Assembly (NCBI GenBank): GCA_019637195.1
Contig: JAHBWA010000011.1
Location: 1 to 64,000, forward strand
DNA: 64,000 nt
DNA from: Labilithrix sp.
GTDB lineage: Bacteria > Myxococcota_A > Polyangia > Polyangiales > Polyangiaceae
Reading direction: 5' to 3'
This document shows, piece after piece, positions 1 through 64,000 of this stretch (position 1 is the first letter of the stretch; each line of letters opens with the position of its first letter). The notes under the pieces were generated by a model. The model was given only the letters and a program-made list of their open reading frames with translations. It did not search any database and was not told the origin of the DNA. Both the position numbers and the translations under genes were made by a program.

Positions 1-1137
1 CACCTTGTACGGCTTGTTCACCCGGAGCGTGTCCTTCTTCAGGGCGTTCGCCTTCTTGATGGCGTCGGTCGTGACCTTGTAGCGGAGCGCCAGGTGGCTC
101 AGCGTCTCGCCCGGCTTCACGGTGTGGTTGATGAAGAGGGTCGGCGGCGCGATCAGGCGGCGCGACACGAGGAAGCGGTAAGCTCGACGCCCGAGCTCTT
201 GCGCCGCCGGGCTGTAGAAGCGCACGTGGAGGTGCGACGCGTGCCCCTTCGCGTGGAAGACGAGCGGACGCGAGCTCTTGCCGCCCGCCTGGAAGATCTG
301 GTCGAGCCACGCGGGGTCTTCGCCGATCTCGAGCGCGTAGGTCTTCAGGAGCCGCTGGATCGACAGGTCGACGAGGATCAAGTCGACGTCGCTCTCGGCG
401 ATCAACGTGCGCACGAAATGCCACGTGCGCGCGCGGTCGAGGTTGGTCGCGTTCGCGGTCGCGTACCAGCGATGTCCCTCGGTCAGGTAGTAGCTGACGT
501 CGACGTCACGCCCGGACTGATGACTGACGTGCGGAGGCTGGTGACCACCTCGGCGCGCGCTGATGTCGCCGATGAACGCCTTCGGCGTGCCCGGGAAGCG
601 CGCCGCGACCGCGTCGATCGCGCGACCGAGCGCGTCGACGGTCTCCTGCGTGCCCCACGCGTGCCCCGGGCTGACGAGCTCCCAGTTCGCGCCCTCGGGC
701 ATCCGCACGCCGCTGACGAGGACGCCGCTGTGCGCGCGGCCGATCGACATCGGACCGAGCGCGCCGATGTCCGCGCGAAGGCGCGCGGTGATCTCGGCGT
801 CCGACAGCTCCGCGAACGGAGCGGCCGCCGGCGATCCGTCCGGCGGCGGCTCCGCTGGGACCTCGAAACCGTCGTCGAGCGTCGCTTGATCGCCCTCGGC
901 GCCCTCGTCCGGGCCCGCAGAGGCGAGCGCGTTCGCGTCGTCGCAGTCCGTCCCGCCAGGCGCGCTGGGCGGGGCGGGACGCGAGGAGGCGTCTCCGCCG
1001 CCTGGAGGCAACGGAGCGGCCGCCGCCGGCCCGCCAGCCGCCGGACGCGACGCGAGGGGGCCGACGCAGCCGGTCGCGACGAGCGCGAGCGTGAGCATCG
1101 CGAGAGCGAGGACCCCATGCTTCGTGGGCGCGCGCAT
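1..1137 (-). CDS. Penicillin-insensitive murein endopeptidase-like lipoprotein with LysM domain (partial, 3' end missing)
   Basis: Peptidase M74 (MepA) family. These zinc enzymes cut D-Ala-meso-DAP cross-links in the periplasm. The N-terminus reads as a lipoprotein signal ending in LVATGC (Cys24), followed by a Pro/Ala/Gly linker of about 70 residues. The zinc/catalytic motifs are visible as HQSGRDVD and GHASHLHVRF, both placed as in MepA. After the catalytic domain a LysM module begins (VKPGETLSHLALRYKV), and the frame is still open at the window edge, so the C-terminus is missing. The ATG at 1137 was chosen because it gives the full signal peptide; an internal ATG at 1098 would shorten it. 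It is divergent from the RNase H gene with only 48 bp between starts. The fused LysM suggests peptidoglycan targeting (inference). Confidence 0.85.
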   Translation of the reverse strand, partial: MRAPTKHGVLALAMLTLALVATGCVGPLASRPAAGGPAAAAPLPPGGGDASSRPAPPSAPGGTDCDDANALASAGPDEGAEGDQATLDDGFEVPAEPPPDGSPAAAPFAELSDAEITARLRADIGALGPMSIGRAHSGVLVSGVRMPEGANWELVSPGHAWGTQETVDALGRAIDAVAARFPGTPKAFIGDISARRGGHQPPHVSHQSGRDVDVSYYLTEGHRWYATANATNLDRARTWHFVRTLIAESDVDLILVDLSIQRLLKTYALEIGEDPAWLDQIFQAGGKSSRPLVFHAKGHASHLHVRFYSPAAQELGRRAYRFLVSRRLIAPPTLFINHTVKPGETLSHLALRYKVTTDAIKKANALKKDTLRVNKPYKV

Positions 1138-1185
1138 CGGCGTCACCTCTACCACGAGGACGCGCGATCGACGTATCGTTGCGGC

Positions 1186-1662
1186 GTGAGCGGGAGGCGC
1201 GAGTTTCTCTGTTACACCGACGGCTCGTGCAAAGCCTCGGACGGCGCGCCGGGCGGCTGGGGCTTCCGCGTCGAGCCGCCGGACGGACCGCCGATCGAGG
1301 CCTACGGCAAGGCCACGGGCACGCTCGCCAAGGTCATGGAGTACCAGGCCGTGGCCGAGGCGCTCGCCGCGCTGCCGCCCCGCGTCGCCGCCGTCGTGTT
1401 CTCGGACAACCTCGCGCTCGTCGAGAACCTGACCAAGAAGCTGCCCGTCTGGCAGGCGCGCGACTTCGCGAGCGTCGATCCGCTCGTCGTCGCGAGCGTC
1501 CGGCGCATCGCGGCGGCCATCGCCGACCAGCAGCTCGGGGTGCGCTTCCAGTGGGTGCGCGCGCACAACGGCAACGCCGGCAACGAACGCGCCGACGCGC
1601 TCGCCGCGCAGGGTGCCCGCGAGGCGAAGGCGGAGCTCGCCTCCGCCGGACGCCGGCGCTGA
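1186..1662 (+). CDS. rnhA: Ribonuclease HI
   Basis: Type 1 RNase H, which degrades the RNA strand of RNA:DNA hybrids in the cytoplasm. The 158-residue product has the usual family length. The four carboxylates and the active-site histidine are all visible: Asp12 (YTDGSC), Glu52 (MEYQAV), Asp74 (FSDN), His127 and Asp137 (HNGNAGNERAD). The GTG at 1186 is chosen because it places the first beta strand and Asp12 as in E. coli RNase HI. The reading frame stays open far upstream, but that part overlaps the opposite-strand endopeptidase gene and is not coding. Confidence 0.92.
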   Translation: MSGRREFLCYTDGSCKASDGAPGGWGFRVEPPDGPPIEAYGKATGTLAKVMEYQAVAEALAALPPRVAAVVFSDNLALVENLTKKLPVWQARDFASVDPLVVASVRRIAAAIADQQLGVRFQWVRAHNGNAGNERADALAAQGAREAKAELASAGRRR

Positions 1663-1725
1663 TCGGTCACGCCCGGCCCTGCACGTCCTCGACAGCGGGA
1701 GCGCGTTCGGGCAGCTTGTCGCGCG

Positions 1726-2424
1726 ATGGCCGAATCGCTCGTGCTCGCGCCGACCTCCGATCCGAACGTGTTCCTCGCGCCCGACGGCCGCCGCCTCACG
1801 CCGCCCGCAGGCTGGGTGCGGCTCCCGCCCGGGGACGCCGCGATCACGCGCCGGGTGAAGCTCGCCGGTCCGTCGTGGGCCGTCCTCGAGAAGCGCGGGC
1901 GCAAGGTCTTCTCGAAGGGGCTGTGGGCCCCGCGCGAGAACGTCGAGGCGGTGCGCGGCACCGTCGAGGCGGAGCGATCGACCGACGGCTACGCGAAGAA
2001 GCGCCAGGCCGACGTGGCCCGGCGCGATCGTGCGCAGGCGGAGTACGTCGCGACGTTCGAGCATGAGGTCCTCGCGTTCCTGCGCTTCTCGACGGAGTGG
2101 CAGCCGCTCGCTCGCGCCCTGGCGCGGAAGGTCGCCGCCCACGCCACGCCCGTCGGGAGCGGCACCGTCGCGCGCACGAAGCGCATCTCGGTGGCCGAGC
2201 GGGCCGAGGCCGCCGTGATCGCGTGGATGCGTCACCAGACGACCGCCTACGACGACCTCGCGATCCCGCGCGTGAAGGGAGCGCGCCGCGAGGTGCGCCG
2301 CGAGCTCGCCACGATTTCACGCGCCGTGCTCGATCTGCATCGCCGCGACGTCCCCCACGGCATCGCGGCGTGCCCGCTCTGCAAGGCCGTCGTCACCGCC
2401 GCGGAGCGTGAGGCGCCACGCTGA
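1726..2424 (+). CDS. DUF2293 domain-containing protein
   Basis: A 232-residue soluble protein with no signal peptide or membrane segment. It matches my memory of the DUF2293 family, whose function is unknown. The signatures are an N-terminal WVRLPPGDAAITRRVK stretch, a central HATPVGSGTVARTKR motif and RAEAAVIAWMRHQTTAYD, followed by a basic IPRVKGARREVRR segment. The very basic helical middle and C-terminal parts would fit nucleic-acid binding, but nothing proves it. It starts at an ATG 63 bp after the RNase H stop and may be co-transcribed with it. A CPLC pair near the C-terminus is a single half-motif, not a full zinc ribbon. Confidence 0.8.
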   Translation: MAESLVLAPTSDPNVFLAPDGRRLTPPAGWVRLPPGDAAITRRVKLAGPSWAVLEKRGRKVFSKGLWAPRENVEAVRGTVEAERSTDGYAKKRQADVARRDRAQAEYVATFEHEVLAFLRFSTEWQPLARALARKVAAHATPVGSGTVARTKRISVAERAEAAVIAWMRHQTTAYDDLAIPRVKGARREVRRELATISRAVLDLHRRDVPHGIAACPLCKAVVTAAEREAPR

Positions 2425-2460
2425 ATCGGCGCCCGCTCCTCGCCGTCGGCGAGCCCCGAT

Positions 2461-2535
2461 GGTCGGCCGGCGAGCGCCGACGCCTCGGACGGCGAACCGG
2501 CGAGCGCCGACGCCTCGGACGGCGAACCGGCGAGC
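2461..2535. repeat. 30-bp direct tandem repeat, 2.5 copies
   Basis: Units at 2461-2490 and 2491-2520 share their last 22 bases exactly (gcgagcgccgacgcctcgga core), with a half unit at 2521-2535. They lie between the 3' ends of two convergent genes. There is no spacer structure, so this is a simple tandem duplication rather than CRISPR. Confidence 0.85.
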
Positions 2536-2538
2536 CCC

Positions 2539-3876
2539 TCAGCGCCGCGCCTGACGCGCGCCCCGCGACAGGGCGATCGCGTCCTCGTCGCTCTCGTCGA
2601 ACCCGATGTTGAGCAGCCCGGTCCAGGGCAAGACACCTCCTTCGGAAGCGTGGTTCACGAGGCCGATCTGCACGCCGCGGAGGCTCTCGGCGTGGTTCAC
2701 GAGGCCCACTTGCAAGCCGCGCACGTGACTGCCGACGTTCACGACGCCCAACTGCGCGCCGTCGATGTTCTTCGCCCAGTTGCCGGCCGCGACCTGCACG
2801 CCCTCGTGCTCCCCGAGCGCGACCGCGACGGCGGCCAGCTGGAGACCGTAGGACTCGCGCGCCGAGACGGCGCCCGCGCCGATCTGGGCGAGCCCCTTGA
2901 ACGTGCCCGCGCCGGCGGTGAGGCCGCCGATCTGGACGAGGCCGATGTAGTCGCCGGACGTCCAGCTCGAGGCGCCGACCTGCATCGCTCCGTAGAAGCT
3001 CCCGCGGTTCGAGTTGATGAAGCCGACCTGGAAGGCCCCGGCGAAGCGCGAGCCGTCAGGGTAAGAGTCGCTGAACAGCTCGTCGCCGATCGCGTTGACG
3101 ACGCCGACCTGGAAGATCCCCGAGAACCTCCGGTCGGACTCGTTGAACGCGCCGAGCTGGCCGAGGCCGCTGAAGCTCTCGTAGTTGCGGTTGTAGCCGC
3201 CGACCTGCAGCGCCCCGACGAAGCTGCGATCCGTTCGGTTGTAGCCGCCGAGCTGGGCGACGCCGCCGAAGCGCTCGGCCCGGTTGACGGCGGCGACTTG
3301 CCCGACGGCGAGGACGTCGCCCCCGCGGTTGTAGGCGAGCGAGAGCTGCCCCACGCCGACGAGCTCGCGGGCGCCGTTCTCGGTCAGCGCCAGCTGCACT
3401 CCGCCGTAGAGCGCGTCGGCGTAGTTGCGACCGAGAGCGAGCTGCCCCACGCCGACGTGGACGTGCGCGTCGTTGCGAACGCCGGCGAACGACACCGCGC
3501 CGTAGAAGCGGTCGGTCTCGGCGCGCGCGACCGCGAGCGTCGCGAGGCCGCCGAACGTCCCGAGGCGCGGCTTGAAGCCCGCGTGGGCGACCGCCCAGTC
3601 CGTCGGCGGATCGGTCGCGATCGGCGCGTCCACGTCGCGCACGCGCCCGCCGACGGGCTCGACCTGAAGGACGTGCGGCGGGGTGACCGGCGCAGGCTGC
3701 GCGGTCGGCGTGAGCGGGGGCGGCGCCGCGACGTCGGACGCGACGGGCGTGACCGGGGCCGGCGCCGCGACGTCGGACGCTCTGGGCGTCGAGTCGTCCG
3801 CGAGGGACGGTCGCGCGACCGCGAGGACCGTGAGGACGAGAGCAAGACCCGAGCGGGAAGCGAGGCGGAGGCGCAT
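2539..3876 (-). CDS. Exported surface-repeat protein (LA_2272-like repeats)
   Basis: A 445-residue protein with a Sec signal (hydrophobic run ending PSLADD) and an Ala/Pro/Asp linker. It is then built from about 15 imperfect repeats of roughly 20-25 residues, of the form 'F-G-x-h-Q-h-G-x-x-N'. Examples are GGVAQLGGYNR, GALQVGGYNR, GIFQVGVVNA and LQVGLVNHAESL. This resembles the LA_2272 surface repeat known from Leptospira and myxobacteria; the fold is probably a solenoid-like beta structure. The ATG at 3876 gives the signal peptide directly. It lies 94 bp downstream of the Ser/Thr kinase on the same strand and may be co-transcribed. Role unknown; outer-membrane or cell-surface location is inferred. 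Confidence 0.75.
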   Translation of the reverse strand: MRLRLASRSGLALVLTVLAVARPSLADDSTPRASDVAAPAPVTPVASDVAAPPPLTPTAQPAPVTPPHVLQVEPVGGRVRDVDAPIATDPPTDWAVAHAGFKPRLGTFGGLATLAVARAETDRFYGAVSFAGVRNDAHVHVGVGQLALGRNYADALYGGVQLALTENGARELVGVGQLSLAYNRGGDVLAVGQVAAVNRAERFGGVAQLGGYNRTDRSFVGALQVGGYNRNYESFSGLGQLGAFNESDRRFSGIFQVGVVNAIGDELFSDSYPDGSRFAGAFQVGFINSNRGSFYGAMQVGASSWTSGDYIGLVQIGGLTAGAGTFKGLAQIGAGAVSARESYGLQLAAVAVALGEHEGVQVAAGNWAKNIDGAQLGVVNVGSHVRGLQVGLVNHAESLRGVQIGLVNHASEGGVLPWTGLLNIGFDESDEDAIALSRGARQARR

Positions 3877-3970
3877 GGGCCAGAAACGAGCGATCGGGCT
3901 CGGCCTTACACGTGGCGCTCCGAGTGTGGCCGCCGGCTCCGCCCCGCCGCTCCGAGGCCGCCCGGCGCGA

Positions 3971-5800
3971 TCACAGGCAGCCTGGCTTGACGGCCTTCGT
4001 GGCCCCGTCGAAGTAAAACGGCGGGTTGCAGTCCCTCGCGGGCGGCGGCGACGAACGACCGGGAGCCGGTCGCGCCGGCGCGACGAAGCGCGGCCTCTGC
4101 GGCGCCGAGCGACCCCACGCGGGCGCGATCGAGGTGGCCGCGCCGCCGGAGCGCGCCGATCCCGGCGCGACCGGCGACGACGCACCGTCCGAGCGCGCCG
4201 ATTCCGGCGCGGGGGCCGACGACGCGCCGTCCGAGCGACCGACCTCCGCGCTCGTCGTCGGCGACGACGACGGACCGCGCGCGTCGGAGGCGGTCGCCGA
4301 CGTCCCCGCGCCGGCCATCGCCGCCGCCTCCACGTCGCCCGAGGCGGCCGGCGCATCCAGCGCGCGGACCGGGCGGTCCATCCGCGGGAGCGTGGCGCGA
4401 TCGGGAACGGGCGGACTCCTCTCCGTCGAGGCCGGATCCTCGTCGCCGGCCGGCAGCCGAGGCTCGAGCGCGGCGGAAGCCGCGAGCTGCGCCTGCCCGT
4501 GCGCGATGGACGCACGCGCGAGCGCGATCCCCGCGAGCAGCCCGACGACGACGAGGAGCGCTGCGATCGGCGCCCTCGGCGCGAGCGCTCGCACGACGCG
4601 CGCCGCGGCGACGATCCACTCGCGCGCTCGGCTCCTCGCCGCGGGAGTCGGGCCGTCGTCGGCAGCCCTCACTCGCCCGCGCGAGCTCGCCTTCGCGTCG
4701 AGCGTGATGGCGTCCGCGCGCACGCGCGCACACGAGCTCTTGACGACGTCGTCGCCGAGACGCGGCGGCGCGGATGTCCGCTCCGTCTCCTCGCTCGCGA
4801 GGAGGAGCCGCTGCCGCTTCTCGAGGTACTCGGCGCCCATGACACGAACCCACGCGGAGACGTCGACGGCAGGCGCACACGGCGCGATCTCGGCGAGCGC
4901 CCCGGCCATCTCGGCGGCCGTCGCGTAGCGATCCTCCGGCGCGCAGGCCATGGCGCGCACGATGATCGGCTCGAGGAGGTAGAGCTGCGCCCAGCGCTCG
5001 GCGGAGGGAGCCCCCTCCGCGCGCTCGACGACCTCCGTCGGCGTCGGCGTCCTGCCGAGCGCGACCGCGCGGACGAAGTCGGCGTCGTTCTTCCCGTCGT
5101 AAAAGCGGCGGTTGACGACGAGCTCCCAGAGGAGCACGCCGGCGGCGTAGAGATCGGCCGCGCGCCCGACCGGCTCGGCGCGGAGCTGCTCGGGGGCCAT
5201 GTAGGCGAGCTTGCCCTTCAGGAAGCCTTCGCGGGTGTGGTGGACGCTCGTCCTGGCCTTCGCGATCCCGAAGTCGACGAGGCGCGGGATCCCGTCGACG
5301 CTGACGAGCACGTTCTGGGGTGAGACGTCACGATGGACGATCCCGAGCGGCTCGCCGGCGTCGTCGGTCGCCTCGTGCGCCGCGTGCAGCCCCGCGAGCA
5401 CGCCGGTGATCACCGTGAGCGTGATGGCGAGCGGCAACGGCTCGTTCGCCGCCATCGCCAGCTTGAAGAGATAGCTCAGCGGGACCCCGTGCACGTACTC
5501 CTGGACGAGGATGACCTCGTCCCCATCGTGCACGATGTCGAGCACGGGGACGACGTTCGGGTGATGGATGCGCGAGGCGATCCGCGCCTCGTCGTGGAAC
5601 ATCTCGACGAACTCCGGATCGTCGACGAACTGCGGGTGCAGCCGCTTCGCCGCCACGAGGCGCGTGAAGCCGTCACCCGCGACGAGCCGCGCGGCGTGCA
5701 CCGTCGCCATCCCGCCGCGCGCGATCGGCTGCGTGAGCAGATAGCGTCCGACCGACGAGGGCTCTCTGTCCGCGACGGGGAGCGCGATTCGGAGTCCCAT
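3971..5800 (-). CDS. Hanks-type serine/threonine protein kinase, membrane-anchored
   Basis: A 609-residue kinase. The catalytic domain spans about residues 18-290, with a Gly loop (ARGGMATVH), an ATP-binding Lys in AAKRLHP, the HRDVSPQN catalytic loop, VDFGIAKA (DFG) and an MAPEQL substrate/activation segment. A single hydrophobic helix (about residues 415-435, LLVVVGLLAGIAL) follows a juxtamembrane linker. The outer part is a long Ser/Ala/Pro/Asp repeat linker ending in a short Cys-bounded module, CNPPFYFDGATKAVKPGCL, a tail typical of myxobacterial kinases. The HRD-VSPQN variant is common in Myxococcota. Substrates are unknown. The neighbouring repeat surface protein could be a partner (inference from position only). 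Confidence 0.93.
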   Translation of the reverse strand: MGLRIALPVADREPSSVGRYLLTQPIARGGMATVHAARLVAGDGFTRLVAAKRLHPQFVDDPEFVEMFHDEARIASRIHHPNVVPVLDIVHDGDEVILVQEYVHGVPLSYLFKLAMAANEPLPLAITLTVITGVLAGLHAAHEATDDAGEPLGIVHRDVSPQNVLVSVDGIPRLVDFGIAKARTSVHHTREGFLKGKLAYMAPEQLRAEPVGRAADLYAAGVLLWELVVNRRFYDGKNDADFVRAVALGRTPTPTEVVERAEGAPSAERWAQLYLLEPIIVRAMACAPEDRYATAAEMAGALAEIAPCAPAVDVSAWVRVMGAEYLEKRQRLLLASEETERTSAPPRLGDDVVKSSCARVRADAITLDAKASSRGRVRAADDGPTPAARSRAREWIVAAARVVRALAPRAPIAALLVVVGLLAGIALARASIAHGQAQLAASAALEPRLPAGDEDPASTERSPPVPDRATLPRMDRPVRALDAPAASGDVEAAAMAGAGTSATASDARGPSSSPTTSAEVGRSDGASSAPAPESARSDGASSPVAPGSARSGGAATSIAPAWGRSAPQRPRFVAPARPAPGRSSPPPARDCNPPFYFDGATKAVKPGCL

Positions 5801-6013
5801 GGGGCGTTCCTCTCGCTCGTGCGAAGAGCACGCATCGCGCCAGCCACGCCCGAGCGTGAAGGCCCCTTCGCACGCGGTCGAGCTCGTCCGCGGCGCAGAC
5901 CTGCGGGGTGCGACCTGCAGCGAACGTTGCGGGTAACTCCCCTCGGAGAGCCCGCCGCGGCCCGTGAGCCGTCGGGGCCCGGCTCCGCCGCCGCGCGCAT
6001 CGCATCGCCCGAC

Positions 6014-6646
6014 CTAGCGCCGGGCGGCGGCGACGCGTCGATCGAGCTCGTTCGTCACGAGCGCGACGGCGTCGTCCGCGTGGACGCTCACCGGTCCGAT
6101 GGACACGCGGCGCGCGCCGACGACGTCGAGGCTCGCGCGGACGCCCTCGGGGATCCCGAGGTGATCGCCGAGGACGAAGAGCGCGTGCGACGCGCCCAGG
6201 CCGGACGCCTCGCGGATGTCCGGCGCCCCCTCGTCGAGGATCCAGGGGACCGCGTCGTCGACGTCGGCGAGGACGCGCTCGAAGCCTCCGCGCGTGACCG
6301 CGAAGCCGGGCTTCACCGTGACCCAGGGCGACGGCGCAGAAACCTCGACCGGCGCGTCGGCGCGGCTCGCGAGCACCTTCTTCATCCGCACGGCGAGGCT
6401 CCGCTCGTCGGGGCGGAGGAACTGCACGCCGGCGCCGTCGACGCGCACGACGCGCGGCGCCAGCGCTCCACCGAGGAGCACGAGGTAGACGACCACGCCG
6501 CGCCGGATGCCGTGCGACGACAGCATCGCCGCCCGCAAGCACCGGACGAGCACGTCGAGCCGCCCGCTCGTTCCAGGCAGGTCATCGAGGATGAAGTCCT
6601 CGGTCGAGCTCGCCTTCTGGCCGATGATCGCGAAGTTCCGAACCAC
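6014..6646 (-). CDS. trmY: TrmY-like tRNA (pseudouridine-54 N1) methyltransferase, SPOUT family
   Basis: A 210-residue protein matching the TrmY/DUF358 SPOUT methyltransferase family. This family is mainly archaeal, where it makes N1-methylpseudouridine in the T-loop of tRNA. Visible family features are the N-terminal FILDDLPGTSGRLDVL block, LSSHGIRRGV, the LRPDERSLAVRMKKVL block, and a C-terminal knot region with FVLGDHLGIP and ISIGPVSVHADDAV-like strands that would form the SAM-binding trefoil. The length is typical. It stands alone between the kinase and a lipoprotein gene. The bacterial substrate is not established; the family assignment is firm, the exact modified position is inferred. 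Confidence 0.85.
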   Translation of the reverse strand: MVRNFAIIGQKASSTEDFILDDLPGTSGRLDVLVRCLRAAMLSSHGIRRGVVVYLVLLGGALAPRVVRVDGAGVQFLRPDERSLAVRMKKVLASRADAPVEVSAPSPWVTVKPGFAVTRGGFERVLADVDDAVPWILDEGAPDIREASGLGASHALFVLGDHLGIPEGVRASLDVVGARRVSIGPVSVHADDAVALVTNELDRRVAAARR

Positions 6647-6701
6647 GGGCCGGCAGCATAGGCCGCGAGGCTCCGCGGCGCGACCGCTCGCGGCGCGGCG
6701 C

Positions 6702-7151
6702 TCACGGCACGGGCGGGCAATCGAACGTGCCCGGCGGGACCATCACCACCGCGAGCTCCCGCGCGTCACAGACGACCTTCGACGTGTCGTTCGCGAGATA
6801 CGCGGTGACGGTCACGCCGGCGAGCTCCCACTCGTCACGACCGACGAAGATCGGGGCCGTATACTTCAGGCGGATGTCGGTGAGCGGCGTCGCCTCGGGG
6901 ATGCGCGCCTTGGGCCGGACCTCGTAGACGCGCGAGGCGCCGGCCTGCCAGTCATCGTCGTCGGACGCGAGCTCCTTGCACTCCTCGGTCTCGCCGGCCG
7001 TCCAGCAGAGGTGGACGTCGCCGTCGCTCCCCTCGGCGCCCGTCGTGACGCGCGCGCGGAACGCGAAGATCTCGGCCTTCCCCGCCTCTGCGTCACAACC
7101 GCCGAGCGCGGTCAGGATCGCCACCCCCGCCACGAACCTCGTGCGCCCCAT
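6702..7151 (-). CDS. Small lipoprotein of unknown function
   Basis: A 149-residue product with a lipoprotein signal ending LTALGGC (Cys19). The mature part looks like an all-beta domain with Cys pairs (HLCWTAGETEECKEL, VVCDAREL and a terminal FDCPPVP). No family recognised. It starts at the ATG at 7151 and is divergent from the zinc-ribbon membrane protein, with 69 bp between starts. Confidence 0.7.
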   Translation of the reverse strand: MGRTRFVAGVAILTALGGCDAEAGKAEIFAFRARVTTGAEGSDGDVHLCWTAGETEECKELASDDDDWQAGASRVYEVRPKARIPEATPLTDIRLKYTAPIFVGRDEWELAGVTVTAYLANDTSKVVCDARELAVVMVPPGTFDCPPVP

Positions 7152-7220
7152 CGATAGAGCATCGTGCAGAACGATGGGTGCGCGCAAGGCCTTGGGGTAG
7201 GCTCGTGCCGGCCTTCGATC

Positions 7221-8225
7221 ATGACCGACGCCGTCTACGAGATGTTCTGGGACTGCAGGTACTGCGGTCAGAAAAAGCTCCTCGGCCTCACACATCGGTT
7301 CTGCGCGGGCTGCGGCGCGCCGCAAGACCCTGCCACGCGCTACTTCCCGGCCGAGCACGAGAAGGTCGCCGTGCATCAGCACGTGTACGTCGGCGCCGAC
7401 GTGCACTGCCCGGCGTGCCGTCAGCCGATGAGCCGCGCCGCGCGGTGCTGCACGAACTGCGGGAGCCCGATCGACCGCGGCGGGCAGGTCGGGCTCGTCG
7501 GGGCGGCCGGGCACGGGGCGCCTGCTCCCCCGCCGGCGCACGCGCCGCCGAAGAAGAAGAGCAACGTCGCGCTCGTCATCGGCGTCGCGGCCGCGATCCT
7601 CGGCGGGCTGCTCCTGGTCGGCCTCGGGATCATCCTCGTCGCCGCGTTCTGGACGCGGGACGGGAGCTTCGTGGTCTCGGGGCACACCTGGGAGCGGACC
7701 GTCGCCGTCGAGCGCTACGAGAACGTCCGAAAGGAGGTCTGGTGCGACAGCATCCCGGCCGGCGGGCGCGAGGTCTCGCGCTCGAAGGAGGAGCGCAGCA
7801 CGCGCCGCACCCCCGACGGCGAGGACTGCGAGACCAAGCGGAAGGACAACGGCGACGGGACCTACCGTCAGACGCGCGAGTGCACGCCGCGCTACAAGGA
7901 AGAGTCGGTCATGGACTGGCGCTGCCGGATCGAGATCGCCGAGTGGCGTGCGTCGCAGCCGCTCGTCGAGAAGGGCACGAGCCCCGACGATCCGCCGAAG
8001 TGGCCGCCGCCGCGACCGCGCACCGGCGTGTGCCTCGGCTGCGAGCGCGAAGGTAAGCGGACGGAGAAGTACACGGTGGAGTTTTACGACGCCGCGAAGA
8101 AGACGAGCGGCTCGTGCACGCTGCCCGAGGAGCGGTGGAAGCAGTTCACCAAGGGCTCCCGCTACAAGGGGAAGATCGGCGTCATGACGGGGCTCGTCGA
8201 GTGCGACGAGCTCACCCCGCACTGA
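7221..8225 (+). CDS. Double zinc-ribbon membrane protein
   Basis: A 334-residue protein. The N-terminal cytoplasmic part has two CXXC pairs forming one ribbon (CRYCG...CAGCG, residues about 12-31) and a second ribbon (CPAC...CTNCG, about 62-80). An Ala/Pro linker and one hydrophobic helix (about residues 113-140) follow. The C-terminal part of about 190 residues contains several Cys (VWCDSIP, GEDCETK, RECTPRY, DWRCRIE, GVCLGCE), probably a disulfide-rich extracytoplasmic domain. The ATG at 7221 is chosen because it immediately precedes the ribbon. Function unknown. Similar ribbon-TM proteins occur in myxobacteria, but I cannot name a family. Confidence 0.75.
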   Translation: MTDAVYEMFWDCRYCGQKKLLGLTHRFCAGCGAPQDPATRYFPAEHEKVAVHQHVYVGADVHCPACRQPMSRAARCCTNCGSPIDRGGQVGLVGAAGHGAPAPPPAHAPPKKKSNVALVIGVAAAILGGLLLVGLGIILVAAFWTRDGSFVVSGHTWERTVAVERYENVRKEVWCDSIPAGGREVSRSKEERSTRRTPDGEDCETKRKDNGDGTYRQTRECTPRYKEESVMDWRCRIEIAEWRASQPLVEKGTSPDDPPKWPPPRPRTGVCLGCEREGKRTEKYTVEFYDAAKKTSGSCTLPEERWKQFTKGSRYKGKIGVMTGLVECDELTPH

Positions 8226-8273
8226 GCCCGCGCCGCGGCGCTCCGAAACGGCAACGTCCGCCAGGCACCTCAC

Positions 8274-9353
8274 TTGCTTCGCGGAGCGGATGCACGTCGG
8301 AGCCACCCCGAAGGTCCGCTCGAGTGGCTCGCGTTCAAGCTCGAGCTCGCGCCGCTGCCGATCGCCGACACCCACGTCGCGTTCACCGCCGCGCGCGCGA
8401 TCATGGCCGGGACGTCGCTCGGCATCTTCGATGCGATCGCCCGCGGCGCGAGGACGGCGCCCTCGATCGCACGGCTGTGCGCGACGGACCCGCGCGCCAC
8501 GCGCGCGCTGCTCGACTGCCTCGTCGCGCTCGGCTACCTGCGCCATGCCCCCGGCCGCTACACCAACTCGCGCCGGGTCGAGAAATGGCTGCTCGCCCGG
8601 TCGCCGGTGTCCGTCCGCGACAAGATCCTCTTCCAGAGCGTCGAGTGGAACATGCTCGCGAAGCTCGAGGACTTCGTCCGAAGCGGCCAGGGACTCGACC
8701 TCCACGCGACCCTCGGTGCGGAGAGCTTCGCCCGCTACCAGGACGCGATGCGATCGCTGGCCGTGCGCACGGCGCCCGCGATCGCCCGGCGTCTCCCGGT
8801 GCCCCGAGGCGCCGAGCGCGTGCTCGACATCGGCGGCTCGCACGGGCTCCACTCCGTCGCCCTCTGCCGCCTCCACCCGCGGCTCCGCTCCGAGGTGCTC
8901 GAGCTGCCCGCGGCGGTCGCGCGCGCGGGGGAGACGCTCGCAGCGGAGGAGATGGGCGGTCGGGTCGAGCACCGCGTCGGCGACGCGCTCGAGGACGATC
9001 TCGGCGAGGGCGTCTACGACGTCGTCCTCGCGAACAACCTCGTTCATCACTTCACGGCGCGACAGAACCGGGCGCTGGCGCTGCGGGTCGCGCGGGCCCT
9101 CCGCCCGGGAGGCATCTTCGTGATCGGCGACCTCGAGCGCCGGCGAGCGCCACGCGCCGGCGACGCCCTGAGCGGCACGATGGACCTCTACTTCGCGCTG
9201 ACGAGCACGTCGGGCACCTGGACCGTGACGTCGATGCGCCGATGGCAACGGGCAGCGAGCCTCGCCCCGAGGCGCCCCGTCCGCATCGCCGAGATGCCCG
9301 GGTTCGTCATCCAGGTCGCGACGAAGCCGAAGCGCACGACGCACGACTGCTGA
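8274..9353 (+). CDS. Class I SAM-dependent O-methyltransferase, small-molecule type
   Basis: A 359-residue enzyme of the plant/hydroxyneurosporene O-methyltransferase type. An N-terminal winged-helix dimerisation region (TAARAIMAGTSLGIFDAIA) is followed by a Rossmann domain with SAM motif I (VLDIGGSHGLHS) and post-motifs VVLANNLVHHF and LRPGGIFVIGDLE. The start is uncertain. The only in-frame candidate that keeps the whole dimerisation region after the upstream stop is the TTG at 8274, and no clear Shine-Dalgarno is visible; the next in-frame ATG (8403) would cut the domain. It sits 171 bp upstream of the type III PKS on the same strand, so it is a candidate tailoring enzyme for the polyketide phenol (inference). 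Confidence 0.8.
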   Translation: MLRGADARRSHPEGPLEWLAFKLELAPLPIADTHVAFTAARAIMAGTSLGIFDAIARGARTAPSIARLCATDPRATRALLDCLVALGYLRHAPGRYTNSRRVEKWLLARSPVSVRDKILFQSVEWNMLAKLEDFVRSGQGLDLHATLGAESFARYQDAMRSLAVRTAPAIARRLPVPRGAERVLDIGGSHGLHSVALCRLHPRLRSEVLELPAAVARAGETLAAEEMGGRVEHRVGDALEDDLGEGVYDVVLANNLVHHFTARQNRALALRVARALRPGGIFVIGDLERRRAPRAGDALSGTMDLYFALTSTSGTWTVTSMRRWQRAASLAPRRPVRIAEMPGFVIQVATKPKRTTHDC

Positions 9354-9524
9354 AACGGCTGACGTTTCGGTCACACGAGACAGATCGGTCCGCGTCGGCG
9401 AACGCGGAACGTGCGGAGCCGACGCGCGCGGCGACACGGTACGCGACCTGCAACGCTTCGCCCTCGCGTTCGGTCGAGGGGCTGCCCCGACCGCCTACGA
9501 GCGCGCGGACGAAGCGGAGAAACC

Positions 9525-10721
9525 ATGAGCCAAGCACGACTCCCGACCTCCATGCGTACGCGCTCCACGAGCGCGCGCAGAGAGCGCCTCGTGGATCGCC
9601 TCGAAGAAGCACGAGCGCCTCACGTCGGTCAGGTCGAGGTCGCGTTTCCAGACAACGTGTACGACCAGCGCGCGCTCGTCGAGTGCCTGAAGCGACGATG
9701 GCGCGATCGCCCGAAGGTCGTCGACCTCGTCGAGCGCCTCCACGCGTCGGTCGAGGTCGAGGGGCGCTGCCTCGCGCTCCCGATCGAGGAGTACGACACG
9801 CTCGGTGACTTCGGCCGCGCCAACGACGCCTTCATTCGCGTCGGCACCGAGCTCGCGGCCCGCGCCGTCCGCGGAGCGGCGATGCGCGCGAACGTGGAGC
9901 TCGACGACATCGACGCGATCTTCTTCACCACGGTCACCGGGCTCGCCGCACCGACGATCGACGCGCGGCTCGTCAACGTGCTCGGCCTCAGGCGCGACGT
10001 CCGGCGGACGCCGATGTTCGGGCTCGGATGCGTCGGCGGCGCGGCGGGGCTGGCGCGGACCAGCGACTACCTCCGCGGCCACCCCGATCACGCCGCGGTC
10101 CTCGTCTCGGTCGAGCTGTGCTCGCTCACGCTGCAAGACGACTTCTCCGTCGCAAATATCATCGCCTCGGGTCTCTTCGGCGACGCGTCGGCGGCCGTCG
10201 TCCTCACCGGAAGCGAGCGCACGCCCGCGCCTCGGAGCTCCGGCGCCGGCGGCCCGGCGTCCGCCGATCCGCCGTCGATCCGGAGCCGGACGCGCGCGCG
10301 CGTGGTCGATACGCGGAGCGCGTTCTTCCCGGACACCGAGCGCGTCATGGGATGGGACATCGGCGCGAGCGGCTTCAAGGTCGTCCTCTCGGCCGACGTC
10401 CCCGCGATCGTCGAGCGGCATCTCCCGGGAGAGGTCGACGGCTTCCTCCGCGATCACGGGCTCACGCGCGCCGACGTACGTCACTGGGTCTGCCACCCCG
10501 GAGGCCCGAAGGTGATCACGGCGATCGAAGACGCGCTCGCGCTCCCGCCGAACGCGCTGTCGATCACGCGCGAGTCGCTCGCGTCCGTCGGCAACCTCTC
10601 GAGCGCCTCGGTGCTCCACGTCCTCGGCAAGACGCAGCAGCGCGCGCTGCCAGGCGACGTGGGGCTCATGATGGCGATGGGCCCCGGCTTCTGCGCCGAG
10701 CTCGTGCTCCTCTCCTGGTGA
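9525..10721 (+). CDS. Type III polyketide synthase (alkylresorcinol/alkylpyrone type)
   Basis: A 398-residue thiolase-fold enzyme that condenses an acyl starter with malonyl-CoA units and cyclises the chain. The catalytic triad is complete: Cys169 (FGLGCVGG), His324 (WVCHPGGPK) and Asn357 (SVGNLSSAS). The C-terminal GxxxxMMAMGPGF-like loop is also present. The domain order and the ADVRHWVCHPGGPKV motif fit long-chain-starter enzymes such as SrsA and ArsB/C better than chalcone synthases. The ATG at 9525 follows a purine-rich gaagcggag. The next two genes begin 24 bp downstream and by overlap, giving a SrsA-B-C-like order. The product is predicted to be a phenolic lipid or alkylpyrone. Confidence 0.92.
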   Translation: MSQARLPTSMRTRSTSARRERLVDRLEEARAPHVGQVEVAFPDNVYDQRALVECLKRRWRDRPKVVDLVERLHASVEVEGRCLALPIEEYDTLGDFGRANDAFIRVGTELAARAVRGAAMRANVELDDIDAIFFTTVTGLAAPTIDARLVNVLGLRRDVRRTPMFGLGCVGGAAGLARTSDYLRGHPDHAAVLVSVELCSLTLQDDFSVANIIASGLFGDASAAVVLTGSERTPAPRSSGAGGPASADPPSIRSRTRARVVDTRSAFFPDTERVMGWDIGASGFKVVLSADVPAIVERHLPGEVDGFLRDHGLTRADVRHWVCHPGGPKVITAIEDALALPPNALSITRESLASVGNLSSASVLHVLGKTQQRALPGDVGLMMAMGPGFCAELVLLSW

Positions 10722-10745
10722 GGCGAGGCGACCTGGAGCCGGCAC

Positions 10746-11273
10746 ATGCAACCCTCGCTCGTCCTCTACGAAGTCCTGATCGCCGCCGTCGTCATCGAGC
10801 GCTGCGCGGAGCTCGTGCTCTCCGAGAAGAACGCGCGCGCGCTCCTCGCCCGCGGCGCGTTCGAGCGCGGCCGAGGCCACTACCCGTCCATGGTTGCGCT
10901 CCACGCCGCCTTCATCGCCGGCTGCGTGCTCGAGCCGCTCCTCTTCGATCGGCCGTTCATTCCGCAGCTCGGGATCCCGATGCTCCTCGTCGTCGTCGCG
11001 GCGCAGAGCGTGCGCTGGTGGGCGATCGCGACCCTCGGCGTGCACTGGAGCACGCGCGTAGTCGTGCTCCCCACCGCGCCGCGGGTCGCGTCCGGGCCGT
11101 ACCGTTGGCTCCCGCACCCGAACTACGCGGCGGTCGTGGCCGAGGGGATCGCGCTGCCTCTCGTGCACTCCGCGTGGATCACGGCGCTCGTTTTCACCGC
11201 GCTCAACGCCTGGCTCCTCTCGGTGCGTATCCGCGCCGAGGACGCCGCGCTCACGGCGATGAGGCCGGCGTGA
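10746..11273 (+). CDS. Isoprenylcysteine carboxyl methyltransferase-family membrane protein
   Basis: A 175-residue membrane protein with four to five hydrophobic helices. The C-terminal signature of the ICMT/PEMT family is visible as GPYRWLPHPNYAAVVAEG, the SAM-binding region next to the membrane, followed by a RIRAEDAAL tail. The SrsB protein of Streptomyces griseus belongs to the same family and O-methylates alkylresorcinols. Its position directly after the type III PKS (24 bp) and before the FAD enzyme (4-bp overlap) supports the same role here (inference). Confidence 0.88.
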   Translation: MQPSLVLYEVLIAAVVIERCAELVLSEKNARALLARGAFERGRGHYPSMVALHAAFIAGCVLEPLLFDRPFIPQLGIPMLLVVVAAQSVRWWAIATLGVHWSTRVVVLPTAPRVASGPYRWLPHPNYAAVVAEGIALPLVHSAWITALVFTALNAWLLSVRIRAEDAALTAMRPA

Positions 11274-12394
11274 CCGAGCGCGTCGACCTCGTCATCGCCG
11301 GCGCCGGTCCGGCGGGCCTCGCCGCGGCGATCCAGGCCGCGCAGGGAGGCCTGAGCGTCATCGTCCTCGACCCTCGCGAGGGCGTGATCGACAAGGCCTG
11401 CGGCGAGGGCATCATGCCGGGGGGCGTCGAGCTGCTCGAGGAGCTCGGCGTGCGTCCCGCGGGCGCGCCGTTCGTCGGCGTGCAGTACCGCGACGCGTTC
11501 GATCCGAACCTCCTCGCGCTCGGCACCTTCCCCGACGGCGTCGGCCTCGGCGTGCGCCGTACCGCGCTACACGCGGCGATGTTGCGCCGCGCCGAGACGT
11601 GCGGCGTCCGCCTGCGCCGCGGGCGGGTCGGCACCTTCGAGCAGCGCGCCGACGGGGTGATCGTCGACGGCGACCTCTGCGCGCGTTGGCTCATCGGCGC
11701 CGACGGTCTCCGCTCTCACGTGCGGCGGGCGCTCGACGTCGAGCACCCGCCGCGCGCCACGGCCCGCCTCGGGCTCCGGCGTCACTACGCCGTTCGTCCC
11801 TGGACCGATCGCGTCGAGGTCCACTTCGGCGACCGCGCCGAGGCCTACGTCACGCCCGTCGACGCGCGGCTCGTCGGCGTCGCGCTCCTCTTCGAGCCGT
11901 CACCCGGGAGAGAAGCCGCCGAGGCCTTCGACGACCTCCTCGCGGGCTTCCCGCTCCTGGCGCCCCGCCTCGTGAACGCGCCGGTGGCGTCGAAGCTCCG
12001 CGGCGCCGGTCCCTTCGAACAGCGCGTCGCTCGCCGTGTCGTCGGCGACGTCCTCCTCGTCGGCGACGCGGCGGGCTACGTCGATCCGCTCACCGGCGAA
12101 GGCGTCGCGCTCGGTCTCGCGACGGCCCGGGCTGCCGTGGCGTCTCTCCTCGCCGGCACACCGGCGCTCTACGAGTCGCGCTACCGCGCGCTCACCGGGC
12201 GCTACTTCACGCTGACGTCGGCGCTCCTCGCCGTCGTCAGACGCCCGATCCTCCGGAGGCGCCTGCTCCGCGTCGCGCGAGCGCACCCGTCGCTCTTCGA
12301 TCGCGCGCTCGGCGTCCTCGCGCACCTGCCGGCGGAGCCCGGCTCGAGCGCGGCGCGACCGGCAGCGCTGCCGCCGAGCTTTCACGGACCGTGA
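11270..12394 (+). CDS. FAD-dependent monooxygenase/oxidoreductase of the phenolic-lipid operon
   Basis: A 374-residue flavoprotein. The N-terminal dinucleotide fold GAGPAGLAAAI is followed by KACGEGIMPGG. A mid-protein LIGADGLRSHVRRAL segment and the second FAD motif GDAAGYVDPLTGEG place it in the p-hydroxybenzoate hydroxylase/geranylgeranyl-reductase-like group. It starts with a GTG that overlaps the previous stop (GTGA), implying translational coupling. In S. griseus the third gene, srsC, is a flavoprotein that hydroxylates the resorcinol ring to a quinol or quinone. The same reaction is proposed here, but an alkyl-chain reductase is also possible. Confidence 0.88.
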   Translation: MTERVDLVIAGAGPAGLAAAIQAAQGGLSVIVLDPREGVIDKACGEGIMPGGVELLEELGVRPAGAPFVGVQYRDAFDPNLLALGTFPDGVGLGVRRTALHAAMLRRAETCGVRLRRGRVGTFEQRADGVIVDGDLCARWLIGADGLRSHVRRALDVEHPPRATARLGLRRHYAVRPWTDRVEVHFGDRAEAYVTPVDARLVGVALLFEPSPGREAAEAFDDLLAGFPLLAPRLVNAPVASKLRGAGPFEQRVARRVVGDVLLVGDAAGYVDPLTGEGVALGLATARAAVASLLAGTPALYESRYRALTGRYFTLTSALLAVVRRPILRRRLLRVARAHPSLFDRALGVLAHLPAEPGSSAARPAALPPSFHGP

Positions 12395-12405
12395 CCATGG
12401 TCCAT

Positions 12406-12439
12406 GCACGCCGCGCCGAGCACGCGCCTCGCGGCGTGC
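12406..12439 (+). terminator. Stem-loop after the phenolic-lipid operon
   Basis: A perfect 10-bp stem (gcacgccgcg at 12406-12415 and cgcggcgtgc at 12430-12439) with a 14-nt loop begins 12 nt after the FAD enzyme stop. There is no U-tract directly after it, so it may stabilise the mRNA end rather than act as a classical terminator. Confidence 0.5.
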
Positions 12440-12508
12440 CGAGCGCACGTTGTAAATGTAAATGCTTTCGCGGTGGAGCACCTCGGTGCGTGGGCCTATA
12501 GGGATCGG

Positions 12509-13261
12509 ATGGCCATCGCATCGATCCATCGAATCGTCTTCGTCAGCCTCAGCGCCGTTGGTGTCGCCGGAGCCAGCGTCGCGTGTGAAAGCGACCCGTC
12601 CGGAGCGCCTTCTCAACCAGACATCGATGGTGGGTCCACGACGAGCCCCGCGCCGACCACCTCACCTTCGCCGGTGAGGGACGCCGCCACCGACGCGAGG
12701 GCCGATGCGAGCGAGGTCGTCGTCGCCGACCTCACGGCCGACTTCTCGAAGGTCGCGAATCCGAGCGGGCCCTGGACGTACGGATACTCGCTGGGCGATC
12801 CGAGAGGCGACGCAGGGGCGCTGATCGTCTTCACCACGCCGAGCGAGCTCGCGCCGAACATCCCCTCCTGGTTCGACCCGACGCATCAGGTGCTCAACGA
12901 TCCGTGCGTCTATCGGAACGAGACGACCGAGGTCTTCGCCGACGGAGTTCAGCCGGGCGATGTCGCGCTCCATCCGGGAAGTGCTGCCGAGTACGCGATC
13001 GCGCGCTGGACCGCGCCGGCCGCCGGCTCCTACGCGATCACCGTGCAGTTCAAGGAAGGCGACACCGGTGACACGGATGGGCTCCTCCTCCACAACGGGG
13101 CCGTGATCGTCAACGAAGAGTCGACGACGACGAACAAGCTCCACGAGCTCGTCAGGACATTGGCTGCGGGGGACACGCTCGACGTCGCCGTCGGCAACAA
13201 GGGCGACTTCCTCGACGACAGCACCCCCGTCGTCTTCCAGATTCGCTCGACGTCGCCTTGA
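12509..13261 (+). CDS. Exported probable lipoprotein with C-terminal beta-sandwich domain
   Basis: A 250-residue protein with a signal peptide ending GASVACES (possible lipobox, Cys29) and a Thr/Ser/Pro linker. The following domain of about 180 residues has alternating beta strands (ADLTADFSKVANPSGPW, YAIARWTAPAAGSYAITVQF, DGLLLHNGAVIV, GDTLDVAVGNKGDF). That pattern is typical of carbohydrate-binding-like jelly rolls found in secreted proteins, including PEP-CTERM contexts. No catalytic motif is seen. The ATG at 12509 follows a tataggga purine run and gives the signal directly. An unusually AT-rich doublet, tgtaaatgtaaat, at 12451-12463 may be part of its promoter. Confidence 0.65.
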   Translation: MAIASIHRIVFVSLSAVGVAGASVACESDPSGAPSQPDIDGGSTTSPAPTTSPSPVRDAATDARADASEVVVADLTADFSKVANPSGPWTYGYSLGDPRGDAGALIVFTTPSELAPNIPSWFDPTHQVLNDPCVYRNETTEVFADGVQPGDVALHPGSAAEYAIARWTAPAAGSYAITVQFKEGDTGDTDGLLLHNGAVIVNEESTTTNKLHELVRTLAAGDTLDVAVGNKGDFLDDSTPVVFQIRSTSP

Positions 13262-13695
13262 GCGAGGAGGCCGTCCAAAGGCGTGGCTCATCCACTTCGG
13301 GTCTCGTCCTCGAGCTCGAAGCGGCGCTGCACCGTTCGTTCGTGGCAGTAGGGGAAGCGCCGCCGAAGATCGAGCGCCCGCCGACGTCCGCGACAGGCGC
13401 GACCTCGGACCGCTGAGCGGCGCGTCGAGAAGAGCGTCTGGAGTCGAGAGGTCTGCGCGCGCGGCCTCGCTGAGCCGCGCAGGTCGATCGCGAGTCGTCG
13501 GCGTGGCGTAGAAATCGTGGTCGCTCGCTCATCTGAACGTGACCGCTCGGAGTCGTGGATCGACGCCGACCTCCATCGGACGGTCTCCGCCGGCGCCGCT
13601 GGCTGCCGCCGCGCGACCGTTCGGCCCGCGGGCGACGCCGCCCGCCCACTCCACGCGCGCGCACGCCCGCCGCGCGCCTCATCCTGAGAGCACGC
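13262..13695. other. 434-bp region without a confident gene
   Basis: The region between the beta-sandwich protein and the next plus-strand gene has several open frames caused by high GC. One minus-strand tail ending near 13288 encodes a basic Arg-rich peptide (LRRRFPYCHERTVQRR). It has no upstream start with a plausible domain and could be a gene remnant. The 150 bp before 13696 are very GC-rich and show no clear promoter. Confidence 0.5.
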
Positions 13696-14856
13696 ATGAA
13701 GCGCGCTCGGCTCCTCTTCTCGCTCCTCCTCGCCGCCGCCGTGTGGCTCCCTACCCTCCACCACTTCTACGAGCCGAGCGCGGCGGAGCGCGAGGCGGTC
13801 GCGGCGCGCCTCGCGGCGCGGCAGGCGAGCGCGGCGGCGCGCGAGGCGCCTGCGATGCGCGCGGTGAACCCGGAGTGGGACTTCATGCGCCGAACCTACG
13901 TCGTCCTCGCGCTCGCGAACCGCGCGCTCACGCACCCCGACGAGCGCGCGCGGTCGCTCGCGGCCATCGACGCGCTCGTCGACGCCACGCTCGCCTCCGC
14001 CGACGAGCACGGCGACGCCCACTTCATGCTGCCTTACGCCAAGCGCGGGCCGTTCCAGGATCCGGCCGCGCGCAGCCTCTTCATCGACGGCGAGATCGTC
14101 GCGATGATCGCCGCGCGCGATCTCGTCGAGCCGCGCGCCCAGACGCGCGCGCAGGCGCTCGCGCGGGCGGCGCGGATCGAGCGGGCGATGCGCGCCAGCC
14201 CGAGCCTCTCCGGCGAGAGCTACCCGGACGAGTGCTGGACGTTCTGCAACACGACCGCGCTCGCGGGGCTGATGATGCTCGATCGCGCCGCCGGCACCGA
14301 CCACGCACAGCTGGCGCGCGACTGGGTCGAGCACGCCAAGGTGCACCTCGTCGATCCGGAGACGAAGCTCCTCGTCTCGAGCTACACGTGGGACGGGCGC
14401 GTCCTCGACGGCCCGGAGGGCTCGTCGCTCTGGATGAGCGCGCACAACCTCCTCGTCATCGACGAAGCCTTCGCCCGCGATCAGTACGCGCGCGCGCGGC
14501 GCGAGCTCGGCGCCTCGCTGTTCGGCTTCGGCTGGGCGCGCGAGTGGCCCGAGCGCACGCCGGCGCGGCCCGACGTGGACTCCGGCCCCATCGTGCCGCT
14601 GCTCCAGGCGAGCGCGGGATCGAGCGGGCTCGCGCTCCTCGGCGCGAGCGCGTTCGGCGACGAGGCGTGGCTCCGGGCGCTGCTCGCGTCGCTCGAGCTG
14701 GCAGGCTTCCCCGACGGCGACGGCGGCTACCGCGCGAGCAACGACGTCGGCGACGCTGTCCTCCTCTATGCGCTCTCGTTCGGGCCCCTCTGGCAGCGCG
14801 TGAAGGATCCCGCGCACGGCTCGCCTCCGCTCCTCGGGCTCGGAGGCGCGCGATGA
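13696..14856 (+). CDS. Membrane-anchored alpha/alpha-barrel protein, resembles linalool dehydratase/isomerase domain
   Basis: A 386-residue protein with an N-terminal signal-anchor (residues about 4-20). An all-helical region follows with Trp- and Asp-rich turns. The segment YPDECWTFCNTTALAGL, with RAAGTDHAQLARDWV and LLVSSYTWDGRVLDGP after it, resembles the (alpha/alpha)6 barrel of linalool dehydratase/isomerase (Ldi), including the Cys-rich stretch before an Asn. I recall this family only loosely, so the catalytic role is not asserted. The stop overlaps the start of the next gene (ATGA), so the two are coupled. Confidence 0.6.
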   Translation: MKRARLLFSLLLAAAVWLPTLHHFYEPSAAEREAVAARLAARQASAAAREAPAMRAVNPEWDFMRRTYVVLALANRALTHPDERARSLAAIDALVDATLASADEHGDAHFMLPYAKRGPFQDPAARSLFIDGEIVAMIAARDLVEPRAQTRAQALARAARIERAMRASPSLSGESYPDECWTFCNTTALAGLMMLDRAAGTDHAQLARDWVEHAKVHLVDPETKLLVSSYTWDGRVLDGPEGSSLWMSAHNLLVIDEAFARDQYARARRELGASLFGFGWAREWPERTPARPDVDSGPIVPLLQASAGSSGLALLGASAFGDEAWLRALLASLELAGFPDGDGGYRASNDVGDAVLLYALSFGPLWQRVKDPAHGSPPLLGLGGAR

Positions 14857-15125
14857 GGCGCCCGGCAGCGCTCTTCGGGCTCGCCGGGCTCATCACCGCC
14901 GCCTACCTCGCGGCGCGCCTCGCCGGCTGGGCCGAGCACACGAGCGCGATCTGCGGCATGCCCCGCTCGCCGGCGTCGTGGACGCTCGGCCCCGCGTTCG
15001 TCGCGCTCTACCTCGCGGTCGTGGTCCTCGCGCCGATCCTCGCGATCGCCGCCACGCTCGACACCTGGCTCCTCCTCCGCCTCAGCCGCCCTCTCCGTCG
15101 GTCTCGGGAGCGCGCGCGCGGGTGA
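14853..15125 (+). CDS. Small two-helix membrane protein
   Basis: A 90-residue protein with two hydrophobic helices (residues about 6-22 and 48-74) separated by a loop with one Cys (AICGMPRSP). Its ATG overlaps the previous stop by 4 bp, so it is very likely co-translated with the barrel protein. Its end overlaps the convergent gene on the other strand by 44 bp. No family recognised. Confidence 0.6.
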   Translation: MRRPAALFGLAGLITAAYLAARLAGWAEHTSAICGMPRSPASWTLGPAFVALYLAVVVLAPILAIAATLDTWLLLRLSRPLRRSRERARG

Positions 15126-16320
15126 ACGCGTCGAGGATCCCTGCGTCATCGTCGCCCGCGGCCGCGGCGTCGAGCGCGGCGCGGACGTCCCGACTGGCCG
15201 TCGCGCCGGCGATCTGCGCGATGCGGACCCGCCCGTGCTCGTCGAGGCGCGGCCCGAGCGCGGCGAGGGCCCCGGCACGCGCGCGCGCGTCGAGCGCCGG
15301 GCTCTCCACGACGCGCCAGAGCTCCTCGTCGGGCACCGCGGCGCCGCGGTAGCCCGCGCCCGCGTTCGTGAGCCGGCGGAGCTCGCCCAGCCACTCGCTC
15401 GCGCCGGACGCACCGGAGGCGCCGGGGAGGAGCAGCGCTGCGACCGGATCGGGCGCCGCGTGGGCGCGCGCGCGGCCCGCCTCGATGCGCTCCACGCACG
15501 CGCGGGCCTTCGCCGCCGCGCCGGCGCCGACGAAGCAGAGGTCGAACAGCTCCGCGCCGTGCTCGACGACCACCTGCGTCCCCGCCTGCGTCACCTTCGT
15601 CACGCTCGCGAGGGCGACCTGCCGGAGAGCGCCGCCGGCACGGACGACGATGGCGTCCGCGCCCACGACGAGCCGGGTCGTGGGCCGCGCTCGCCGGAGG
15701 AGCATCGAGTAGAGGCCGAGCGCAGGCACGAGCGCGAAGCCGATCAGCGCGGTCCGGTACGCCAGCGCGACGATCAGCCCCGCGAGGAGCACGGCCCCCG
15801 CGAGGACGAGCCCGCGCGTGAGCCGCTGGAGCCGCGGAGCGCGGAGCGGACCGCTCTCGACGACGAAGCTCGCGGCGTGGCGCTCGGGCCGGACGTCGAG
15901 CGCCTCGAGCAGCCTGTCCATCCGCGGCTCGTCGTCGACGACGATCGAGAGATCGTCCCGCGCCCTCTCGGCCGAGAGGTGGACCCAGCGCCGCCGGTCC
16001 TCACGCTCCTCGACCCACACCGACGCGATCCGCTCGCGAGGAAGCGCGAGCTTCTTTCGGAACCAGACGCCGGCCCGATCGGCGCGCAGCGCGCCGCGCC
16101 GCTCGCCCGTGAGGATGCCCTGCGGCGCGATCGCCGGGAGGAGAAAAAACGCGATCGCCTCGGCGCACGCGACGAGCGCGGCGAGCGACTGCCAGTCCGG
16201 CTGCTCCGCGAGCGCGGCAACCAGCCAGAGGGCGCCCGGCAGGCCCACGGCGGCGAGCGCGGCGAGACCTCTCCTGGACCGCCGCCGGATCACCGCGTCG
16301 CTGGAGCCGAACGCGACCAT
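15082..16320 (-). CDS. Membrane protein of unknown function with two PH-like/photosynthesis-neutral segments
   Basis: A 412-residue protein. Two N-terminal helices (about residues 20-37 and 45-62) are followed by a soluble part with strands such as LRADRAGVWFRKKLALPRERIASVWVEE, which resembles bacterial PH-like (YdbT-type) membrane-associated domains. A second helical hairpin (about 165-200) is followed by a similar segment (RLVVGADAIVVRAGGALRQVALASVTKV). The last 120 residues are helical. The duplicated helix-pair plus PH-like layout is inferred from the sequence pattern only. The ATG at 16320 is chosen because the upstream residues read as non-coding (Cys/Arg-rich). Confidence 0.65.
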   Translation of the reverse strand: MVAFGSSDAVIRRRSRRGLAALAAVGLPGALWLVAALAEQPDWQSLAALVACAEAIAFFLLPAIAPQGILTGERRGALRADRAGVWFRKKLALPRERIASVWVEEREDRRRWVHLSAERARDDLSIVVDDEPRMDRLLEALDVRPERHAASFVVESGPLRAPRLQRLTRGLVLAGAVLLAGLIVALAYRTALIGFALVPALGLYSMLLRRARPTTRLVVGADAIVVRAGGALRQVALASVTKVTQAGTQVVVEHGAELFDLCFVGAGAAAKARACVERIEAGRARAHAAPDPVAALLLPGASGASGASEWLGELRRLTNAGAGYRGAAVPDEELWRVVESPALDARARAGALAALGPRLDEHGRVRIAQIAGATASRDVRAALDAAAAGDDDAGILDAFTRARAPETDGEGG

Positions 16321-16491
16321 GACCCCACCATCATCGCAGGCTGCCCGCGCCCTACAAAACGCGGCCTTCCTCGCCGTCGTCGCGCTCGGACCACGAGCCG
16401 GTCTCACCGATCGCAGAGGCGCGCTCGACCAGGTCGCCGGCGAGCGGGCCGGTGCCGTCGTCGCGGCCCTCCTCCTCCACGTCGGGGCGGC

Positions 16492-17136
16492 TCACCCCTC
16501 CGTGGCGCGGCCGTCCTGCTCGAGCGAGATCCGCGGCCCCGCGTGACGCGGGCGGCGCCCGCCGGCGACGTCGACGAACGCCTTCGTCCGCGAGATCACC
16601 TCGCGCGCCTCGAACCAGACCGCCCCGCGGTAGCGCCGGCGGTCCGCGGCTGCCCCCTCCGCTTCGATGCCGAGCGAGCGCGCGACCCAGAGCGCGCGCG
16701 GGAGGTGAAACCGCTGCGTGACGACGACGATCCGCGAGGCGCCGAAGACGTGCTTGGCGCGCCAGACGGAGCTGTACGTGTCGAAGCCGGCGTGGTCCAT
16801 GAAGATGGCCGAGCGCGGGACGCCGCGCGCCTCGAGCCACGCGCGCATCGCGTTGGGCTCGTCGTAGTCGCGTCGGCCGTGATCGCCGCTGACGAGGATC
16901 GTCCTCACGCGCCCCGCCTGGTAGAGCGCGAGCCCCTCGGCGAGCCGATCCTGCAGCACCCACGACGGCGTCCCGTCGTCGGCGACGCCCGCGCCGAGCA
17001 CGAGCGCGCAGTCGAGCGGCGGCGTGATGGCCCCGGCGCTGCGCTCGCCGCCGGCCAACACCGCGACGTTCACGGCGACGACGATCGACACGAGACCGAG
17101 CGCAGCGACGAACAGACGACGACGCAGGGTGCGCAT
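16492..17136 (-). CDS. YdcF/SanA-family (DUF218) protein
   Basis: A 214-residue protein with an N-terminal signal-anchor helix and a DUF218 domain. Family features are visible: CALVLGAGVADDG, ILVSGDHGRRDYDEPNAMRAWL, IFMDHAGFDTYSS and VVVTQRFHLPRALWVARSLG. SanA (vancomycin-sensitivity protein) and ElyC of E. coli belong here and affect envelope and lipid-II-linked functions. The exact reaction is unsettled. It starts at an ATG at 17136, 83 bp from the LysR gene stop on the same strand. The 171 bp after its stop have no gene. Confidence 0.88.
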   Translation of the reverse strand: MRTLRRRLFVAALGLVSIVVAVNVAVLAGGERSAGAITPPLDCALVLGAGVADDGTPSWVLQDRLAEGLALYQAGRVRTILVSGDHGRRDYDEPNAMRAWLEARGVPRSAIFMDHAGFDTYSSVWRAKHVFGASRIVVVTQRFHLPRALWVARSLGIEAEGAAADRRRYRGAVWFEAREVISRTKAFVDVAGGRRPRHAGPRISLEQDGRATEG

Positions 17137-17219
17137 GACGAGCCCTACGCCGAGCTCGGCCGATCGATTCCCGAGATCGCTCCACGGGCGACGCCGCGGG
17201 CGGGGCGACGGCAGAGACC

Positions 17220-18119
17220 TCACCGATGACCGGGCTTGCCGAGCGCGTCGGCGATCGCGTCGGCGACGGCGCGGACGCTCGGCAGCTGCGCGCGTCGATC
17301 GGCCAGGAGCAGCGTCGTCATCACGCTGCCCGCGGTCCATCCGGGCAGGACGCGGCGGAGCGCGCCAGACGCGATCGCCTGCTGGCACGCACGGACCGGC
17401 AACGCCACGATGCCGAGGCCCTCCTTCGCCGCCGCGACGAGGACCGTCGTCTCGTCGGCGGCGAAGCGCGGAGTGACGGTGACCTCCGCGGTCTCCTTCT
17501 CTCCTCGCGTCAGCGTCCAGCTGCCGGTGGAGGCGCGGGTGAGCAGCGCGTCGTGCGAGGCGAGATCGCCCGGCTGCTTCGGCTGCTTGCGCCGGGCCAA
17601 GTAGCGGGGTGACGCGACCAGCACCACGGGGTCGACGGCGACGCGCCGCTGCACCATCGTCGAATCCGGCAGCGGTTGGAAGTGGTCGCGCACCGCGATG
17701 TCGAACCCGTCGCGAACGACGTCGACGAAGCGGTCCGTCGCATGAAGAGCGATGCGTAGCTTGGGGAACCGTCTGGCGACCTTGGGGAGGAGCTCTGCGA
17801 GCCAGTCCTGGGCCGTCGGCACCGAACAGGTGACGCTCACGGGGCCCGTGGGCTCGGCGAGGCGGCCCCGGACGACCTGCTCGGCCGCGTCGGCCACCTC
17901 GACCATCGTGGCCGCGTGCCGGTGGAACTCGCGCCCCACCGGAGTGACCACGAAGCGCCGCGTCGTCCTCCGAATCAGCGAGACGTCGAGCGCCCGCTCG
18001 AGCTCGGCCACCCGCTTGCTCAGCGTCGACTTCGGCAGCCCGAGGGCACGCGCAGCCGGGGCGAAGCCCTTCCACTCGACCACCTTCACGAACAGCTGGA
18101 CGTCGTTCAGGTTGAGCAC
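17220..18119 (-). CDS. LysR-family transcriptional regulator
   Basis: A 299-residue LTTR. The winged helix-turn-helix is at residues 1-60 (VQLFVKVVEWKGFAPAARAL then KSTLSKRVAELERAL), followed by a two-lobed effector domain with the usual PTAQDWLAELLPKV and DIAVRDHFQPLPDS segments. The start is a GTG at 18119; the ATG at 18126 is out of frame. It is divergent from the VOC lipoprotein, with 85 bp between starts and a palindrome inside, the classical layout for an LTTR controlling its divergent neighbour. The N-terminal sequence is close to the CrgA/DmlR/AaeR-type subgroup. Confidence 0.92.
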   Translation of the reverse strand: MLNLNDVQLFVKVVEWKGFAPAARALGLPKSTLSKRVAELERALDVSLIRRTTRRFVVTPVGREFHRHAATMVEVADAAEQVVRGRLAEPTGPVSVTCSVPTAQDWLAELLPKVARRFPKLRIALHATDRFVDVVRDGFDIAVRDHFQPLPDSTMVQRRVAVDPVVLVASPRYLARRKQPKQPGDLASHDALLTRASTGSWTLTRGEKETAEVTVTPRFAADETTVLVAAAKEGLGIVALPVRACQQAIASGALRRVLPGWTAGSVMTTLLLADRRAQLPSVRAVADAIADALGKPGHR

Positions 18120-18204
18120 GGCTCATCGTACACATTCATGGACGATGATTCCATCGACGGCCGACTAATCGGGCCGTCGTACATGCGTATAGATAATCGG
18201 CGAA
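18120..18204. promoter_or_regulatory. Divergent promoter region with LysR-type operator candidate
   Basis: A perfect inverted repeat lies at 18155-18162 (cgacggcc) and 18172-18179 (ggccgtcg), with a 9-bp centre containing gactaatcg. A weaker repeat (atcgt...acgat) lies between 18125 and 18146. The region is clearly less GC-rich than its surroundings (catgcgtatagataatcgg near the VOC gene). This is typical of an LTTR binding site. Confidence 0.65.
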
Positions 18205-18783
18205 ATGAAAACGACCACCGAGACGATGCACCTACCCCACCCACGACTCCGTGCGCTCGCCTGCCTGGCGATGACCACCCTGCTCGCGGGGTGCGCTCGC
18301 GACCCAGGCTCGAGCGCACCCCGCGACGCGCGATCCGCGGAGAACGAGACGAACGAGGCGAGAGCCATGACGAGCCCCGGACCGACGATGCCGGTGACGT
18401 GGTTCAGCCTCCCCGCGGACGACGTCGAGAAGGCGACGAGCTTCTATCACCACGCGTTCGGCTGGCAGATCGAGCCGCGCACCAGGGAGGCAGACGACGT
18501 CTACGACTACAACGTCGTCGTGAGCTCCGCGAGCGATCGCGACTTCAACCCGAGCCAGCCCGGCCGAGTCAACGGCTGCATCGTCAAGCGCGCGACGGGG
18601 ATCACGACCCCGGTGGTGCTCATCGAGGTCCCCGATCTCGACGAGGCCGCGAGGAAGGTCGTCGCCGCCGGAGGGACCGTCGTCTCCGCCGAGATCCCGA
18701 TGCGGTCGTTGAACGGCTCATTCATCCTCGTGAAAGACCCAGAGGGAAACATGCTCGAGCTGTTCCGCTCGGGCGCGCCCTGA
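18205..18783 (+). CDS. Exported VOC (glyoxalase/bleomycin-resistance fold) lipoprotein
   Basis: A 192-residue protein. The first 30 residues form a lipoprotein signal (LACLAMTTLLAGC, Cys30). The mature part has a VOC module of about 120 residues: VTWFSLPADDVEKATSFYHHAFGW, GCIVKRATG, VVLIEVPDLDEAARKV and a final VKDPEGNMLELF. VOC modules are normally cytoplasmic, so the export signal is unusual. An ATG at 18367, just before the domain, would give a cytosolic form, but the signal peptide is well formed and the upstream start is preferred. It is divergent from the LysR regulator and probably controlled by it. Confidence 0.85.
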   Translation: MKTTTETMHLPHPRLRALACLAMTTLLAGCARDPGSSAPRDARSAENETNEARAMTSPGPTMPVTWFSLPADDVEKATSFYHHAFGWQIEPRTREADDVYDYNVVVSSASDRDFNPSQPGRVNGCIVKRATGITTPVVLIEVPDLDEAARKVVAAGGTVVSAEIPMRSLNGSFILVKDPEGNMLELFRSGAP

Positions 18784-18820
18784 GATCGCGCCGTGAGGTC
18801 TCGCCCGTTCGCGCGCTGAT

Positions 18821-19162
18821 TCACGGCTCCGCGTCGTCGTTCGGGCGCTGCGGTGCGCCGGAGACGTTCGGGACGCGGAGATGGAGCGCGGACTTGGCCA
18901 CGAGGTGGGCGCTCACCGGCGCGGTCAGGAAGAGGAACGCGGTCACGAGGACCTCGTGGACGCTCGGCGCCTCCGTCGAGAGGGTGAAGAAGGTCGCCGA
19001 CCCGAGGAGCGTCGATCCCACGCCGAGGGTCGTCGCCTTCGTCGGCGCGTGGAGCCGGCAGTAGAGGTCGGGGAGGCGCGTCAGCCCGATCGACCCGATC
19101 AACGCGAACGTCGCGCCGACGAGGATGAACGCGGAGACGACGAGCTGGGCGAAGATCGACAT
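18821..19162 (-). CDS. mrpG: Mrp-type cation/proton antiporter subunit G
   Basis: A 113-residue protein with three hydrophobic helices and the MnhG/MrpG pattern GSIGLTRLPDLYCRLHAPTKATTLG. It is the last gene of the operon, starting 4 bp after the MrpF stop. The subunit is needed for assembly of the hetero-oligomeric Na+(K+)/H+ antiporter in the inner membrane. Its stop is 37 bp from the stop of the convergent VOC gene. Confidence 0.93.
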   Translation of the reverse strand: MSIFAQLVVSAFILVGATFALIGSIGLTRLPDLYCRLHAPTKATTLGVGSTLLGSATFFTLSTEAPSVHEVLVTAFLFLTAPVSAHLVAKSALHLRVPNVSGAPQRPNDDAEP

Positions 19163-19166
19163 CGCG

Positions 19167-19436
19167 TCACTCCACGATGTCGCCGCGGAGGAGGTACTTG
19201 CAGAGCGCCACCGTGCTGACGAAGCCCATCAGCGCGATCACGAGGGCGGCCTCGAAGTAGAGCGTGCTCGCGGAGGCGATCCCCAGGAGCACGACGAGCG
19301 CGATCGAGTTGACGTAAAGCGTGTCGAGCGCGAGCACGCGGTCGGCGGCGCTCGGTCCGCGCGCCAACCGGACGAAGTTGAGGACGAGCGCCGCGCTCAC
19401 GAGGACGATGGCGCAGCGGACGGCGACGTCGATCAT
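19167..19436 (-). CDS. mrpF: Mrp-type antiporter subunit F
   Basis: An 89-residue protein with three helices. The family motif RLARGPSAADRVLALDTLYVN is visible apart from small changes. The ATG at 19436 has a good Shine-Dalgarno (aaggagg) 9 nt upstream and overlaps the MrpE stop by 4 bp. Confidence 0.93.
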   Translation of the reverse strand: MIDVAVRCAIVLVSAALVLNFVRLARGPSAADRVLALDTLYVNSIALVVLLGIASASTLYFEAALVIALMGFVSTVALCKYLLRGDIVE

Positions 19437-19918
19437 TCGAATGCCTCCTTCACAAGTGCTTCGTAGCGTGACTTGATCCGGGCGATCTCGCGCGCACCGT
19501 CGCCGATCGCCAGGCCATGGACGAGCAGCGTGCGACGATCGCCGCTGACGTTCACCAACACCGTGCCCGGCGTCAGCGACATCAGGCTCGCGAGCAAGGT
19601 GAGCGCGTGGTCGCTCTCGAGCGCGAGCGGCACCTCGATGAAGGTCGGGCGGACGCGTCGGAGCGGACCGAGCACGAGGACGGCGACGCGAAGGTTGGCG
19701 ACGACGATGTCGAAGGCGACGACCACGGCCAGCCGGAGGAGCGGGAGGAGGCGGACCCTCCGCGGGTAGCCGGGCCAAAACTTGGCGGTCCAGAGCGGGA
19801 TCGCGATCGCGAGGACGGCGCCGACGGCGGCGCCGCCGAGGGTGAAGCCGTCGTCGGCGAGGAGCCAGACGACGAACAGCGCCACGGAGACCGCCGGCTG
19901 CGGGAGGAGCCGCCTCAT
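19433..19918 (-). CDS. mrpE: Mrp-type antiporter subunit E
   Basis: A 161-residue protein: two N-terminal helices, then a helix (RLAVVVAFDIVVANLRVAVLVL) and a soluble C-terminal domain with the MrpE motifs LTLLASLMSLTPGTVLV and LLVHGLAIG. It overlaps MrpF and MrpD by 4 bp at each end. Confidence 0.93.
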   Translation of the reverse strand: MRRLLPQPAVSVALFVVWLLADDGFTLGGAAVGAVLAIAIPLWTAKFWPGYPRRVRLLPLLRLAVVVAFDIVVANLRVAVLVLGPLRRVRPTFIEVPLALESDHALTLLASLMSLTPGTVLVNVSGDRRTLLVHGLAIGDGAREIARIKSRYEALVKEAFE

Positions 19919-21405
19919 GGCCCGCCGCCTCCGAGGACCGCATGGACGTAGGCGGCGCTGTCGGCGAGCTGATCGGCGGCGAGGGTCGTATACGTCATCA
20001 CCGGCGCGGCGAAGACGGTCAGCCCCGTCGTCGCGGCGAGGAGGAGGAGCGGTCCCGGCAGCCGGCTCACCGGTGGCCCGGTCGTTCCCGGCTCCACCTT
20101 CGCGCCGAAGAAGATGGTGCTCGCGGCGCGCGCCGAGGCGACGACGCCGATGAGCGTCGAGACGAGGACGACGGCGAAGACCCCGACGCCGCTCCCGGTA
20201 GGGCGCACCGCGGCGAGGAGGGCGGCCTTGCCGGCGAACCCTGGCAGGGGTGGCAGCCCGACGACGGCGACGACGGAGAAGGCGAAGGTCGCGCCGAGGA
20301 TCGCCGGGTCGCCGCGAAGCGGGGCGCGCTCGATCCGATCACCTGCGCCGCCGCGCGCGCGGGCGACGCAGCCGGCGACGAGGAAGGCCCCGGCGAAGGC
20401 CACCGTGCTGTGCGCGAGATAGAACAGCGTCGCCGAGAGCGCGCCCGCCTCGCCACGGAGCGAGACGCCGGTGAGCATCACGCCGATCGAACCGACGAGG
20501 AGGAAGGCGAACAGGCGACCGAGCGAGCGGCTGCCGATGACGCCGAGCACCGCGACGAGCTGCGCGACGAGCGCCGCCGGGAGGAGCCAGCGGTCGACGT
20601 CGGACGTGACACCCGGCAGGAGCGTGAGGACGCGCACGATGCAGTAGATCCCGACCTTGGTCATGATGGCGAACGACGCCGCGACCTCCGGCAGCGCGGC
20701 CGGGTACGCGCGCGTCAGCCAGAACTGGAGCGGGACGAGCCCGGACTTGAGGGCGAACACGAGCAGCAGGAGCGCGACGGCGACGCGGGCGAGCCCGACG
20801 TCGACGCCGGCGAGCTCGGGGACCCGCGCGGCGACGTGCGCCATGTTGAGCGCGCCGGTGGTGCCGTAGAGCACCCCGAGTCCGACGAGGAAGATCGTCG
20901 AGCCGACGAGGTTCAGCACGACGTAGTGGAGCCCGGCGCGGGCGCGCCGCTCGCCGCCCCCGTGGAGGAGGAGCGCATAGGACGCGATGAGGAGGAGCTC
21001 GAAGAAGACGAAGAGGTTGAAGAAGTCACCGGTCGTGAAGGCGCCGTGGACCCCGCAGATCTGCAGATGGAGGAAGACGAGAAAGTGCTTGCCGCGCGCG
21101 TCCGCGCCGGTGGCGGCGTGAACCAGCGCCGCGAGCGAGACGACGTCCGTGAGGAGGAGCATCGCCGCCGAGAGCCGGTCGACGACGAGCACGATCCCGA
21201 ACGGCGCCGGCCAGCCACCGACGCGGTAGACGATCGGCTCGCCGCCGCAGGCGTCGAGGAAGAGCGCGAGCGACGCGACGAGCGTCCCGGCCATCGCCAT
21301 CAGCGACACCGCGCGCTGGACGCCTCGGCGCGCACCGCCGAGGAGCACGAGGGCCGCCGCGGCCGCGAGCGGAAGGAGGATCGGGAGGATCGCAGCGTGA
21401 CTCAC
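19915..21405 (-). CDS. mrpD: Mrp-type antiporter subunit D
   Basis: A 496-residue membrane protein of the NuoM/NuoN-like antiporter family with about 14 helices. Features include GVHGAFTTGDFFNLFVFFELLLIASYALL, the Glu in FFELL that matches the conserved TM5 Glu, and LKSGLVPLQFWL with the conserved Lys before the proton channel. The start is a GTG at 21405 overlapping the MrpC stop (GTGA). With MrpA it forms the ion-translocating part of the complex. Confidence 0.95.
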   Translation of the reverse strand: MSHAAILPILLPLAAAAALVLLGGARRGVQRAVSLMAMAGTLVASLALFLDACGGEPIVYRVGGWPAPFGIVLVVDRLSAAMLLLTDVVSLAALVHAATGADARGKHFLVFLHLQICGVHGAFTTGDFFNLFVFFELLLIASYALLLHGGGERRARAGLHYVVLNLVGSTIFLVGLGVLYGTTGALNMAHVAARVPELAGVDVGLARVAVALLLLVFALKSGLVPLQFWLTRAYPAALPEVAASFAIMTKVGIYCIVRVLTLLPGVTSDVDRWLLPAALVAQLVAVLGVIGSRSLGRLFAFLLVGSIGVMLTGVSLRGEAGALSATLFYLAHSTVAFAGAFLVAGCVARARGGAGDRIERAPLRGDPAILGATFAFSVVAVVGLPPLPGFAGKAALLAAVRPTGSGVGVFAVVLVSTLIGVVASARAASTIFFGAKVEPGTTGPPVSRLPGPLLLLAATTGLTVFAAPVMTYTTLAADQLADSAAYVHAVLGGGGP

Positions 21406-21842
21406 TTGGCGGGCCCCCCTCCGCCGGCCTCTGCCCCGGCGGCGTCCGCGCGCTCGACGCGCTCGGCGGCGTCGTCGCGCTCGGCGCGCTCGCGATCGTC
21501 TTCGCGATCGTCGTCGCCGGCATACGCGCCGTCGACCTCGTCCGTCCCGATCTCCACACGCGCGCGGATCGCGAGGACGACGAGGAACGCCGTCATCCCG
21601 AAGCTGATGACGATCGCCGTGAGGACGAGCGCCTGCGGGAGCGGATCGGCGTAGCCGGTCGCGCCCTCCTCGATGATCGGCGGGCGGCTCGCGGCCACGC
21701 GCCCGCTGGCGAGGAGGAAGAGGTTCGTGGCGTAGGCCGCGAGGGTGACCCCGAGGATCACCGGAAACGTCCGACGCCGGAGGACGAGGTAGGTCGCCGA
21801 GGCGTACAGCACCCCGACGAGGATCGCGATCAGGGCCGCCAC
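21402..21842 (-). CDS. mrpC: Mrp-type antiporter subunit C with acidic C-terminal extension
   Basis: A 146-residue NuoK-like subunit. Three helices are followed by the conserved ADPLPQALVLTAIVISFGMTAFLVVLA segment. About 45 extra residues at the C-terminus are very rich in Asp/Glu/Arg (DDDREDDRERAERDDAAERVE) and end in a Gly run; standard MrpC is about 110-120 residues. The GTG at 21842 has an aaggag 7 nt upstream, and the start overlaps the MrpAB stop by 13 bp. Confidence 0.9.
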   Translation of the reverse strand: MAALIAILVGVLYASATYLVLRRRTFPVILGVTLAAYATNLFLLASGRVAASRPPIIEEGATGYADPLPQALVLTAIVISFGMTAFLVVLAIRARVEIGTDEVDGAYAGDDDREDDRERAERDDAAERVERADAAGAEAGGGGPAK

Positions 21843-24661
21843 GGGTCGCTCTCCTTCGCGTAGCTCGCGTCGGCCGCCGCGTCCGAGCGCGAGAGCGCGC
21901 CGAGGCGGGCCAAGATCACGATCGTCGTCCCGACGACGCCGAGGTAGACGCCGACCTCGAAGACGAGCACGCCCGGGAGCGCGAGCTCTCCAACGAGCGG
22001 AACGCGGAGGCGAGTCGACATCGTCAGGAAGTACCTCCCGGACAGCATCGCGAGCACGCCGACGCCGAGCATGATCAGCAGGGCGACGCCGATGACGGGC
22101 TGAGAGTCGCGGCGGATACGGGCGCTCGTCCAGGCGTTCCCGCTCGCGAGGTACTGCAGCACGATCGCGATCGCGGTCATCAGCGCGGCGACGAAGCCTC
22201 CGCCCGGACGGTCGTGACCGCGGAGGAAGAGGAACGCGCTCATCAGGAGCGCGAGCGGCAGCAGCATCCGACTGACGGTCGCGAGGATGACCGGGACGTG
22301 ATCGAGCGCGCGTGGACGCGCGGCGTCGGCCGGGAGGGACGCAGGCGAGAGCCCGTGGAGCATCGCCGCGACGCCGAGCCCGGCCGCTCCGAGGACGGCT
22401 ACCTCGCCGAGGGTGTCGAACCCACGGAAGTCGACCAAGATCACGTTCACGGCGTTGTGCCCTTCGCCGGAAGGCAGCGCCTCGCGGAGGAAGAACGCCG
22501 AGATCCCCTCGGGCGACGGCCGCGCGAGGAGCGACCAGGTGAGCGCCGCTGCGCCGAGACCGACCGTCGCGGACAGGACGACGGAGAAGGCGCGCCAGCC
22601 GCGGTCCGCCGCCGGCCGCTCGCGCGCGGGGAGGTGGTAGACGGCGAAGAGCATCAGGATCATGCTCACGATCTCGACGAGGAGCTGCGTCAACGCGAGG
22701 TCCGGCGCCGAGAGCCGAACGAACGCGAGCGCGAGGACGGAGCCGACGACCGAGAGGAGGACGATCGCGGTGACGCGCTCGTGCGCGCGCAGGGCGACGA
22801 AGATCGCGGCGACGGCGGCGACGGCGCCGAGCGCGAACGACGGAAGCGTGGGCACCTCGACCCGCGCGAGGTCGAGCCGGCCGACCGCGAAGGCCGGGCC
22901 GATGCTGAGCGCGAGCGCGGCCGCGAGCACGACGGCGACGTAGCCCGGGAGCGACGCGCGCTCGAGCGCGGCGGTGATCGCACGGCCGGCGCGGGTGAAC
23001 GCCTCGAGGGCGACGTCGAAGATCGCGCTCGCGCGGAGCGTCGGCGCCCGGTCGTGAAGCGCGCGGATACGCGGGAAGAGCGCGTAGAAGACGGCGCCGA
23101 ACACGAGCGCGACGCCCGACATCAGGAGCGGCAACGTGAAGCCGTGCCAGAGCGCGATATCGTAAGGCGGGAGCGCTCGCCCGACGACGTCGCGCGCCGC
23201 CATCGCGACGAGCGGGCCGTCGACCGCCGCGGGGAAGATGCCGACGACGATGCAGAAGAACGTGAGGAGCTCGACCGGCACGCGCATCCACACCGCCGGC
23301 TCGTGCGGCTCCTTCGGCATCCCGGTGCCGTCACCGCGAAAGAAGGCGTCACGGACGAAGCGCAGCGAGTAGGTCACCCCGAAGACCCCGGCGAGGGTCG
23401 CCGCCGCCGGGACGAGCCAGCGCGTCACCCCGGGCAGCTCGGTGGAGACCGCCTCGGCGAAGAACATCTCCTTGCTGAGGAAGCCGTTGAGGAACGGCAC
23501 CCCGGCCATCGCGCCGGCGGAGATCGTCGCGAGCAGCGTCGTCTTGGGCATCTTTCGGTACAGGCCGTTCAAGACGCGGATGTCGCGCGTGCCCGTCTCG
23601 TGTTCGATGATCCCCGCGCCCATGAAGAGCGCCGCCTTGAACATGCCGTGGTTCAAGGTGTGGAACACGGCCGCGATCGACGCCGTCGCGGTGCCGAAGC
23701 CGAGGAGGAGGACGATGAGCCCGAGGTGACTGATCGTCGAGTAGGCGAGGAGGCCCTTGAGGTCATCCTGGTGGAGGGCCAGGTAGGCGCCGCCGACGAG
23801 GGTGACGAGGCCGACGCCGCAGAGCAGCGCGACCCAGAGCTCGGTCCCTGCGAGCGCGGGGTGGAGGCGGGCGAGGAGGAAGATCCCCGCCTTCACGAGG
23901 GTGGCGGAGTGGAGGTACGCGCTCACCGGCGTAGGCGCCGCCATCGCTCGCGGTAGCCAGAAGTGGAGCGGGATCTGCGCAGACTTCGTGCACGCGCCGA
24001 GCACGATCAACACGAGGGTCGGTCCGTACAGCGCGTGCGCCCGGATCTGCTCCCCGCTGGCGAGCACGCCGTCGACGTCGAACGTCCCGGTGATCACGCG
24101 AAGGAGGAGGACACCGCCGAGCAGAGCCAGCCCGCCGGCGCCGGTGACGGTCAGCGCCGTGAGGGCGCCGCGCCGCGCGTCGGGATCGTCACCGCGGTAG
24201 GCGATGAGCAAGAACGACGTCATGCTCGTCATCTCCCAGAAGACGACGAGCATGAGCAGGTTGTCCGACAGGACGAGCCCGAGCATCGCCGCCGCGAAGA
24301 CGATGAGGAGCGCGAAGAAGCGACCGAGCGGATCGGTCGCCGGCATGTAGTACGCCGCGTAGAGGACGACGAGGAGGCCGATCCCGAGGACGAGCAACGC
24401 GAACGTGAACGACAGACCGTCGAGGCGGAGCGCGAGGTCGATCCCGAGCGTCGGGATCCAGGCGACGCGACTCTTCAGGACCCCGCCGGCGGCGACCGCC
24501 TCTGCCTCGTGGGCGACGACCGCGAGGACGCCTCCGAACGCCGACGCGGTCAGCACTGCGGCAAGCGTGCGCGACACGCGCGCCGCCATCGCCGGCAAGA
24601 GGGCGCTCGTGAAGAGCACGGCGACGGCGAGGACGAGCGCCAAGGCCGCGCACCAATGCAT
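21830..24661 (-). CDS. mrpA: Fused MrpA-MrpB subunit of cation/proton antiporter
   Basis: A 943-residue protein. Residues about 1-500 are the NuoL-like MrpA core (LLMLVVFWEMTSMTSFLLIAY with its Glu, GACTKSAQIPLHFWLPRAM with its Lys, SATLVKAGIFLLAR). Then come the MrpA tail, including DLALTQLLVEIVSMILM and NVILVDFRGFDTLGE, and a C-terminal MrpB domain (about 800-943) with FLRGHDRPGGGFVAAL. This A-B fusion is the 'group 2' arrangement known from Sinorhizobium Pha and Pseudomonas. The ATG at 24661 is chosen; an in-frame GTG 30 bp upstream is possible. No separate mrpB exists. The complex exchanges Na+ or K+ for protons. Confidence 0.95.
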   Translation of the reverse strand: MHWCAALALVLAVAVLFTSALLPAMAARVSRTLAAVLTASAFGGVLAVVAHEAEAVAAGGVLKSRVAWIPTLGIDLALRLDGLSFTFALLVLGIGLLVVLYAAYYMPATDPLGRFFALLIVFAAAMLGLVLSDNLLMLVVFWEMTSMTSFLLIAYRGDDPDARRGALTALTVTGAGGLALLGGVLLLRVITGTFDVDGVLASGEQIRAHALYGPTLVLIVLGACTKSAQIPLHFWLPRAMAAPTPVSAYLHSATLVKAGIFLLARLHPALAGTELWVALLCGVGLVTLVGGAYLALHQDDLKGLLAYSTISHLGLIVLLLGFGTATASIAAVFHTLNHGMFKAALFMGAGIIEHETGTRDIRVLNGLYRKMPKTTLLATISAGAMAGVPFLNGFLSKEMFFAEAVSTELPGVTRWLVPAAATLAGVFGVTYSLRFVRDAFFRGDGTGMPKEPHEPAVWMRVPVELLTFFCIVVGIFPAAVDGPLVAMAARDVVGRALPPYDIALWHGFTLPLLMSGVALVFGAVFYALFPRIRALHDRAPTLRASAIFDVALEAFTRAGRAITAALERASLPGYVAVVLAAALALSIGPAFAVGRLDLARVEVPTLPSFALGAVAAVAAIFVALRAHERVTAIVLLSVVGSVLALAFVRLSAPDLALTQLLVEIVSMILMLFAVYHLPARERPAADRGWRAFSVVLSATVGLGAAALTWSLLARPSPEGISAFFLREALPSGEGHNAVNVILVDFRGFDTLGEVAVLGAAGLGVAAMLHGLSPASLPADAARPRALDHVPVILATVSRMLLPLALLMSAFLFLRGHDRPGGGFVAALMTAIAIVLQYLASGNAWTSARIRRDSQPVIGVALLIMLGVGVLAMLSGRYFLTMSTRLRVPLVGELALPGVLVFEVGVYLGVVGTTIVILARLGALSRSDAAADASYAKESDPWRP

Positions 24662-24918
24662 GAGCCGCGCCTGACGGCCGCGCCGCGTCACGCTGCGCGC
24701 GATGAGGCGATCGTGCCCTCGGATCAGGCGCCGCCGCCGGCGACGGCCACCGCCGCGAATTGCAACGAGCGGGGCGTCGCTACACGTCAGGCGCTCGCCG
24801 CGTCTCGCTCGGCGAGCTCGGCGAGGCGAGCTACGTGTACCTCCTCGCCGACATCGATGTGCCGGAGGGCGGCGACGCCACTCCCGACGGCCAATGCGGC
24901 CGGACCTCGCGCGAGCGG

Positions 24919-26478
24919 TCAGGGATCGCCGGGCTTCGCCCTGCCGGCGGCCTTCGACGCCGCCTCCGCGTCCGCCGCGCGCTCCTCGGCGCGCTTCTTC
25001 TGCCCGGCGTCCTCGAGGAGCCCCGCGGCCTTGCGGAAACGCGCGGCGACGTCGGCGAGGTACGCCCCCGCGGCCTCGCCGTCGGGCGGCGACAGCGAGC
25101 GGAGGTGGGCCGCGTCGTAGGCCGCCATGCCCGCGAGCGCGGGATCCTCGCGCTCGAGCGCGTCGAGGGCGCCGGTGTCGGTCAACCCGATCGCCGCCGG
25201 CGACGTCGCGGACATCATCTCCTTCGGTCCGTTCGGCCCCTTCGCCAGCGCGAGCGAGAGGGCCAGGACGAGCCGCGCGTCGGGGCTTGGGCTCTTCGCC
25301 GCCGCGTGCGCCGCCTCGACGAAGTCGACGCGCCGCCAGTAGCGGCGCCCCATCTCGAACCGCGCGCGGGCCGACTTCACCGCGGCCGGCGCCGGGACGT
25401 TCAGCTGCGCGTAGGGCTCGCGCCCCTTCGCGTCGGCGGGCAGGAGCAGGAGCGCGGCCTCCGGGATCGTCACCGTCAGCGCGGCCTCCGGCGGGAGGAG
25501 CAGCCCGTCGAGCGCGTCGATCCGGCGACCGCCGTAGAGCTTCGACAAGAGCGCGCGCGCCCGATCGATACGTGCATCTTGCACGATCCCGGCGGCCGCG
25601 AAGTCGGCGAGCCCGACGAGCGCGGCGTCGCGGCCGCGGACCTTGCGCGGCTCGAGCGCCTCGTCGAGCGCGGCCTCGTAGACCGCCCGCAGCTCCTTGT
25701 CCCACGAGCTCGGCGTCGGCGCGCTGCGGATCCGGTCGACGAGGCGCAGGTCCGCCATCCCGGCCTCGACCGCGACCACGCCGCGCGCCAGCCCCGAGAG
25801 CTCTCCCGCCGGCGCGCTCAGACCGTCGATCGCCGACGCTTGCTCCACCATCCACTGGCGGAGCGGGCCCTGGATGAACCGCTTCACCTTCTCCTTGTCG
25901 CCGGCGTCCTTCATGACCGGGGCGTTCGCCGCGGTCCGCGCGAGCTTCGACGCGAGCGAGAGGCCGATCGTCATCTGGCCGGCGGGCCCCGCGACGCTGG
26001 ACGCCGCCGCGAGCGGAGGATCGGTCACGGCGTCGGCGCACTCGATCGGCGCGAGCTCGGCGCGCATCGCGCGGAGCGTGGGCGCGAGCTCCGGGCGCGC
26101 GGACTCGATGGAGAAGAGGAGCGCGTTCCTCTTCTCGGCGTCGCCCTCGAGCAGCGCCGCGGAGAGGTCGCTCCCCGCCCCCTTCGGCGCCGCCGGCTTC
26201 GCGAACGCCGCGCAGGACGCCGGCGCTAGCCCCACGCCCTTCGCCTTGACGGCCTTCGCCCACGCGTCCGTGCGGACGGCGCCGGCCTCGATCGCGGACA
26301 CGCCCGCGTCACGCGGCCCCACCGGCAGCGCCCACACGCCCGACGCCGCCGGCTCCGCCCCGTCCGCGCCCTCGGCCGCCGCGGGCGGAGCCGGCGAGAC
26401 CGGAGGCGCGTTGCCCGCACCCCCTGCACATCCCACCGCGACCAGGAGGAGCCCACCGAGAACCAGCGCGTTTTTCAT
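24919..26478 (-). CDS. Large helical lipoprotein of unknown function
   Basis: A 519-residue protein with a lipoprotein signal (LLLVAVGCAGG, Cys17), a Pro/Ala/Glu linker and then a largely helical, Ala-rich body. There are few Cys (SCAAF, IECADAV). Spaced helix pairs near the C-terminus (about residues 380-510) could be TPR-like, e.g. ARARFEMGRRYWRRVDFVEAAHAAAKS. No family recognised. It lies 257 bp upstream of the Mrp operon on the same strand; that gap probably contains the Mrp promoter, although I see no convincing boxes. Confidence 0.7.
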   Translation of the reverse strand: MKNALVLGGLLLVAVGCAGGAGNAPPVSPAPPAAAEGADGAEPAASGVWALPVGPRDAGVSAIEAGAVRTDAWAKAVKAKGVGLAPASCAAFAKPAAPKGAGSDLSAALLEGDAEKRNALLFSIESARPELAPTLRAMRAELAPIECADAVTDPPLAAASSVAGPAGQMTIGLSLASKLARTAANAPVMKDAGDKEKVKRFIQGPLRQWMVEQASAIDGLSAPAGELSGLARGVVAVEAGMADLRLVDRIRSAPTPSSWDKELRAVYEAALDEALEPRKVRGRDAALVGLADFAAAGIVQDARIDRARALLSKLYGGRRIDALDGLLLPPEAALTVTIPEAALLLLPADAKGREPYAQLNVPAPAAVKSARARFEMGRRYWRRVDFVEAAHAAAKSPSPDARLVLALSLALAKGPNGPKEMMSATSPAAIGLTDTGALDALEREDPALAGMAAYDAAHLRSLSPPDGEAAGAYLADVAARFRKAAGLLEDAGQKKRAEERAADAEAASKAAGRAKPGDP

Positions 26479-26793
26479 CGTTTGCCTACCGCTGCCAGGG
26501 AGTACTCGCATTCGAGTCCGCGCCAAAGCCGAAGTTCCTGACAAACGCCCCCCTCCCCCGCCCGCCCAACGCACCTGAAAACACTGGATCCTTGCGCAGG
26601 AGTGAGGCTGACGCGACGCATCAGGAAATATCCGTTCATGTCACCCTTGACCCCACAAGAAGTCGTGGTAGACCGCGCCGGTCCTGATTCGGCTCGCTTG
26701 TGCTTGCCGCTCTGGAGGAGGAACCAGAGTACGGATCTGGACGGGTTCGCTGGGGAAAGTCGCCCACAAGGCGTCCTGGAGGGTCGAGTCACC
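26479..26793. promoter_or_regulatory. Divergent intergenic region with candidate sigma-70-like promoter for the 26794 gene
   Basis: The 315 bp between two divergent lipoprotein genes are less GC-rich than the neighbourhood. On the plus strand TTGACC (26647-26652) and TAGACC (26669-26674) are 16 bp apart, a weak sigma-70-like pair. A ggagg lies about 10 nt before the ATG at 26794. Homopurine and homopyrimidine runs (cccccctcccccg) occur near 26548. No gene is seen in the gap. Confidence 0.35.
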
Positions 26794-27522
26794 ATGTCGC
26801 TGTCGCGTTTCGTCATTTCCGGTCTCCTCGTGAGTGCCTTCGCCGCGATCGTCGGCTGCTCGAGCGAGGGCAGCGGCAAGGAGGAGGAAGACGTCGCCGC
26901 CACCGAGAGCGAGCTGAAGCTCTCGGGCACGCGCTACCTCGGCAAGATCAAGAACGGCGAGACCCGCCGGGGCTACTACTACGCCCCGCCGACGTACCGC
27001 TCGTACGGCTTCGACGCGAAGGGCGGCGACGAGATCACCATCGACGTGAAGTCCGTCTACGGCGACGGCATGGGGTGGATCACCGACTCGCGGTACAACG
27101 TCCTCGCCTTCAACGACGACGCCTCGCCGTCCACCCTCGACGCGAAGGTGAAGTACAAGGTCCCCGCTGGCAAGGCCGCCGCCTCGTACCGCATCGTCTT
27201 CCGCGACTACGATCTCCTGGACGCCACGTTCAACGTGACGCTCAACATCGCGAGCACCGTCCCCACGACCTGCGACTACGACGGCCAGAGCTACCAGCAG
27301 GGCGACCAGTTCGCGTCGACCGACGGCTGCAACACCTGCTCGTGCGGCGCCGACGGCGCGGTCGGCTGCACCAAGCGGGCCTGCGTCTGCAACCCGGCCG
27401 CCGAGACCCACCGCAACTACGTGGGCACGCCGCAGCAGTGCATGGTCATCCGCTACACCTGCCCGGCGGGCCAGGTGCAGTTCTCGAACGCGTGCGGCTG
27501 CGGCTGCGAGACCGTTCAGTAG
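26794..27522 (+). CDS. Lipoprotein with VWC/pacifastin-like Cys-rich domain
   Basis: A 242-residue protein. The lipobox FAAIVGC gives Cys22, followed by an acidic linker. A beta-sandwich of about 110 residues (GTRYLGKIKNGETRRGYYYAPPTYRSYGF...) could be a pre-peptidase-like domain. The C-terminal 80 residues hold about a dozen Cys, starting CDYDGQSYQQGDQFASTDGC and then CSCGADGAVGC and CGCGC, the spacing of a von Willebrand type C or pacifastin-like module. Proteins of this type in myxobacteria are secreted and may be protease inhibitors (inference). A 9-bp stem-loop follows the stop. Confidence 0.75.
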   Translation: MSLSRFVISGLLVSAFAAIVGCSSEGSGKEEEDVAATESELKLSGTRYLGKIKNGETRRGYYYAPPTYRSYGFDAKGGDEITIDVKSVYGDGMGWITDSRYNVLAFNDDASPSTLDAKVKYKVPAGKAAASYRIVFRDYDLLDATFNVTLNIASTVPTTCDYDGQSYQQGDQFASTDGCNTCSCGADGAVGCTKRACVCNPAAETHRNYVGTPQQCMVIRYTCPAGQVQFSNACGCGCETVQ

Positions 27523-27529
27523 ATCGCCG

Positions 27530-27552
27530 GCGGGTCCCGCGTAGGGACCCGC
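27530..27552 (+). terminator. Stem-loop terminator candidate
   Basis: gcgggtccc (27530-27538) pairs perfectly with gggacccgc (27544-27552) across a 5-nt loop, 8 nt after the Cys-rich lipoprotein stop. It is followed by gcgaaaatcg rather than a U-run. Confidence 0.6.
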
Positions 27553-27594
27553 GCGAAAATCGTCGGCGGCGCCGGCAACAAGTCCCCCTCCCGG

Positions 27595-28194
27595 TTGTCG
27601 CTGGGAGGCGTGATCGAGCTGCTCGTCATCGGAGCGACGCTGACCATCGCGGTCTGGGCGGCGGGGGCCCAGGCCCATCGCCGGAGCGTCGCTTCGCGCG
27701 CGCTCGATCGCTACGCCCAGTCGCGAGGCGGCGTGTTCGTGCCTCCGCCGGCGAGCCCGCGCGGCGCGAGCCCGCGGGTCGTCGGCACCCAGGATGACGT
27801 GCCGTACGTCGTCGAGCTCGTCCGCCTCGGAGGTGAGGTCCGGACGCGGCTGACGGCGACGCCCCCGCGCGGTCGCGCCCCGGTGCTCTCGGTGCTCCAG
27901 CGCGGGATGTTCACGACGACGAAGCAGGCGACGCTCCGCCTCGGCGACGAAGCGTTCGATCGCGCCTACCTCGTCACCGGCGGCGCGGCCCACGACGCGG
28001 AGGCGCTCCGCGTCGCGAAGGGCGCCCTGCTCTTCCTCGACGATCGCTGCCGTGGCGTCTGGCTCTCGGCCGACGGCGCGAAGATCGCCGCGTCGTGGAT
28101 CGGGGCCGAGAGCGATCCGCTCGTCCTCGACGCCGCGCGCGACGCGGTGGTCGCGCTCGCGGGTCTCCATCTCCCCGAGGCGCCGTATCGCTGA
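27595..28194 (+). CDS. Membrane-anchored protein of unknown function
   Basis: About 199 residues: an N-terminal hydrophobic helix (VIELLVIGATLTIAVWAAGA) then a soluble domain with strands and a YLVTGGAAHDAEALRVAKGAL segment, resembling a family of uncharacterised bacterial anchored domains. The start is uncertain. TTG at 27595 gives the longest form, while GTG at 27610 would begin right at the helix. Neither has an ideal Shine-Dalgarno. No family recognised. Confidence 0.6.
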   Translation: MSLGGVIELLVIGATLTIAVWAAGAQAHRRSVASRALDRYAQSRGGVFVPPPASPRGASPRVVGTQDDVPYVVELVRLGGEVRTRLTATPPRGRAPVLSVLQRGMFTTTKQATLRLGDEAFDRAYLVTGGAAHDAEALRVAKGALLFLDDRCRGVWLSADGAKIAASWIGAESDPLVLDAARDAVVALAGLHLPEAPYR

Positions 28195-28413
28195 TCCCGC
28201 GACGCGTGCGCGTTCCGCTCCGCGTCGAGCCTCTCCTCCGCGCCGTGCGGCGCCGACGCCCAGCCGCGACGAGCGGCGTCGACGCCCAGCCGCGCCGCGA
28301 CGGGTCCGTCCTCCAACCCGACACGTCGCGGCGCGCACCCAAATCGCGCCTCGTCGAACGTTTCCTCCAAATCTCGACCTGCCGAGCGCGTCGAAGCTCC
28401 GAGGTTCAACGAG

Positions 28414-29184
28414 ATGGCGAGCGGACCGACGGGGCGACGCGACGAGAGTGTGCAGTTCTCGCTGAAGGAGCTCTTGAAGCTCGAAGACGAGCGGCTCGAG
28501 GAGCAAGCGCGCGTCGACGAGGCGCGCGAAGCCGCCGCCGCGCGGGAGCGCGAGGAGCTCGAGCGACGACGTCGCGCCGAGGCCGACGCCGCATCGCGCG
28601 CCGACGCCGAGACGCGCGAGCGCGAGCGACGCACCGAGCTCGAAGAGCTCGCGCGTCGCGAGGCCATGCAGAAGGCCATCGTCGAGCAGTCCCGCCTCGA
28701 GGTCGAGGTGCGCGCGCGCGCCGAGGAGCGCGAGCGCGAGCGACGCCACGAGGTCGAGATCGAGCGGCTCCGCAGCGAGGGGAAGAAGGGCGCGTCGATG
28801 GGCCCGCTCGCCTCCGCGGCGGCGATGGGCGGCGCGATCATGCTGGTCGTCGCGCTCGCGTCTCACTTCGGCGTGACCAAGCCCGCCGCCGATCGACGCG
28901 TCGCCGAGCTCGAGCAGGGCCTCGGGCTCGCCGAGGCCCGCGCCCTCGAGCTCGCTCGGCGCATCGACGAGCAGCGCGACGCGATCGGTGAGCGTGACCG
29001 CCGCCTCGCGGAGGCTCGGGCCGAGATCGGCGCGCTCGAGGCGCGAAGGCCGGCGCCGACCGCTCCCGCGGCACCGGCGGTCCGGACGAAGGCCAGCGCG
29101 GCGCCGCGCGGCCCGGCCGCGCCGGCCCAACCGGACTGTCTGCCCGGCGATCCCATGTGCTTCTCGATGAAAACGGGCCGTTGA
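28414..29184 (+). CDS. Coiled-coil membrane protein
   Basis: A 256-residue protein. Residues about 15-125 are a highly charged Glu/Arg/Ala coiled coil. One hydrophobic helix follows (about 130-148, SAAAMGGAIMLVVALASHFG), then a second coiled coil (about 155-205), a Pro/Ala linker and a short C-terminal Cys pair (DCLPGDPMCFS). The topology suggests a cytoplasmic coiled coil and an outer one. No enzyme motif. A 15-bp direct repeat (cgacgcccagccgcg, 28254-28268 and 28280-28294) lies in the upstream gap. Confidence 0.75.
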   Translation: MASGPTGRRDESVQFSLKELLKLEDERLEEQARVDEAREAAAAREREELERRRRAEADAASRADAETRERERRTELEELARREAMQKAIVEQSRLEVEVRARAEERERERRHEVEIERLRSEGKKGASMGPLASAAAMGGAIMLVVALASHFGVTKPAADRRVAELEQGLGLAEARALELARRIDEQRDAIGERDRRLAEARAEIGALEARRPAPTAPAAPAVRTKASAAPRGPAAPAQPDCLPGDPMCFSMKTGR

Positions 29185-29223
29185 GCAGCGCGCCGCCCTG
29201 GTCTGTCGTATCCTGATCGCAGG

Positions 29224-29577
29224 ATGGCCGGCGGCGACGAAAAGACTCCCCCAGAGGAAGCGAAGAGCGACGTCGTCGTGCTCGGGCCGCCGACCGCCGA
29301 CGGTGGCGGCGTCCACGTGCTCCGAGCGCGCGAGGAGCGCATCGAGACGGGCGAGCTCAGGAGCCTGGAAGAAGGTCGGCCCATCACCGGCGAGGTGCTG
29401 ACCCTCGCGCCGCGCAAGGACAACCCTCGCGTCTGCGACGTGAAGGAGAGCTTCGCCGCGGGCGAGACGACCGCTCCCGCGAAGACGAAGGGCCCGGCCC
29501 AGGTCGCCACGCAGGCCTACCGCGACAACTGGGAAGAGGTCTTCGCGCGGCGACCGCGGAGCGCGGACCTCAACTAG
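29224..29577 (+). CDS. Small conserved hypothetical protein
   Basis: A 117-residue soluble protein with no signal. It has a conserved-looking block (VVVLGPPTADGGGVHVLRAR, ERIETGELRSLEEGRPITGE, PRVCDV) that I recall from other myxobacterial genomes without any function. A single Cys is present. It starts 39 bp after the coiled-coil gene, so it may share its transcript. Confidence 0.7.
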   Translation: MAGGDEKTPPEEAKSDVVVLGPPTADGGGVHVLRAREERIETGELRSLEEGRPITGEVLTLAPRKDNPRVCDVKESFAAGETTAPAKTKGPAQVATQAYRDNWEEVFARRPRSADLN

Positions 29578-29600
29578 GTCCGCGCCGAGCTCTCACCCGC

Positions 29601-29720
29601 GCCGTTGCAGCCACCGGAGAGCTGCGGACACTGAGCCTCGACGGCGGGCCCGCCGACGCGGCGCCGTTGCGGCCACCGGAGAGCTGCGGACACGGAGCCT
29701 CGACGGCGGGCCCGCCGACG
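29601..29720. repeat. Tandem duplication of a 62-bp unit containing a perfect palindrome
   Basis: Copies at 29601-29658 and 29663-29720 differ at only two of 58 positions. Each contains the self-complementary cggcgggcccgccg (29642-29655 and 29704-29717). They lie between two same-strand genes, 23 bp after the first stop. This could be a double terminator-type hairpin or a REP-like element. Confidence 0.8.
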
Positions 29721-29811
29721 CTCGCGGCGTACGCGATGCGAACGCCGATGGAGCCCAGGGGCCCCACGGGGCGAGATCCGTCCGGCGAACCTGGACTACG
29801 ATGGGAAGCGC

Positions 29812-30369
29812 ATGCGCTCCGCTCGACGTTCGCTCGCTCCGCTCGCCGTCATCTCCGTCCTGTCGACGTCGGTCCTGTCGACGTCGACCGTGCGCGCGGC
29901 CGACGACTGTCCGCCCGGCTCGGTCTACAAGACCGAGGACGGCTTCACGTGGTGCGAGCCGACCGTCTGCACGAACGACGGGCAGTGCAAGCCGAACGAG
30001 ATCTGCCGCCCGGTGGGCTTGTGTCTGCAGGTCGCAACGCTCGGAGGCTCGGCGAGCGAGAACGCTGGCCGGCGCCTCGTCGTCACGCAGCGGTGCGTGG
30101 CCGGACGCGTCCCCGACGAGCCGAAGTCATGCCCGCAGAAGCAGACCTGCAGCGAGCTGAGCCGCTGCGTGACGAAGGCCGCCGCCGAGAAGATGGGCCT
30201 GCTCACCGCCGGGACGGCGTCCGCGCAGACGGAGGCCGGCGGCGCCGAGACGAAGAAGTCGTCGTGCGGCTGCGACGCCGTCGGCGGGAGAACGTCGAGT
30301 ATGGGCGCGCTCGCCAGCGCGTGCGCCCTCGCGCTCCTCGCAATGCGGCGCCGGCGCCGCAGCACCTAG
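29812..30369 (+). CDS. Cys-rich exported protein with MYXO-CTERM-like sorting tail
   Basis: A 185-residue protein with a signal peptide (cleavage after VRAAD). Three Cys pairs in short motifs follow (DDCPPGSVY, WCEPTVCTNDGQC, ICRPVGLCL), with more Cys later (QRCVAG, SCPQKQTC, RCV). The C-terminus reads SSCGCDAVGG, then a hydrophobic helix (ALASACALALLA) and a run of arginines (MRRRRR). That is the tripartite layout of the MYXO-CTERM surface-sorting signal, where a Cys before the helix is the processing/lipidation site. This predicts cell-surface anchoring after proteolytic sorting. Confidence 0.8.
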   Translation: MRSARRSLAPLAVISVLSTSVLSTSTVRAADDCPPGSVYKTEDGFTWCEPTVCTNDGQCKPNEICRPVGLCLQVATLGGSASENAGRRLVVTQRCVAGRVPDEPKSCPQKQTCSELSRCVTKAAAEKMGLLTAGTASAQTEAGGAETKKSSCGCDAVGGRTSSMGALASACALALLAMRRRRRST

Positions 30370-30639
30370 GCCGCGCCACGGGCCCCGCGAGGCCTAGCCG
30401 CGCGACGATGCTCGTCGTTCGCGCGACGCGACGAATCATATCCTCGCCGAGCGACGCGACGACCGGACCTCTCGCCGAGCCTCGCAGCAGCCGAAACCGG
30501 AGGATCTCGCACGATCCAGCGGCGCGCCGACGATCGCCGACCACGGACGCCGGCGCGCCTCGTTCTTCAAGATTCGCCGGAGAAACGATAGGTAGCCAAG
30601 AGACCTACATTGGCTCGCCGCCTGCATCGAAGAGCCGCG

Positions 30640-31779
30640 ATGCCTCGTCTTCCCCCGCTCGCCGGCGCAGGCGTCGTCCTCGCCGCGCTCCTGATGGCCG
30701 GCTGCGTGGACGACACGTCGCCGCCGACCGAGACTGACGAAGGCGAGATCACCGTGGACACGAGCACGCCGGAGGCGCGTCGCCAGTACGACGCCAACGT
30801 CACGTTCGCGACGAGCTACGTCGCGCGGTGCCTCGCGTCGCCGCTTCCGCCGAGCCGCCCGCGCGTGCTCGTCACGGGCTTCGGACGCTTCATGTCGATC
30901 GCGAACAACGCGACCGGCCGCATCGTGAGCGCGCTCGTCCCCGAGGCGCGTTACCCCGAGACCCAGTCGCCCCCGCGCGGCGAGGTCGACGCGCCCGAAC
31001 CTCAGCTCTCGGTCGCGCTCTCGACGATCGAGCTCGCCGGCGTCGGCGCGGTCGACGTCTGCGCGATGATCCTCCCCGTCTCCTGGGATCTCGCGGCGGT
31101 GCTGATCGCGAAGGAGGCGGAGGCCTTCCAGCCGTCGTTCGTCATGATGAACGGCGTCGCCGGGTGGCGGCAGCCGCTCTGGCTCGAGCTCGGCGCGACC
31201 AACCGCGCGTCGAGCTCGATGGACGGCTCCAACCAGCTGCGCCCCGCGCTCCCGCCCGGGGAGGGCCTCGCGAAGATCGTCGAGGACGCGCCCGCGAGCG
31301 AGGACGCGCAGGGCAACCTCCTGTCGTGGCGCGCCGTCGAGGACGCGGCAAAGGACGCGATCCGCCGGCACGAGGGCGAGCTCGACGGCGGCGCGGCCTT
31401 CCGGGACGTGCTCCGCGGCGTGAGCCTCGCCGGCTTCCCACGCTCATCCAACACGTACCTCTGCAACAACGTCACCTACGTCACGGGATGGCTGATGAGC
31501 CACCCCGGCCGCGAGGTGCGCCTGCTCCGCGCGAGCGAGCCCGTCGCCGGCGCCGCGAACGACGTCCGCGTGAAGCTCGACGCCGACCTCGGCGCGGTCC
31601 CGCGCGTCTTCGCCCACTGGCCGAGCGATCTCGCCGACAAGCACCACGACGCGGCGGCCGACGTGGTGCGCTCGATCCTCGCCGCGCAGCTCATCGCGCT
31701 GCGCGACGGCGACGCGCCGACGCTCGGCGACAACGCGCTCGCCGATCCGCACCTCCAGGGCAACGGCCTCTTCTTCTGA
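30640..31779 (+). CDS. Lipoprotein with pyroglutamyl-peptidase I-like (C15) catalytic domain
   Basis: A 379-residue protein. The ATG at 30640 is chosen because it gives a clean lipoprotein signal (VVLAALLMAGC); a TTG at 30610 would add ten basic residues. From about residue 70 it follows the C15 cysteine-peptidase pattern: RVLVTGFGRF, then Glu183 (LWLELGATN), Cys275 (NTYLCNNVTY) and His326 (VFAHWP). These match Glu81, Cys144 and His168 of classical pyrrolidone-carboxyl peptidases. The protein is larger than the usual 215 residues, with insertions between the catalytic residues. Pcp enzymes remove N-terminal pyroglutamate in the cytoplasm, so the export signal is unusual. Activity is inferred. 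Confidence 0.8.
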   Translation: MPRLPPLAGAGVVLAALLMAGCVDDTSPPTETDEGEITVDTSTPEARRQYDANVTFATSYVARCLASPLPPSRPRVLVTGFGRFMSIANNATGRIVSALVPEARYPETQSPPRGEVDAPEPQLSVALSTIELAGVGAVDVCAMILPVSWDLAAVLIAKEAEAFQPSFVMMNGVAGWRQPLWLELGATNRASSSMDGSNQLRPALPPGEGLAKIVEDAPASEDAQGNLLSWRAVEDAAKDAIRRHEGELDGGAAFRDVLRGVSLAGFPRSSNTYLCNNVTYVTGWLMSHPGREVRLLRASEPVAGAANDVRVKLDADLGAVPRVFAHWPSDLADKHHDAAADVVRSILAAQLIALRDGDAPTLGDNALADPHLQGNGLFF

Positions 31780-31872
31780 CGCTCGGGGACGCACGAAGCC
31801 GACCGGCACGACCAGGCGTGACCGCGTCGGCTCCCCGACGGATCAACCAAGCGGTCACGCGCGGGCGCGGGA

Positions 31873-32283
31873 TCAACCGGCGCGGAGCAGCATGACGACG
31901 TGGACCGTGACCGTGGCCGCGATGAGCACGGCGGTCGTCGTGTGCATGCGTCGCTTGCGCGCGCGATCCTTGAGCTTCGGATCGCGCAGCTGGAGGCCGA
32001 GGCCGGCGTGGGCCACGAGGAGGAAGAACGCCGCGCCGGCGGAGAGGAGCGCGAAGACGCCGGCTCCGATCGCCGCGGGCGTCCCGAGCGCCGGCAAGAC
32101 CGTGATCGTGTGGAGGAACGCGAGCGCGGCGGTCGTGAGGCCGACGACGACGTGCAGGCGGATCGGCGCCGAGCCCGGCGCGGCGCGCTTGCCCGCGCGC
32201 ACGCGCTGGACCACGGGGACGAGCGCGGCGAGCACGATCGCCGCGGCGGCGAACCATCCGCTCCAGATCGCGACCGCCTCCAC
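31873..32283 (-). CDS. Small four-helix membrane protein, predicted di-heme b-type cytochrome
   Basis: A 136-residue protein with four predicted helices. Helices 2 and 4 each contain two histidines 14 apart: His44-His58 (RLHVVVGLTTAALAFLH) and His114-His128 (RMHTTTAVLIAATVTVH). This HX13H pair on two helices is the bis-histidyl arrangement that holds two stacked hemes b in cytochrome b and ferric-reductase-type proteins. His92 lies in helix 3. The start is a GTG at 32283, 21 bp after the FmdE-like stop on the same strand. A role in moving electrons across the inner membrane for the upstream proteins is inferred; heme binding is not shown. Confidence 0.7.
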   Translation of the reverse strand: MEAVAIWSGWFAAAAIVLAALVPVVQRVRAGKRAAPGSAPIRLHVVVGLTTAALAFLHTITVLPALGTPAAIGAGVFALLSAGAAFFLLVAHAGLGLQLRDPKLKDRARKRRMHTTTAVLIAATVTVHVVMLLRAG

Positions 32284-32304
32284 GTCACCGCCCTCCGCGC
32301 GCGC

Positions 32305-32982
32305 TCATTTCACCGCGATCTCTTCGAACACCTGATCCGCCGGCAGCCCGAGGACCTCGCGCCCGAGCTCGCGCGCCTTGTCGCGCGGGGTGTCGGCGTA
32401 GCGCTCGCGAAACGAGGCCGCCGGCCGGAGCGCCACGCTCTTTCCGGTCTTCTTGTCGCGGTAGATCGTGAGCACTTTGTCGGAGGTCGTGTCGACGAGA
32501 GACAGGTTCAGCTTTCCGAGGCTCGCCCCGGAGTGCGCCGCCGCGCCGTCGGCGATGCAGGAGTAGCGGACCTCCTTCGGGGTCCAGTGCACGATCTCGA
32601 GATCGAAGCTCCCGCGCTCGAGCCCGAGCTTCGCGAGCGCGTGCTCGCTCATCCGGTAGCCGGCGACGGCCCACGGCCCCGCCGCCCCGTGGACGGCGGC
32701 GACCTCGTCGAGCTTCCGCTCGGCCGGATCGCCCGCGGCGCGTCCGTGCCCCTCGCCGCGTCCGTGCCCCTCGCCGTGCCCGTGCCCGTCGCCGCGGCCG
32801 TGCCCGTTAGCATGGCCGTGCCCGTCACCTCGCCCCTCGCCGTGCCCGCGACCTCGCCCCTCGCCGTGCCCGCGGGCCGCACGCGCGGTCGGCGTGACGA
32901 CGCCGGCCTCGCCGGCCGGACGCGCGCCGCCGCACGCCGTGACGAGCGCGAGCGCCCCGACGAGCGCCGCGCGCCGGATCAT
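32305..32982 (-). CDS. His/Gly-rich FmdE-family lipoprotein
   Basis: A 225-residue protein. The lipobox LALVTAC gives Cys17. Residues about 37-82 are a low-complexity His/Gly/Arg/Glu stretch with about 12 His (GHGEGHGRGEGHG type), a likely metal-binding segment. From residue 88 the FmdE domain follows: VAGYRMSEHALAKLG, IVHWTPKEVRYSC with Cys142, then HSGASLGKLNLSLV. FmdE is the zinc-ribbon/electron-entry subunit family of formylmethanofuran dehydrogenase, and stand-alone FmdE-like proteins have other, mostly unknown roles. The ATG overlaps the stop of the upstream gene (ATGA), so the two are coupled. Confidence 0.8.
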   Translation of the reverse strand: MIRRAALVGALALVTACGGARPAGEAGVVTPTARAARGHGEGRGRGHGEGRGDGHGHANGHGRGDGHGHGEGHGRGEGHGRAAGDPAERKLDEVAAVHGAAGPWAVAGYRMSEHALAKLGLERGSFDLEIVHWTPKEVRYSCIADGAAAHSGASLGKLNLSLVDTTSDKVLTIYRDKKTGKSVALRPAASFRERYADTPRDKARELGREVLGLPADQVFEEIAVK

Positions 32983-33764
32983 TCGCCGCGGCTCGTGCCG
33001 AGCACCCAGCCGACGAAGAACGGCCCCATCTTCTCGATGAACTCGCTCGTCTGCCGCGTCTTGCGCATCGCCTGCACGAGGTGCGAGAGCGGGTGGAGGT
33101 CCTTGCCGACCAGGCCGATGACGAACTCGTTGTCCCCGGCGTCGATGCCGTGGCACGCGAGACGGACGTCGTGGGCGAGCTCCTGCTGCCCGTAGGCGAT
33201 GCCGAGCGCCGCGTGCTCGCGGAGGATGTGGCTCTGATCGATCGGCTCGAGCTTCGCGAAGGTGCCCTTCCGCCGAAGCGGGTACCAGACGTGCCAGCGG
33301 TAGGCCTCGTCCGTCACGTTCTCGACGGGGCGGCGGAGCAGCGACCACTCGAGCTCCGGCTCGTGCCCGGTCGCGTAGGTGCGGCCGAGCATCCCGAAGT
33401 CGTCGCGCAGCTCGACGCTCGAGAGCAGCGGCTCCGCGAAGAGCGGGCGGACGTCGCGGACGAACCGCGCCGGGTCCTCGCCCCACGTGAGGAGCGCGAG
33501 GCTCCGCGGGTCCATCGCGTCGGCGTAGACGACGCCGGGGATCTTGCGATCGCGGAGCGTCGAGAGCAGCTCGGCGCCGACCGCGTCAGGGGCGGCGCGC
33601 GGGCCGCCGCTGACCGGCAGGCCGCCCGTGGGAGTGCGGAAGACGAGCAGCTGCATGAAGAGCCGACGGTTCGTCGACTGCTTCACGCCGTCCTTCTTGC
33701 CGCCGTACTCGTTGACGTCGATCGTCGGGAGGCCTTTGGCCTCGGTCGCGTTCGCCTCGGACAT
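32979..33764 (-). CDS. Chlorite dismutase/HemQ-family heme-binding protein
   Basis: A 261-residue protein whose second half fits the Cld/Dyp-fold family: SHILREHAALGIAYG with His184 as candidate proximal heme ligand, then CHGIDAGDNEFVIGLVGKDL, and the final MRKTRQTSEFIEKMGPFFVGW. HemQ converts coproheme to heme b; chlorite dismutases decompose chlorite. The residues needed to separate these two cannot be read safely here. No signal peptide. It begins the minus-strand operon with the FmdE-like lipoprotein and the four-helix membrane protein, so a heme-linked process is likely. Confidence 0.8.
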   Translation of the reverse strand: MSEANATEAKGLPTIDVNEYGGKKDGVKQSTNRRLFMQLLVFRTPTGGLPVSGGPRAAPDAVGAELLSTLRDRKIPGVVYADAMDPRSLALLTWGEDPARFVRDVRPLFAEPLLSSVELRDDFGMLGRTYATGHEPELEWSLLRRPVENVTDEAYRWHVWYPLRRKGTFAKLEPIDQSHILREHAALGIAYGQQELAHDVRLACHGIDAGDNEFVIGLVGKDLHPLSHLVQAMRKTRQTSEFIEKMGPFFVGWVLGTSRGE

Positions 33765-33811
33765 GCCCCACTCGTAGCACGCCGGCTCGGCCGTCGCGAC
33801 GCGCGTGTCGG

Positions 33812-34984
33812 CTACTCGGTGTCGGTCGCGGCGAGCGCGGCGACGGTGCGCCCGTCCGCGCGGAGCGCGAGCGCGCCGAGGTCCCAGGCGACGTCGTAGA
33901 ACCACGGGCCGGGCGCGCGGAACGTGAGGAACGCGGTCGTGGTCGAGAGCCCTTCGACGGCGTCGACGCCCGCGCCCGCAGGCGCGCCGACGAGCGCCGC
34001 GAGCGACGCCCACGCCGCGAGCCGCCCGTACGCGCCGCCGAACCCGGAAGAGTACGCGCCGCCGTTCGACGCGGCGGAGAAGAGCGGACCGAACACGCCC
34101 TCCGATCCCGTGCGCGCCACCTCGAGACGCGCCGTCGCGGTCGTCGACTCGAGCGGGAGGGCGCGGAGGAGCCAGCTGCCGACGGCCGACGACGAGACCC
34201 GCGGCTCGAGGGAGAAGACCTTCGCCTCCACCTTGCCGCGCTTGCCCTCGGCCCAGGGCCGAACGGCGGACATCAAGCGCGCTTCGAGCTCGGCGTCGAC
34301 CACGCGCGTCGCGCGCACTGCGGCGCCGTCCGCCGGCGGCGGCACCGTGCGCGCCGAGAGCGGGCCGCTGGCGAGCGCGTCGATCGCCCGGCCGAGCCCC
34401 TTGTCGCCGTAGAGCGGCATGTACGACGGCGCCTCGCGCTCGGTCGGGCGGAGCGCCAGCGGCAGACCGCCGAGCGCGTGCCCGCTCTTCGCGAGCGTCT
34501 CGTCGAAGCGCTTCGCGCGGGCGTCGCTCGCCAGCGAGGTGCCGCGGAGCACGACCTCCTGCATCCAGCACGCGAGGAGCTCCTGATGCTCCGCGCGCTC
34601 TCCCGCGCGCTCGAGCGCCGAGAGAAACGCGTCGGCCGAGTGTCCGTAGCCCAGACGCGAGGCGAACGCGCGGAGCCGGAGCGCGCGCGGACGCGGCACC
34701 TCGACCGAGCGCTCGCGGGGCTTCCGCGAGAGCGCGAGGAGCGCGTCGATCGCCGCGTCTCCCGGGGTGAGCGCGAGCTCGTCCTCGACGTGATCGGCGA
34801 GCGCCTCGAAGCGGCCGCGCTTCTTCTTGTCCGCCGGATCGGCGCGGGACTCGAGCGCCTCCGCGAGCGAGGCGAGCTCCTCCGCGCGCCCCGCCTTCGC
34901 CCAGCCCTCGACCACCTCGCACGCGCGGGCGACGCCCGGCTCGTCCTCGAGCAGCCCGAGGGTCTCGTCGATCGCGCTCGTCAT
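33812..34984 (-). CDS. Conserved hypothetical protein, DUF6183-like
   Basis: A 390-residue soluble, largely helical protein. Conserved-looking blocks are LLACWMQEVVLRGTSLASDA, LGGLPLALRPTE, YMPLYGDKGLGRAIDAL and EAKVFSLEP. I recall a similar family, DUF6183, from myxobacteria and actinobacteria, but I am not certain of the number. The ATG at 34984 is preferred; TTG at 35005 would add seven residues. It follows the acyl-CoA dehydrogenase gene by 21 bp on the same strand. Confidence 0.6.
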   Translation of the reverse strand: MTSAIDETLGLLEDEPGVARACEVVEGWAKAGRAEELASLAEALESRADPADKKKRGRFEALADHVEDELALTPGDAAIDALLALSRKPRERSVEVPRPRALRLRAFASRLGYGHSADAFLSALERAGERAEHQELLACWMQEVVLRGTSLASDARAKRFDETLAKSGHALGGLPLALRPTEREAPSYMPLYGDKGLGRAIDALASGPLSARTVPPPADGAAVRATRVVDAELEARLMSAVRPWAEGKRGKVEAKVFSLEPRVSSSAVGSWLLRALPLESTTATARLEVARTGSEGVFGPLFSAASNGGAYSSGFGGAYGRLAAWASLAALVGAPAGAGVDAVEGLSTTTAFLTFRAPGPWFYDVAWDLGALALRADGRTVAALAATDTE

Positions 34985-35005
34985 GGGTCCCGTGACCTTG
35001 CCCAA

Positions 35006-36202
35006 TCAGACGAGCGTCGTCAACGCGCCCCGCAGGAAGTCTCGGGCGACGACGACGTCGTGGACCTCGTCCGGCCCGTCGGCGATGCGCGCCGAGCGCG
35101 CGAAGCGGTACCAGAGCGAAAACGGCAGATCCTCGCTGTAGCCGAGCGAGCCGTGCATCTGGATCGCGTCGTCGAGCACCTGACAAAGGAGTCGCGCGAC
35201 ATGGTTCTTCGCCATCGAGGAATACGGCCGCGCCTCCCTGGAGAGGCCCTGCTCGAGCATCGAGGCGCAGTGGATCGTCATCAGGTTGCCGGCGTGGATC
35301 CCAGAGGCGGCGTCGGCGATCTTCTTCTGGATCATCTGGTGGTGCGCGAGCGTCTTGCCGAAGCTCTCGCGCGTGAGGACGTACTCGCGGCACATGTGGA
35401 GCGCGCGATCGGCCCAGCCGAGCCAGCGCATGCAGTGCGTCAGCCGGGCCGGCACGAGGCGCGCCTGCGCGAGCTGGAAGCCCTCGCCGACGCCGCCGAG
35501 GACCGCGTCGTCGCCGATCTTCACGCCGTGGAAGCGGAGCTCGGCCTCGCGGTGCTGGAGGATCGGCGGGCTCATCACGGGGACGTCGCGCACGTGCTCG
35601 ACGCCCTCGGCCGTCCGATCGACGACGAACATCGTGGCGCCGGTGCGCGGATCGTCCGACGTGCGCGCCATGACGATGAGGAACGACGCGTCGCCGCCGC
35701 CGGTCGTGTACCACTTGTGGCCGTCGATGACCCAGCCGCCGTCGACCTTGGTGGCGCGCGTCTTCAGGTTCGACGGATCGGCGCCGGCGCCCGGGGCCGG
35801 CTCCGTCATCGCGAAGCCGCTCGTGATCTCGCCGCGCGCGAGCGGCGAGAGCCAGCGCTCGCGGACCTGGGGCGACGCCGCCTTGAGCAGCAGGTCCATG
35901 TTGCCCTGATCCGGCGCGTCGCAGTTGAAGCACGCGGCGCCGACGGGCGAGCGCCCCATCTCGCGGAAGAGCGCGCACATCCCCATGATGCCGAGCCCGA
36001 GCCCGCCGTGCTCCTCGGGCAGGTGCGGCACGAAGAGGCCGGCCGCACGCGTCCGCGCGCGGAGGGCGTTCAGCGTGTCCCGCTTCTTGTCGCGGTCCTC
36101 TTCGAGGATGGCGCGCTCCGCGGGGATGACGGCGTCGTCGACGAACGCGCGGACCCGCGCGCGCAGCTCGGCCAGGTGAGGAGGTAGCTCGAAGGAGATC
36201 AC
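35006..36202 (-). CDS. Acyl-CoA dehydrogenase (ACAD10/11-like)
   Basis: A 398-residue flavoprotein oxidising acyl-CoA thioesters at C2-C3. The full family layout is present: an N-terminal helical domain, FAMTEPAPGAGADPSN at the FAD/substrate site, WVIDGHKWYTTGG, and a C-terminal helical domain with RESFGKTLAHHQMIQ and QMHGSLGYSEDLPFSLWYR. The GADPSNLKTRA segment resembles the ACAD10/11 subfamily. The start is a GTG at 36202 after a gaagg Shine-Dalgarno-like sequence. An APH-fold kinase gene lies 887 bp away on the opposite strand, and ACAD10/11 contain both domains in one protein. Confidence 0.9.
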   Translation of the reverse strand: MISFELPPHLAELRARVRAFVDDAVIPAERAILEEDRDKKRDTLNALRARTRAAGLFVPHLPEEHGGLGLGIMGMCALFREMGRSPVGAACFNCDAPDQGNMDLLLKAASPQVRERWLSPLARGEITSGFAMTEPAPGAGADPSNLKTRATKVDGGWVIDGHKWYTTGGGDASFLIVMARTSDDPRTGATMFVVDRTAEGVEHVRDVPVMSPPILQHREAELRFHGVKIGDDAVLGGVGEGFQLAQARLVPARLTHCMRWLGWADRALHMCREYVLTRESFGKTLAHHQMIQKKIADAASGIHAGNLMTIHCASMLEQGLSREARPYSSMAKNHVARLLCQVLDDAIQMHGSLGYSEDLPFSLWYRFARSARIADGPDEVHDVVVARDFLRGALTTLV

Positions 36203-36374
36203 GGCGCGAGCATACCGCAGGCACTCGTCGCATCCCGCTCGGTTCGGCTGAGCTCGGATTTCGGACGCGGGTCTGGGATCCGGTGCGCCCCACGCGCGCG
36301 TCGTCCGAACGGGCGACCTCCGATCGCGATGATCGGCGAGGCGCGCAGCCGTCGGCTGCGGTAGGAGACACCTC

Positions 36375-36971
36375 GTGTACGGCCAAGGTCACGGTCAAGG
36401 TCACGGGTACCCCTACGCGCCGCCGCCGCCGCCGCCTCGCTCCGGCCCGGCGGCGCTGACGGTCGTGCTCATCGTGCTCGGAGCGCTGACCGTCCTCGGC
36501 GGCGGTGCATGCGTCGTCGTCGGAGGCCTCGTCTATCTCGGCGCGAAGGCCGAAGCCGAAGGGCCCATCGCCGATCCGGCCTTCCCCGTCGGCGCGGCGA
36601 CGTCGACGCCGGACACACCGCCGGATCCGAGCTCGCCGCCAACCACGGAGCCCGCGCCACTGCCAGGCCTCCTCGGGATGGATGACGACGACGGCGACGA
36701 CGGCACGCTCGGCGGCGGCACGTCGAACGACGGGACCTCGAGCGGGGCTGTCGCCGCGCCGAAGACGGCAGGCGCGGGCTGGCTCTGCAACGCGACCGGC
36801 TCGGTGCGGGTCTGCGGGTTCGCGAACGTGTGCTCGAACCAGATGGTCTCCGGGCTCGGCAGCGGCGCCGATCGATTCACGGCGTCGCAGTCGGCCAAGC
36901 TCGCCTGCGAGGGCATGGCCCGCGCGAAGGGCGGCTCGACTGTCTGCTCGGTGACGTGCAGACCTCGCTGA
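36375..36971 (+). CDS. Membrane protein with C-terminal Cys-rich domain
   Basis: A 198-residue protein. The N-terminus is Gly/His/Tyr/Pro-rich (GQGHGQGHGY, then a Pro run), followed by one or two close hydrophobic helices (about residues 27-55), an Asp/Pro/Ser linker and a C-terminal domain with six Cys starting WLCNATGSVRVCGFANVC and ending STVCSVTC. I have seen this last domain in other myxobacteria but know no name for it. The start is a GTG at 36375 after a taggagac Shine-Dalgarno-like sequence. Confidence 0.7.
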   Translation: MYGQGHGQGHGYPYAPPPPPPRSGPAALTVVLIVLGALTVLGGGACVVVGGLVYLGAKAEAEGPIADPAFPVGAATSTPDTPPDPSSPPTTEPAPLPGLLGMDDDDGDDGTLGGGTSNDGTSSGAVAAPKTAGAGWLCNATGSVRVCGFANVCSNQMVSGLGSGADRFTASQSAKLACEGMARAKGGSTVCSVTCRPR

Positions 36972-37088
36972 GCGCAGCGCTCGCCACGCCCCGTGCGGAC
37001 CGCGCGGTGACGCGGGCACTTCGCTCGTCCGGGTGGTAGCGTCGCCCGACGCCGAGCCGTCCCGCGTCCCCCACCGGAGCCCTCCCGC

Positions 37089-38171
37089 ATGCCCCTCACG
37101 CCGCCATCGAACGCCCGTGCCCCGCGCGACGCCCACCGGATCGACGAGGTCCGTCTCGCCCGGTGGCTCGGCGAGCAGGTCCCGGGCTGCGCCGGCGGCG
37201 CGGTCACGGTCCTGCAGTTCAAGGGCGGCCAGTCGAACCCGACGTACTGGGTCGGCGTCGAAGGCGGCGAAGGTGGCGTCGCGCTCGTCCTCCGCAAGAA
37301 GCCGCCGGGGAAGCTCTTGCCGTCGGCGCACGCCGTCGAGCGCGAGCACCGCGTGATGCGCGCCCTCCGCGGCACCGGCGTCCCCGTCCCCGACGTGCTC
37401 GCGCTCTGCGAGGACGACGCGATCGTCGGCACCCCGTTCTTCGTCATGCGCTGGATGCCCGGGCGCATCTTCTGGGACCCGACGGTCCCCGAGCTCGCGT
37501 CGAACGAGGCGCGCCGCGCGTTCTACGAGGAGTACGTCCGCGTCCTCGCCGCGCTCCACCAGGTCGACTACGCCGCCGTCGGCCTCGCCGACTACGGCAA
37601 GGTCGGCGGCTTCGTCCGGCGGCAGGTCGAGCGCTGGTCCAAGCAGTACACGGCGTCGCGCACCAGCGAGATCCCGGCGATGGAAGCGCTGATGCGCTGG
37701 CTCGGCGACAACGTCCCGGCGAGCGACGAGACCACGCTGGTCCACGGCGACTACCGCATCGACAACCTGATGTTCGACGTGTCCGACGCGCGCGCGCCGA
37801 AGGCGATCGCCGTGCTCGACTGGGAGCTCTCGACGCTCGGCCATCCGCTGAGCGATCTCGCCTACGCGTGCATGGGCTACCACCTGAACCTGCCCGGGCG
37901 CGGCGGCCTCGCCGGCGTCGACGTCGCGGCGCTCGGGATCCCGACCGAGGACGAGCTCGTCGCGCGCTACGTGGAGCTCACGGGACGCGAACGCGTCGAC
38001 GGCTGGCCGTTCTTCATGGCGTTCGGCATCTTTCGCCTCGCGGCCATCGCCCAGGGCGTCTACGCGCGCGGCCTCCAGGGCAACGCCAGCTCCGACGACG
38101 CCCAGAGCTACGGCGCCGCGGTCACGATGCTCTCCGAGCTCGCCTGCTCGATCGCCGACGTGAAGTGGTGA
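37089..38171 (+). CDS. APH-fold phosphotransferase (ACAD10/11 N-terminal kinase-like)
   Basis: A 360-residue kinase-fold protein. Motifs present are FKGGQSNPTYWV (Gly-rich loop), LVLRKKP (ATP Lys), EREHRVMRAL, the Brenner loop LVHGDYRIDNLMF with catalytic Asp and Asn, and AVLDWELSTLGHPLSDLAY (metal-binding Asp). This sequence type is closest to the APH domain of ACAD10/ACAD11 and the LvaA 4-hydroxyacid kinase of Pseudomonas. It is therefore predicted to phosphorylate a 4-hydroxyacyl-CoA, rather than an aminoglycoside, for later conversion by an acyl-CoA dehydrogenase. Confidence 0.88.
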   Translation: MPLTPPSNARAPRDAHRIDEVRLARWLGEQVPGCAGGAVTVLQFKGGQSNPTYWVGVEGGEGGVALVLRKKPPGKLLPSAHAVEREHRVMRALRGTGVPVPDVLALCEDDAIVGTPFFVMRWMPGRIFWDPTVPELASNEARRAFYEEYVRVLAALHQVDYAAVGLADYGKVGGFVRRQVERWSKQYTASRTSEIPAMEALMRWLGDNVPASDETTLVHGDYRIDNLMFDVSDARAPKAIAVLDWELSTLGHPLSDLAYACMGYHLNLPGRGGLAGVDVAALGIPTEDELVARYVELTGRERVDGWPFFMAFGIFRLAAIAQGVYARGLQGNASSDDAQSYGAAVTMLSELACSIADVKW

Positions 38172-38266
38172 GGAGCGAGCCCGCGCCCCGGCGCCGCTCC
38201 GAGCGCCGAAGACGAGCCTCGTCGCCTCGATCAAGCTCGACGGATCACCGACGTCGATGGCTGGCC

Positions 38267-38293
38267 GCAGCAGCCCGCGGCCCGCGCTGCTGC
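38267..38293. terminator. Stem-loop between the APH gene and the next gene
   Basis: gcagcagc (38267-38274) pairs with gctgctgc (38286-38293) across an 11-nt GC-rich loop, 95 bp after the APH stop. No U-tract. It may end the transcript or sit in the next gene's leader. Confidence 0.4.
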
Positions 38294-38369
38294 GCTTCGC
38301 GCGTGGACCACCCCCGTGCCTTGATTCCCTTCCGCGCCCGTCGGCGGCGATCGTCTAGTCTCGTGCGCG

Positions 38370-39500
38370 ATGAGGCGAAGTCCGCGTCGAAGCAGGCGCT
38401 CGACGCGAGCGTTGTTCGCCTTCGAGATCGCCGCCGTCGCGACGTGGATGTGCGCCCCGCGAGCCGCGTGGGCGGACGGCCCGCGCGGGGACGCCGTCGA
38501 ACCTCTGCTCACACGCCTCGAGCTGACGTATTCCGCTCCTCCGGAGTGTGCTTCGCGCGCCGAGGTCACCCGCGCCATTGCTCGGCGCATCGAGCCCGGA
38601 TGGCTCACGAGGGCCGACTCCCGACGCTTCGCGGCGGTCATCGTTCGCGCGGACTCCACCACGTACAGGGGACGACTCGACGTCGAGCACTCCGGCCGAG
38701 CGCACTCGCGCGAAGTCAGCGGCAGCACGTGCGCGGAGGTCACGGCCGCGCTCGCCGTGTTCGTCGCCATCGCCCTCGATCCCGTGACCGCCGATGACGC
38801 GGAGGAGCTCCAGCGCTCGCCGCCCGTCGCCTCGGACGAGGAGCCGCGTTCCTCCGCGCCCGGACCACCGCCAGAGCCCGGACCGCCAGAGAAGGTGCCG
38901 CTGCCTCGTTCGCTGCCGCCCCGTCGCCCATCGGGTGCTCGCCGAACCACCGCGCCGGAGGGGGGCGCGCGCTGGACGTGGAGCTCTGCCGTCTCGTTCA
39001 CGTACCTCCGAGTGCCGGAGGCGGCCGCGGGCGCGCGCGTCAGCGCTCAGCTCGCCCGCGACGTCACGGCGGGTCGTCTCTCTCCTGCCCTCCGCGCATC
39101 GTGGGGCTTCGCGGATTTCACGACGCTTCCAGACCGCGCGGGGCGGGTCGCGTTCCGCCTCGAAACGGCGCAGGTCGCTGCCTGCGCGGTGGTCGACCTC
39201 GCGCCCATGCCGTTGACGCTGACGCCGTGCGCGGGCGCGGATGTGGGGACCCTCGCGTCGACGGCGCGTGACCTTCCCCGTGGAACCCACGTCGAAGGGC
39301 GGTGGTTCGCAGCTCATGCGTTCGTGCGCGCGGCGTGGGCTCTGCTCCCATGGCTCACGCTCGAGCTCGAAGCCGGTGCGCTCGTTCCGCTCGAGCGGAG
39401 CTTGTACGCCCTCTCTCAACCGCCCCGCGTCGCCTATCGTGCCCCTTCCGTCCTCTTTTCGAGCAGCGTCGGTCTCGGCGTCCAGGCCCAGTTCCCCTGA
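38370..39500 (+). CDS. Exported outer-membrane-type protein of unknown function
   Basis: A 376-residue protein. A long basic signal peptide ends AAWADG. An N-terminal domain of about 100 residues with two Cys (PPECASRAEV and GSTCAEVTAAL) is followed by a Pro-rich linker (about 130-190) and a C-terminal region of amphipathic strands (ending GLGVQAQFP with a terminal Phe-Pro), suggestive of a beta barrel. This architecture is common next to ECF sigma factors in myxobacteria, as here: the sigma gene starts 85 bp downstream. Confidence 0.7.
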   Translation: MRRSPRRSRRSTRALFAFEIAAVATWMCAPRAAWADGPRGDAVEPLLTRLELTYSAPPECASRAEVTRAIARRIEPGWLTRADSRRFAAVIVRADSTTYRGRLDVEHSGRAHSREVSGSTCAEVTAALAVFVAIALDPVTADDAEELQRSPPVASDEEPRSSAPGPPPEPGPPEKVPLPRSLPPRRPSGARRTTAPEGGARWTWSSAVSFTYLRVPEAAAGARVSAQLARDVTAGRLSPALRASWGFADFTTLPDRAGRVAFRLETAQVAACAVVDLAPMPLTLTPCAGADVGTLASTARDLPRGTHVEGRWFAAHAFVRAAWALLPWLTLELEAGALVPLERSLYALSQPPRVAYRAPSVLFSSSVGLGVQAQFP

Positions 39501-39584
39501 CTCGGCGGAGTGGCCGTCAGCTCGGACGGAGGCGAGTGACGATTTCGTGATCCACGACGCCGGGGCCGGGATTCTAGGGATGCA

Positions 39585-40193
39585 ATGTCGCTCGGAGAGC
39601 TCCCGGTGAGCGCTCTTCAAAGACCTCCGATGACGAGGCAGATCCCCGAGGCCACGGCCGCTCCGGTCGACGTCGCCGAGACCCGTGAGGCACGGTTCGA
39701 GCGGCTCGTCCACGAGCACCATGACTTCGTCTGGAGATGCGCTCGGCGCCTCGGGGTCCGCACCAGCGATCTCGACGATGTCGTCCAGGAAGTCTTCCTG
39801 AAGGCAGCGCGCAACCTGGACTCCATCACCCACGAGCGAGGCTTTCTCTTCCGCACGTGTGCGTTCGCCGCGGCGCACGCACGGCGGAGCGTCCAGCGGC
39901 GCCTGGAGGTCATCGACGACAAGCTCGTCGGCGCGGAGCTCGACGGCGCGGCGAACCCGGAAGAGACCGCCGAGTCCAACCAACAGCGCGAGCAGCTCCA
40001 GAGAATGCTCGACGCGTTGCCGGCCGAGTTGCGTGAGGTCTTCGTGCTCTTCGAGCTCGAGAGCTTCACCAAGCCTGAGGTCGCCCAGGCGCTCGACCTG
40101 CCACCCGGCACCGCGGCCTCCCGACTGCGCCGGGCGCGCGAGGAGTTCATGATCATAGCGGCGCGTGTCATGCGCACCGGAGGCTCACGATGA
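39585..40193 (+). CDS. ECF RNA polymerase sigma factor
   Basis: A 202-residue sigma-70-family protein. Region 2 is at about residues 37-95 (FERLVHEHHDFVWRCARRLG, DLDDVVQEVFLKAARNL) and region 4 at about 145-195 (LDALPAELREVFVLFELESF, KPEVAQALDLPPGTAASRLRRAREEF). The ATG at 39585 is used; an ATG at 39630 is also possible. The next gene, a membrane-linked partner, overlaps by 4 bp, the standard sigma/regulator pair. Confidence 0.9.
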   Translation: MSLGELPVSALQRPPMTRQIPEATAAPVDVAETREARFERLVHEHHDFVWRCARRLGVRTSDLDDVVQEVFLKAARNLDSITHERGFLFRTCAFAAAHARRSVQRRLEVIDDKLVGAELDGAANPEETAESNQQREQLQRMLDALPAELREVFVLFELESFTKPEVAQALDLPPGTAASRLRRAREEFMIIAARVMRTGGSR

Positions 40194-40951
40194 GAGAGGA
40201 GACGAAGCGCCTGGTCGACGAGCCGATCGCGCCCGAGCTCGCGAGCATACTTCGGTCCGCCAAGCTCGATGTCGTGCCCGCCACGGACGAGAAGCAGGCC
40301 CGAATCATCGCCTCAGCGGCGGCGACCGTCTCGTTCGACCGCCCGAGCCGAGCGCCGGGTGCGCCGTGGCTCCGGTACGGAAGGACGATCGGGTTTGCGA
40401 GCGTCCTGATCATCGCCACCAGCGGTCTCGTGAGCCGTTGGGACAGCGGCTCGGAGGCGACCGAGATCGGCGCCGAAGCGACGCTGACCGAGGCTTCACG
40501 AGCGGGCGCTGCGTCGGCCGCCGTGCCGGCGGACGGCCCTCCGTCGCCCACCACTCCCACGGCGGAGACGGCACCGCTCGAGCCTGCTTCGACCCCCAGC
40601 CTCTCGGTGGACGATCTCCCCGCAGCTCCACCGGACACCAAGCGCGACGGCGCGGCTCCCAAGACGCGTCGCAACCCCGCCAGCTTCGAAGACGAGCTCG
40701 CCGTGGTGGACGCAGCACGGGTCGCGCTCGCGCGTGGCCATGCGAGCGAGACGCTGGCGCGCGTGGCAGAGTACCGAGCCCGGTTCGGTACCCCTCGATT
40801 TGCCGACGAAGTCGACGCGCTCGAAGTAGCCGCGCTCGCCGCCGTCGGTGATCGGGCGGCAGCCCTCTCGAAGGCGGAGCGATTCGCCGCCGCCTATCCG
40901 GATTCCCCGTACCTGCAGCGCGTTCGTTCCGTTGTCCGAACGACCGAATGA
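40190..40951 (+). CDS. Single-pass membrane protein, probable partner of the ECF sigma factor
   Basis: A 253-residue protein. The cytoplasmic N-terminus of about 60 residues is followed by one helix (FASVLIIATSGLVSRW, about 66-81). Then come a Ser/Thr/Pro/Ala linker and a C-terminal helical repeat (ELAVVDAARVALARGHASETLARV, FADEVDALEVAALAAVGDRAAALSKAERFAAAYPDSPYLQRV) resembling a TPR unit of the YbgF/CpoB type. It has no clear zinc-binding anti-sigma motif. The ATG overlap with the sigma gene makes an anti-sigma or stress-sensing role likely (inference). Confidence 0.75.
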   Translation: MREETKRLVDEPIAPELASILRSAKLDVVPATDEKQARIIASAAATVSFDRPSRAPGAPWLRYGRTIGFASVLIIATSGLVSRWDSGSEATEIGAEATLTEASRAGAASAAVPADGPPSPTTPTAETAPLEPASTPSLSVDDLPAAPPDTKRDGAAPKTRRNPASFEDELAVVDAARVALARGHASETLARVAEYRARFGTPRFADEVDALEVAALAAVGDRAAALSKAERFAAAYPDSPYLQRVRSVVRTTE

Positions 40952-40993
40952 GCGGGCACGCCTCATCGTGCTTCGCATGAGCGCTATCGGGCT

Positions 40994-41014
40994 GCCCCGT
41001 GCCCCGTGCCCCGT
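40994..41014. repeat. 7-bp tandem repeat, three copies
   Basis: gccccgt is repeated three times (40994-41000, 41001-41007, 41008-41014) in the 135-bp gap before the surface lipoprotein operon. It may be a slippage site or a regulator site for that promoter region. Confidence 0.6.
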
Positions 41015-41086
41015 GGACGCGAACGCATCGAGCCAGACCCCGTCCTCGCGAGCGCTGTGGGCGGTCGTGATCGAGAAGGAGTAGTC

Positions 41087-42328
41087 GTGCGGATCTCATC
41101 GAAACTCGGACCCGAGCGCGCGCGCACCTCACTGGTACGGCGCGTCGCTGTCGTCATCGCCGCGAGCACAGCGCTGGCGACCGTGCTCGCGTGCGCGTCC
41201 GACCGCGTCCTGAATGTCGGACTCGGCACCATCGACGAAGACGCTTCCAGTCCGCCGGCCTTCACCGATCCAGACGCCGGCGATGCGGCGCTCAGCGAAG
41301 CAGAGAGAGAGAGGCTCGCGTGCATGGGCACGGAGTGTCCTCTGCCGTGGGCGACGTGCAGCTCCGCGAGCGGCCGGGCCTACAAGTGCGGAACCGATCT
41401 CTCGCGGGACTCCGCCCACTGCGGCGCGTGCGGGAACGCCTGCCCCGTCAACGTGGAGCTCCACATGACGTCGCGCTGCGCCGACGGCGCGTGCGCCTTC
41501 GAGTGCCTGAACCCGACGTCGAGCCGTTCCGAGTGGCGCAATTGCAACGGCGCCCTCGACGATGGCTGTGAGGCCGACGTATCGAAGGACCCGAAGAACT
41601 GCGGCGCCTGCGGGAACGTCTGCGCGAGCGGCACCCCGTGCATCGAGGGCAAATGCGGATGCCCGGCTGGATTCACGGCGTGCGACGGAAACTGCGTCGA
41701 CACGACGAACAGCGATGCCCACTGCGGCGCCTGCGGCGTCAACTGCAACGAAACACCGGATGCGTGCTCGCCGACCCCGCCGAACGCCTACTTCGGCTGC
41801 CGTGGAGGCGTCTGCGGCCGGATCAAGTGCGTCGGTACGGCGGCCGATTGCAATGGCGACCTGGTCGCCACGCAATGCGCCGGCGACGGCTGCGAGGTCG
41901 GGAGCCTCGCCACGACGGCGAACTGCGGCGCCTGCGGGGTCAAGTGCAAGCCTGGTGAGCAATGCGTGAACGAAGGCAACGGGCTCGAGTGCGCGGTCCC
42001 GTGCGCGAAGACCGGGAGGGTCCTCTGCGAGGGGCAGTGCGCCGATCTCCTCAACGACCCGGAGTACTGCGGGAGCTGCGAAGGTCGCTGCAGGCCGCCG
42101 GGGCCGAACCAGAAGAGGCTCTGCCGCAAGGGCGTGTGCGCCTACGAGTGCGTCGCCGGCTTCGCAGACTGCAACGGCGATCCCACGGACGGTTGCGAGA
42201 CGAACCTCCGGATCCACCCGGGCAACTGCGGTGCGTGCGGCAACGCCTGCGACATCGGCGCGGGGCAGCCGTGCATCGAGGGCAAGTGCCTGATGGTCGA
42301 GTGCGACGGAGGCGTGACGACGAAATGA
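41087..42328 (+). CDS. Cys-repeat surface lipoprotein (CGACGNxC repeats)
   Basis: A 413-residue protein. The GTG at 41087 has a good aaggag Shine-Dalgarno 7 nt upstream and gives a lipoprotein signal (TALATVLAC). The mature part has seven or so repeats of a Cys-rich unit: HCGACGNAC, NCGACGNVC, HCGACGVNC, NCGACGVKC, YCGSCEGRC, NCGACGNAC. These alternate with CNGxxxDGC units. Databases often mislabel such proteins as 'tryptophan synthase alpha chain', but no TIM-barrel motif exists here. It is first in a chain of coupled lipoprotein genes; the next ATG overlaps its stop (ATGA). Confidence 0.8.
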   Translation: MRISSKLGPERARTSLVRRVAVVIAASTALATVLACASDRVLNVGLGTIDEDASSPPAFTDPDAGDAALSEAERERLACMGTECPLPWATCSSASGRAYKCGTDLSRDSAHCGACGNACPVNVELHMTSRCADGACAFECLNPTSSRSEWRNCNGALDDGCEADVSKDPKNCGACGNVCASGTPCIEGKCGCPAGFTACDGNCVDTTNSDAHCGACGVNCNETPDACSPTPPNAYFGCRGGVCGRIKCVGTAADCNGDLVATQCAGDGCEVGSLATTANCGACGVKCKPGEQCVNEGNGLECAVPCAKTGRVLCEGQCADLLNDPEYCGSCEGRCRPPGPNQKRLCRKGVCAYECVAGFADCNGDPTDGCETNLRIHPGNCGACGNACDIGAGQPCIEGKCLMVECDGGVTTK

Positions 42329-43494
42329 AGCGCTCGCTCTCGCCCCCCACGCGCCTCGTCCACGCATCGGCGCTCTGCGTCTTCGGAAGCGGGGTCTTCG
42401 CCGTCGCCAGCTGCGCGGCCCTCGAGCCCGCGGCCGATCCCCCGCCGCCGCCAGCGTCGACGCTGCCGGACACCGACGCCGGAGCCGACGCGCCGATCGA
42501 CGGTGGATGCGATGCCTCCGACCCGAGCTGCATCGAGATCCGCTGTGAAGGGGTCGACTGGTGCCCCGTGCCTACCGGCGTCAGCGCGGTCTACGCGCTC
42601 GTCTCGGTGTGGGGAGCGGGCAAAGACGATGTCTGGGTCGGCGGATCGGGCGGCACCCTCATCCACTGGGACGGCGTCGCGTGGACGCCGACGACGACGG
42701 GAGTGAAGAACACGTTCAACGTGATCTGGGGCAACGGCTCGACGGACGTCTGGGCCGCCAGCTCGACGGAGGTCCTCTTCCATTTCGACGGCACGACGTG
42801 GACGCCCGCGCCGAGCGTCCCGAGTGGGAGGACCAAGGCGCCGATCTTCGCGGCCTGGGGCGCGGGCTCGGGCGAGGTTCGATTCGGCGCGAGCGCCTAC
42901 GATCTCCCGGACGATTCGCGCGCGAATCAGGCCATCGCGAAGAGGGCGAGCGACGGCGGCGTCGAGTGGACCGGGGAGCTGGGCACCGCGACCGTGCACG
43001 GGATCTGGGGCAGCTCGGCCGACGACCTTTGGCTCGTCGGCGACAACAGGGGTCCCGGGACATGGCACCAGGCCGGCTTCTCCGCCCACGGCACGCGCAC
43101 CCAGGACGGTGAGCTCGTCTGGTCGGAGATCGAGAGTCAGTCGGTGGCGATCCTCGAGGGCGTTTGGGGGAGCTCGACGGACGACGTGTGGGCCGTCGGA
43201 GGAGCCGGGACCATCCGGCGCATCGACGGCGCAAAAGCCCGCTGGGAGACCTTGCCTTCACCCACCGTCGAAGCTCTCCACGCCGTGTGGGGTTCCGGCC
43301 CGAACGACGTCTGGGCCGTGGGCGACGCGGGGACGATCCTTCACTGGGACGGAGCGACCTGGGAGCCGTCCGCGGCCGCCTTCGCCGCCGGAAAGAAGCG
43401 ACCGAATTTGTACGGCATCTGGGGAAGCGGACCGAACGACGTCTGGATCGTCGGCGAGAGCGTCGCGCTTCATTACACGGGAGATACGAAATGA
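42325..43494 (+). CDS. WG-repeat beta-propeller surface lipoprotein
   Basis: A 389-residue protein with a signal and lipobox (AVASCAAL, Cys30) and a Pro/Asp linker. A beta-propeller follows, made of about seven repeats of 45-50 residues with the core 'h-x-W-G-S-G-x-x-D-V-W-h-V-G': SVWGAGKDDVWVGG, IWGNGSTDVWAAS, IWGSSADDLWLVG, VWGSSTDDVWAVG, VWGSGPNDVWAVG, IWGSGPNDVWIVG. Each repeat ends in a GTILHWDG type strand. It starts inside the stop of the Cys-repeat gene and its stop overlaps the next start. Confidence 0.8.
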   Translation: MKRSLSPPTRLVHASALCVFGSGVFAVASCAALEPAADPPPPPASTLPDTDAGADAPIDGGCDASDPSCIEIRCEGVDWCPVPTGVSAVYALVSVWGAGKDDVWVGGSGGTLIHWDGVAWTPTTTGVKNTFNVIWGNGSTDVWAASSTEVLFHFDGTTWTPAPSVPSGRTKAPIFAAWGAGSGEVRFGASAYDLPDDSRANQAIAKRASDGGVEWTGELGTATVHGIWGSSADDLWLVGDNRGPGTWHQAGFSAHGTRTQDGELVWSEIESQSVAILEGVWGSSTDDVWAVGGAGTIRRIDGAKARWETLPSPTVEALHAVWGSGPNDVWAVGDAGTILHWDGATWEPSAAAFAAGKKRPNLYGIWGSGPNDVWIVGESVALHYTGDTK

Positions 43495-44969
43495 GCCAAA
43501 GAGGAAGAACGTCGTCGCTACGGGTGCGCTTGGGTCAGGGCGCGGCCGCGCTGAGCGCGCTCGGCATCGGCCTGGTCGCGTGCGCCGACGATCCCGCCGA
43601 CCTGGGCATCTTCGAAGACGTAGGGGTCGACGCCGGACCCGATGTCTCCACGGACACCGGCGCGAACGAGGACACCGACGCAGGCGAGGACGCGTTCGTC
43701 CCGACGCCGGACGACGCCGGCCCGGTCGATCCGAGGGGAGCGTTCGATCCTTCGAACGAGCCGGTCACGTGCGCCGGCTCTCCGTGCGCGACCGAGCTCG
43801 TCGCAGGGGAGAAGCACTTCTGCGCTCGGATGAGCGACGGCACCGTTCGCTGCTGGGGAGCCGATTTCTTGGGTGCGCTGGGCGGCGCAGCGGGCAACGC
43901 GAGCGCGCTCGACGGCGGAGCGATCAAGGTCGGAACGGTCGTCGGCCTCGGCTCCGTGACGCAGATCAGCGCGGCGGGCGCGACGACGTGCGCGCGGCTC
44001 TCGGACGGTGGGGTCCAGTGTTGGGGCGACAACCGAACCGCTCAGCTAGGGCTCGAGGTCGACCCTGCGGTGGTCGACGATGACTGGCATCCCACGCCGG
44101 CCCCCGTCGCGCTCGACCAAGCCGCGACGCGCGTGGACGTCGGCCACGGAACGGTCTGCGCCGTGCTCTCGTCGACGGAGCTCGTGTGCTGGGGCAACGA
44201 CAACAGGGCGCAGCTCGGGCTGAGCGATGCCCCCGTGGGCCGCAGGAACCCGGTTCGTGGTCCGGGGCGCCTCGCGATCGATCCGCTCGTGTTGACACGG
44301 ACCGCCCCGGGCAGCACCACCGTCCTCGGGCTGAACGGCCTCGGCGAGCTCTGGACGTGGGGTGGCGTGGCCGGAAGCGAAGGAGTGCTCGCCGGCCGCG
44401 TGGCGACGCTGACCCCGGATCCGAGCCCAAAGCGCGTCGACACGCTCGCGAAGGTGACGAGCTTCGCGGCGAGCGTATCGTTCTATACGGATCTCACCGT
44501 CGGACCCGACGACGAGACTCCGTTGGTGCCGCCGAACGCGCATGCGTGCGCCATCGCAGACGGCGAGGTGCATTGCTGGGGGAGGAGCCCGGGAGGCGCG
44601 CTCTGCACAGGGCTGCCCGACCCGGAGACAGTCCCGCGAAAGGCGCCGTTCTCGGCGAAGACGTGGCCGCAGCAGCTCGCGGTCGCCGACGGGTTCACCT
44701 GCGCGCGCATGACCGACGGCAGCGTGTACTGCTGCGGGAGCGACGCGCGCGGACGCCTCGGGACCGGAGCCGTCGGCACGGTCTCCTCGGTCCTCACGAA
44801 GGCGAGCGCGTTCACCCGGCGCGCGGTCCGGGTGGCGACGAGCGACCACTCCGTTTGCGTGCTCGTCAAAGACGGGAGCGTCGAGTGCTGGGGCAGCAAC
44901 GAGAACGGCGAGCTCGGGAAGACGCCCGACACCCAAGCGCATCCAACGCCTTCGAAGATCGTCTTCTAG
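43491..44969 (+). CDS. RCC1/BLIP-II-like propeller surface lipoprotein
   Basis: A 492-residue protein. A lipobox region (ALGIGLVACADD) and an acidic linker are followed by about seven RCC1-type blades with the signature 'V-x-C-W-G-x-N-x-x-G-Q-L-G': VRCWGADFLGALG, VQCWGDNRTAQLGL, LVCWGNDNRAQLGL, VHCWGRSPGG, VYCCGSDARGRLG, VECWGSNENGELG. Bacterial RCC1/BLIP-II-like propellers bind other proteins. It is translationally coupled to the WG-repeat gene by a 4-bp overlap. Confidence 0.85.
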   Translation: MSQRGRTSSLRVRLGQGAAALSALGIGLVACADDPADLGIFEDVGVDAGPDVSTDTGANEDTDAGEDAFVPTPDDAGPVDPRGAFDPSNEPVTCAGSPCATELVAGEKHFCARMSDGTVRCWGADFLGALGGAAGNASALDGGAIKVGTVVGLGSVTQISAAGATTCARLSDGGVQCWGDNRTAQLGLEVDPAVVDDDWHPTPAPVALDQAATRVDVGHGTVCAVLSSTELVCWGNDNRAQLGLSDAPVGRRNPVRGPGRLAIDPLVLTRTAPGSTTVLGLNGLGELWTWGGVAGSEGVLAGRVATLTPDPSPKRVDTLAKVTSFAASVSFYTDLTVGPDDETPLVPPNAHACAIADGEVHCWGRSPGGALCTGLPDPETVPRKAPFSAKTWPQQLAVADGFTCARMTDGSVYCCGSDARGRLGTGAVGTVSSVLTKASAFTRRAVRVATSDHSVCVLVKDGSVECWGSNENGELGKTPDTQAHPTPSKIVF

Positions 44970-44982
44970 AGAGGTGTCGCTC

Positions 44983-46800
44983 ATGCGTCGTCGGGTCGCT
45001 TCGATTCTCGCTTCGATTCCAGCTTCGGGTGGACTCGCCGCGCTCGTGCTGGGTGCGTGCGGCTCGGATCGGAGCTCGTTCGATCCGGCGGCGCCGCCGC
45101 TCGTGACCACGGACAGCGGCGCCGAGGACGCCTCCGCGTCGTGCGGCTTCCGCTGCTCGCGAGATCTGAAGAAGGTGCTCCAACACTGCGGCGATGAAGA
45201 GGACCGAATCGTCGCGGAGTGCCCGACGGGACAGGGCTGCGGGAACGACAGCTGCGTGAATGCCTGCGAGAGCGCGGCGCTCTCCAAGGGATCGATCGGC
45301 TGCTCGTTCTGGACGCTTCCGCCCGACGACTACGCGTACTCTGCCGGGTGCTTCGCGGCGATGATCGCCAACACCTGGGACGTGCCCGTGAACATCACGG
45401 CAGACTACGGCGACGAGCCGCTCGATATCTCGAGCTCGATCTACTCGGCGAGCCGCGATGGCACAGACGAGCCCGTTCACACCCGCCGGCGCGGGCGGCT
45501 CTTGCCCGGCGAGGTCGCGATCGTCTTTCTCTCGGACGCGTCGGCACGTGGCGGGGCCTACCCTGTCCCGTGCCCGCCGGGGGTGACAGCGGCGCTGAGC
45601 TTCGACCCGATCCGACACGGCACCGTCAAGACGCGCGCGTTTCACCTGAAGACGGACGCTCCCGTCGCTGCGTACTCGGTCTTCCCGTACGGCGGCGCGA
45701 AGAGCTACGTCCCCTCGGCGACGCTACTGCTGCCGGTATCGTCCTGGGACACGAGCTACGTGGCGGTCTCACCCGCGAAGTTCGGCCTCCCCTCGGACCC
45801 GACGATGGACCGACGGACGCTCCAGATCGTCGCGAACGAGGACGACACGCACGTGTCGATGCGCCCGACAGCGGACATCGCGCAGGGCGAAGACGTCGCG
45901 CCGGCGGCCGCCGACGAGCTCGCCGAGTGGACGCTCTCCCGCGGTCAGGTGCTCCAGATCACGCAGGACCGGTCGGCGTCGGGCAGTCCGTTCTCCGCGG
46001 ACAAGCCTGTCGGGCTGTTCGGGGGATCGCCGTGCGCGTTCATCCCGTCGGACACCTCGTACTGCGACCTCACCCAGCAACAGATCGCCCCGTTCGCGCA
46101 GTGGGGGACGGAGTACGCGCTCGTCCCGTACCTGTCACGCCTCATCGCAGTGAACGGCACGACGCGTGAGAACGTAGCGTGGAGTCTCGTCGGCGCCGTG
46201 GACGGTACCGCGCTCGTCTATGATCCCGCCAAGCCGTCGGGTGCGCCGGAGACGCTCGCTGCCGGGGAGGTCGCGAGCTTCATGACCGACGCGCTCGTCA
46301 CGGTAAGGAGTCAGGACAGCCGTCATCCGTTCCACGCGTCGGTGCACATGACCGGCTCGATGGCCGGTGGGGGCATCCGCGGAGCGATGAGCGCGACGCT
46401 CGGCGATCCCGACTTCGTCAACGTCGTGCCGTCCGATCAGTTCCTCGATCGCTACATCTTCTTCGCCGACTTCACGTATCCGGAGACGTCGCTGACGATC
46501 GTTCGTCGAAAGACCGCGCTCGGGTTCGCGCCGGTGAAGCTCGAGTGCGGTGGCGAGATCTCTGGCTTCGCGCCGCTCGGCACCAGCGGCGAGTACGAAT
46601 ACGCCTGGGTCCGGGTCACGTCGGGCTTCGCCCCGCAGGCGCTCGCCGGTGGGAGCTGCGGGTATGGACGTCACGAGGCGACGAGCGACGGGCCGTTCTC
46701 GATCACCGTGTGGGGCTGGGGAAAGGACGCGAGCTACGGCTACGCCGGAGGTATGGGGAGCCGACCGATCAACGAGGCGCTGCCGCCGGTCGTCAAATAG
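44983..46800 (+). CDS. IgGFc-binding-domain lipoprotein
   Basis: A 605-residue protein with a lipoprotein signal (LAALVLGACGS). Two short Cys clusters follow, and then a domain of about 450 residues matching the IgGFc-binding protein N-terminal domain known from mucin-like adhesins and bacterial cell-surface proteins: CFAAMIANTWDVPVNITADYG, PVAAYSVFPYGGAKSYVPSATLLLP, QIVANEDDTHVSMRP, LSRGQVLQITQ and FSADKPVGLFGG. ATG at 44983 is preferred (gagagg 8 nt upstream); GTG at 44974 is an alternative. It begins 13 bp after the RCC1 gene and ends the four-gene lipoprotein operon. An adhesion role is inferred. Confidence 0.8.
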   Translation: MRRRVASILASIPASGGLAALVLGACGSDRSSFDPAAPPLVTTDSGAEDASASCGFRCSRDLKKVLQHCGDEEDRIVAECPTGQGCGNDSCVNACESAALSKGSIGCSFWTLPPDDYAYSAGCFAAMIANTWDVPVNITADYGDEPLDISSSIYSASRDGTDEPVHTRRRGRLLPGEVAIVFLSDASARGGAYPVPCPPGVTAALSFDPIRHGTVKTRAFHLKTDAPVAAYSVFPYGGAKSYVPSATLLLPVSSWDTSYVAVSPAKFGLPSDPTMDRRTLQIVANEDDTHVSMRPTADIAQGEDVAPAAADELAEWTLSRGQVLQITQDRSASGSPFSADKPVGLFGGSPCAFIPSDTSYCDLTQQQIAPFAQWGTEYALVPYLSRLIAVNGTTRENVAWSLVGAVDGTALVYDPAKPSGAPETLAAGEVASFMTDALVTVRSQDSRHPFHASVHMTGSMAGGGIRGAMSATLGDPDFVNVVPSDQFLDRYIFFADFTYPETSLTIVRRKTALGFAPVKLECGGEISGFAPLGTSGEYEYAWVRVTSGFAPQALAGGSCGYGRHEATSDGPFSITVWGWGKDASYGYAGGMGSRPINEALPPVVK

Positions 46801-46933
46801 CTCGCGTGCGCTGCGCGTGGCGGGTCGATGCGATCACGCGCCGATCGAGGACGTCGGCGACGAACGCGGCTTACGCGCGGACGTAAGCACTTTCCACCGA
46901 TGCGACGACGCGCGGCCACGCTACGTTGCACGG

Positions 46934-47743
46934 ATGTACGGCCGCGCATTCTTCGCCCTCATCGCCGTCGGTGCTCTCGCGTTGGGAGTGGCGTGCGAAG
47001 ACTCGTCCTCCGTGCCGGCCGGCAACCACAACCGGAGCTACTTCGACGGAGGCTCCGGCGGGATCACTCCGCCCGGTCCGGATCCGAACTTCGATCCGGA
47101 CAGCCTCCTCGACAGCGGCGCGCCGAACGGCGACGCCGTCTGTGAAGGCACGCCGGTCGGCACCGGCACCGTCGATCAGGAGAACCTCTACGAGAGCGGC
47201 GGCGCGCACCTCACGCCGACGACGGGGAAGCCGTATCAGACCTTCACCGCAGGCGAGACCGGTTGGCTCGCCGGCATCGAGCTCGCAGTCCAGCGCGCGG
47301 AGGTCGGCTCGGGCGAGACCATCGGGAAGATGCGCGTCGAGCTCTATACCTACCCAGGCCACGAGCTGCTCGCGGGCTCCGAGCTCCCGCTCACGAACTT
47401 CCCGCGCGCGAAGCCGCGCTCGGAGGACCGCCGCATCACGCTCTCCTCCGGCATCGGGGCTGGCTACTTCCCGTTCGCAGACAGCTGCGTCCGCCTCACG
47501 GCCGGCACCCAGTACTACTTCCGGATGATGCTCGCGGACGTCCCTGACGGCGTCTGCGGCGACGTCACGGACGCCGGGACGTGCACGGTAGGACGCGTCG
47601 GCGACCCGTGCACGGAGCACGCGAGGCATTGCGATACGGACATCTGGGTCTCGATGACCACCTCGGCCAACCCGTACGACGCTGGCGGCTGGAACGGCGG
47701 AGCGACCGGCGACTTCACGTTCCGCACGTACGTGCAGCCGTAG
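46934..47743 (+). CDS. Lipoprotein with beta-sandwich domain
   Basis: A 269-residue protein. The lipobox region VGALALGVAC is at the start, followed by a Gly/Pro/Asp linker. A domain of about 180 residues has strands such as PYQTFTAGETGWLAGIELAV, MRVELYTYPGHELLAGSE and CVRLTAGTQYYFRMMLAD, ending GDFTFRTYVQP. This strand pattern is common in extracellular sandwich domains of unknown function. Two disulfide-like Cys pairs are near the end (VCGDVTDAGTC, CTEHARHC). It starts 133 bp after the IgGFc gene and may share its regulation. Confidence 0.7.
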   Translation: MYGRAFFALIAVGALALGVACEDSSSVPAGNHNRSYFDGGSGGITPPGPDPNFDPDSLLDSGAPNGDAVCEGTPVGTGTVDQENLYESGGAHLTPTTGKPYQTFTAGETGWLAGIELAVQRAEVGSGETIGKMRVELYTYPGHELLAGSELPLTNFPRAKPRSEDRRITLSSGIGAGYFPFADSCVRLTAGTQYYFRMMLADVPDGVCGDVTDAGTCTVGRVGDPCTEHARHCDTDIWVSMTTSANPYDAGGWNGGATGDFTFRTYVQP

Positions 47744-47963
47744 CGGCTTCCTCGCGCGCCTCGGACGCGCCGCCTCGGGCGCAGCGGCGCGACCTCGCGC
47801 TACGCCTCGGGCGCAGCGACGCACGCGGCCTCGACGCAGCGGCGCGACCTCGCGCCGGCGCGACGCGTACGCTGCGGGACCTCGGCGCGGGACCGAGCGC
47901 GCCGGCGCCGCGCTGGCGTGAGGGCGCTCCGGCGGTGCGCGCGCGTGCTAACGTGGCCTGTCC

Positions 47964-49226
47964 ATGCAGGAGCCGAACGCCGACCTCCACGCGTTTCGTC
48001 CGGTGCCGAAGACCGGCGTCATCTACGTCACGAGCGAGGCCACGAAGCTCGGGTTTTCACCGAGCGATCCCGAGTGGTGCAACCTCGGCCAGGGACAACC
48101 CGAGACCGGCGAGCTCCCGGGCGCGCCCGCGCGCATCCACTCGGTCACCATCTCGCCGGACGATCAGGAGTACGCGCCGGTCGCCGGCCTCTGGGAGCTG
48201 CGCGAGGCGGTGGCGAGCCTCTACAACCGCCTCTACCGCAAGGGCATGCCCTCGCAGTACTCCGCCGAGAACGTCTGCATCTCGGGCGGCGGACGCACCG
48301 CGCTCACCCGCGCGGCGGCGAGCCTCGGGAGCATCAACCTCGGGCACTTCATCCCGGACTACACCGCGTACGAAGAGCTGCTCGACATCTTCAAGGCGTT
48401 CACGAGCATCCCGATCCTCCTCGACGGCGAGCGCGGCTACAGCTTCACCGCCGACGATCTCCGGCGCGAGGTCCTCGGCCGCGGCCTCTCGGCGATCCTC
48501 CTCTCGAACCCGTGCAACCCGACCGGCAAGCTCGTCGCGGGCGAGGAGCTCGAGCGCTGGGTCGGCGTGGCGCGCGAGCTCGACTGCACGCTCCTGCTCG
48601 ACGAGTTCTACTCGCACTACGTCTACCGCGGCCGCCCCGGCGCGCTGCCGGTCGAGAGCGCCGCGCGCTACGTCAAGGACGTCGACAAGGATCCGGTCGT
48701 CGTCTTCGACGGGTTCACGAAGAACTGGCGTTACCCGGGCTGGCGCATCACGTGGGCGCTCGCGCCGAAGCCCGTCGTGGAGCGCTTCGCGAGCGCGGGC
48801 TCGTTCCTCGACGGCGGCGGCTCGAAGCCCCTCCAGCGCGCGGCGATCCCGCTCTTCGACGACGCGTACGTCACCGAGGAGACGCTCGCCATCCACAACG
48901 CCTTCCGCGACAAGCGCGATCGGATGCTCTCCCGGCTCGAGCGCATGGGCGTCCGCTTCGACCGCATCCCCGACGGGACCTTCTACGCATGGGGAAACGT
49001 GGCGAGCCTGCCCGATCCGCTCCGCGACGGGATGGGGCTCTTCCGCGCCGCGCTCGCGAAGAAGGTCATCACCGTGCCCGGCGAGTTCTTCGACGTGAAC
49101 CCTGGCAAGCGCCGCCACGGACGCGCCTCGCGCTTCCGCGACTACGTCCGCTTCTCCTTCGGCCCGTCGCAGGACTCGCTCGAGCTCGCGATGTCCCGCC
49201 TCGAGGACCTCATCGCAGGGCGTTGA
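47964..49226 (+). CDS. Class I/II pyridoxal-phosphate aminotransferase
   Basis: A 420-residue fold-type I aminotransferase. Visible motifs are NLGQGQPETG, APVAGLWELREAVASLY, ILLSNPCNPTGKLV, LLLDEFYSHYVY with the cofactor-binding Asp and Tyr, and VVFDGFTKNWRYPGWRITW, which holds the Schiff-base Lys. The substrate is not readable from the sequence, but aspartate/aromatic/alanine-type enzymes share these motifs. The 220-bp gap upstream holds repeated gcctcgggcgcagcg-like sequences and no gene. Confidence 0.9.
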   Translation: MQEPNADLHAFRPVPKTGVIYVTSEATKLGFSPSDPEWCNLGQGQPETGELPGAPARIHSVTISPDDQEYAPVAGLWELREAVASLYNRLYRKGMPSQYSAENVCISGGGRTALTRAAASLGSINLGHFIPDYTAYEELLDIFKAFTSIPILLDGERGYSFTADDLRREVLGRGLSAILLSNPCNPTGKLVAGEELERWVGVARELDCTLLLDEFYSHYVYRGRPGALPVESAARYVKDVDKDPVVVFDGFTKNWRYPGWRITWALAPKPVVERFASAGSFLDGGGSKPLQRAAIPLFDDAYVTEETLAIHNAFRDKRDRMLSRLERMGVRFDRIPDGTFYAWGNVASLPDPLRDGMGLFRAALAKKVITVPGEFFDVNPGKRRHGRASRFRDYVRFSFGPSQDSLELAMSRLEDLIAGR

Positions 49227-49267
49227 AGCCCCCCGCGGGCCGACGCCGCGCGGCTCGCCCGGCGAGG

Positions 49268-50257
49268 TCAGGGCGCGGTCGGCCGCTCCGCCACGAAGAG
49301 CTGCTGACCTCCCGGCCCGCCTTGCCGCGAGAAGTAGATCCGGCAGTTGTCCGGCGACAGCGAGCCCGCCTGCTCGGTCACGTCCGTGTTGAGCTCCGCG
49401 AGCGCGACGGGCGCGCCGAACGTCCCGCCCGGGGCGCTGCGCGTGGCGAGGTAGAGGTCCTGGCCGCCCACGCCGCCGGGCCGCGTCGAGCTGAAGTAGA
49501 GGGTCAGACCGTCCTGCGAGAGGAACGGCAAGAACTCGTCGGCCGTCGTGTTGAGCTCGGCGACCGCGACCGGGGCGCCGAAGGTCCCGCCGGCGCGCTT
49601 CGCGCGGAAGAGGTCGTACGTGCCGAGTCGGTTCGAGACGAACCAGAGCTCGTCGGTGGCGACGTGGAAGAACCCCTGCCCCTCGTACGCCTCGGTCGCG
49701 ATGCCCGGCGCCATCTCCGGCGCGCCGAACTCGGCGGCGGCGTCGGCTCGCGTCGCCCACCACACGTCGTTGTTCCCGCTCCGTCCCGAGTGGAACACCA
49801 GCGTGAGCCCGTCGGCCGACACGCTCGGATCGTTGTCGTTCGACGCGCTGCTCATCCCCGGCACGAGCTCGGCGGGGCCGAACGGCATCGTTCGCGCGGC
49901 GCGCGACGCGCGGAAGATCCCGGAGCTCGCGCCGTCCGCGCCCGTGAAGAAGATGACGCGCTCGTCGGGCGTCAGGTGGGGCGACGAGCCGTGACGCTCC
50001 GGATCGATCCCCGCGACGAGCGCCGGCGCGCCGAACGGCGCGGTCGGAGAGCAGGTCGGCGCCGGCGCGCCGCTGTCGCCCGACGGGTCGGGTGTCGGCC
50101 GCTCGCTGTCGACGCCCGGCCCCGCGTCCTCGTCCGGCGCGACCGGGCGGTTCGGCTGGACGCACCCCGTGCACGGGACCTCGCCGTTCGGGTCCGGGTA
50201 CGAGCAGCCCAGCGCCGCGACGCCGGACGTCAACACCAGGAGCACGCTCGCCCGCAC
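49268..50257 (-). CDS. WD40-like (PD40/TolB-type) propeller lipoprotein
   Basis: A 329-residue protein. The GTG at 50257 has a gaggagg Shine-Dalgarno 8 nt upstream and gives a lipobox (LLVLTSGVAALGC). A Pro/Asp linker is followed by about five PD40 repeats: SPHLTPDERVIFFTG, DPSVSADGLTLVFHSGRSG, HVATDELWFVSNRLG, LPFLSQDGLTLYFSSTRPGG, GSLSPDNCRIYFSRQGG. Such repeats form a TolB-like beta propeller that binds proteins at the envelope. It is convergent with the aminotransferase gene. Confidence 0.85.
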   Translation of the reverse strand: MRASVLLVLTSGVAALGCSYPDPNGEVPCTGCVQPNRPVAPDEDAGPGVDSERPTPDPSGDSGAPAPTCSPTAPFGAPALVAGIDPERHGSSPHLTPDERVIFFTGADGASSGIFRASRAARTMPFGPAELVPGMSSASNDNDPSVSADGLTLVFHSGRSGNNDVWWATRADAAAEFGAPEMAPGIATEAYEGQGFFHVATDELWFVSNRLGTYDLFRAKRAGGTFGAPVAVAELNTTADEFLPFLSQDGLTLYFSSTRPGGVGGQDLYLATRSAPGGTFGAPVALAELNTDVTEQAGSLSPDNCRIYFSRQGGPGGQQLFVAERPTAP

Positions 50258-50555
50258 TACGTCATCCTCCTCGGTCAGACTACTGTCGAATGCGCCCGGT
50301 CGCCACGCGAGGCACGCCTCATGTGTGGGCGCGACGATCCTCCGACCGCGCCCCACGACGACGCCGATCCGCGGGCCGGCGCCCATTTCGTCCGACCGCT
50401 CCCTCGCGCGCGATGCTTCACGGCGTCGCGAGCGAGCCCGCGACGTCGCGCCCGCCCAGGCCGCTCCCAGGCGATCCCCGGCTCGCGCTCGAGCACGTGG
50501 CATGTTGTCGCGTCCTGGGCTCCCGGGTCGTCGGCTGCGCTAAGGTCTTGCCCGC
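50258..50555. promoter_or_regulatory. Divergent intergenic region between the PD40 lipoprotein and the RegB-type kinase
   Basis: 298 bp with no gene. The minus side holds the gaggagg Shine-Dalgarno of the PD40 gene. The plus side shows no strong boxes before the GTG of the kinase. It is the natural place for the kinase promoter and any autoregulatory site. Confidence 0.4.
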
Positions 50556-51944
50556 GTGCAAGTCGCTGCTGCCTCCGAACACGTCGCGGACGCGTCCCGG
50601 CCGGGTGCCGCCCAGCCGGGAGCGGCGCCTGCGCCAGCTCGCGCCGAGCCCGCGCGCCCGGCGTCCGGCCCGTCCCCCGCCACCATCACGGTCGCGTGGC
50701 TCGTGCGGCTCCGCTGGGGCGCCGTCCTCGGGCAGACGCTCACCATCGCCGTCGCGGTGCTCGGGCTCAAGCTCGACCTCCCGATCGTGCCGCTCGCCGC
50801 GCTCGTCCTGACGACGGTGGTCTCCAACGCGGCGCTCGCCCTCCGGCTCCGGCGCGCGCACGACGTCGCGACGCGGACCGTCGGGCTGGTCCTCGCCGCG
50901 GACGTCTTCGTCCTGTCGGGTCTCCTTTACTGCTCGGGCGGCCCGTCGAACCCGTTCAGCGTCGTGTACCTCGTCCACGTGACCTTGGCGGCGCTCGTGC
51001 TCGGCGTGCGCTGGGCCGGCGCGATGGTCGCGCTCTCGGCCGTCCTGTACGCCGCGCTGTTCTTCTGGCACGTGCCGGTGGCCGCGCTGGACCACGCCCA
51101 CCATCACGGCGGATCGTCGCCGTTCTCGGTCCACCTGCAGGGGATGTGGATCGCGTTCAGCGTGTCGGCGTCGCTCATCGCGTATTTCGTCGCGCGCGTC
51201 GCCGGCGCGCTCCGCGCACGGGAAGCCGAGCTCGCAGAGGCCAAGGAGCTCGCCGCGCGCAGCGAGAAGCTCGCGTCGCTCACGACGCTCGCGGCCGGCG
51301 CGGCGCACGAGCTCGGCACCCCGCTCGGGACGATCGCCGTGGCGTCGAAGGAGCTCGAGCGGTCGATCCGCGCCGATGCGGACGAGGCGCTCGACGACGC
51401 GCGGCTGATCCGCACGGAGGTCGAGCGCTGCCGCGCGATCGTTCAGCGCATGAGCGCGCAGGCCGGCGACACGATGGGCGAGCTCCCGCAGGCGACGACC
51501 GCCGCGGAGGCGTTCCGGAGCTGCCTCGAGCGCCTCGGCCGAGAGGCGGACGCGAGCGTCGTCGTCGGCGTGACCGACGCGGCGCCCTTCGCCTGCCCCC
51601 CCGAGGGGCTCGTCCAGGTGCTCCTCAGCCTCGTCCAGAACGCGCGGTGGGCCGTCCGCGAAGCCGGAAAGGGCCGCGTCGTGTTGACATCGAGCTGCAC
51701 GGCGAAGCGCGTGCGCCTCGTCGTCGAGGATGACGGCGTCGGTATCACCGCGGCCGCGCTGGCGCGGATCGGCGAGCCGTTCTTCACGACGAAGCCCACG
51801 GGAGAGGGGATGGGGCTCGGCATCTTCCTCGCGCGCACGTTCGCGGAGCGCTGGGGCGGCAGCTTCGAGATCACGTCCCGCGAGGGCGAGGGGACGATCG
51901 CGACGCTCGAGCTGCCGCGCGTCGAGGGTGGCCCGCGTGACTGA
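50556..51944 (+). CDS. regB: RegB/PrrB-type redox-sensing membrane histidine kinase
   Basis: A 462-residue kinase. Six hydrophobic helices lie at about residues 45-215. The quinone-site motif GGPSNPF is at residues 128-134, matching the conserved GGXXNPF heptapeptide of RegB. The H-box AAHELGTPLGTI has phosphoacceptor His251. Cys292 in RTEVERCRAIV corresponds to the redox-active Cys265 of Rhodobacter RegB, 41 residues after the His as against 40 in RegB. The ATP-binding lobe shows LVQNARWAV, EDDGVGI and GEGMGLGIFLA. The start is a GTG at 50556. It overlaps regA by 8 bp. RegB senses the respiratory or quinone redox state and phosphorylates RegA. Confidence 0.93.
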   Translation: MQVAAASEHVADASRPGAAQPGAAPAPARAEPARPASGPSPATITVAWLVRLRWGAVLGQTLTIAVAVLGLKLDLPIVPLAALVLTTVVSNAALALRLRRAHDVATRTVGLVLAADVFVLSGLLYCSGGPSNPFSVVYLVHVTLAALVLGVRWAGAMVALSAVLYAALFFWHVPVAALDHAHHHGGSSPFSVHLQGMWIAFSVSASLIAYFVARVAGALRAREAELAEAKELAARSEKLASLTTLAAGAAHELGTPLGTIAVASKELERSIRADADEALDDARLIRTEVERCRAIVQRMSAQAGDTMGELPQATTAAEAFRSCLERLGREADASVVVGVTDAAPFACPPEGLVQVLLSLVQNARWAVREAGKGRVVLTSSCTAKRVRLVVEDDGVGITAAALARIGEPFFTTKPTGEGMGLGIFLARTFAERWGGSFEITSREGEGTIATLELPRVEGGPRD

Positions 51945-52482
51945 CGCGTCGCTCACGTTGCTCGTCGTCGACGACGACGAGACGTTCCGCGGCCGGCTCG
52001 TGCGGGCGTTCGAAGCTCGCTCGTTCGAGGTGCGCGCCGCGGCGGACGCCGCGAGCGCGATCGAGCTCGCGCGGGCCGAGAGCCCGGAGCTCGCCGTCGT
52101 CGATCTCCGCATGCCCGGCGGCTCGGGGCTCGACGTCGTCCGCGAGCTCAAGGCGATCGATCCGACGACGAACATCGTCGTGCTCACCGGCTACGGGAGC
52201 ATCGCCACGGCGCTCGAGGCGGTGCACCTCGGCGCGACCCACTACCTGACGAAGCCCGCCGACGTGGACGACATCCTCGCGGCGTTCGCGCGAGCGCACC
52301 GCCAGCCCGGCGTGCCCGCGACGATCGATCACCACGTACCGTCGCTCGCGCGCACCGAGTGGGAGCACATCAACCGCGTGCTCACCGACTGCGGCGGTAA
52401 CATCACCCAGGCAGCGAAGCTCCTCGGTTTGCATCGCCGGAGCCTGCAGCGAAAGCTCGCCAAGTACCCGACCGCGAAATGA
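51937..52482 (+). CDS. regA: RegA/PrrA/ActR-type response regulator
   Basis: A 181-residue response regulator, the normal RegA length. The receiver has acidic Asp12/Asp13, phosphoacceptor Asp56 (VVDLRMPGG), Thr84 and Lys106 (YLTKPADV). A short linker leads to a C-terminal Fis-type helix-turn-helix (CGGNITQAAKLLGLHRRSLQRKLAKY) as in RegA and PrrA, without an AAA+ domain. The GTG at 51937 fits the length and overlaps the kinase end. RegA proteins control respiration, oxygen response and redox-linked operons; the nearby copper/heme operons are candidate targets (inference). Confidence 0.93.
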   Translation: MTDASLTLLVVDDDETFRGRLVRAFEARSFEVRAAADAASAIELARAESPELAVVDLRMPGGSGLDVVRELKAIDPTTNIVVLTGYGSIATALEAVHLGATHYLTKPADVDDILAAFARAHRQPGVPATIDHHVPSLARTEWEHINRVLTDCGGNITQAAKLLGLHRRSLQRKLAKYPTAK

Positions 52483-52528
52483 GCGGCCCGGGTGAGCGGG
52501 CTCGCCGTAGCGCGAGGCCGCGCTTCGG

Positions 52529-53155
52529 TCAGTGCTTTCGCAGCGGACAGCCGAGCGGCTCGGTCTTGGCGCGCGAGACCGGCTTGCCCGCGAGCGCCTC
52601 GTCGAGCGCGTTCGCGAGCCATCGCGAAGACTTCGGCGACAGGTGCGTGCGGTCGGAGTCGATCCCGCCCGTATAGAGGACGCGCCGCTCGCGATCGAGG
52701 ACGACGGCGTGCGTCGAGTACTCGACGTCGAGCGCATCGGCGAGCGCCGCGTCCTTGTCTTCGAGCACCGGGACGCCGAGGCCGCGCTGCTTCGCCGCCG
52801 CGCGCTCCGCCGCCACGTCGGCCCCGACCTCGCTCACCACGGCGGAGAACGCCACGCCGCGCGGGCCGTAGGCGTCGACCAGCTCGCGGATGCGCGCGTC
52901 GTGCGCCTTCTGGACCGGGCAATCCGAGCTGAAGAAGAGGAGGACGGTGAGCGGCGCGCGCGACGCGCGCTCGGAGAGCGACTCGTCCTTGCCGGCCTCG
53001 TCGCGGAGCGAGAGCGACGCCGGGGCGGTCGTGCTCGTCACGGTCACCGCGGCGGCGGGGCTGGAGGCTCCGCCGCACGCCGCGATCGGCGTCGCCGCGA
53101 GGAGCGCGAGCAGGAGCGAGGTCACGAGAGGAAGCTTGCCGTCGATCGGAGTCAT
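52529..53155 (-). CDS. Redoxin-domain lipoprotein with single active-site Cys and C-terminal GCPL
   Basis: A 208-residue protein. The lipobox region LLAATPIAAC is followed by a thioredoxin-like fold of about 130 residues: LTVLLFFSSDCPVQKAHDARI (only one Cys, no CXXC), VAFSAVVSEVGAD, VPVLEDKDAALADALDVEYSTHAVVLDRERRVLYTGG. It ends in EPLGCPL, a second Cys close to the C-terminus. The ATG at 53155 is used. A TTG at 53173 that overlaps the upstream stop (TTGA) is also possible and would imply coupling. It is the last gene of the CusF/barrel operon. The location recalls SenC/PrrC near regBA in Rhodobacter, but the Sco CXXXC motif is absent. Confidence 0.8.
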   Translation of the reverse strand: MTPIDGKLPLVTSLLLALLAATPIAACGGASSPAAAVTVTSTTAPASLSLRDEAGKDESLSERASRAPLTVLLFFSSDCPVQKAHDARIRELVDAYGPRGVAFSAVVSEVGADVAAERAAAKQRGLGVPVLEDKDAALADALDVEYSTHAVVLDRERRVLYTGGIDSDRTHLSPKSSRWLANALDEALAGKPVSRAKTEPLGCPLRKH

Positions 53156-53169
53156 CGGAGTCGAACCCT

Positions 53170-54075
53170 TCAATACCAGCTCTTGAGCAGGGAGATGGAT
53201 GTACCGCCGAGTGCCTGACGATTGTTCCCGAGCGGAGGCACATCGGTGAATGCGGACGTGCGGATCCGCACCGTGTCGGAGATCGGGACCACGAGCAGCA
53301 GCGCGAGCTGGGTCGCGCGGAACCCCGTGCCGGGCGCCAGCTCCCCGCCGACCGACGCGTCCCCGTCGGAGGTATGCGTGACCGTGCCGAGCAGAGCCAC
53401 GTCACCGTCGAACACGTAGCCGCCCGCGAGGAGGAAGAGCGCCCGCGGGCCGAGGCGCTGCGTGAGCCCCAGGACGTCGCGCGGCGCCCGGAGCCCGACG
53501 ATCGCCGTACCGTGCAGCACGACTTTCCCGTACACCTGCTCGACCGACACCCCGGCGTTCGCCTCCCAGGCGCCGACTCCGGTCACGTCGGCGGCGAGAA
53601 TCCCGGTGCCGCGATCCGGCGGGATCCCCGTGGGGGCGACGATGCCCCCGAGGACCGCGAAGCCGGGGAGCCGCGCTTCGCCCGGCCGGATGAAGTCGTA
53701 GCGCCCGACGAGCGTGACGTCGGCGGGCGCCGTGCGGGTCTCGACGTTGTCGCCGGCGCGACGACGTGTCGTGACGAGCGGCGCGAACACGCTCACCTGC
53801 CCGCGCGATGCGACGCGCGCCGTGGCGAACAAGCTCGGCTCGATCCGCGCGTCGCGACCGACGGCGGCCTCGTAGAACGCGCCGCGCGTCGGGTACGTGC
53901 CGTGCGTCTGAGCCACGCGGAGCTGCGCGCCCACGAGCCACTGCTCGTGGTTCGCGAGCCACCCCGGCGTGAGCCCGCTCGCGCCGACGCAGCACGCCTG
54001 CGCCGCCGCGTCGCCGGCGAAGAGCGACGCCGCCAGCGCGATCGCGAGCGCGACGCTACTCCTTGGCGATGGCAT
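53170..54075 (-). CDS. Outer-membrane beta-barrel-like protein of the copper locus
   Basis: A 301-residue protein. The signal peptide (LAASLFAGDAAAQA) leaves an N-terminus starting with two adjacent Cys (ACCVGASGLTP). About 12 amphipathic strands follow, with alternating hydrophobic residues and short turns, e.g. LVGAQLRVAQTHG, VSVFAPLVTT, DVTLVGRYDFI and GVSVEQVYGKVVLHGTAIVGL. The last segment ends in SISLLKSWY, with a terminal aromatic residue as in outer-membrane porins. The start overlaps the CusF-like gene end by 20 bp. Its substrate is unknown; its position suggests copper or a small metal complex. Confidence 0.7.
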   Translation of the reverse strand: MPSPRSSVALAIALAASLFAGDAAAQACCVGASGLTPGWLANHEQWLVGAQLRVAQTHGTYPTRGAFYEAAVGRDARIEPSLFATARVASRGQVSVFAPLVTTRRRAGDNVETRTAPADVTLVGRYDFIRPGEARLPGFAVLGGIVAPTGIPPDRGTGILAADVTGVGAWEANAGVSVEQVYGKVVLHGTAIVGLRAPRDVLGLTQRLGPRALFLLAGGYVFDGDVALLGTVTHTSDGDASVGGELAPGTGFRATQLALLLVVPISDTVRIRTSAFTDVPPLGNNRQALGGTSISLLKSWY

Positions 54076-54409
54076 CGATCCGCCGGCGGCCGTCGTCCGA
54101 CGCCGTGAAGGTGAACCGCACCTTGTCGCCGGGGGACAGGCTGGCGATCTGCGACGCGGATCGGGGCTCGAACGACATCGTCATCGCCATCATGTAGCCG
54201 TCGATGTCCTCGTGCGCGATGTTGACGTACTTGCGCTCCGGACCGAAGGACTTCACGACCCCGCGCGTCGTGTACTTCGCGGCCCCCGAGGTGGGGACGA
54301 CCGCGCTCGCGTCGTCGCCGCTCGCGATCCCCGAGACCGTGACCGCGCCCAGCGACGCGAGCACGAGCACGACGGGGAAGAGACGACGCGAACGAAGACG
54401 GTCCGACAT
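54056..54409 (-). CDS. CusF-like periplasmic copper-binding protein
   Basis: A 117-residue exported protein: an N-terminal hydrophobic signal (VVLVLASLGAVTVSG), then a small beta-barrel domain. The stretch HEDIDGYMMAMTMSF at residues 66-80 is the CusF-type metal site with His66 and Met residues at 73-78, and strands GVVKSFGPERKYVNI and KVRFTFTASDDGRRRIDAI flank it. CusF binds Cu(I)/Ag(I) in the periplasm and passes it to CusB. It starts the minus-strand operon of CusF-like protein, barrel and redoxin. An agaag-type Shine-Dalgarno sits just before the ATG at 54409. Confidence 0.9.
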   Translation of the reverse strand: MSDRLRSRRLFPVVLVLASLGAVTVSGIASGDDASAVVPTSGAAKYTTRGVVKSFGPERKYVNIAHEDIDGYMMAMTMSFEPRSASQIASLSPGDKVRFTFTASDDGRRRIDAIAKE

Positions 54410-54584
54410 CCTTCTCTTCTGCCACGTCCGGGCTCGAACGTGGGCGTGGCAAAGCGTCGCGCCCGCGCGAACCAGGCGACGAGGGCGCGACGATTCACCA
54501 CGCGCGAGGCGCCGATCGCGACCGCTAGGGTGCAGAGGGATCGCGACGCTCTCCTTCCATCCTGCACTCGACCGGAGCCGATTC
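54410..54584. promoter_or_regulatory. Divergent promoter region between the CusF and MbnP operons
   Basis: 175 bp between the starts of two divergent copper-related operons. No gene. A shared regulator site would be placed here, but I see no clear CueR- or CopY-type palindrome. Confidence 0.45.
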
Positions 54585-55661
54585 ATGCGCCAGCCCCTCT
54601 CGCTCTTCGTCCTTCCCCTCGTCCTCGTCGCCGTCGTCACCTTCGCCGGATGCTCGAGCGACGACGACACGAACGACGCCCAGACCACGCAGGTCAGCGC
54701 GGCGCAGCGCGCCGAGCTCGACGCAGAGATCGCCGCGCTGAAGGAGAAGGTGCGTGAGCTGGAGCTCCGCATCGCGACGGACGAGGGCGCAAAGCAGGCG
54801 CTCGAGGGCGAGCTCGACAAGGCGAAGGCCGCCCTGAAGGCCGCCGAAGCCAAGCTCGCGGCAAACGACTACGCCGGCGCCGTCGCGGAGCTCGGGGCCG
54901 CGAGCAAGGCGCTCGCCGATCTCCAGGCCGCGTGGGACGCCCTCCCGGGCAGCGTCACGATCGAAGCCAAGCTCGCCTTCGGCGCGGCCGACCTCCAGCT
55001 CGACACCCCGTACGAGCTCTCCACCGGCAAGACGTTCACCTTCAGCGAGGTCCGTTACTGGCTCACCAACGTCAAGCTCACCGTCGCGGGCGGCGCGGTC
55101 TTCACGGTGCCGAACGCGTACTACCTCGTCGAGGTGATGAAGCAGCAGAACCTCTCGAACGGCGCGACCGGCACGCACACGCTCCCGGCCAACCGCCGCG
55201 AGTCGATCGTGATCGGCGGCGTCCCGAGCGGCAGCTACGTGGGGATCGAGTTCGCGGTCGGCGTCGATCAGGTCCACAACGACAACCTCGCGCTCGGCGG
55301 CGGGGAGCTCCACGTCCTCAAGAACATGACGTCCGACAACGGCTGGATGTGGTTCACGAGCTACATCTTCAGCAAGGTGCGCGGCAGCTACGCCTTCGGC
55401 GCCGACGATCCGCTCGCGGTCACGTGGGAGACGGGCGCGAACGAGAACTACCGCGTGATCGACAAGACGTTCTCCGCGCCGGTCAAGGTCGGCGCCGGCG
55501 TCGGCACGAAGGTCTCGCTGCGCGCCGACGTGAAGAAGCTCTTCACTGACCTCGACGCCGAGACGACCCCCACGATCAAGGCAGCGCAAGCCGCCGAGCG
55601 CGCCACGCTCGCGAACAACTGGGCGACCGCGTTCGAGCTCGTGAGCGCCACCGGACAATGA
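54585..55661 (+). CDS. MbnP-family copper-binding lipoprotein with N-terminal coiled coil
   Basis: A 358-residue protein. The lipobox region VAVVTFAGC gives Cys23. A helical coiled coil (about residues 40-110, rich in Glu/Ala/Leu/Lys) is followed by an MbnP domain: VTIEAKLAFGAADLQLDTPYEL, EVRYWLTNVKLTV, NRRESIVIGGVPSGSYVGIEFAVG, NGWMWFTSYIF. It has no Cys outside the lipobox. In Methylosinus, MbnP is the copper-binding partner of the di-heme MbnH, which converts one of its Trp residues to kynurenine. Trp candidates here include WMWF. The gene overlaps the next one (ATGA), so the pair is coupled. Confidence 0.85.
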   Translation: MRQPLSLFVLPLVLVAVVTFAGCSSDDDTNDAQTTQVSAAQRAELDAEIAALKEKVRELELRIATDEGAKQALEGELDKAKAALKAAEAKLAANDYAGAVAELGAASKALADLQAAWDALPGSVTIEAKLAFGAADLQLDTPYELSTGKTFTFSEVRYWLTNVKLTVAGGAVFTVPNAYYLVEVMKQQNLSNGATGTHTLPANRRESIVIGGVPSGSYVGIEFAVGVDQVHNDNLALGGGELHVLKNMTSDNGWMWFTSYIFSKVRGSYAFGADDPLAVTWETGANENYRVIDKTFSAPVKVGAGVGTKVSLRADVKKLFTDLDAETTPTIKAAQAAERATLANNWATAFELVSATGQ

Positions 55662-56818
55662 TCCCAGCGGAGGCGCACCGCCGCGGCCTCGCGATCGTCG
55701 CGCTCCTCGCGAGCGCGGCGAGCGCCGGCGCGCTCGGCGCGTGCACCTCCGAGGCGAGCGTCGCCGAGCCCGAGGAGAGCGCGAGCCCTCCCGCGGCGGC
55801 GTCCCCTCCCCCGTCGGCGCCGGCGGCGCCGGCGGCCCCGACGCCTCCGTCGCACTTCCCTGCTCTCCCGCCGGTCCCGGACAACCCGACGACCGGCCCG
55901 GGCTTCGCGCTCGGCCGACGCCTCTTCTACGACGCGCGCCTCTCGCGTACGGGGACGGTCTCGTGCGCCACGTGCCACGAGCAGGCGCACGCCTTCACGA
56001 TCCCCGAGGCGCTCCCCGCGCGTGGCGTCACGAAGAAGCCGCTCGAGCGCCACGCTCCTTCGCTGGTCAACCTCGCGTGGGCCGACACAGGGCTCTTCTG
56101 GGACGGCGGGTCGAAGAACCTCGAGTCGCTCGCGCTGGCGCCGATCACGCACGTCGACGAGATGGGCCGTGAGGGCGACCTCGAGGCCATGATGCGCACG
56201 ATCGCCGCCGACGCCGCGTACCCGGCGATGTTCGAGGCGGCGTTCGGCGCGGAGAGCGTGACGATCGGAAACGTGATGCGCGGCCTCGCGCAGTTCCAGC
56301 GCGCGCTCTTCTCCGCGGGCTCGCGCTGGGACGCCTGGACGCTCGGTCAGAGCGGCCCCTTCTCTGCCGACGAAGAGCTCGGACGCGACGTCTTCACGCG
56401 CGCGTGCGCCCGCTGCCACACGCCCGGCCTCTTCACGGACGCAGGCTTCCACAACAACGGCCTCGACGCGTCGTTCGGAGACGATCCGGAGGCGCCGCGG
56501 CGCGGACGCGGTCGCGTCACGTTCTCCGCCGACGACGTCGGCAAGTACCGCACGCCGACGCTCCGGAACGTCGCCGTGACCGCCCCGTACATGCACGACG
56601 GCCGATTCGCGACCCTCGAGGCGGTCGTCGCCCACTACCGGACAGGGATGCTCGAGTCGGCGTCGCTCGATCCGGGCTTTGTCCGCGCCGGCGCGCCGCC
56701 CGGCGTCACGATGTCGGACGCCGAAGCGCGGGCGCTGCTCTCGTTCCTCGACCTGCTCACCGATCCGGCCCTCGTCCTGGACCCGCGCTACGCCAATCCG
56801 TTCACCACCTCGCCCTAG
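55658..56818 (+). CDS. MbnH/MauG-like di-heme enzyme, lipoprotein
   Basis: A 386-residue protein. A signal with lipobox (ALGAC, Cys29) and a long Pro/Ala/Ser linker are followed by two c-type heme sites: Cys103-Cys106-His107 (SCATCHEQAHAF) and Cys250-Cys253-His254 (ACARCHTPGLF). MauG/cytochrome c peroxidase-type motifs are also present: FALGRRLFYDARLS, PSLVNLAW, RTPTLRNVAVTAPYMHDGRF and TLEAVVAHY. The start overlaps the MbnP stop by 4 bp. Predicted role: bis-Fe(IV)-type oxidation of its MbnP partner in the periplasm. Confidence 0.88.
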   Translation: MIPAEAHRRGLAIVALLASAASAGALGACTSEASVAEPEESASPPAAASPPPSAPAAPAAPTPPSHFPALPPVPDNPTTGPGFALGRRLFYDARLSRTGTVSCATCHEQAHAFTIPEALPARGVTKKPLERHAPSLVNLAWADTGLFWDGGSKNLESLALAPITHVDEMGREGDLEAMMRTIAADAAYPAMFEAAFGAESVTIGNVMRGLAQFQRALFSAGSRWDAWTLGQSGPFSADEELGRDVFTRACARCHTPGLFTDAGFHNNGLDASFGDDPEAPRRGRGRVTFSADDVGKYRTPTLRNVAVTAPYMHDGRFATLEAVVAHYRTGMLESASLDPGFVRAGAPPGVTMSDAEARALLSFLDLLTDPALVLDPRYANPFTTSP

Positions 56819-56828
56819 GACTCCTCCG

Positions 56829-57881
56829 ATGCCGTCCCTCCGTCGCGTCGCCGCGGCCGCCCTCCTCCTCCACGCGTTCGTCGCCGTCGCCGGCTGCGTC
56901 GTCGCCGGCTGCGACGACGGACCGGACGAAGGCTCGCCGCCCGACGGCGGACAGCTCGGCGACGCCGCCCGGGAGGGGGGCGCCGCGGACACGTCGACCG
57001 ACGGCGCCGCCTCACCCGACGTCGCGGCCGACGCCGACGCCGACGCGAGGGACGCGGGCTCGCTCGTCCCCGACGCGGCCGACGAGGTCGACGCAGGGAC
57101 GCCCGTCCGGATCACGTTCGAGGCGCGCGTCGGCGATCGCGCCTTTCGCTGCGGCGACACCTACTCGGGCGTCGGCGATCCCCCGCGCGAGGTCACGCCC
57201 GTCGACTTCCGCTTCTACGTGCACGACGTGCGGCTGGTCGACGCCGACGGCGTCGAGATCCCGGTCGCGCTCACGAAGAACGTGTGGCAGCACCAGAGCA
57301 CCGTGCTCCTCGACTTCGAGGACGCGACCGCGTCGTGCACGGACGGCGACGCGCCGAAGAACGCCGTCCTCTCGGGCCACGTGCCCGAGCCGTTCGCCGC
57401 CGGCGGCTTGAAGCTCCGCCTCGGCGTGCCCCTCGCGCTGAATCACGCCGACCTGTCGTCGAAGCCGCCGCCGCTCGACAAGAGCTCGCTCTTCTGGGCG
57501 TGGCAATCCGGCCACATCTTCTTCGCCGCCGTCGCGCGCGCGCGGCTCCCGCTCGACGGAGGTCCGGGCGTCGACGCCGGGACGTTCCCCTTCAATCACT
57601 ACACGCACCTCGGATCGGTCGGGTGCGTGGGCGATCCGGCGTCCGGGATCCCGGTCACTTCGTGCGCGAAGCCGAACCGTCCGGAGATCGTCCTGTCGAC
57701 CTTCGATCCGGCGACGAACAAGGTCATCGTGGACTTCGCCGCCGTGAAGGCGGGCACCGACCTGGCGAGCAAGGGGTGCCACGCCGACGGCGACCACTGC
57801 GCCGAGGCCTACGATCACCTCGGGATCGACTGGACCTCGGGCGGATACACCGGCACGCAGTCCGTCTTCGGAGTCGAGTGA
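56829..57881 (+). CDS. Four-Cys MbnP-family protein (MXAN_0976 type), lipoprotein
   Basis: A 350-residue protein of the 'metallo-mystery pair' four-Cys motif family described from Myxococcus MXAN_0976. The lipobox is near the start (VAVAGCVVAGC), then an Asp/Ala/Gly linker. The domain has ITFEARVGDRAFRCGDTYSG, VDFRFYVHDVRLV, SSLFWAWQSGHIFF and a Cys region GSVGCVGDPASG, VTSCAKPNRPE, KGCHADGDHCAEAY, so six Cys in the mature domain. It is distinct from the first MbnP of this operon, which lacks Cys. The start lies 10 bp after the first di-heme gene, and its stop overlaps the next start. Confidence 0.85.
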   Translation: MPSLRRVAAAALLLHAFVAVAGCVVAGCDDGPDEGSPPDGGQLGDAAREGGAADTSTDGAASPDVAADADADARDAGSLVPDAADEVDAGTPVRITFEARVGDRAFRCGDTYSGVGDPPREVTPVDFRFYVHDVRLVDADGVEIPVALTKNVWQHQSTVLLDFEDATASCTDGDAPKNAVLSGHVPEPFAAGGLKLRLGVPLALNHADLSSKPPPLDKSSLFWAWQSGHIFFAAVARARLPLDGGPGVDAGTFPFNHYTHLGSVGCVGDPASGIPVTSCAKPNRPEIVLSTFDPATNKVIVDFAAVKAGTDLASKGCHADGDHCAEAYDHLGIDWTSGGYTGTQSVFGVE

Positions 57882-59143
57882 TGCGCGCGGCGAGCCTCAC
57901 CGCGGCCGTCGTCCTCGCCGCGCTCGCCGGCGGCGCCGGAGCGTGCGGCGACGATCCGCCGGCTCCGGCCTCGGGGCCGCCGGCGCCGAGCGAGCTCGAC
58001 GCGTCCGCGGGCGATGGTGACGTCGACGCCGAGCCGCTGCCAGACGCGGGCGCCGAGCCCGACGACGGATACACCTGGGAGCTGCCGGCCTGGTTCCCGC
58101 GCCCGGTCGTGCCCGCAGACAACCCCATGTCCGCCGTGAAGGTCGAGCTCGGCCGGCACCTCTTCTACGACACGCGGCTCTCGCTCAATCAATCGCAGTC
58201 GTGCGCGAGCTGCCACGAGCAGGAGCGCGCCTTCACCGACGGCCTCGCGCGCAGCGTCGGATCGACCGGCGAGGAGCACCCGCGCAACGCGATGGGCCTC
58301 GCGAACGTCGGCTACGTCTCCACGTTGACGTGGGCGAACCCCGTGCTCTTGACGCTCGAGCAGCAGACGGTCGTCCCGATCTTCGGCGACGAGCCGGTCG
58401 AGCTCGGGATGCGAAACCAAGAGGGCGAGCTCATCGCGCGCCTCTCCGCCGAGGCGCGCTACCAGGTCCTCTTCCCGCGCGCGTTCCCTGGCGATCCTGC
58501 GCCGGTGTCGGTGGGCAACGTCGTCAAGGCGATCTCGGCGTTCGAGCGCACTCTGGTGTCGGGCAACTCGCCCTTCGATCGCTTCAGCCGCGGCGGGGAG
58601 GCGAACGCGATCTCCGAGTCGGCCAAGCGGGGACACTCGCTCTTCAACTCGGAGAAGCTCGAGTGCTTCCACTGCCACAACGGCTTCAACCTCATGGACT
58701 CGACCCACTTCGAAGGGAAGAGCGCGCCGGAGATCCGCTTCCACAACACCGGCCTCTACAACGTCGGCGGGCTCGGCGCGTATCCGGCGCCGAACCGGGG
58801 CGTGATGGAGATCACGACCAACGGCGACGACATGGGGCGGTTCCGCGCGCAGTCGCTCCGCAACATCGCGGTGACCGCGCCGTACATGCACGACGGCAGC
58901 ATCGCCACGCTCGACGAGGTGCTCGATCACTACGCCGCCGCCGGCCGGACGATCACGACGGGACCGCACGCGGGCGTCGGCAGCCAGAACCCGTACAAGA
59001 GCGCGCTCGTGATCGGGTTCGAGCTCACCGCGGGTGAGCGCGCCGACGTGCTCGCGTTCCTCCGCTCGCTCACCGACGACGAGTTCTTGACCGCCCCGCG
59101 GTTCGCGAACCCGTGGGGGAAGCCCTGTCCGCTGTGCGAGTGA
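57881..59143 (+). CDS. Di-heme enzyme, MXAN_0977/MbnH family, lipoprotein
   Basis: A 420-residue protein. The lipobox region GGAGAC gives Cys22. Two heme sites are visible: Cys108-Cys111-His112 (SCASCHEQERAFTDG) and Cys262-Cys265-His266 (ECFHCHNGFN). RAQSLRNIAVTAPYMHDGS and TLDEVLDHYA follow, and the C-terminus ends CPLCE. This is the longer, TIGR04039-like form that pairs with the four-Cys partner. The ATG shares one base with the previous stop (TGATG). As partner of the preceding gene it is predicted to catalyse oxidative modification or metal-linked maturation of that protein. Confidence 0.9.
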   Translation: MRAASLTAAVVLAALAGGAGACGDDPPAPASGPPAPSELDASAGDGDVDAEPLPDAGAEPDDGYTWELPAWFPRPVVPADNPMSAVKVELGRHLFYDTRLSLNQSQSCASCHEQERAFTDGLARSVGSTGEEHPRNAMGLANVGYVSTLTWANPVLLTLEQQTVVPIFGDEPVELGMRNQEGELIARLSAEARYQVLFPRAFPGDPAPVSVGNVVKAISAFERTLVSGNSPFDRFSRGGEANAISESAKRGHSLFNSEKLECFHCHNGFNLMDSTHFEGKSAPEIRFHNTGLYNVGGLGAYPAPNRGVMEITTNGDDMGRFRAQSLRNIAVTAPYMHDGSIATLDEVLDHYAAAGRTITTGPHAGVGSQNPYKSALVIGFELTAGERADVLAFLRSLTDDEFLTAPRFANPWGKPCPLCE

Positions 59144-59166
59144 GGCCGCGCCCGCCGGACGCGGCC
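59144..59166 (+). terminator. Stem-loop after the MbnPH operon
   Basis: ggccgcg (59144-59150) pairs with cgcggcc (59160-59166) over a 9-nt loop directly after the last di-heme stop. No U-tract follows. Confidence 0.45.
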
Positions 59167-59191
59167 CCGCCCCGCTACAGACGCCGGCGCG

Positions 59192-59575
59192 TCATCGACG
59201 CTTGGGCAACGCGCCGTCCTGATAGAGCGCCAGGGGGTGCCCGTCGGGATCGCGGAACTCGACCGACCAGCCGCCCGGGGCCTCGCTGACGGGCGTGACG
59301 ATCTCCACGCCCCGAGAGGCGAGGCCTTCGGCGACCGACTCGATGCCGCCCTCCGCGAGCCCGAACACGATCTGAGGCGAGCCGCCGCGCGGGGCCTCGC
59401 CCTCGAAGAAGACGAGCTCCACGTTCCCCGGAACCCGCGCGAGGAGGTGGCCGCCCGAGACGTCCTTGACCTCGAACTCGAGCCCGAGCGTCTCCGAGTA
59501 AAACGCGAGCGTCCGGCCGAGGTCACCGACGAGGAAGACGACGGCGAGGTTGCTGATCTTCGAAGCGCTCAACAT
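59192..59575 (-). CDS. VOC-family (glyoxalase-like) protein
   Basis: A 127-residue cytosolic VOC protein: NLAVVFLVGDLGRTLAFYSETLG, PQIVFGLAEGGIESVAEGL and VEFRDPDGHPLALYQDG. The spacing is normal for the two-module fold. The ATG at 59575 has aggag 10 nt upstream. It lies 88 bp after the sigma-like gene on the same strand. Confidence 0.85.
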   Translation of the reverse strand: MLSASKISNLAVVFLVGDLGRTLAFYSETLGLEFEVKDVSGGHLLARVPGNVELVFFEGEAPRGGSPQIVFGLAEGGIESVAEGLASRGVEIVTPVSEAPGGWSVEFRDPDGHPLALYQDGALPKRR

Positions 59576-59663
59576 TTCTTATGCTCCTTGGTACGTGAGG
59601 TGAGGCGGATCCGCGGGCGGCGCCCGCGCGGTCACGTTGCCATGCCCGGCCGTTTCGTGAGCG

Positions 59664-60323
59664 TCAGCCCGACGATTTCTTCCGATCTCGACCGGCGCGG
59701 GCGAAGAGCAGCGGGTGACCGTCCGGATCGAAGGCGCCGAGCACCAGCCGCGAATCGCGACGGAGCGGCTGTAGGAGCGCTCTGCGCAGCACTCCGCCGG
59801 CGAGCGCGGTGTCGGGGAGCTCACCCGTGTCGAGGCCGTCCGCCGGCCAGAGCTTGCGCAGCTTCGTGAGCCGCTGCCGCAGCGCGGCGTCGCTCAGGCC
59901 GAGGACGTAGCAGACGTCCTTCCGCGACATCCCGGTCGCGAGGAGCACCGAGACGGAGCGCAGCGTCGGAGGCAGCGCGTCGAGGAACGCGCTCGTCCCG
60001 CCGAACGCTCGCTCCGCCGGCGCTGGAGGCGGCACCTCGGCGGCGGCGGCGAGCTCGCGACCGACGCGCTCTTCGCGGATCCGCCGGCGCACCGCGCACC
60101 TCGCGAGGAACGCGGCGCGCCGCTGGACGGCGCCGCAGAGCCAGCCGCGACGCGCCGGGCTCTGCCAGTCGTCGACCCCGCGCCGCAGCGCCTCGGCGAG
60201 GACGTCGTGGACCAGCTCCTCGGCCTCGTCGGCGCGACGGGAGTGCCGGCGCGCCAGCCGAACGAGCTCACCGTACAGCTCGGGACACGGGCGTGAGCCT
60301 AGTACCGCGTGCCCGAAGTTCAT
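59664..60323 (-). CDS. ECF-type sigma factor-like protein with VOC-tail-like C-terminus
   Basis: A 219-residue protein. Region 2 looks like CPELYGELVRLARRHSRRADEAEELVHDVLAEALRRG; region 4 is ERAFGGTSAFLDALPPTLRSVSVLLATGMSRKDVCYVLGLSDAALRQRLTKLRKLWP in outline. After region 4 an extra tail of about 50 residues ends GAFDPDGHPLLFARAG, which resembles the last strand of VOC proteins such as its neighbour (DPDGHPLALYQDG). It starts at the ATG at 60323. It may be an unusual regulator paired with the VOC gene. Confidence 0.75.
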   Translation of the reverse strand: MNFGHAVLGSRPCPELYGELVRLARRHSRRADEAEELVHDVLAEALRRGVDDWQSPARRGWLCGAVQRRAAFLARCAVRRRIREERVGRELAAAAEVPPPAPAERAFGGTSAFLDALPPTLRSVSVLLATGMSRKDVCYVLGLSDAALRQRLTKLRKLWPADGLDTGELPDTALAGGVLRRALLQPLRRDSRLVLGAFDPDGHPLLFARAGRDRKKSSG

Positions 60324-60382
60324 ACCGCTTTCGGCGCGAGCTTCGGGCTGCGCGCGGCTCGCTGTCGTCCGCCCGCGACGCG

Positions 60383-61276
60383 TCAACCCGAAGACCGGCG
60401 GTCGAAGCCGACCGCGAAGCCCATCGAGTAGCGCGCGTTGATCTCGCTCCTCGGCTGGAGGCGCACCGCCCCTGCGAGATCGCGGTAGAGGAACGCGTCG
60501 ACGCCGAACGGGCCCCAGTACCCCGCCGCGACGAGGGCGCGCGCCACGCGGTCGCCCTCGCTCGCCAGCGCGTCGCGGAGCGATGCGTCGACGTCCTCGG
60601 CCGGCGTGCTCCGGAGCCATTGCCCGTGCACGTCGCACTCTTGGGCCACGAGGCGGCCGAGACGAGAGGCGCCGTCCTCGGCGATGACGCCGTGCACGGC
60701 GAGCTCGCGCACGATCGCGACGTCGGGCTCGATCATCACGCCGCCCTCCGCGGCGATCGCCTTTCGGAGGAACGCCCGGTCGGCGTCCGTGGCGGCCCCG
60801 GGCGCGATCGGGCGCTGTCCGCGCCCCGCCATCCCGAACGCCCGCTTGACGCGCCACTGGGCGGCGACGCTCGGTCGCGCGTCGAGGGCGCGGAGCGCGA
60901 CGTCGGCGTCGCGCGCGAAGACCGCGCCCGGCAACGTCGGACCGAGCGAGGCGGCGAACGCGCGGCCGTTCACCTCGCGGAGGATCTCGACGCCGGGGTG
61001 CGGCGCCGGGCGAGCGCCCACACGGACCAGCAGCGCGATCGCGCGCGGCGTCGGGCAGAACGCGCGACCGACGAGGCCGGCGGCGCTCCGGGGCGGATCG
61101 TCGTCGGAGACGAGCACGTCGTCCGGCCCGAGGAGCGACGCGGCGAGCGTCGCGACGCGCGGGGCCATCGCGGCGCGGACGGCGGCGGACGGCGCGTACC
61201 GCCGGTCGGCCAGCTCGAGGTCCGCGTCGAGGTTCAGGACCCAGGCGGTGCGTTCGCTGCGGGTCCCGGCTGCCAT
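60383..61276 (-). CDS. ATP-grasp-like protein
   Basis: A 297-residue protein. A central QWRVKRAFGMAGRGQRPI loop, GGVMIEPDVAIVRELAVHG and a C-terminal GPFGVDAF...LQPRSEINARYSMGF fit the ATP-grasp metal-binding pattern (Glu and Asn in SEINAR). The N-terminal 100 residues form a Rossmann-like part (VLNLDADLELADRRY, LLGPDDVLVSDD). The substrate is unknown. The ATG at 61276 lies inside the DUF455 gene end, giving a 43-bp overlap. Confidence 0.7.
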   Translation of the reverse strand: MAAGTRSERTAWVLNLDADLELADRRYAPSAAVRAAMAPRVATLAASLLGPDDVLVSDDDPPRSAAGLVGRAFCPTPRAIALLVRVGARPAPHPGVEILREVNGRAFAASLGPTLPGAVFARDADVALRALDARPSVAAQWRVKRAFGMAGRGQRPIAPGAATDADRAFLRKAIAAEGGVMIEPDVAIVRELAVHGVIAEDGASRLGRLVAQECDVHGQWLRSTPAEDVDASLRDALASEGDRVARALVAAGYWGPFGVDAFLYRDLAGAVRLQPRSEINARYSMGFAVGFDRRSSG

Positions 61277-62046
61277 GCCTCGAGCTCGTCGAGAAACCGT
61301 TCGGTCTGCCCCGCGCGCCGCCGGGCCTCGCGCCGGAGCGGGCGCCCGCGCATGAGCAGCGGCGTGAGCGGCGCGGGGAGCGCGCGCGCCCACGCGGCGA
61401 AGTCGAGGCCGCCCGTGAAGCGCTCGAACCAGCGCACGCCGAAGCGCACGTGCGCGATCTCCTCGAGCCCGACGGTCTCCTGGACGCGCGCCCCCTCTTC
61501 GTCGCCGGCGTCGCGGAACCGCGACGCGAACGTGGCCGTGTGCTCGAGGTTCGCGCTCTCGAGCCCGAGGCCCATCACCGCGACGAACGACGCAGGGTCG
61601 CGGCAGGTCGGGACGCGCGTCCAGAACCAGTCGCGCACGGGGAACTCGCCGACGCGGTGCCCGAGCCGCTCGATCTGCTCCGCGTAGAGCCGCATGTGGC
61701 GGATCTCGTCGAGCGCGATCCGGACGAGCCCCTGGCGGAACTCCGCCGGCGCGTCCGGAAACGCGAGGAGCGCCCACGCCATGAGCTCGGCGGCCTGGAG
61801 CTCGTGATGGAGGAACGTGTGGAGCGCGCGCGCCCTCCCCGACGGCGCGCGGAGACCGCGCGTCTTGTCGGCGCGCTCGGTGACGACGAGCTCGGGCGGC
61901 CGCCCCGGGGCGTCGATCCGCCGCGCCGGCGCGCTCCGCTCCCAGCGATCCGGCGGCCCCGCGGGCGCGAGCTTCTCGGCGAGGCTCGTCGTCGCGACGT
62001 AGTCCCACGCCCAGCGCTCGACCGTCCCCGCCTCGGGCGCCTCCAT
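61234..62046 (-). CDS. DUF455 ferritin-like protein
   Basis: A 270-residue helical protein of the DUF455 family, related to MiaE and ferritin-like di-iron proteins. Conserved helices carry the expected Glu/His pairs: LHTFLHHELQAAELMAWALL, ALDEIRHMRLYAEQIERLG, SANLEHTATFA and GLEEIAHVRFGVRWFE, which can hold two metal ions. The ATG at 62046 is chosen because upstream residues are Arg-rich and unlikely to be coding. It overlaps the ATP-grasp-like gene, implying coupling and a shared pathway. Confidence 0.85.
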   Translation of the reverse strand: MEAPEAGTVERWAWDYVATTSLAEKLAPAGPPDRWERSAPARRIDAPGRPPELVVTERADKTRGLRAPSGRARALHTFLHHELQAAELMAWALLAFPDAPAEFRQGLVRIALDEIRHMRLYAEQIERLGHRVGEFPVRDWFWTRVPTCRDPASFVAVMGLGLESANLEHTATFASRFRDAGDEEGARVQETVGLEEIAHVRFGVRWFERFTGGLDFAAWARALPAPLTPLLMRGRPLRREARRRAGQTERFLDELEAWQPGPAANAPPGS

Positions 62047-62091
62047 GCGACGGCTGATACGTCGAGCGCGTCGGGCGCGCAAGCGCCCGCG

Positions 62092-62751
62092 CTACTTCAG
62101 CTTGGCGTCGCAGAGCGCGACGCACATCCGGTCGCCCTGGTCCTTGCAGACGGTCCGGAGGAGGCGGACCTCCTCCTTGGAGGCCTTGCCCTCGAGCACC
62201 TTCGGCTCGAGGACCTCGCGCGCCTCCTTCGTGCGGTTGGCGAGCAGGTGCCCGCGGGCCCTCACGAAGTCCGAGTCGGGCTCCTTGTGCTCGCCAGCGT
62301 CGAACGACGCGCGCGGGGCGCCCCCGTCGAACTTCAGCTTCTTGCCGAGGCGCTTGCCGCACTCCTCGACGCACTCGTCGTCGCCCTGCCCGTGGCAGAT
62401 GAGCGCCAGGAGCTCGATCTCCTCCTTCGTGCCCTCCTCTCCGAGCGCCTTGCGCTCGAGCACGAGCCGCCCGAGCCAGTACTGGCCGCCCGCCTCGTAG
62501 GCGCGCGCTTGCTCGTACGGCGTCTGGGCCGCGTTCGGCGGCGCGGCGTCGGCGAAGTCGGCGACCGGCGTGCCGCTGAACGCGACGGGCGGCACCGTCG
62601 CGGTGGTCGTCGCGATCACCGGCGGCGGCTCCTCGCGCGGCGGCGGCTTCTTCGAGCAAGCGCCGACGAGAAAGGCGGCGCCGAAGACAGCGACGCCGAC
62701 GGCCGCGGCCCCGAAGACGGGGGCCGCGCCTCTCTTTCGCCGTGCGCGCAT
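62092..62751 (-). CDS. Lipoprotein of unknown function
   Basis: A 219-residue protein with a basic N-terminus and lipobox (AAFLVGAC), a Pro/Thr linker and a helical Cys-containing domain (LLALICHGQGDDECVEECGKRL, LLRTVCKDQGDRMCVALCDAKL), two similar 'C-x6/7-C-x3-C' helix repeats. No family recognised. The ATG at 62751 shares a base with the stop of the upstream phosphoesterase (TGATG); a GTG at 62754 is an alternative. Confidence 0.7.
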   Translation of the reverse strand: MRARRKRGAAPVFGAAAVGVAVFGAAFLVGACSKKPPPREEPPPVIATTTATVPPVAFSGTPVADFADAAPPNAAQTPYEQARAYEAGGQYWLGRLVLERKALGEEGTKEEIELLALICHGQGDDECVEECGKRLGKKLKFDGGAPRASFDAGEHKEPDSDFVRARGHLLANRTKEAREVLEPKVLEGKASKEEVRLLRTVCKDQGDRMCVALCDAKLK

Positions 62752-64000
62752 CACGGCTTTTTGATCCAGACTTCGACGTTCTTGTCCGTGGCGGCGGCCT
62801 CCTCCTTCGGCAGCCAGCCCGAGGTGAAGTCGACGACGCCGCGGCGCCGTCCTTCGAGGGCGATCGGATCACCGTCCACCGAGATGTCGACCGCCGTGGC
62901 GCGGAGCATGATCCAGTCGTTGTCCTGGTCGAAGATCTCGACGACGCGAAACTGGTGCGGAAAGTCCGCGATCGCGCTCGTCATCACCTCCCAGTAGGCG
63001 TGGCCGGCGGCGGGCTTGATCGGGACGACGCGGTGCCGGTGCGAGTGCCCGACCATGCTGAAGAGGACGTTGTCGTAGGTGCCGATGAACGTCGTCCACT
63101 GCTCGGTCGTGAGCGCGTCGGGCGCGAGCTGTCCGCCGAGGCCGGTGCCGTCGCCGAGGCTCGACGCGGCGTGGTGCGACGAGAGGATGACCCACCTGCC
63201 GTCGGCCTTCGCCTGATCGAGCAGCGGCTTGATGACGGCGTCGACCTGGCTCTGCTTGATCACGCCCTCGGAGCCGCCGTTCTCGTGCGACGTGTCGAGG
63301 ACGAGGACGCGCAGCGGCGTCCCCTCGACGTCGAAGGTGTACGTCGCGGTGCCGCTCGCCTTCTCGGCGGGCCCGATGCCGTGGCCGTCGCCGTGGCCCC
63401 CGACCTTGTTCATCAGGTCGACGCGCGACAGGAGCGCGCGCCGCGGGTCGGGCACCACGAAGTCGCCGCGCTCGACGAAGCCCGCGAGCCCGTCGTCGTA
63501 GCGGCGCGTGCCGCCGTTGGCCTCGGTGCCGAGGACCTTCTCGCGGTTGCCCTCGTCGGTCTGCAGGTTCCCCTGGACGAGGACGTCGTGGTTCCCCGTG
63601 ACCCACTTCCACGGCATCTTGAGGCCTTCGGCCTTGAAGGGATCCTTGCCGTCGTTGTCGGGTCCCTCGACGATGTCGTCGTCGTCGCCCGAGTCGCACT
63701 CGACGTCGTCCGCGCCCGAGAGGATCCCAAGCACCCAGTCGACCTCGTTCGTCTGCGCGCTGTCGGAGTTGTCGCCGCCGAGCAGCGTGAAGGCGATCGG
63801 GTCCTTCGCGTGCAGCGCGTTGATCGTGCGCACCGACGCGTTCGCCATGTGACAGAGGTACGCGTCCTGCGGCCTGAGCGCGGAAGACGTCGCGCCCGAG
63901 CCGTCGAACTGACCGAGGCGCGTCGGCGACTCGTCGTCGGCGAGCTGGAGATCGGAGAGGTGCACGAAGCGGACGACGCGCTTCGCGTTCGGTCCCGGCG
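62751..64000 (-). CDS. Metallophosphoesterase (partial, 5' end missing)
   Basis: A calcineurin-like phosphoesterase: at least 416 residues are visible and the frame is open at the right edge, so the N-terminus, probably with a signal, is outside. The five metal motifs are present: HLSDLQLADD, LLGGDNSD, WVTGNHDVL, ILSSHHAASS and MVGHSHRHRV. An Asp-rich insertion (CDSGDDDDIVEGPDNDG) lies between motifs 2 and 3. The C-terminal domain ends in VWIKKP. It leads a minus-strand run with the following lipoprotein. Confidence 0.88.
   Translation of the reverse strand, partial: PGPNAKRVVRFVHLSDLQLADDESPTRLGQFDGSGATSSALRPQDAYLCHMANASVRTINALHAKDPIAFTLLGGDNSDSAQTNEVDWVLGILSGADDVECDSGDDDDIVEGPDNDGKDPFKAEGLKMPWKWVTGNHDVLVQGNLQTDEGNREKVLGTEANGGTRRYDDGLAGFVERGDFVVPDPRRALLSRVDLMNKVGGHGDGHGIGPAEKASGTATYTFDVEGTPLRVLVLDTSHENGGSEGVIKQSQVDAVIKPLLDQAKADGRWVILSSHHAASSLGDGTGLGGQLAPDALTTEQWTTFIGTYDNVLFSMVGHSHRHRVVPIKPAAGHAYWEVMTSAIADFPHQFRVVEIFDQDNDWIMLRATAVDISVDGDPIALEGRRRGVVDFTSGWLPKEEAAATDKNVEVWIKKP

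Follow-up and report, generated by a model that had tools for sequence, protein, structure and literature searches.

A lineage-specific gene run in Labilithrix around a putative divergent coproheme decarboxylase gene, with genes for a candidate four-helix di-heme membrane protein and an FmdE-family lipoprotein

Gene content and layout of the locus

The window, by which we mean the whole stretch of 64,000 nucleotides that was analyzed, belongs to the 10 Mb genome of Labilithrix sp., a soil/sludge myxobacterium of the order Polyangiales. Its minus strand carries a Cld-family gene of the ChdC/HemQ type (PF06778; 32979–33764; 261 aa; Pfam E 2.7e-10), followed by an FmdE-family lipoprotein gene (PF02663; 32305–32982; 225 aa; E 3.7e-15), the two sharing a 4-bp ATGA stop/start overlap (32979–32982, minus strand). 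A 21-bp gap separates the FmdE gene from a gene with a GTG start for a four-helix membrane protein of 136 aa (31873–32283, minus strand). The co-directional arrangement of these three genes, their coordinates, the overlap and the gap were all reproduced from the preliminary description. The genes lie as placed there, but the run is longer than the three-gene operon proposed: a gene finder trained on verified genes gives the same-strand order acyl-CoA dehydrogenase (35006–36202, minus strand, at the head of the run), DUF6183 (PF19681; 33812–34984, minus strand; E 5.7e-83; 47 bp upstream of the Cld-family gene), Cld, FmdE, and membrane protein. The run is flanked by a divergent gene upstream and a convergent gene downstream, and a scan for promoters and terminators returned nothing informative.

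The DUF6183 and acyl-CoA dehydrogenase genes (33812–36202) also precede the Cld-family gene in other members of the clade; DUF6183 is a domain of no known function. Elsewhere in the window, about six overlapping minus-strand genes (18821–24661) resemble, by eye, an operon for a Mrp/Mnh-type multisubunit cation/proton antiporter.

The Cld-family protein and the heme-pathway genes of Polyangiales

The Cld-family protein passes the Pfam cut-off for PF06778 via its C-terminal half, scores far below the cut-off of the NCBIfam HemQ models (28.9 vs. 235 bits), and gives no match when used alone in a phmmer search of the PDB. A profile built from 41 relatives matches, in the PDB, ChdC/HemQ entries only (1vdh, 5loq, 6fxj, 9t54, 1t0t, and 6xub). 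The AlphaFold2 model (pLDDT 92) superimposes on Listeria ChdC (5loq) over 209 residues at 2.7 A (VIA-align Z 20.5; Foldseek E about 1e-12), and ChdCs lead the structural ranking (Z 19–20.5 over 200–212 residues), ahead of chlorite dismutases (Clds; 16–18) and DyP-type peroxidases (~13). His184, invariant in 41 of 41 relatives, aligns with the segment that bears the proximal heme His of ChdC, and Tyr161, in a WYPLRR motif and equally invariant, aligns with the YPM Tyr of Listeria and Thermus ChdC. This Tyr is catalytic and essential in ChdC, and an Ile occupies the position in Clds (PMC7611857); the Ile of functional Clds is absent from all 41 sequences.

The distal side of the presumed heme pocket reads less clearly. 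Known ChdCs carry either a Gln (Firmicutes) or a His on a linker loop (Actinobacteria) at the distal position, whereas the Cld-family protein has a two-residue insertion before it, and the profile alignment places Asp199 or a neighbor there. Asp199 and Arg201, two residues apart, are both invariant among the relatives. The nearness of Arg201 to the distal position, together with the common fold superfamily (Clds at Z 17–18, DyPs at ~13), would suit a protein that acts as a true chlorite dismutase, or as a DyP-like peroxidase, and is no coproheme decarboxylase. We consider this improbable, in view of the invariant Tyr161 where Clds carry Ile (PMC7611857), the ChdCs as top structural and sole sequence matches, and the single gene copy carried almost throughout an order that lacks HemF and HemN. 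The gene is present in one copy in nearly every Polyangiales genome of the class-wide sample. The ChdC-best structure, the invariant His184 and Tyr161, this near-universal single copy, and the heme-gene complement of the order (below) make a divergent coproheme decarboxylase (ChdC/HemQ) the likeliest identity of the protein. Compared with the ChdC/HemQ proteins of Listeria, Geobacillus, Corynebacterium, and Streptomyces, it shares the fold over ~209 residues, the proximal His, the catalytic Tyr, and the pathway genes, but only 14–18% identity, and it stays under the cut-off of the HemQ models. The Cld/HemQ assignment of the preliminary description is thus borne out and narrowed to the ChdC type by structure, profile, and residues. 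Such an enzyme would bind coproheme via His184 and, using H2O2 and a Tyr161 radical, would turn two propionates of coproheme into vinyls, yielding heme b and completing the coproporphyrin-dependent pathway.

HemF, and HemN above the cut-off, are absent from all 67 genomes surveyed in the order; the HemN matches below the cut-off score 149 bits at most against a cut-off of 325, as expected of HemW or other radical-SAM relatives. All 67 have a PPO/CgoX-family member (above the cut-off in 56) and 65 have ferrochelatase, and the two genes are adjacent in the window genome (G000:C257). The presence of CgoX and ferrochelatase, with HemF and bona fide HemN missing, is the gene set of the coproporphyrin-dependent pathway, and we consider that the diderm Polyangiales probably use this route to heme. 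Heme could instead be made by a divergent HemN below the cut-off, or by the siroheme route (AhbC/AhbD). In three genomes (G138, G068, and G088; loci L061, L062, and L063, respectively), the sole Cld-family gene encodes a conventional full-length ChdC-type domain, with VYPFVKTR and MMDEH/DEH motifs, fused to an N-terminal extension. That the only family member in these genomes is a conventional ChdC fusion fits the replacement of an equivalent enzyme. We take the N-terminal domain of the fusions to resemble the PCP_red domain of light-independent protochlorophyllide reductase type.

If the ChdC assignment is true, the coproporphyrin route supplies heme to an entire Gram-negative order, through an enzyme divergent enough to escape the HemQ naming models. 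In reviews, the route is chiefly a Gram-positive one, and the diderm exceptions are Planctomycetota and Acidobacteria; these are the diderm phyla in which most genomes encode ChdC, and myxobacteria are unmentioned in the review concerned (PMC10991733). Reported diderm ChdCs come mainly from those two phyla, whereas the proteins described here belong to Gram-negative Polyangiales. We claim no priority for the route in myxobacteria, as our coverage of the literature is incomplete.

The four-helix membrane protein and its HX13H histidines

No Pfam or NCBIfam family claims the 136-aa membrane protein. Homologs occur in five of the 193 genomes of the class and in 13 of the 30 genomes that carry the collected Cld loci, making 17 distinct genomes overall, and the search of 379 genomes of the phylum added no further true match; a search for a plasmid homolog found none. 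The protein represents a new, unnamed family, seen only in Polyangiales. One phylum-wide match (G459) was set aside as a chance match to an MscK-like channel.

Identity to the window protein falls to ~53% among the 11 homologs measured. Across the 17 sequences, 23 residues are invariant, including five His (44, 58, 92, 114, and 128), and the model has four helices (2–30, 39–66, 69–99, and 107–135). The preliminary description noted His44/His58 and His114/His128 as exact HX13H pairs on helices 2 (32110–32154, minus strand) and 4 (31900–31944, minus strand); sequence and model agree with this placement, and all four residues proved invariant in 17 of 17 homologs, where a lack of conservation would have spoken against the proposal. 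To these four, the alignment adds the fifth invariant His92, on helix 3, which had not been listed. At least two HX13H pairs arise in 0.5% of random placements of five His in 136 residues; the invariance of the His in all homologs is more telling than this chance value. The loops between helices 1 and 2 and between helices 3 and 4 are rich in Arg and Lys, so that, by the positive-inside rule, His44 and His114 would lie near the cytoplasm and His58 and His128 near the periplasm.

A profile of the 17 sequences was compared by hhalign with 16 ferric-reductase-domain proteins from the order. The alignment spans 123 columns with all four HX13H His in register (score 44.4, probability 88%, E 2.8e-6), against scores of up to 21.3 for 40 block shuffles, 15.6 and 14.3 for reversed alignments, 18.3 for an unrelated TauE/SafE-type permease, and 16.5–19.7 for cytochrome b561. 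When these four residues are masked, the score falls from 44.4 to 20.9, so that the His account for much of the profile signal; the similarity is well above chance, leans on the His pattern, and may possibly reflect convergence. Other comparisons gave fainter signals. Pfam Ferric_reduct matches 7 of 11 members weakly and below the cut-off (best E 0.0046), and at an E-value limit of 0.001 PF01794 matches nothing in the window genome. Foldseek with the model against the PDB gave no significant match, and the superposition on STEAP4 (6hcy; Z 8.0, 117 residues at 5.3 A) is within helical-bundle noise; such noise was all that the sequence and fold searches of the PDB returned, with no STEAP, NOX, or cytochrome b recovered by sequence.

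With the ferric reductase superfamily (YedZ/MsrQ, STEAP, bacterial FRE, and NOX), the protein has in common the colinear profile alignment and the placing of four His on a pair of helices separated by one other. It differs in having no flavin or NADPH domain and in the extra invariant His92. Most short bacterial forms of the ferric reductase domain keep two or three of the four His (PMC3591440), whereas this protein retains all four, and NOX2 has HX12H in its last ligand helix (PMC3591440) in place of the HX13H on helix 4. The protein is not filed here as a ferric reductase, because it falls below the Pfam cut-off, its model has four transmembrane helices rather than the six of PF01794, and it lacks the HX12H spacing; it nevertheless looks like a minimal di-heme core that would work like one.

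Two other readings of the His pattern were weighed. HX13H pairs on helices 2 and 4 are also the layout of the four-helix core of cytochrome b, and 5 of 11 members match Ni_hydr_CYTB weakly, so the protein might be cytochrome b561- or cytochrome b/b6-like and unrelated to the ferric reductase domain. Its profile aligns with same-order b561 alignments at hhalign probabilities of 0.6–2%, against 88% for ferric reductase domains, and Pfam b561 (PF01292) reaches E 0.055 at best, below the cut-off, so that profile similarity to b561 is lacking; the hhalign comparison set consisted of ferric reductase domains, b561, and the permease. We regard this reading as rather unlikely. Very improbable, in our estimate, is a non-heme metal site, such as a di-iron site, held by the five His: the fifth invariant His92 would agree with it, as would the weak Pfam FA_desaturase matches that 7 of 11 members give (E 0.031 at best), but the protein has no HXXXH or HXXHH clusters, and the 14-residue spacing on two helices fits two layers of heme.

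The putative di-heme four-helix membrane protein of the preliminary description thus gains support from the alignment of its HX13H His with the ferric reductase/NOX domain, and its sequence family and model make a minimal, four-helix b cytochrome with two hemes the probable assignment. The hemes would be stacked across the membrane and held by helices 2 and 4, one between His44 and His114 on the positively charged, presumably cytoplasmic side, and the other between His58 and His128 on the opposite side. The protein might in this way pass electrons across the inner membrane, where heme binding, direction, and partners are all predictions. If it binds two hemes, it would be a very small natural transmembrane di-heme protein and a minimal case for the transmembrane electron flow of ferric reductases and NADPH oxidases.

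The FmdE lipoprotein and conservation of the gene neighborhood

The lipoprotein has an LVTAC lipobox at its N-terminus and a PF02663 core above the cut-off (56.6 vs. 22.9 bits). It also carries a His/Gly/Arg-rich tract (residues ~38–80; 32743–32871, minus strand), the source of TrAA12 and ribosomal-protein matches that were dismissed as low-complexity. The family and the lipoprotein character are as first described, but the tract contains 9 His rather than about 12, with 13 in the whole protein. Since the tract varies in length among relatives and is missing in L003, it is an optional extra, not a conserved feature.

Crystallized FmdE members bind Zn or Ni via an FHGHxC motif and a later Cys (PMC2954224). 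In the lipoprotein, this motif reads VHGAAG, by which the second His and the first Cys, two of the four ligands, are lost; Q2LQ23_SYNAS, a solved FmdE member, likewise lacks two ligands. Alignment with 2gvi and six relatives matches His98, Cys142, and Asp145 to conserved FmdE positions, and His132 is invariant in the lipoprotein subfamily of seven. An altered 2His-1Cys site (His98, His132, and Cys142) is plausible. Compared with Ta1109 (2gvi) and B8FYU2_DESHY, the protein shares the core domain with the corresponding His98, Cys142, and Asp145, but it lacks the zinc finger, has the new invariant His132, and is secreted as a lipoprotein with the optional His tract. A literature search for links between FmdE and heme found nothing relevant.

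Two neighborhoods of other FmdE genes were noted by eye. In distant families of the class, canonical FmdE recurrently adjoins a TauE/SafE-type permease gene, sometimes with a Crp-type regulator (six genomes: L044, L046, L047, L048, L050, and L051). At L098 (6470–8133), a lipoprotein with an FmdE domain, its HGHFCGG motif intact, is encoded next to an efflux gene of the cation-diffusion-facilitator type, a hint that FmdE lipoproteins handle metals.

Across the order, Cld is near-universal, and FmdE and the membrane protein are rare. The complete trio is found in four genomes of one clade (the window genome, G192, L007, and L008). In L009, Cld and FmdE are paired and the membrane-protein gene lies elsewhere; in L010 and G111, Cld is paired with the membrane-protein gene; and in L011–L013, a gene of another family takes the place of FmdE, so that the gene between Cld and the membrane protein may be FmdE, a member of another family, or absent. 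Of the 17 genomes with the membrane-protein gene, 9, every one from the Labilithrix clade, have it beside or close to Cld, and the other 8, including Minicystis rosea, have it unlinked to Cld. In other order members with FmdE (G101, G124, G135, and G189), FmdE and Cld are on separate contigs. Wherever Cld and FmdE are paired (five genomes), their genes overlap by ATGA or GTGA. The flanking genes (acyl-CoA dehydrogenase, DUF6183, and the convergent genes), none with an evident part in heme metabolism, are syntenic in the clade to the same degree.

The grouping of the three genes as one system, which the preliminary description would have given up had they been unlinked elsewhere, is unsupported by this survey, as outside the clade they are largely unlinked. 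Such a system would be dedicated to redox or heme handling in the envelope: ChdC heme would be loaded into the membrane cytochrome, from which electrons would pass to a metal bound by the FmdE lipoprotein. The overlap kept in five genomes speaks for this arrangement, as does the persistence of the membrane-protein gene downstream of Cld in nine genomes despite the swapped intervening gene. Against it stand the full trio in just four genomes of one clade, the membrane protein unlinked in 8 of 17 and FmdE unlinked outside the clade, flanking genes that are as syntenic and so make the synteny non-specific, and the absence of the His tract in L003. The trio is probably not one dedicated machine, and a system of this kind seems to us doubtful. 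Similarly doubtful is the bolder proposal that the 136-aa protein is the smallest stand-alone di-heme fold of ferric-reductase type, a four-helix transmembrane electron wire that would act together with the FmdE lipoprotein to reduce a metal at the outer face of the inner membrane, in bacteria whose coproporphyrin pathway to heme is order-wide and divergent in sequence.

We favor, as reasonably probable, a gene run particular to this lineage and centered on a housekeeping gene of heme biosynthesis, comprising a divergent ChdC, a minimal b cytochrome, and an FmdE envelope protein. The neighborhood would have been inherited by descent within the Labilithrix clade, with functional coupling of the trio possible. 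The FmdE lipoprotein would reside in the envelope and have a changed site for a metal or ligand (His98, His132, and Cys142) and an optional metal-buffering His tract, and its gene, by overlapping the ChdC gene, would probably be translationally coupled to it. The survey shows synteny at the level of the clade, with translational coupling of Cld and FmdE possible, and the conserved 4-bp overlap hints at some coupling that a run around a housekeeping gene leaves unexplained. The interest of the locus is accordingly in two separate points: a divergent ChdC in a probable order-wide coproporphyrin pathway, and tiny membrane proteins that form a new family of the Polyangiales and have an invariant His pattern of di-heme type. 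The family that takes the FmdE slot in L011 (5801–6601), L012 (974–1789), and L013 (5902–6612) appears, by eye, to be MORN-repeat-like.
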